The translations under genes were made by a program, and so were the position numbers. Below are positions 1 through 11,418 of a stretch of DNA of 11,418 nt, piece after piece. This stretch comes from an uncultured Gammaproteobacteria bacterium (GTDB lineage: Bacteria > Pseudomonadota > Gammaproteobacteria > Pseudomonadales > DT-91). Location of the stretch: contig CAKMZU010000082.1 of assembly GCA_929200485.1 (NCBI GenBank), positions 1 through 11,418 on the forward strand. The letters run 5' to 3'. The notes under the pieces are model-generated. The model worked only from the letters and a program-made list of their open reading frames with translations, was not told the origin of the DNA and searched no databases. Within the stretch, counting starts at the first letter, position 1, and each line of letters begins with the position of its first letter.

Positions 1-161
1 TCATCTGGATTTTAACTGTATTTTTTATTAGGAGTTAATAATATAAAAGGCGTGCTATCGTAAATATGCCTATATTTCAATAATCTACAGGTTTTCCAGT
101 GTTATTTTCTGTACACTGAAGCGGATAAGAGTCCCTTTTTTTAGGGTTGGTGAATATCAAC

Positions 162-173
162 TCTAGCGCTAGA
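162..173. other. 12-bp perfect palindrome in leader copy 1
   Basis: TCTAGCGCTAGA reads the same on both strands. The identical palindrome is at 1318-1329 in leader copy 2. It lies in the part of the leader that the third copy lacks. It could be a binding site for a dimeric regulator or part of an RNA fold; nothing here decides between these. Confidence 0.5.
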
Positions 174-281
174 TAAAATCAACGCATGTCGATTGCATTC
201 CTTAGAAATTAATAGACGTTTCAGCAGTGTGTATTTAATTAATGAACTATACCTCTCGCTTTAGTGTCTATAAAAAATTGC

Positions 282-311
282 ACCGATTGTTTTAATGTAA
301 TCGGTCTTTTT
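282..311 (+). terminator. Intrinsic terminator inside the leader of gene 1
   Basis: A perfect 7-bp stem ACCGATT/AATCGGT (282-288 with 299-305) with a 10-base loop is followed by C and five Ts. An A-run (272-277) lies upstream of the stem, so the structure may work in both directions. It ends only about 24 bases before the GGAG ribosome binding site of the next gene. It therefore either ends a short leader transcript (attenuation or a small RNA) or insulates the gene from upstream transcription. Confidence 0.7.
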
Positions 312-320
312 ATTTATACG
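291..320 (+). promoter_or_regulatory. Possible promoter overlapping the leader terminator, gene 1
   Basis: TTTAAT (291-296) and TATACG (315-320), 18 bases apart, are a weak -35/-10 pair. It would start a transcript just before the GGAG at 335-338. The same layout exists at 1449-1478 with the better -35 TTGAAT. It matters because it would let the gene be transcribed from downstream of the hairpin. The match is poor in this AT-rich sequence and may be chance. Confidence 0.2.
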
Positions 321-343
321 TTTCTAGTTATTTTGGAGTTCAA

Positions 344-1135
344 ATGAAAAAAATTCAATTTAATGCAATGCTATTTTCTTTATCAGCTGTATTTTTTATT
401 TCTTCATCATTTTCCGGAGAAACAGATAATTTTGTTTTTTCTTCATCGTACCAATTATTTGTAAGTTTGCTTGTAGGTAAAGCTGATAGAGCCAAGCAGT
501 ATATGATTTTTGAAGTTATTCGGTCAGATAAAAAAGTGTTAGCAGAAGATAATGTTAACTATAAAAATTTTTCTAAAGAATTAAAAAAATTAGAAATAGA
601 ATTTTTGGAATCTGAAAAAAGAGATTCGGGTTTGTCGTGTGAAGATAAAGTAGAAAATCCAAAGCTAAGGGAAAAACTATTTGAAAATCAACGGATATTT
701 GTAAAACAACGGGAAGAACTACGTGAAAAATATGGTGTGTATTATGGTCTGCGCAGCGTTGCAGCTCAAAGTCTGCCCGTGAAATTGATGCAAGATTTTA
801 TTTTTGAAAAAGATTATGAGTATATTCGTTATCGACCGGAAGTAAATAAAAGGGTGGCAGCTATTTTTAACATCATTCAACGTTCAATTAAACAAAATTC
901 ACCTTGTTATGCAAATAGATCAATCACCAAAAGCGAAGAAATCAAAACTTTCGTTAGTAAAAAGGAAGCTGCTCTTTCTGATATTTTGAAAGCTATAGAT
1001 TTAACGCAGCTGGGTGAGACTGATACGAGCATCATACCCTTAATTAAAGATGTTGCATTGGAGGAAAAAGAAACTAAGGAGTTTACGATATCTCGAGGTC
1101 AAATAAGCGGCGACATTCAGCCATTCAACCGCTAA
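344..1135 (+). CDS. Exported protein of unknown function, tandem paralog 1
   Basis: I do not recognise this 263-residue protein. The N-terminus is a clear signal peptide: two lysines after Met, a hydrophobic stretch at about residues 8-20, and a serine-rich cleavage zone near residue 24-25. The mature part is charged and largely helical in character, with Lys/Glu-rich stretches around 80-130. The ATG is well supported by GGAG five bases upstream (335-338), and the tandem paralog starts at the equivalent codon. The two proteins share long identical blocks, such as residues of SVAAQSLPV and LSDILKAIDLTQLGE. They differ by an 11-residue length difference near residue 105-125 and by unrelated C-termini. 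The gene sits in a repeat array with identical leaders. A periplasmic or secreted role is inferred from the signal peptide only; no catalytic motif is visible. Confidence 0.85.
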   Translation: MKKIQFNAMLFSLSAVFFISSSFSGETDNFVFSSSYQLFVSLLVGKADRAKQYMIFEVIRSDKKVLAEDNVNYKNFSKELKKLEIEFLESEKRDSGLSCEDKVENPKLREKLFENQRIFVKQREELREKYGVYYGLRSVAAQSLPVKLMQDFIFEKDYEYIRYRPEVNKRVAAIFNIIQRSIKQNSPCYANRSITKSEEIKTFVSKKEAALSDILKAIDLTQLGETDTSIIPLIKDVALEEKETKEFTISRGQISGDIQPFNR

Positions 1136-1317
1136 GGTGTATGGTTTCAATAGCGTTCATCTGGATTTTAACTGTATTTTTTATTAGGAGTTAATAATAT
1201 AAAAGGCGTGCTATCGTAAATATGCCTATATTTCAATAATCTACAGGTTTTCCAGTGTTATTTTCTGTACACTGAAGCGGATAAGAGTCCCTTTTTTTAG
1301 GGTTGGTGAATATCAAC

Positions 1318-1329
1318 TCTAGCGCTAGA
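1318..1329. other. 12-bp perfect palindrome in leader copy 2
   Basis: TCTAGCGCTAGA, identical to 162-173 and at the same place in the leader. Its unchanged state in both copies fits the general near-identity of the leaders, so it is not independent evidence of function. Confidence 0.5.
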
Positions 1330-1439
1330 TAAAATCAACGCATGTCGATTGCATTCCTTAGAAATTAATAGACGTTTCAGGCAGTGTGTATTTAATTAAT
1401 GAACTATACCTCTCGCTTTAGTGTCTATAAAAAAATTGC

Positions 1440-1469
1440 ACCGATTGTTTGAATCTAATCGGTCTTTTT
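1440..1469 (+). terminator. Intrinsic terminator inside the leader of gene 2
   Basis: The same 7-bp stem as in copy 1 (1440-1446 with 1457-1463) is followed by C and TTTTT (1465-1469). The only changes from copy 1 are two substitutions in the loop, so the stem is intact. It lies about 300 bases after the stop of the first gene and about 25 bases before the ribosome binding site of the second. Confidence 0.7.
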
Positions 1470-1478
1470 ATTTATACG
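1449..1478 (+). promoter_or_regulatory. Possible promoter overlapping the leader terminator, gene 2
   Basis: TTGAAT (1449-1454) and TATACG (1473-1478) are separated by 18 bases, with the GAGG ribosome binding site at 1494-1497. The T-to-G change in the hairpin loop relative to copy 1 moves the -35 closer to consensus. If real, the two genes would have different promoter strength despite near-identical leaders. The match is weak. Confidence 0.25.
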
Positions 1479-1501
1479 TTTCTATTTATTCTTGAGGTCA
1501 A

Positions 1502-2260
1502 ATGAAAAAAATTCAATTTAATACAATGCTATTTTTTTTATCATCTGTATTTTTTATTTCTTCATCATTTTCCGGAGGAACAGATAATTTTTGTTTTTCT
1601 TCATCGTGCAAATTACTTGTAAGTTTACTTGTGGGTAAAGCTGATAGAACCAAGCAGTATATGATTTTTGAAGTTGTTCGGTCAGCTACAAAAGTGTTAG
1701 CAGAAGATAATGTTAAATATAGAAATTTTGATGAAGAATTAAAAAAATTAAATAATGAATTTAAAGAAGCTGAAAAAAAAAGCGTTTATGGTTTGCGGTA
1801 TGATGATGGCGAAGATGGCGTGGAATATCGAAAGCAACGGAAAAAACTATTTGAAAAATATGGTGTGTATTATAGTCAGCTAAGCGTTGCAGCTCAAAGT
1901 CTGCCCGTGAGATTGAAGCAAGATTTTATTTTTGAAGAGGGAAGGGAGTTTTTTTCTTGTCAACCGGAAGTAGGCAAAAGGGCGACAGCAATTTCGTTTG
2001 CCATTCAAGATTCAATTAAACAAAAGTTATCTGGTTCTGTAAATATCTCAATCACCAAAAGCGAAGAAGAAATCATCACTCTCGTTAGAGAAAAGGAAGC
2101 TCCTCTTTCTGATATTTTGAAAGCTATAGATTTAACGCAACTGGGTGAGGGTGTGACTGATATGGGCATCATTTCCTTAATTAAAGATGTTGCATTCAAG
2201 GAAGAAGAAACTAATGAGTTTACGATATTTGGAAGTCGAATGAGTCTCCCGATTAAATAA
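1502..2260 (+). CDS. Exported protein of unknown function, tandem paralog 2
   Basis: This 252-residue paralog of the preceding gene has the same N-terminal signal peptide (Lys-rich start, hydrophobic core, cleavage near residue 24-25) and clearly related sequence over most of its length, roughly two thirds identical by eye. Start: ATG with GAGG four bases upstream. Differences include two extra cysteines just after the signal peptide (residues 31 and 36), a shortened and rewritten charged segment around residues 90-115, and a different C-terminal tail. Over the first ~95 codons I count about 20 amino-acid-changing codon differences against 2 silent ones, which suggests diversifying selection. 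The function is not recognisable. An exported host- or competitor-interacting protein would fit, but that is inference. Confidence 0.85.
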   Translation: MKKIQFNTMLFFLSSVFFISSSFSGGTDNFCFSSSCKLLVSLLVGKADRTKQYMIFEVVRSATKVLAEDNVKYRNFDEELKKLNNEFKEAEKKSVYGLRYDDGEDGVEYRKQRKKLFEKYGVYYSQLSVAAQSLPVRLKQDFIFEEGREFFSCQPEVGKRATAISFAIQDSIKQKLSGSVNISITKSEEEIITLVREKEAPLSDILKAIDLTQLGEGVTDMGIISLIKDVAFKEEETNEFTIFGSRMSLPIK

Positions 2261-2264
2261 CTCT

Positions 2265-2404
2265 TAAGGTGTATGGTTTCAATAGCGTTCATCTGGATTT
2301 TAACTGTATTTTTGATTAGGAGTTAATAATATAAAAGGCGTGCTATCGTAAATATGCCTATATTTCAATAATCTACAGGTTTTCCAGTGTTATTTTCTGT
2401 ACAC
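2265..2404 (+). repeat. Leader repeat copy 3 (partial)
   Basis: These 140 bp repeat 1133-1272 with essentially one substitution (T to G in the T-run). The match stops abruptly after GTACAC, though a weakly similar purine-rich stretch may continue for ~15 bases. The palindrome, terminator and remaining leader of copies 1 and 2 are missing. The sequence that follows (2405-2540) is unique in the window and leads into an unrelated exported protein. The copy marks the right boundary of the tandem duplication. Confidence 0.93.
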
Positions 2405-2540
2405 GAAAGCTGAGAAGATCCATAAATATTCCATATTCGATGAACTTTTAAGTTTATCATAGCTCTACACGATATAACGCCGATCAAATGGATGTCAACC
2501 GGTTAAAATGTACGGACACCACTGAATTGAGTTTTAATAT

Positions 2541-3305
2541 ATGACCAATAAAAATTATTTTAAATTTTGTTTATTCATCTTTTCTATATTTTTATTTTCA
2601 AGTATAACCATAGCTGGAGATGAGGATGGCACTAGGCCAATAACCCGCCAGCCAGGATCAGAAACATTGGAGCTTGAGGGGTTAGTGGGGTCTGATCTCA
2701 CAAAGGAACGTCAAAACCTAGCTACTTATATAAACAAAAAAGAAGAGAAAAATATGATAACCTGTGAGCCATTATATTTAGGCGAATCAGAAAAGTGCTG
2801 CATACCTGTATGCAGAACTGCAACAGAATCAAACTATAGGCATAGGTATTTTGAATGCGGCACCGAATCTTGTCAGTCGACTACATGCACTTTAGGTTCA
2901 GCAGCCTTATTTGCTACATTGTTCGCCTTAGCTACCAACGCTGGATTGGAATTAACACCTTCAGCTCAACAAATCGGAGAAAATGCGTTGGCTGCTTGTT
3001 GCGCATCGTGTTGTGGAGCATGTTTTCTGCCGCATGGTCGCGCATACGATACAAATATTCGTAAAGATGCAGGTTGCCTCTTCTGCTGCGGTATTATGAG
3101 CTCTGCAGCGCTGGTAGCATACCCTGCGTACAGTTCCCTCTATTTCCCAAAATCTCTACAGTGGGCTGGTAATACGCTTCTACCGCCTCTTTGCCAAGCC
3201 ATAACAGCTGACTGTCGCGATACTAATACCTATTATTCTTGGCTATTAAAACCATGTTTCTCGTGTAAGGAAGAAAATACAGATCACATAACTGAAGATA
3301 TTTGA
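2541..3305 (+). CDS. Exported cysteine-rich protein of unknown function
   Basis: A 254-residue protein I cannot assign to a family. Residues 1-25 form a signal peptide with a strongly hydrophobic Phe/Ile/Leu core and a likely cleavage after Ala25 (TIA-G). The mature part has 19 cysteines, many in clusters: 86, 87, 91; 106, 111, 116; 153, 154, 157, 158, 161; 179, 182, 183; 218, 225; 239, 242. Two hydrophobic stretches (about 118-136 and 179-203) could be membrane-associated. In an oxidising compartment such a pattern suggests disulfide bonds; metal binding is an alternative. The start has a weak TGAG about nine bases upstream. A cysteine-rich exported protein behind a repeat array would fit a surface or effector-like role, which is inference only. 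Confidence 0.8.
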   Translation: MTNKNYFKFCLFIFSIFLFSSITIAGDEDGTRPITRQPGSETLELEGLVGSDLTKERQNLATYINKKEEKNMITCEPLYLGESEKCCIPVCRTATESNYRHRYFECGTESCQSTTCTLGSAALFATLFALATNAGLELTPSAQQIGENALAACCASCCGACFLPHGRAYDTNIRKDAGCLFCCGIMSSAALVAYPAYSSLYFPKSLQWAGNTLLPPLCQAITADCRDTNTYYSWLLKPCFSCKEENTDHITEDI

Positions 3306-3381
3306 AGAGTCATAAATTTGAAGCCGAGAGCAATTATCATGAGCAATACCTGTGAATTTATCAATCAAAGGTATTTCGTTT

Positions 3382-3401
3382 ATGATGTACTAGTACATCA
3401 T
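3382..3401. repeat. 20-bp perfect palindrome at the left edge of the MITE-like element
   Basis: ATGATGTACTAGTACATCAT is self-complementary over all 20 bases, centred on CTAG. Its right half is the outer end of the left terminal inverted repeat of the adjacent element. Its left half lies outside the element. It therefore looks like either a preferred target sequence or the remnant of a second element end placed head to head. Confidence 0.8.
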
Positions 3402-3544
3402 GTCAAACTGATTGTCGGGTAAGCGCTATTCTTATAAACACACTTCGACAAGCTCAGTGTGAGCGGTTATCCACTCTCTCGCTCATCCTGAGCCCGTCGG
3501 AAGATACCTTACATGCGACAAACCTTTTGACACGAAGTACTAGT
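3389..3544. mobile_element. MITE-like palindromic element, ~156 bp
   Basis: The two ends are inverted copies. Bases 3389-3417 match the reverse complement of 3516-3544 at 24 of 29 positions, starting with ACTAGTAC. The interior continues the dyad with a second pair of arms, 3443-3465 (CTTCGACAAGCTCAG...) and 3480-3503. I recognise these as resembling a short palindromic repeat common in proteobacterial genomes. There is no coding capacity, so any movement would need a transposase from elsewhere. A CTAG at each end (3390-3393, 3540-3543) could be a duplicated target. The element lies between two convergent genes and its RNA could fold into a long hairpin that ends transcription. Confidence 0.65.
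3443..3503. repeat. REP-like inverted repeat in the core of the element
   Basis: The left arm CTTCGACAAGCTCAGTGTG.. (3443-3465) and right arm CGCTCATCCTGAGCCCGTCG.. (3480-3503) are imperfect inverse copies around a 14-base loop. The CTTCGACAAGCTCAG type of sequence is, from general knowledge, a recurrent extragenic palindrome in many proteobacteria. Copy number in this genome cannot be judged from one window. Confidence 0.7.
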
Positions 3545-3815
3545 GATGCTTGGAAGGGTCAAGAATTTTTACTGCTTGTACCTCATCTTCATGTGCCAAT
3601 GGTTTTTCACCAACCTTTGGCTGATTTACTCGGGTTGTAAGTTCCTTTTGTGTTGGTTGATTCGCCATCTCTTCTTTAAAGCCGCAAGAGACACATTCAC
3701 GAAAGCGAACGCCTGCTTCATCATCAAACATGACGACTTTATCCATTTGATGACATTCCGGGCAGGTTGCGCCGGCAATAAACCGGCGGAAAATACGATT
3801 TTTTGAGGCGCTCAT
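3540..3815 (-). CDS. yheV: YheV-family zinc-ribbon protein
   Basis: This 91-residue protein has the N-terminal pattern of the YheV family of putative metal-binding proteins: an Arg/Phe-rich start, then CPEC (Cys18, Cys21) and CVSCGF (Cys41, Cys44), the two knuckles of a zinc ribbon. The biochemical role of the family is not established to my knowledge. It starts four bases after the prlC stop codon on the same strand, so co-transcription with prlC is likely; this pairing is common in gammaproteobacteria. It is longer than the E. coli protein (about 66 residues), the extra part being a polar C-terminal tail. The last codons and the TAG stop fall in the right end of the MITE-like element, so the original C-terminus may have been altered by the insertion. 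Confidence 0.88.
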   Translation of the reverse strand: MSASKNRIFRRFIAGATCPECHQMDKVVMFDDEAGVRFRECVSCGFKEEMANQPTQKELTTRVNQPKVGEKPLAHEDEVQAVKILDPSKHH

Positions 3816-3819
3816 GAAC

Positions 3820-5808
3820 TTAGACTAAACCGCTGTGACGTAACAGGGCGCTAGTATCCGGTTTTCTGCCTCGGAATGCAAAAAAAGCCTCTTTCATGGG
3901 CTTGGATGCACCTTTGGAGAGGATGGTATCGAAAAAGCGGCCGCCAGTGGTTTTGTCGTAAATACTGGTTTCTTCAAAAGCGCTATAAACATCGCTTGAT
4001 AAAACTTCGGCCCATTTATAGCTGTAATAACCCGCAGCATAACCACCTGCAAAGATATGAGAAAAGCTATGTTGAAAGCGGTTTTCTTTTGGGGGCTGAA
4101 TGACAGCAACCTCTTTGCGCACTGAATCGAGTAACGTTTGAATTTCAGCTGAATTTGGCGCGGTCGTTAATGCATGAAGCTTAATGTCAAATAAGGCAAA
4201 TTCGAGTTGCCTGAGCATCATGTACCCTTGATGGAAAGTGCGTGCGTCGAGCAACGCTTTAATCATGTCATCTGGAACCGTTTGGCTAGACAGGTTTTTT
4301 AAGACTTCTGGTTCATAACACCAGTTTTCGAGTAATTGACTGGGTAATTCAACGGCATCCCATTCAACACCATCAATGCCTGCAATGCCATCAATGCTGA
4401 TCTGGGTTAACATGTGGTGTATGCCGTGACCAAATTCATGGAAGAGGGTAGCGATCTCCTGATGAGAAAGTTTTGCTGATTCTCCTTTTATGCCTTCGCG
4501 GAAGTTCATGGTTAAGAAGGCAACGGGTAGTTGTAGGCTGCCATCCTGAGATTCAAATCTATTTTGCGCATTGCTCATCCATGCGCCGGGCTTTTTGCCC
4601 TCTCTTGCATAGAGATCAAGATAACAGTGCGCGATGGGCTGCGAATCTTTCTTCAGTTGGAATAACCGAACATCAGGATGGTAGGTATCAAAATCAGTGA
4701 TTTCTTCAAAGTCTACGGCGAATAATTCACGGATTAATTTGAAAAAACCAGACAAGACATTATCAATAGAAAAATATTGCCTGAAATCTTCTTCAGATAA
4801 TGAAAAGGTTTTTTCGCGGTATTTTTCGGCAACAAAGTTAATATCCCACGCATCAATGCTCTCAAGGTCTAAACTTTCTTTAGCGAAAGTTTTTAGTATA
4901 GCCATCTCTTTATCAGCAAAAGGTTTGGATTTGATGGCTAAATCATCTAAAAAAGCGTTCACTTCATCGAAGCTGTCAGCCATTTTGTTGGCCAGAGAAT
5001 ATTCCGTGTAATTGCTAAAGCCTAATAACGTTGCCGATTGAAGCTTCAGGTCGAGTAGTGATTCCATTGTCTTGCTGTTATCAAAGCTTTTGTCACCATG
5101 GCTTTGGTCGGAGGCCTTCGTGCTGCTGGCAAAATAAATTTGTTTGCGTAATGTCTGATTCTCAGCAGAAGTCATGACTGCGTGGACGCTCGGTTGATCA
5201 ATGCCAATTAAAAAGCCTGATTTATTTTTGTTCTGAGCTTTTTGTTTGAATAGTGCTTTGATAGCGTCAGGCAGGCCTTTAAGTTCCTCTTCATCATTGA
5301 TGACTAATTCAAAAGCACCGGTATCATCAATCACGTGATTGTTGAATGCCTGGCCAAGTGAGCTAAGTTGCATCTGAATATCTTTAAAGGCTTTTTTATC
5401 ATCGGATTGCAAATTAACACCTGAAAGCTTCCGGCTTTTAATCTGCAGCTCGACCCAGCGTTTTTGCAGATCGGTAAGCGCGGATTTTTCAAGCTGGACA
5501 AGCTGATTGAATAGCACTTCGTTTTGTTCTAATTCTGTATAAAAGGCTGATAGTTTGGGTAAGCATGCTTCGTAGGCTGAACGTAATTCTTTGTTGTCAC
5601 TCACTGAATTTAAATGACTGATGGGAGAAAAAAAATTATTGATGTCGTTATTGATATTCTGAAGCGGAAAAGAAATACTTGACCAAGTGACTTCACTAAC
5701 GTTTGCTAGTGCCTGTATGGTTTTTCTGGCTTGATTAAGCAGCTGATCTAATTGGTTTTCGATAAGCTTTGGGTCGATAATACTAAATACAGGTAGCTGA
5801 TTGGTCAT
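3820..5808 (-). CDS. prlC: Oligopeptidase A (M3 family zinc metallopeptidase)
   Basis: A 662-residue cytosolic peptidase that degrades short peptides, including cleaved signal peptides. The zinc site is complete: His457-Glu458-Phe-Gly-His461 with the third ligand Glu487 in the DAVELPSQ segment, matching the E. coli arrangement. The N-terminal helical part contains the family-typical FSPISHLNSV segment (about 60-70), and the C-terminal part the FAGGYAAGYYSYKW channel region. Length is close to E. coli OpdA (680). The ATG start agrees with the E. coli N-terminus (MTN...), although no strong ribosome binding site precedes it. It is followed by yheV after four bases. No frameshift or lost catalytic residue is seen. 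Confidence 0.97.
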   Translation of the reverse strand: MTNQLPVFSIIDPKLIENQLDQLLNQARKTIQALANVSEVTWSSISFPLQNINNDINNFFSPISHLNSVSDNKELRSAYEACLPKLSAFYTELEQNEVLFNQLVQLEKSALTDLQKRWVELQIKSRKLSGVNLQSDDKKAFKDIQMQLSSLGQAFNNHVIDDTGAFELVINDEEELKGLPDAIKALFKQKAQNKNKSGFLIGIDQPSVHAVMTSAENQTLRKQIYFASSTKASDQSHGDKSFDNSKTMESLLDLKLQSATLLGFSNYTEYSLANKMADSFDEVNAFLDDLAIKSKPFADKEMAILKTFAKESLDLESIDAWDINFVAEKYREKTFSLSEEDFRQYFSIDNVLSGFFKLIRELFAVDFEEITDFDTYHPDVRLFQLKKDSQPIAHCYLDLYAREGKKPGAWMSNAQNRFESQDGSLQLPVAFLTMNFREGIKGESAKLSHQEIATLFHEFGHGIHHMLTQISIDGIAGIDGVEWDAVELPSQLLENWCYEPEVLKNLSSQTVPDDMIKALLDARTFHQGYMMLRQLEFALFDIKLHALTTAPNSAEIQTLLDSVRKEVAVIQPPKENRFQHSFSHIFAGGYAAGYYSYKWAEVLSSDVYSAFEETSIYDKTTGGRFFDTILSKGASKPMKEAFFAFRGRKPDTSALLRHSGLV

Positions 5809-5843
5809 AATTTATTTATGCAATTTCGAAGAGGATATTATGC

Positions 5844-5873
5844 ATAATAGCCCAACTTGGTTAATTATTTGAA
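5844..5873 (-). promoter_or_regulatory. Candidate prlC promoter
   Basis: Read on the minus strand, TTCAAA (5873-5868) and TATTAT (5849-5844) are 18 bases apart, about 35 bases upstream of the prlC start. The -10 matches consensus at five of six positions and the -35 at four. It is the best sigma70-like pair I see in this 159-bp gap, but the region is AT-rich. Confidence 0.3.
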
Positions 5874-5917
5874 GTGAGATTTGGCAAATAAAACGGCATA
5901 TGTTGTAGAATTAATGC

Positions 5918-5929
5918 TAAGGGTAACAC
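5918..5929 (+). repeat. Inverted repeat, left copy, beside the first HAD gene
   Basis: TAAGGGTAACAC is exactly the reverse complement of 6980-6991, so the pair brackets the HAD gene. Similarity continues loosely inward (TTTAC, then TCATA-like blocks). Relative to the outward-facing neighbours prlC and yrdA, both copies read GTGTTACCCTTA upstream of the start, at about 110 and 85 bases. They may be regulatory sites or the ends of an inserted segment. Confidence 0.55.
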
Positions 5930-5932
5930 TTT

Positions 5933-5956
5933 TACTCATATATGAAGAAATGAGTA
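5933..5956 (-). other. Stem-loop just after the first HAD gene
   Basis: TACTCAT (5933-5939) pairs with ATGAGTA (5950-5956) over seven bases with a 10-base loop. It starts 11 bases beyond the stop codon. No T-run follows on the minus strand, so it is not a standard intrinsic terminator. It may stabilise the 3' end of the transcript. Confidence 0.3.
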
Positions 5957-5967
5957 CAGTTGTTAAG

Positions 5968-6813
5968 TTATTTTTTCAACTGGCATTTTGCATAAACTTC
6001 TTTAGTGAACGAATCATTAAGAACATCCGCTTTAAAGTCAGGATTGTCCTGGTTACTCTCAATAAATCGACACAAAGAATCAAAAGTTAAACCTGAGTCA
6101 AAAGGAATTGCATTAAGTATTTGAATATAATTTGCTGATATAAGCTGTTTATTGGAGAAAAGCTTGTTTTTAACCGAGATAAGATTCTGCTGGCGATCGT
6201 CGAAAAACACTAAATGTTTAAACGTTTTAGGTTTAAGCAAATCAAGTAATTTTAAGGCAGCGTCACCTTTTTCCATTTGTGGGCCAATCGTGTAAAGACC
6301 GTGTTTAATGCCAATATCAAGGCAGGTGATATTACTGAACCTAATCTTAAATTTTGCTAATTGATCAATGGTGTTTTCCAGAAGCGCTCTTTGTCTTGCG
6401 GTAAAACCTATGACTGTTGCTCCGCGTTTTTTTAGTATGTCTATGAGCTCCGGGAGTATTGGATCGGTCAAGTTAACAGGTAAATATTTATATATACTGT
6501 TAAAAAGTGCTTTTATGTATCGGTCAGCGGCTTCATTGGTTAATTTATGCGTATTGATTACGCCGGCTTTCATAAAGTCATAAAACGAAGAGGAGCCGAT
6601 GAAGGTAACATTTTCTTTGGTTATTAACGTGTCATCAATATCAAATAAAATCAAAGTGTTTGATAGGTCTTTGCTCTTACTTATTTCTTTAAAGATGTAA
6701 TAACCAATATCTTTATTCAAGGTTGCATTTTCGCGAATGCTTTGAGCGGTAAAAGAAGGTTTCGGCAATATTATAACAAGTAATGCTGATAGTAAGGCGC
6801 AGTAAAACTTCAT
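5968..6813 (-). CDS. Exported HAD-superfamily (DUF2608-like) phosphatase-type protein 1
   Basis: A 281-residue protein with a signal peptide (residues 1-23, likely cleavage after FTA). All four HAD motifs are present: DIDDT with nucleophile Asp58 and acid/base Asp60; the motif II threonine at 138 in GFTAR; Lys182 in EKGDA; and Asp205-Asp206 in FFDDRQQN. The domain should therefore be catalytically competent, probably as a periplasmic or secreted phosphatase; the substrate is unknown. It resembles the DUF2608 group I associate with Legionella and Coxiella relatives. A paralog lies at 7609-8469 with the same motif spacing. ATG start, preceded by AAGGGA about eight bases upstream. It sits between the divergent genes prlC and yrdA and is bracketed by a 12-bp inverted repeat, which suggests it was inserted there. 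Confidence 0.82.
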   Translation of the reverse strand: MKFYCALLSALLVIILPKPSFTAQSIRENATLNKDIGYYIFKEISKSKDLSNTLILFDIDDTLITKENVTFIGSSSFYDFMKAGVINTHKLTNEAADRYIKALFNSIYKYLPVNLTDPILPELIDILKKRGATVIGFTARQRALLENTIDQLAKFKIRFSNITCLDIGIKHGLYTIGPQMEKGDAALKLLDLLKPKTFKHLVFFDDRQQNLISVKNKLFSNKQLISANYIQILNAIPFDSGLTFDSLCRFIESNQDNPDFKADVLNDSFTKEVYAKCQLKK

Positions 6814-6979
6814 TCTTTTTCCCTTTGAGATAGACCCTTTAATCGTGTAGAAACTTAGTCTTTATATCATGGAATTAGTTTCTTTATTAAAGGCGCTCGT
6901 ATGCAGATAGTTTGATTTGTTTTATTTTTTATGGGATTAATTTTTTTAAGTGGCATACAATCTATGAGAAGGTAAAGAG

Positions 6980-6991
6980 GTGTTACCCTTA
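6980..6991 (+). repeat. Inverted repeat, right copy, upstream of yrdA
   Basis: GTGTTACCCTTA, the exact reverse complement of 5918-5929. It is about 85 bases upstream of yrdA in the 262-bp gap between the HAD gene and yrdA. I see no convincing promoter elsewhere in that gap. Confidence 0.55.
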
Positions 6992-7075
6992 AAGAATCTA
7001 TCATTTTGCAGCAGGCTTACCCTATATTTTTACTGCAGTGAGAATATAAGCAATTAATACTAAGTGGCTTAATAT

Positions 7076-7639
7076 ATGAAACATTGTGATCAGTCTTTTT
7101 CTATTCGTGCCTTTGGCGATAAAGTGCCAGAGTTGGGGGAGAGAGTATTTGTCGATCGTTCAGCCGTCATTATTGGGGATGTGACTATTGGCGATGACAG
7201 TTCTATTTGGCCTCAGTGTGCGTTAAGAGGGGATATGCATTTTATTCGCATTGGTGAGAGAACAAGTATTCAGGATGTGACACTTTGTCATGTTACGCAT
7301 GACAGTGATTTTAACCCGGAAGGTTACCCTCTGATTATTGGTGATGACTGCACTATCGCGCATCAAGTGACCCTGCATGGCTGCAAAGTCGGGAACCGTG
7401 TGTTAGTGGGTATGGGGTCAACCCTTATGGATGGTGCTGTGATTGAAGATGATGTTGTTATCGGGGCAGGCTCGTTAGTTCCGCCGGGAAAAACATTGGT
7501 ATCAGGCTTTCTATATCTTGGGTCGCCTGTGAAGCAAATTAGGCCATTAACAGAAAAAGAAATGGCCTTTTTTACCTATTCAGCGAATAACTATCGAAAA
7601 CTAAAAGATCAGTATTTATCAGAAGATGGATCTGAATAA
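7076..7639 (+). CDS. yrdA: Gamma-carbonic-anhydrase family protein (YrdA)
   Basis: A 187-residue left-handed beta-helix protein of hexapeptide repeats, such as IIGDVTIGDD and VVIGAGSLV, very close to E. coli YrdA through to the C-terminal YLGSPVKQIRPL and YSANNY segments. Metal-binding histidines are in place: His72 in CHVTH, and His96 and His101 in AHQVTLHG. Arg51 and Asp53 are in the RGD segment. The family is built like gamma carbonic anhydrases and binds zinc, but carbonic anhydrase activity has not been shown for all members, so the exact reaction is uncertain. The ATG fits the E. coli N-terminus; the ribosome binding site is weak. The 3' end overlaps the convergent HAD gene by 31 bases. 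Confidence 0.95.
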   Translation: MKHCDQSFSIRAFGDKVPELGERVFVDRSAVIIGDVTIGDDSSIWPQCALRGDMHFIRIGERTSIQDVTLCHVTHDSDFNPEGYPLIIGDDCTIAHQVTLHGCKVGNRVLVGMGSTLMDGAVIEDDVVIGAGSLVPPGKTLVSGFLYLGSPVKQIRPLTEKEMAFFTYSANNYRKLKDQYLSEDGSE

Positions 7640-8469
7640 GATTTATTGCAGTCTCGCCAAAAATCCTGTGCAAAAGTATTTTTAGCAAAAAAGGCCTTAA
7701 ATTCACTATCACTTTGGTTTGTTTCAATGAAATCACAAAGTTCTTGATTGGCCTTTTGCAGGTTAAAAGCACTTTCTGGTGGGATGATGACATGCGCATA
7801 AATGGCTTTGTCTATCATCGGGAGCCCTTTAAGCGCCATCTGAACGGATGCTAGATGCTTTGCTTTGTCGTCAAGGAAGATAACTTTCTGAATGTATTTG
7901 TCTTTCAATTCATTCATTAATGCTTTTGCCGCCTCTCCTTTGGATATGGATTGCCCAACAGTAAACAATCCATCTTTTAGAAACAATTTACTGCTTGTGA
8001 CTGGCGAGAATTGGATACCCATTTGGTTGAGTTGATTCAATGTCGTATCCAAAAGAATCGTGCCTCTGGCTGTAAAGCCAATAACCAAAGCGCCCTTTGT
8101 TTTTAATTTTTTTATTGTCTCAGGAATGTTAGGGCCCGTGAGCAACGCAGGCGTTCGTTTATAGACTTCCATTAATAATCTGTCGACGGAGTCGATTGCT
8201 TGCTGCTTGCTGAGATGCTTTTCATTAACCAGCATGTCAATTAAACCGTAGAAGTGTTCAGATGAGCTTAACCAGGTTCCCGGTTTATGGGTAATCAGCG
8301 TGTTATCAACATCGAGTAAAATCAGGGTGTTGGGTAAATCGTTTTGCGTGAAAACCTGTGTTTCGAAAAAATGGCTGATGTTTGCGCGATCTATGGAAAG
8401 GAATGTTTGATCTTCAGCTTGAATTAGAATGCAACTAATTGAAATAAATATTAAAAAAACTCTTATCAT
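7609..8469 (-). CDS. Exported HAD-superfamily (DUF2608-like) phosphatase-type protein 2
   Basis: A 286-residue paralog of the 5968-6813 product. The signal peptide spans about residues 1-18 (cleavage after IQA). HAD motifs: DVDNT (Asp53, Asp55), Thr133 in GFTAR, Lys177 in SKGEA and Asp200-Asp201 in FLDDKAKH. The fourth residue of motif I is Asn rather than Asp, which is tolerated in the superfamily. Shared blocks with the paralog include NTLIL.D.D.TLIT, VIGFTAR and the C-terminal FIE.NQ stretch with a following Cys, so they arose by duplication. The substrate is unknown and the location is probably periplasmic. The ATG has no clear ribosome binding site. Its end overlaps yrdA tail to tail, leaving no room for a terminator between them. 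Confidence 0.82.
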   Translation of the reverse strand: MIRVFLIFISISCILIQAEDQTFLSIDRANISHFFETQVFTQNDLPNTLILLDVDNTLITHKPGTWLSSSEHFYGLIDMLVNEKHLSKQQAIDSVDRLLMEVYKRTPALLTGPNIPETIKKLKTKGALVIGFTARGTILLDTTLNQLNQMGIQFSPVTSSKLFLKDGLFTVGQSISKGEAAKALMNELKDKYIQKVIFLDDKAKHLASVQMALKGLPMIDKAIYAHVIIPPESAFNLQKANQELCDFIETNQSDSEFKAFFAKNTFAQDFWRDCNKSYSDPSSDKY

Positions 8470-8529
8470 ATCTATGGCCGCGTATTGTTAAAAAATTCTT
8501 TCATTAGTCAGATCGTTGGCGATTGAGTT

Positions 8530-8570
8530 CATTCGGGAAGTCCTCTCAGATTAAAAACTTCCGGTGAATG
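8530..8570. repeat. Imperfect inverted repeat upstream of the second HAD gene
   Basis: CATTC-GGAAGT (8530-8541) faces ACTTCC-GAATG (8557-8570) across a 15-base spacer, with small unpaired bases between the two stem parts. It lies in the 168-bp gap between the small orphan gene and the second HAD gene, about 60 bases before the HAD start. No T-run follows on either strand, so it is more like an operator or an RNA fold in the HAD leader than a terminator. Confidence 0.35.
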
Positions 8571-8637
8571 GAGGGATAAAGCAAATCTCAGCAATTAATC
8601 CATTGCAAAATCTGTAGATTGCTATTTCACTAAATAG

Positions 8638-9006
8638 TCATTCACTTATTTTTAGTGGGTGAATTTGGTGTGATGAAGCAGCCAGGTTAATCTCCCATGC
8701 CTTTATTATTTCTGAGAACACAGCAATGTCATCATTTGTTATGTCGTTAATAGCATTATATCTATCTTGACTGACGGACTTTTCTTTAAGTTGATTTAGG
8801 TAAGAATTAAACACAAGGATTTCACCCGTAGCCCAGCCCCTGTTAATTGAGTTGGTATACGGATGAACTACAAGAAGATTTGCTGTCGCTTTAAGAAATA
8901 TTAATTTGGAAATTAAATGATCAATTTCACGTTCTGTTACTCCAGATGATAGGGAGCTAACAATAAATAACACGAAAGATATAAAAGCTATTCTCACTTG
9001 TTTCAA
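8638..9006 (-). CDS. Small exported protein of unknown function
   Basis: A 122-residue orphan I do not recognise. It begins with a plausible signal peptide (Lys2, Arg5, hydrophobic core to about residue 20, serine-rich cleavage zone SSLSSG). The mature part is ~100 residues and looks helical, with a hydrophobic stretch at 30-47 and a second helix-like segment at 88-110; there are no cysteines. The start codon is TTG, with a modest AAGAG about eight bases upstream; the next in-frame alternative is GTG three codons on. It lies in the same direction as aroE (134 bases upstream) and the second HAD gene (168 bases downstream), so it could have its own promoter. The clean frame and signal peptide support a real gene. 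Confidence 0.6.
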   Translation of the reverse strand: MKQVRIAFISFVLFIVSSLSSGVTEREIDHLISKLIFLKATANLLVVHPYTNSINRGWATGEILVFNSYLNQLKEKSVSQDRYNAINDITNDDIAVFSEIIKAWEINLAASSHQIHPLKISE

Positions 9007-9141
9007 CTGAATTTCTCTTAAGAAAGTTTATGAATGATGAACTTGCATTCTATGAATACAACGAATCTTGTAAGTTCAAAATTAATCTGAGATTCTTAAG
9101 CCTGATTTCGTTAAGAGGGTGGAAGAAATGCTGAAAAAAGA

Positions 9142-9960
9142 TTACTGGTTAAGCCCGGCTCTTAATTGAGCGATCACAGGTTTTGCATCAGGCATCACAT
9201 TCCGCCAAAGTCTGAAAGCTTCCGCGCCTTGATTCACTAACATGCCTAAACCATCGGCGAGTTGGCTGATATTATTGCCTTTTGCCCATTGTAAAAACGG
9301 GGTTAAATCTTTTCCGTACATCATGTCATAGCAACAGGTATTTTCGTGTAACAGACTAGCGGGTAGATTCAATGAGTGCCCGGTTAAGCTTGCGGAAGTG
9401 CCGTTGATAATGAGATCAACGCTTTTGTTATCCAAGGTTTCAATGGCTTCTAGTTTGTTGTTATTAAAATACTCTGCAATTGCCAATGCTTTGCTATAGG
9501 TCCGGTTAAATATTTTAATTGAAGTGGGGTTTTCTTTGAGTAAAGGCGCGATAATGCCTTGAACTGCGCCCCCGGCACCTAAAATCAAAATGTTTTTATC
9601 CTTGATTGGCCATTGGTGTATGGTCGCTATATCTTGTACTAACCCGAAGCCATCGGTGTTGTCGGCAAGAATTTGGCCATCCTCTTGGAATATTAGTGTA
9701 TTAGCTGCTTGAGCTTTGGCGGCTCTTTCCGTTTTTTGGTCTGCTATTTCAAAGGCTCTTAGTTTAAACGGCACGGTAATGTTTAATCCTTTACCTCCTC
9801 TGGCTTGAAAATCTTTCACCGCCTGCTCGAATTGTCCCTCTTCAACCAGTTGTTTGGTGTAATGGATGTCTTGTGCCGTTTCTCTTGCAAAGGCAAGATG
9901 CATCTCGGGTGATTTACTGTGCGCAACGGGGTTGCCAAACACAGCGTATTGATCAGTCAT
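9142..9960 (-). CDS. aroE: Shikimate dehydrogenase
   Basis: Reduces 3-dehydroshikimate to shikimate with NADPH in the shikimate pathway, in the cytosol. With the ATG start the protein has 272 residues, like E. coli AroE. Substrate-binding motif NPVAHSKSP (Ser15, Ser17), catalytic Lys66 in TVPFK, Asn87, catalytic Asp103 in NTDG, NADP-binding glycine loop GAGGA (128-132), NRT (152-154) preferring NADP, and GLGMLVNQ with Gln244 are all present. The ATG overlaps the hemF stop as ATGA, typical of translational coupling, and gives the [11 protein letters not shown] start expected for the family. A GTG two codons upstream (9966) is possible but less likely. Last gene of a tsaC-hemF-aroE group. Confidence 0.96.
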
Positions 9961-10854
9961 ATCCACTCTCTTGGGGTTTTTAATACATCTAAAAGTTTTT
10001 GTTCGATAGAGTTTTCAGGAACTTGCCAGTCATAATCCCATTTTACGATCGGAGGCAATGACATAAGAATAGACTCAGTTCGTCCACCGCTTTGCAGTCC
10101 AAACAGCGTACCCCGATCGAAGACCAAGTTGAATTCAACGTAGCGCCCACGTCTGTGGAGTTGGTAATCACGTTGATGGTCATCAAAAGGTATATCGAGT
10201 CGTTTTTTAAGAATAGGCAAGTAAGCTTTGCCAAAACTATCGCCTACTGAACGCATAAATGCAAAACTCGAATCGAAGTTACCGTCATTCCAGTCGTCAA
10301 AAAATAAGCCACCAATGCCTCGCGCTTCGCCTCGGTGCTTTAAATAAAAATATTCATCGCAGGTTTTTTTTAATTCTGCATAGAGATTTTCGCCAAAAGG
10401 ATCGCAGGCCGCTTTAGCTTCGGTATGCCAATGCACGGCGTCTTCCTCATAAAGGTAGTAGGGTGTTAAATCGTAGCCACCACCAAACCAGAAAATAGGC
10501 GCTTCGCCTTCTTTTTCGGCAATAAAAAAGCGAACATTGGCATGGCTTGTGGGGGCATGCGGATTTTTAGGGTGGATGACAACAGAGACGCCCATGGCCT
10601 GAAATGACCGACCAGCCAACTCAGGTCTTGATGCGGACGCCGAGGGAGGAAGATTTTTACCATGAATATGTGAAAAATTAACCCCGCCTTTTTCGATATG
10701 TTGGCCGTTTGCTAGCTCGGCTAATGCCACCACCGCCTTCCTCTCGCTGCCATTTGTCTTTAATAAAGTGAGCTTTACCATCGATTTGTTCAATCGAATC
10801 GCAAAGTTGCTGCTGAAGGTTAAGCAAATAGTCTTTTACGGCAAGCGTATCCAT
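9957..10854 (-). pseudogene. hemF: Oxygen-dependent coproporphyrinogen III oxidase, frameshifted
   Basis: HemF converts coproporphyrinogen III to protoporphyrinogen IX with O2 in heme synthesis. The N-terminal ~47 residues (ATG at 10854, then [11 protein letters not shown]... to WQREEGGGG) are in one frame and the rest ([16 protein letters not shown] onward) in another. The break lies at about 10712-10725. Homologs have six residues between GGGG and the next Asn/Asp-Gly; restoring two bases gives ISRALA there and a total of 299 residues, equal to E. coli HemF. All later key residues are intact: the four metal-site histidines (E. coli 96, 106, 145, 175 equivalents), GGGYDLTP and GRYVEFNLV. The intact downstream frame could start internally (TTG 10793 or ATG 10781) but would lose the first helix and the GGGG loop. 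Either a recent inactivating deletion or a sequence error. Confidence 0.85.
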
Positions 10855-10889
10855 AAGGTTCTCTTAAAATCGTTATTCTTGAAGCCCAA

Positions 10890-11418
10890 TTAATCTCTGA
10901 TGATTTTCCCTGATTGAAAGTCGATAATTCGGCTCGGCTTCGTGTCATGGCCAAGAGAGCCTTCGCAGATAGGAATATTAGGGAAATACTTGGCAACCTG
11001 AGCTTCATCTAGTGCTGTGGGTTCTCCGCAGGGATTGGCAGAAGTGGAAATAATTGGCTGCCCTAATGTATCGCAAAGGGCTTTAATGATTGGGTGTTTA
11101 CTGAATCTTATGGCAGCCACATCATGCGAGCCGGTTACCCAATCAGGCAATGCATCCTTACACAGCGGAACCAGAAAAGTGGTTGAAACAGGTGAATCCA
11201 ACTGGATGAGTTGGTCGTGGGTTAAGTCAACCAGGCACTTAATTTGCGCAAGATTGCTGCATACAATGATTAGGCCTTTTGACATGGGTCTGGATTTTAA
11301 TGCTAAAAGGTTGGATACAGCAGATTCATTAAAAGGGTCACAGCCAAGCCCCCAGACGCCTTCGGTTGGGTAAGCAACAATAAGCCCTGAGCTAATTGCT
11401 TTGGCTGTATCGGCGGTG
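10890..11418 (-). CDS. tsaC: L-threonylcarbamoyladenylate synthase, 5' end outside window
   Basis: Makes threonylcarbamoyl-AMP from threonine, bicarbonate and ATP for the t6A modification of tRNAs. An internal ATG at 11285 is not the start: the frame stays open to the window edge and encodes AYPTEGVWGLGCDP and LLALKSRPMSKG, the conserved front of the YrdC domain. About 175 residues are visible; by comparison with E. coli TsaC (190) roughly 12-15 N-terminal residues are missing. The KxR motif (KSRP) and SxN motif (STSAN) that bind the substrate are present. Single-domain length indicates TsaC rather than the longer Sua5 type. It ends 35 bases before hemF and is probably the first of the three genes here to be transcribed. 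Confidence 0.93.
   Translation of the reverse strand, partial: TADTAKAISSGLIVAYPTEGVWGLGCDPFNESAVSNLLALKSRPMSKGLIIVCSNLAQIKCLVDLTHDQLIQLDSPVSTTFLVPLCKDALPDWVTGSHDVAAIRFSKHPIIKALCDTLGQPIISTSANPCGEPTALDEAQVAKYFPNIPICEGSLGHDTKPSRIIDFQSGKIIRD

Follow-up and report, generated by a model that had tools for sequence, protein, structure and literature searches.

A conserved "leader" before two diverged genes for putatively exported proteins is probably the seam of a tandem duplication

The window, which is the whole stretch of DNA analysed here (11,418 nt), corresponds to contig C82 in a draft genome that totals 3.66 Mb over 512 contigs. Its 5' part holds a tandem array of two paralogous genes, A and B, followed by a third gene, C. 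The two units of the array are 1156 and 1132 nt long, homologous head to tail, and have one junction sequence. Each of A and B is preceded by a stretch termed here the leader (1-343 and 1157-1501), and a 140-nt portion at 1133-1272 is referred to as the core. As C82 begins at window base 1, 24 nt into a core copy, the left part of the array is missing. The features of the array are as follows.

1..116, + strand: core copy 1, core bases 25-140, 100% identical to 1157-1272; the contig starts inside it
134..166, + strand: last codons and stop (164-166) of an upstream gene, in leader 1, from the match to the end of contig C114 and the frame comparison with locus L010
167..343, + strand: sequence flanking the upstream gene on its 3' side, followed by the region where gene A starts, placed by location in leader 1; no mismatches to leader 2 up to 292
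282..314, + strand: terminator-like hairpin (282-305) with T-rich tail, leader 1, from a consensus scan in which the number of sites was not above chance
344..1135, + strand: gene A, 263 aa, signal-like N-terminus, without known family, ending in a stop codon that also forms bases 1-3 of the core
1133..1272, + strand: core copy 2, 3' of gene A and opening part of leader 2, from repeat comparison
1290..1322, + strand: second copy, in leader 2, of the upstream gene's tail fragment, with no difference from 134-166
1440..1472, + strand: terminator-like hairpin with T-rich tail, leader 2, from the same consensus scan, with a number of sites not above chance
1502..2260, + strand: gene B, 252 aa, paralogue of A by alignment
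2265..2404, + strand: core copy 3, one mismatch in 140 to copy 2, read as native spacer and right edge of the duplicated segment
2428..2526, + strand: dispersed element in front of gene C that is unrelated to the A/B leader and recurs at least five more times in the genome
2541..3305, + strand: gene C, 254 aa with 20 cysteines and a signal-like N-terminus, from its translation; no relatives found in homology searches

The genes located 3' of the array have family matches to a DUF2387 protein (zn), a peptidase M3, two DUF2608 proteins, and a hexapeptide-repeat protein. Further genes in the window are read, from their translations only, as aroE-, hemF-, and tsaC-like. Among the matches listed for the prlC-like peptidase (at least 80 loci, named genomes), the best is L010 (JAPOUS010000025.1), a metagenome-assembled "Cellvibrionales bacterium", with 79% identity. 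The GC content of A, B, and the leaders is 32-33%, and that of gene C and prlC is 41%. The two DUF2608 genes lie at 5968-6813 and 7609-8469 and have signal-like N-termini; both proteins match one single stretch of L010 (37% and 59%), and one of the genes may be an extra copy in the genome of the window. A 150-nt dispersed repeat occupies 3389-3539. Its near-full copies on C65, C6, C78, C34, and C119 are 95-97% identical, its ends match each other inverted (28 nt, 86%), and it is MITE-like. Literature searches brought up no paper that we recognised as dealing with this locus.

The N-termini of A and B are hydrophobic and signal-like, as judged by eye. No known domain was found in A or B, weak sub-cut-off profile matches being dismissed, and no solved structure matched A. 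The structure model of A has a mean pLDDT of 41 and was set aside. Relatives of A were absent from the protein collection, apart from the window's own two proteins, and from the named genomes, plasmids, and phages. The viral contigs matched neither the A/B alignment nor the core motif, and B had no relatives in the four other genomes of the genus. An order-wide search of 390 genomes gave matches at E up to 1 in 22 genomes besides the own one, of which the best (E = 0.0017 over 37 residues) was taken as chance. Among 56 genomes, the leader occurs in the own genome only. Given their signal-like N-termini, A, B, and C are presumed to be exported, and because the proteins are lineage-restricted and divergent, our guess is that they face a host or competitors.

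Over 343 aligned bases the two leaders show 6 mismatches, in addition to two one-base indels; the first 277 aligned bases, and in the change-point alignment the first 292, contain no mismatch. The genes behind them (344-1135 and 1502-2260) differ by 133 mismatches in 754 aligned bases with five gap events, and their products, of 263 and 252 aa, are 63-67% identical with unlike C-termini. The internal gaps of the protein alignment are whole codons, and both frames are open. None of 298 leader and core bases differs, namely 277 bases of leader 1 versus leader 2 and 21 bases of core copy 2 versus copy 3, compared with differences at about 24 of the 155 synonymous sites in the genes (Fisher p = 2e-12). 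Hence, the contrast between leader and gene exceeds chance, and the preliminary description of this DNA was right in reporting near-identical leaders before diverged genes that have changed in length and C-terminus.

We located change points in the divergence between the units at 293, 559, and 1108, the last with the first held fixed. Mismatches amount to 0/292 before the first point, 21/266 at 293-558, 104/516 at 559-1107, and 14/23 at 1108-1135. The point at 559 lies within the gene, and its step was matched by none of 300 permutations when the coding part was taken alone. Abrupt boundaries had been described before; the steps are indeed sharp, but low divergence continues past the start codon up to the second step in the gene. 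Synonymous differences number 2 in 43 sites in codons 1-66 versus 22 in 112 beyond (p = 0.024). Nonsynonymous changes are likewise fewer at the 5' end (p = 1e-4), and N-terminal constraint may add to the low 5' divergence. The stepped divergence is read as a mosaic of recombination tracts.

The composition of the leader points to its origin. In L010, a 625-aa gene near the zn and prlC genes ends 210 nt from the zn gene; it is read as encoding a membrane protein and has no Pfam match. Its best match in the genome of the window lies where contig C114 ends and falls into two pieces, 56 and 66% identical, with the neighboring genes in the same order as in L010; weaker matches lie on C18, C274, C338, and C57. 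Over its final 19 bases, C114 agrees with leader bases 134-152 at 18 positions, a score that was reached by none of 1000 mononucleotide-shuffled leaders. Read on into the leader, the C114 frame ends as SRFKPLPFSRVGEYQL-stop (stop codon at 164-166), compared with SRFKPLSFSQKKDYEF-stop in L010, so that the C-termini are EYQL-stop in the frame of leader 1 and DYEF-stop in L010. The match to the C114 end and a C-terminus like that of L010 together identify 134-166 as the tail of the neighbor gene. This tail fragment is identical in leaders 1 and 2, where it has no evident use. The bases following 166 are the 3' flank of the neighbor gene with the terminator-like hairpin.

Core copy 3 runs on into the upstream region of gene C, and the core is therefore the spacer behind the array genes. 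The third partial copy of the preliminary description is present, with its one mismatch in 140. Because the core separates the last array gene from gene C as a spacer, however, we read this copy as the native end of the duplicated segment on the right. The label "leader" likewise does not suit much of the element, which consists of a gene tail, the 3' flank of that gene, and a downstream spacer. Rather than a dedicated control leader, it is probably a tandem-duplication seam. Leader bases 117-133, which weakly resemble 2405-2418 (28 nt at 86%, core end included), are unaccounted for by the seam model. A scan of 1-3600 gave three terminator sites versus 2.6 in shuffles and 22 promoter-like sites versus 14.2. 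An attenuator with a leader peptide was considered and set aside. Its 17-codon frames (242-295 and 1399-1452) end in both terminator loops, no ribosome-binding site was seen by eye, and the hairpin is more simply the upstream gene's own. The whole leader as a structured RNA was also rejected, with a fold z of -1.2 and no Rfam match.

We consider it likely that the locus arose by tandem duplication, with the seams kept alike by recombination between units. The duplicated segment would have contained the last codons and 3' flank of the neighbor gene, one gene for a secreted protein, and a downstream spacer of about 140 nt. The leader would then be the junction of a 1.13-1.16-kb unit, at which the core as downstream spacer is fused to the neighbor's tail. 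The genes would have diverged after duplication, while the seam of about 300 nt and, less strictly, the first 70 or so codons would have been homogenised by homologous recombination between units, either by gene conversion or by unequal crossing-over. Recombination is favored over leader function by the identity, in both copies, of a gene fragment that has no evident use and by the step at 559. Moreover, the neighboring core copies are alike while a distant copy on C197 has drifted, which points to recombination between neighbors. Of the two causes offered earlier for the identity of the leaders, gene conversion and function, recombination between units is thus the best reading, and leader function is unlikely as the whole cause. 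The earlier proposal of repeated recombination at the leader agrees with the steps in divergence and with the identical tail fragments.

Since the contig opens with a core copy and a native left unit should have none in front, we infer a further unit in the gap to the left of the contig, so that the array probably has at least three. Alternatively, the assembler may have over-extended the contig. A genome search with A returned only A and B, and any further unit would therefore lie outside the assembly. Several points weigh against duplication with homogenised seams. The adjacency of C114 and C82 is one that we infer from synteny and the 19-nt overlap; the synonymous test (p = 0.024) is moderate, and N-terminal constraint contributes; and there are two gene copies only, for which an assembler can also yield identical seams. 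An assembly artefact, in which mixed strains or collapsed repeats turn two alleles into an apparent tandem pair, would suit a draft of 512 contigs in which C82 begins and C114 ends inside the repeat. We regard it as improbable, because the seams differ by two indels and 6 substitutions further on, and because the fusion of core and gene tail occurs twice, which needs some duplication.

Cassette exchange offers another explanation of the contrast between seam and gene. The seams would be young, and the genes between them would have been replaced by diverged alleles from other strains, perhaps under diversifying selection, with the flanking repeats as homology arms. The duplication anatomy is common to this explanation and to the preferred one. 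Exchange fits the abrupt changes in divergence at 293 and at 1133, where the core begins and just before which 14 of 23 bases differ, as well as alignment gaps of whole codons in open frames. The comparison of A and B gave dN 0.21 and dS 0.17 (NG86). The resulting omega of about 1.2 would also suit exchange, but with a bootstrap range of 0.82-2.01 it is not different from 1 and does not establish the diversifying selection offered earlier as an option, and a donor allele or relative was not found in the collections searched. We therefore consider exchange doubtful, although conversion of seams and import of a diverged gene between young seams both fit and cannot be separated. If exchange were true, the locus would be a small example of expansion and diversification of exported-protein genes in an uncultured lineage. 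The preferred event, duplication with recombination between units, is ordinary in kind and its anatomy is instructive: a conserved "leader" can be a duplication seam, and here the tail of the neighboring gene revealed its origin.

The core was also followed through the genome. A core profile found four strong copies, three of them in the window, and weak ones from E = 0.12; with 150 of 1878 candidates scored, this copy number is a lower bound. The fourth copy, on C197, is 84% identical over 79 nt, and the three neighboring copies differ by at most one base. The diverged copy (L090 4076-4185) has an SDR-family gene on one side and a pair of IS3-like transposase genes on the other, and no array-type gene behind it. 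A genome search with the core, to see which genes follow each copy, had been suggested earlier; as it gave a single further, diverged copy beside an IS3-like element, the core is no marker of a family of exported-protein genes.

A 63-nt block of the core is kept better in the C197 copy (56/63) than its flanks (23/48), the block having been picked after the alignment was viewed. To judge from its conservation, this block may be functional in itself. Folded alone as RNA, the core has a z of -2.4, with 2 of 200 shuffles as good. Both the kept block and the somewhat better fold would be expected if the leader were a conserved promoter or 5' UTR of exported-protein genes, with its identity due to selection. 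Such functional constraint is very unlikely to be the explanation, since a truncated tail of a neighbor gene lies inside the identical stretch, low divergence extends into the gene, and the C197 copy has no gene of the A/B family behind it. Further, 19 of the 43 pairs of the fold are broken in the C197 copy, and window 1-3600 has no Rfam match to E = 1; the core as a structured RNA was rejected on the same two grounds.

The core begins at the stop codon of A and 4 nt past that of B. This position, the copy elsewhere in the genome, and ten tyrosine-recombinase matches in the genome would be in line with integron-like or other mobile cassettes having the core as recombination site. Nevertheless, the three core copies contain no GTTRRRY on either strand, the core has no stable single-strand DNA fold, and its strong copies number four, three of them in the window, among the candidates scored. 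The ten recombinase matches all lie on contigs other than that of the window, the left flank of the array being unassembled. The core as attC or mobile element was thus rejected, and we give mobile cassettes hardly any credence.

Tandem paralogues can undergo concerted evolution by gene conversion or unequal crossing-over. The array resembles them in its head-to-tail units, its near-identical intergenic stretches, and a stepwise divergence as from recombination tracts. It differs in that the seam is better kept than the gene and carries a fragment of a neighbor gene, with two units visible. The array is also similar to integron cassettes with attC, in having a repeated element close behind each stop codon, and unlike them in that the core is without GTTRRRY and stable DNA fold. 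For the vpma multigene locus of Mycoplasma agalactiae, which encodes exported proteins, chimeras, deletions, and duplications are reported, and switching occurs by Xer1-mediated inversions (PMC5634654). The array is comparable to vpma in being an apparently rearranging multigene locus of proteins that are exported to judge by their signal-like N-termini; different from vpma, it shows no recombinase beside it on the contig, no inverted units, and no evidence of phase variation.

The element upstream of gene C (2428-2526) is of another kind. It has at least five other copies, on C20, C45, C9, C222, and C264; the number is a lower bound, with 40 of 48 candidates scored.

Other copies of the element: L131 1954-2052 (- strand), L134 863-955 (- strand), L135 1847-1894 (- strand), L133 132-227 (- strand), and L132 1540-1608 (+ strand)

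Four of the six copies have enough downstream DNA (those of gene C, C20, C222, and C264), and all four precede frames with signal-like N-termini, as judged by eye, at a distance of about 14 to 53 nt. The C9 and C45 copies reach contig ends, and no such frame was seen there. The C20 frame opens with GTG, and masked bases affect the C222 N-terminus (ten bases) and a portion of the C264 element. The four downstream proteins have no mutual BLASTP match up to E = 0.5. The element contains a TATAAC/TATAAT-like block and a conserved tail; a near-palindrome of 16/20 in the gene C copy drops to 12 in C9 and 8 in C222 and is thus not kept. A profile of five copies recovered the sixth (C264, E = 2e-12), and in the 12 sequences searched it had no match before A or B. 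A partial match of the profile on C114 (E = 0.003, L124 6343-6392), at the end of a coxA-like gene, was treated as chance.

It is the gene C element and not the array leader that has the behavior of a control region shared by exported proteins, possibly a promoter plus 5' UTR. Exported proteins that lack sequence relatives and may be co-regulated could be gathered by means of this element. Very tentatively, the array could form part of a larger system of orphan exported proteins in this lineage, as one of its outlets. A, B, and any missing units would diversify through the seams as homology arms, while C and at least three unrelated proteins (C20, C222, and C264) would share the promoter/5' UTR of about 100 nt, forming a co-regulated host- or competitor-facing set. 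On C20, a 16-nt sequence, GTGAAAGGTTTTTATT, occurs as three tandem copies, and the start of the exported-protein gene falls inside this repeat (L131 ~1880-1930, - strand). As the 16-nt unit is not a multiple of three, slippage could shift the start frame of this gene.
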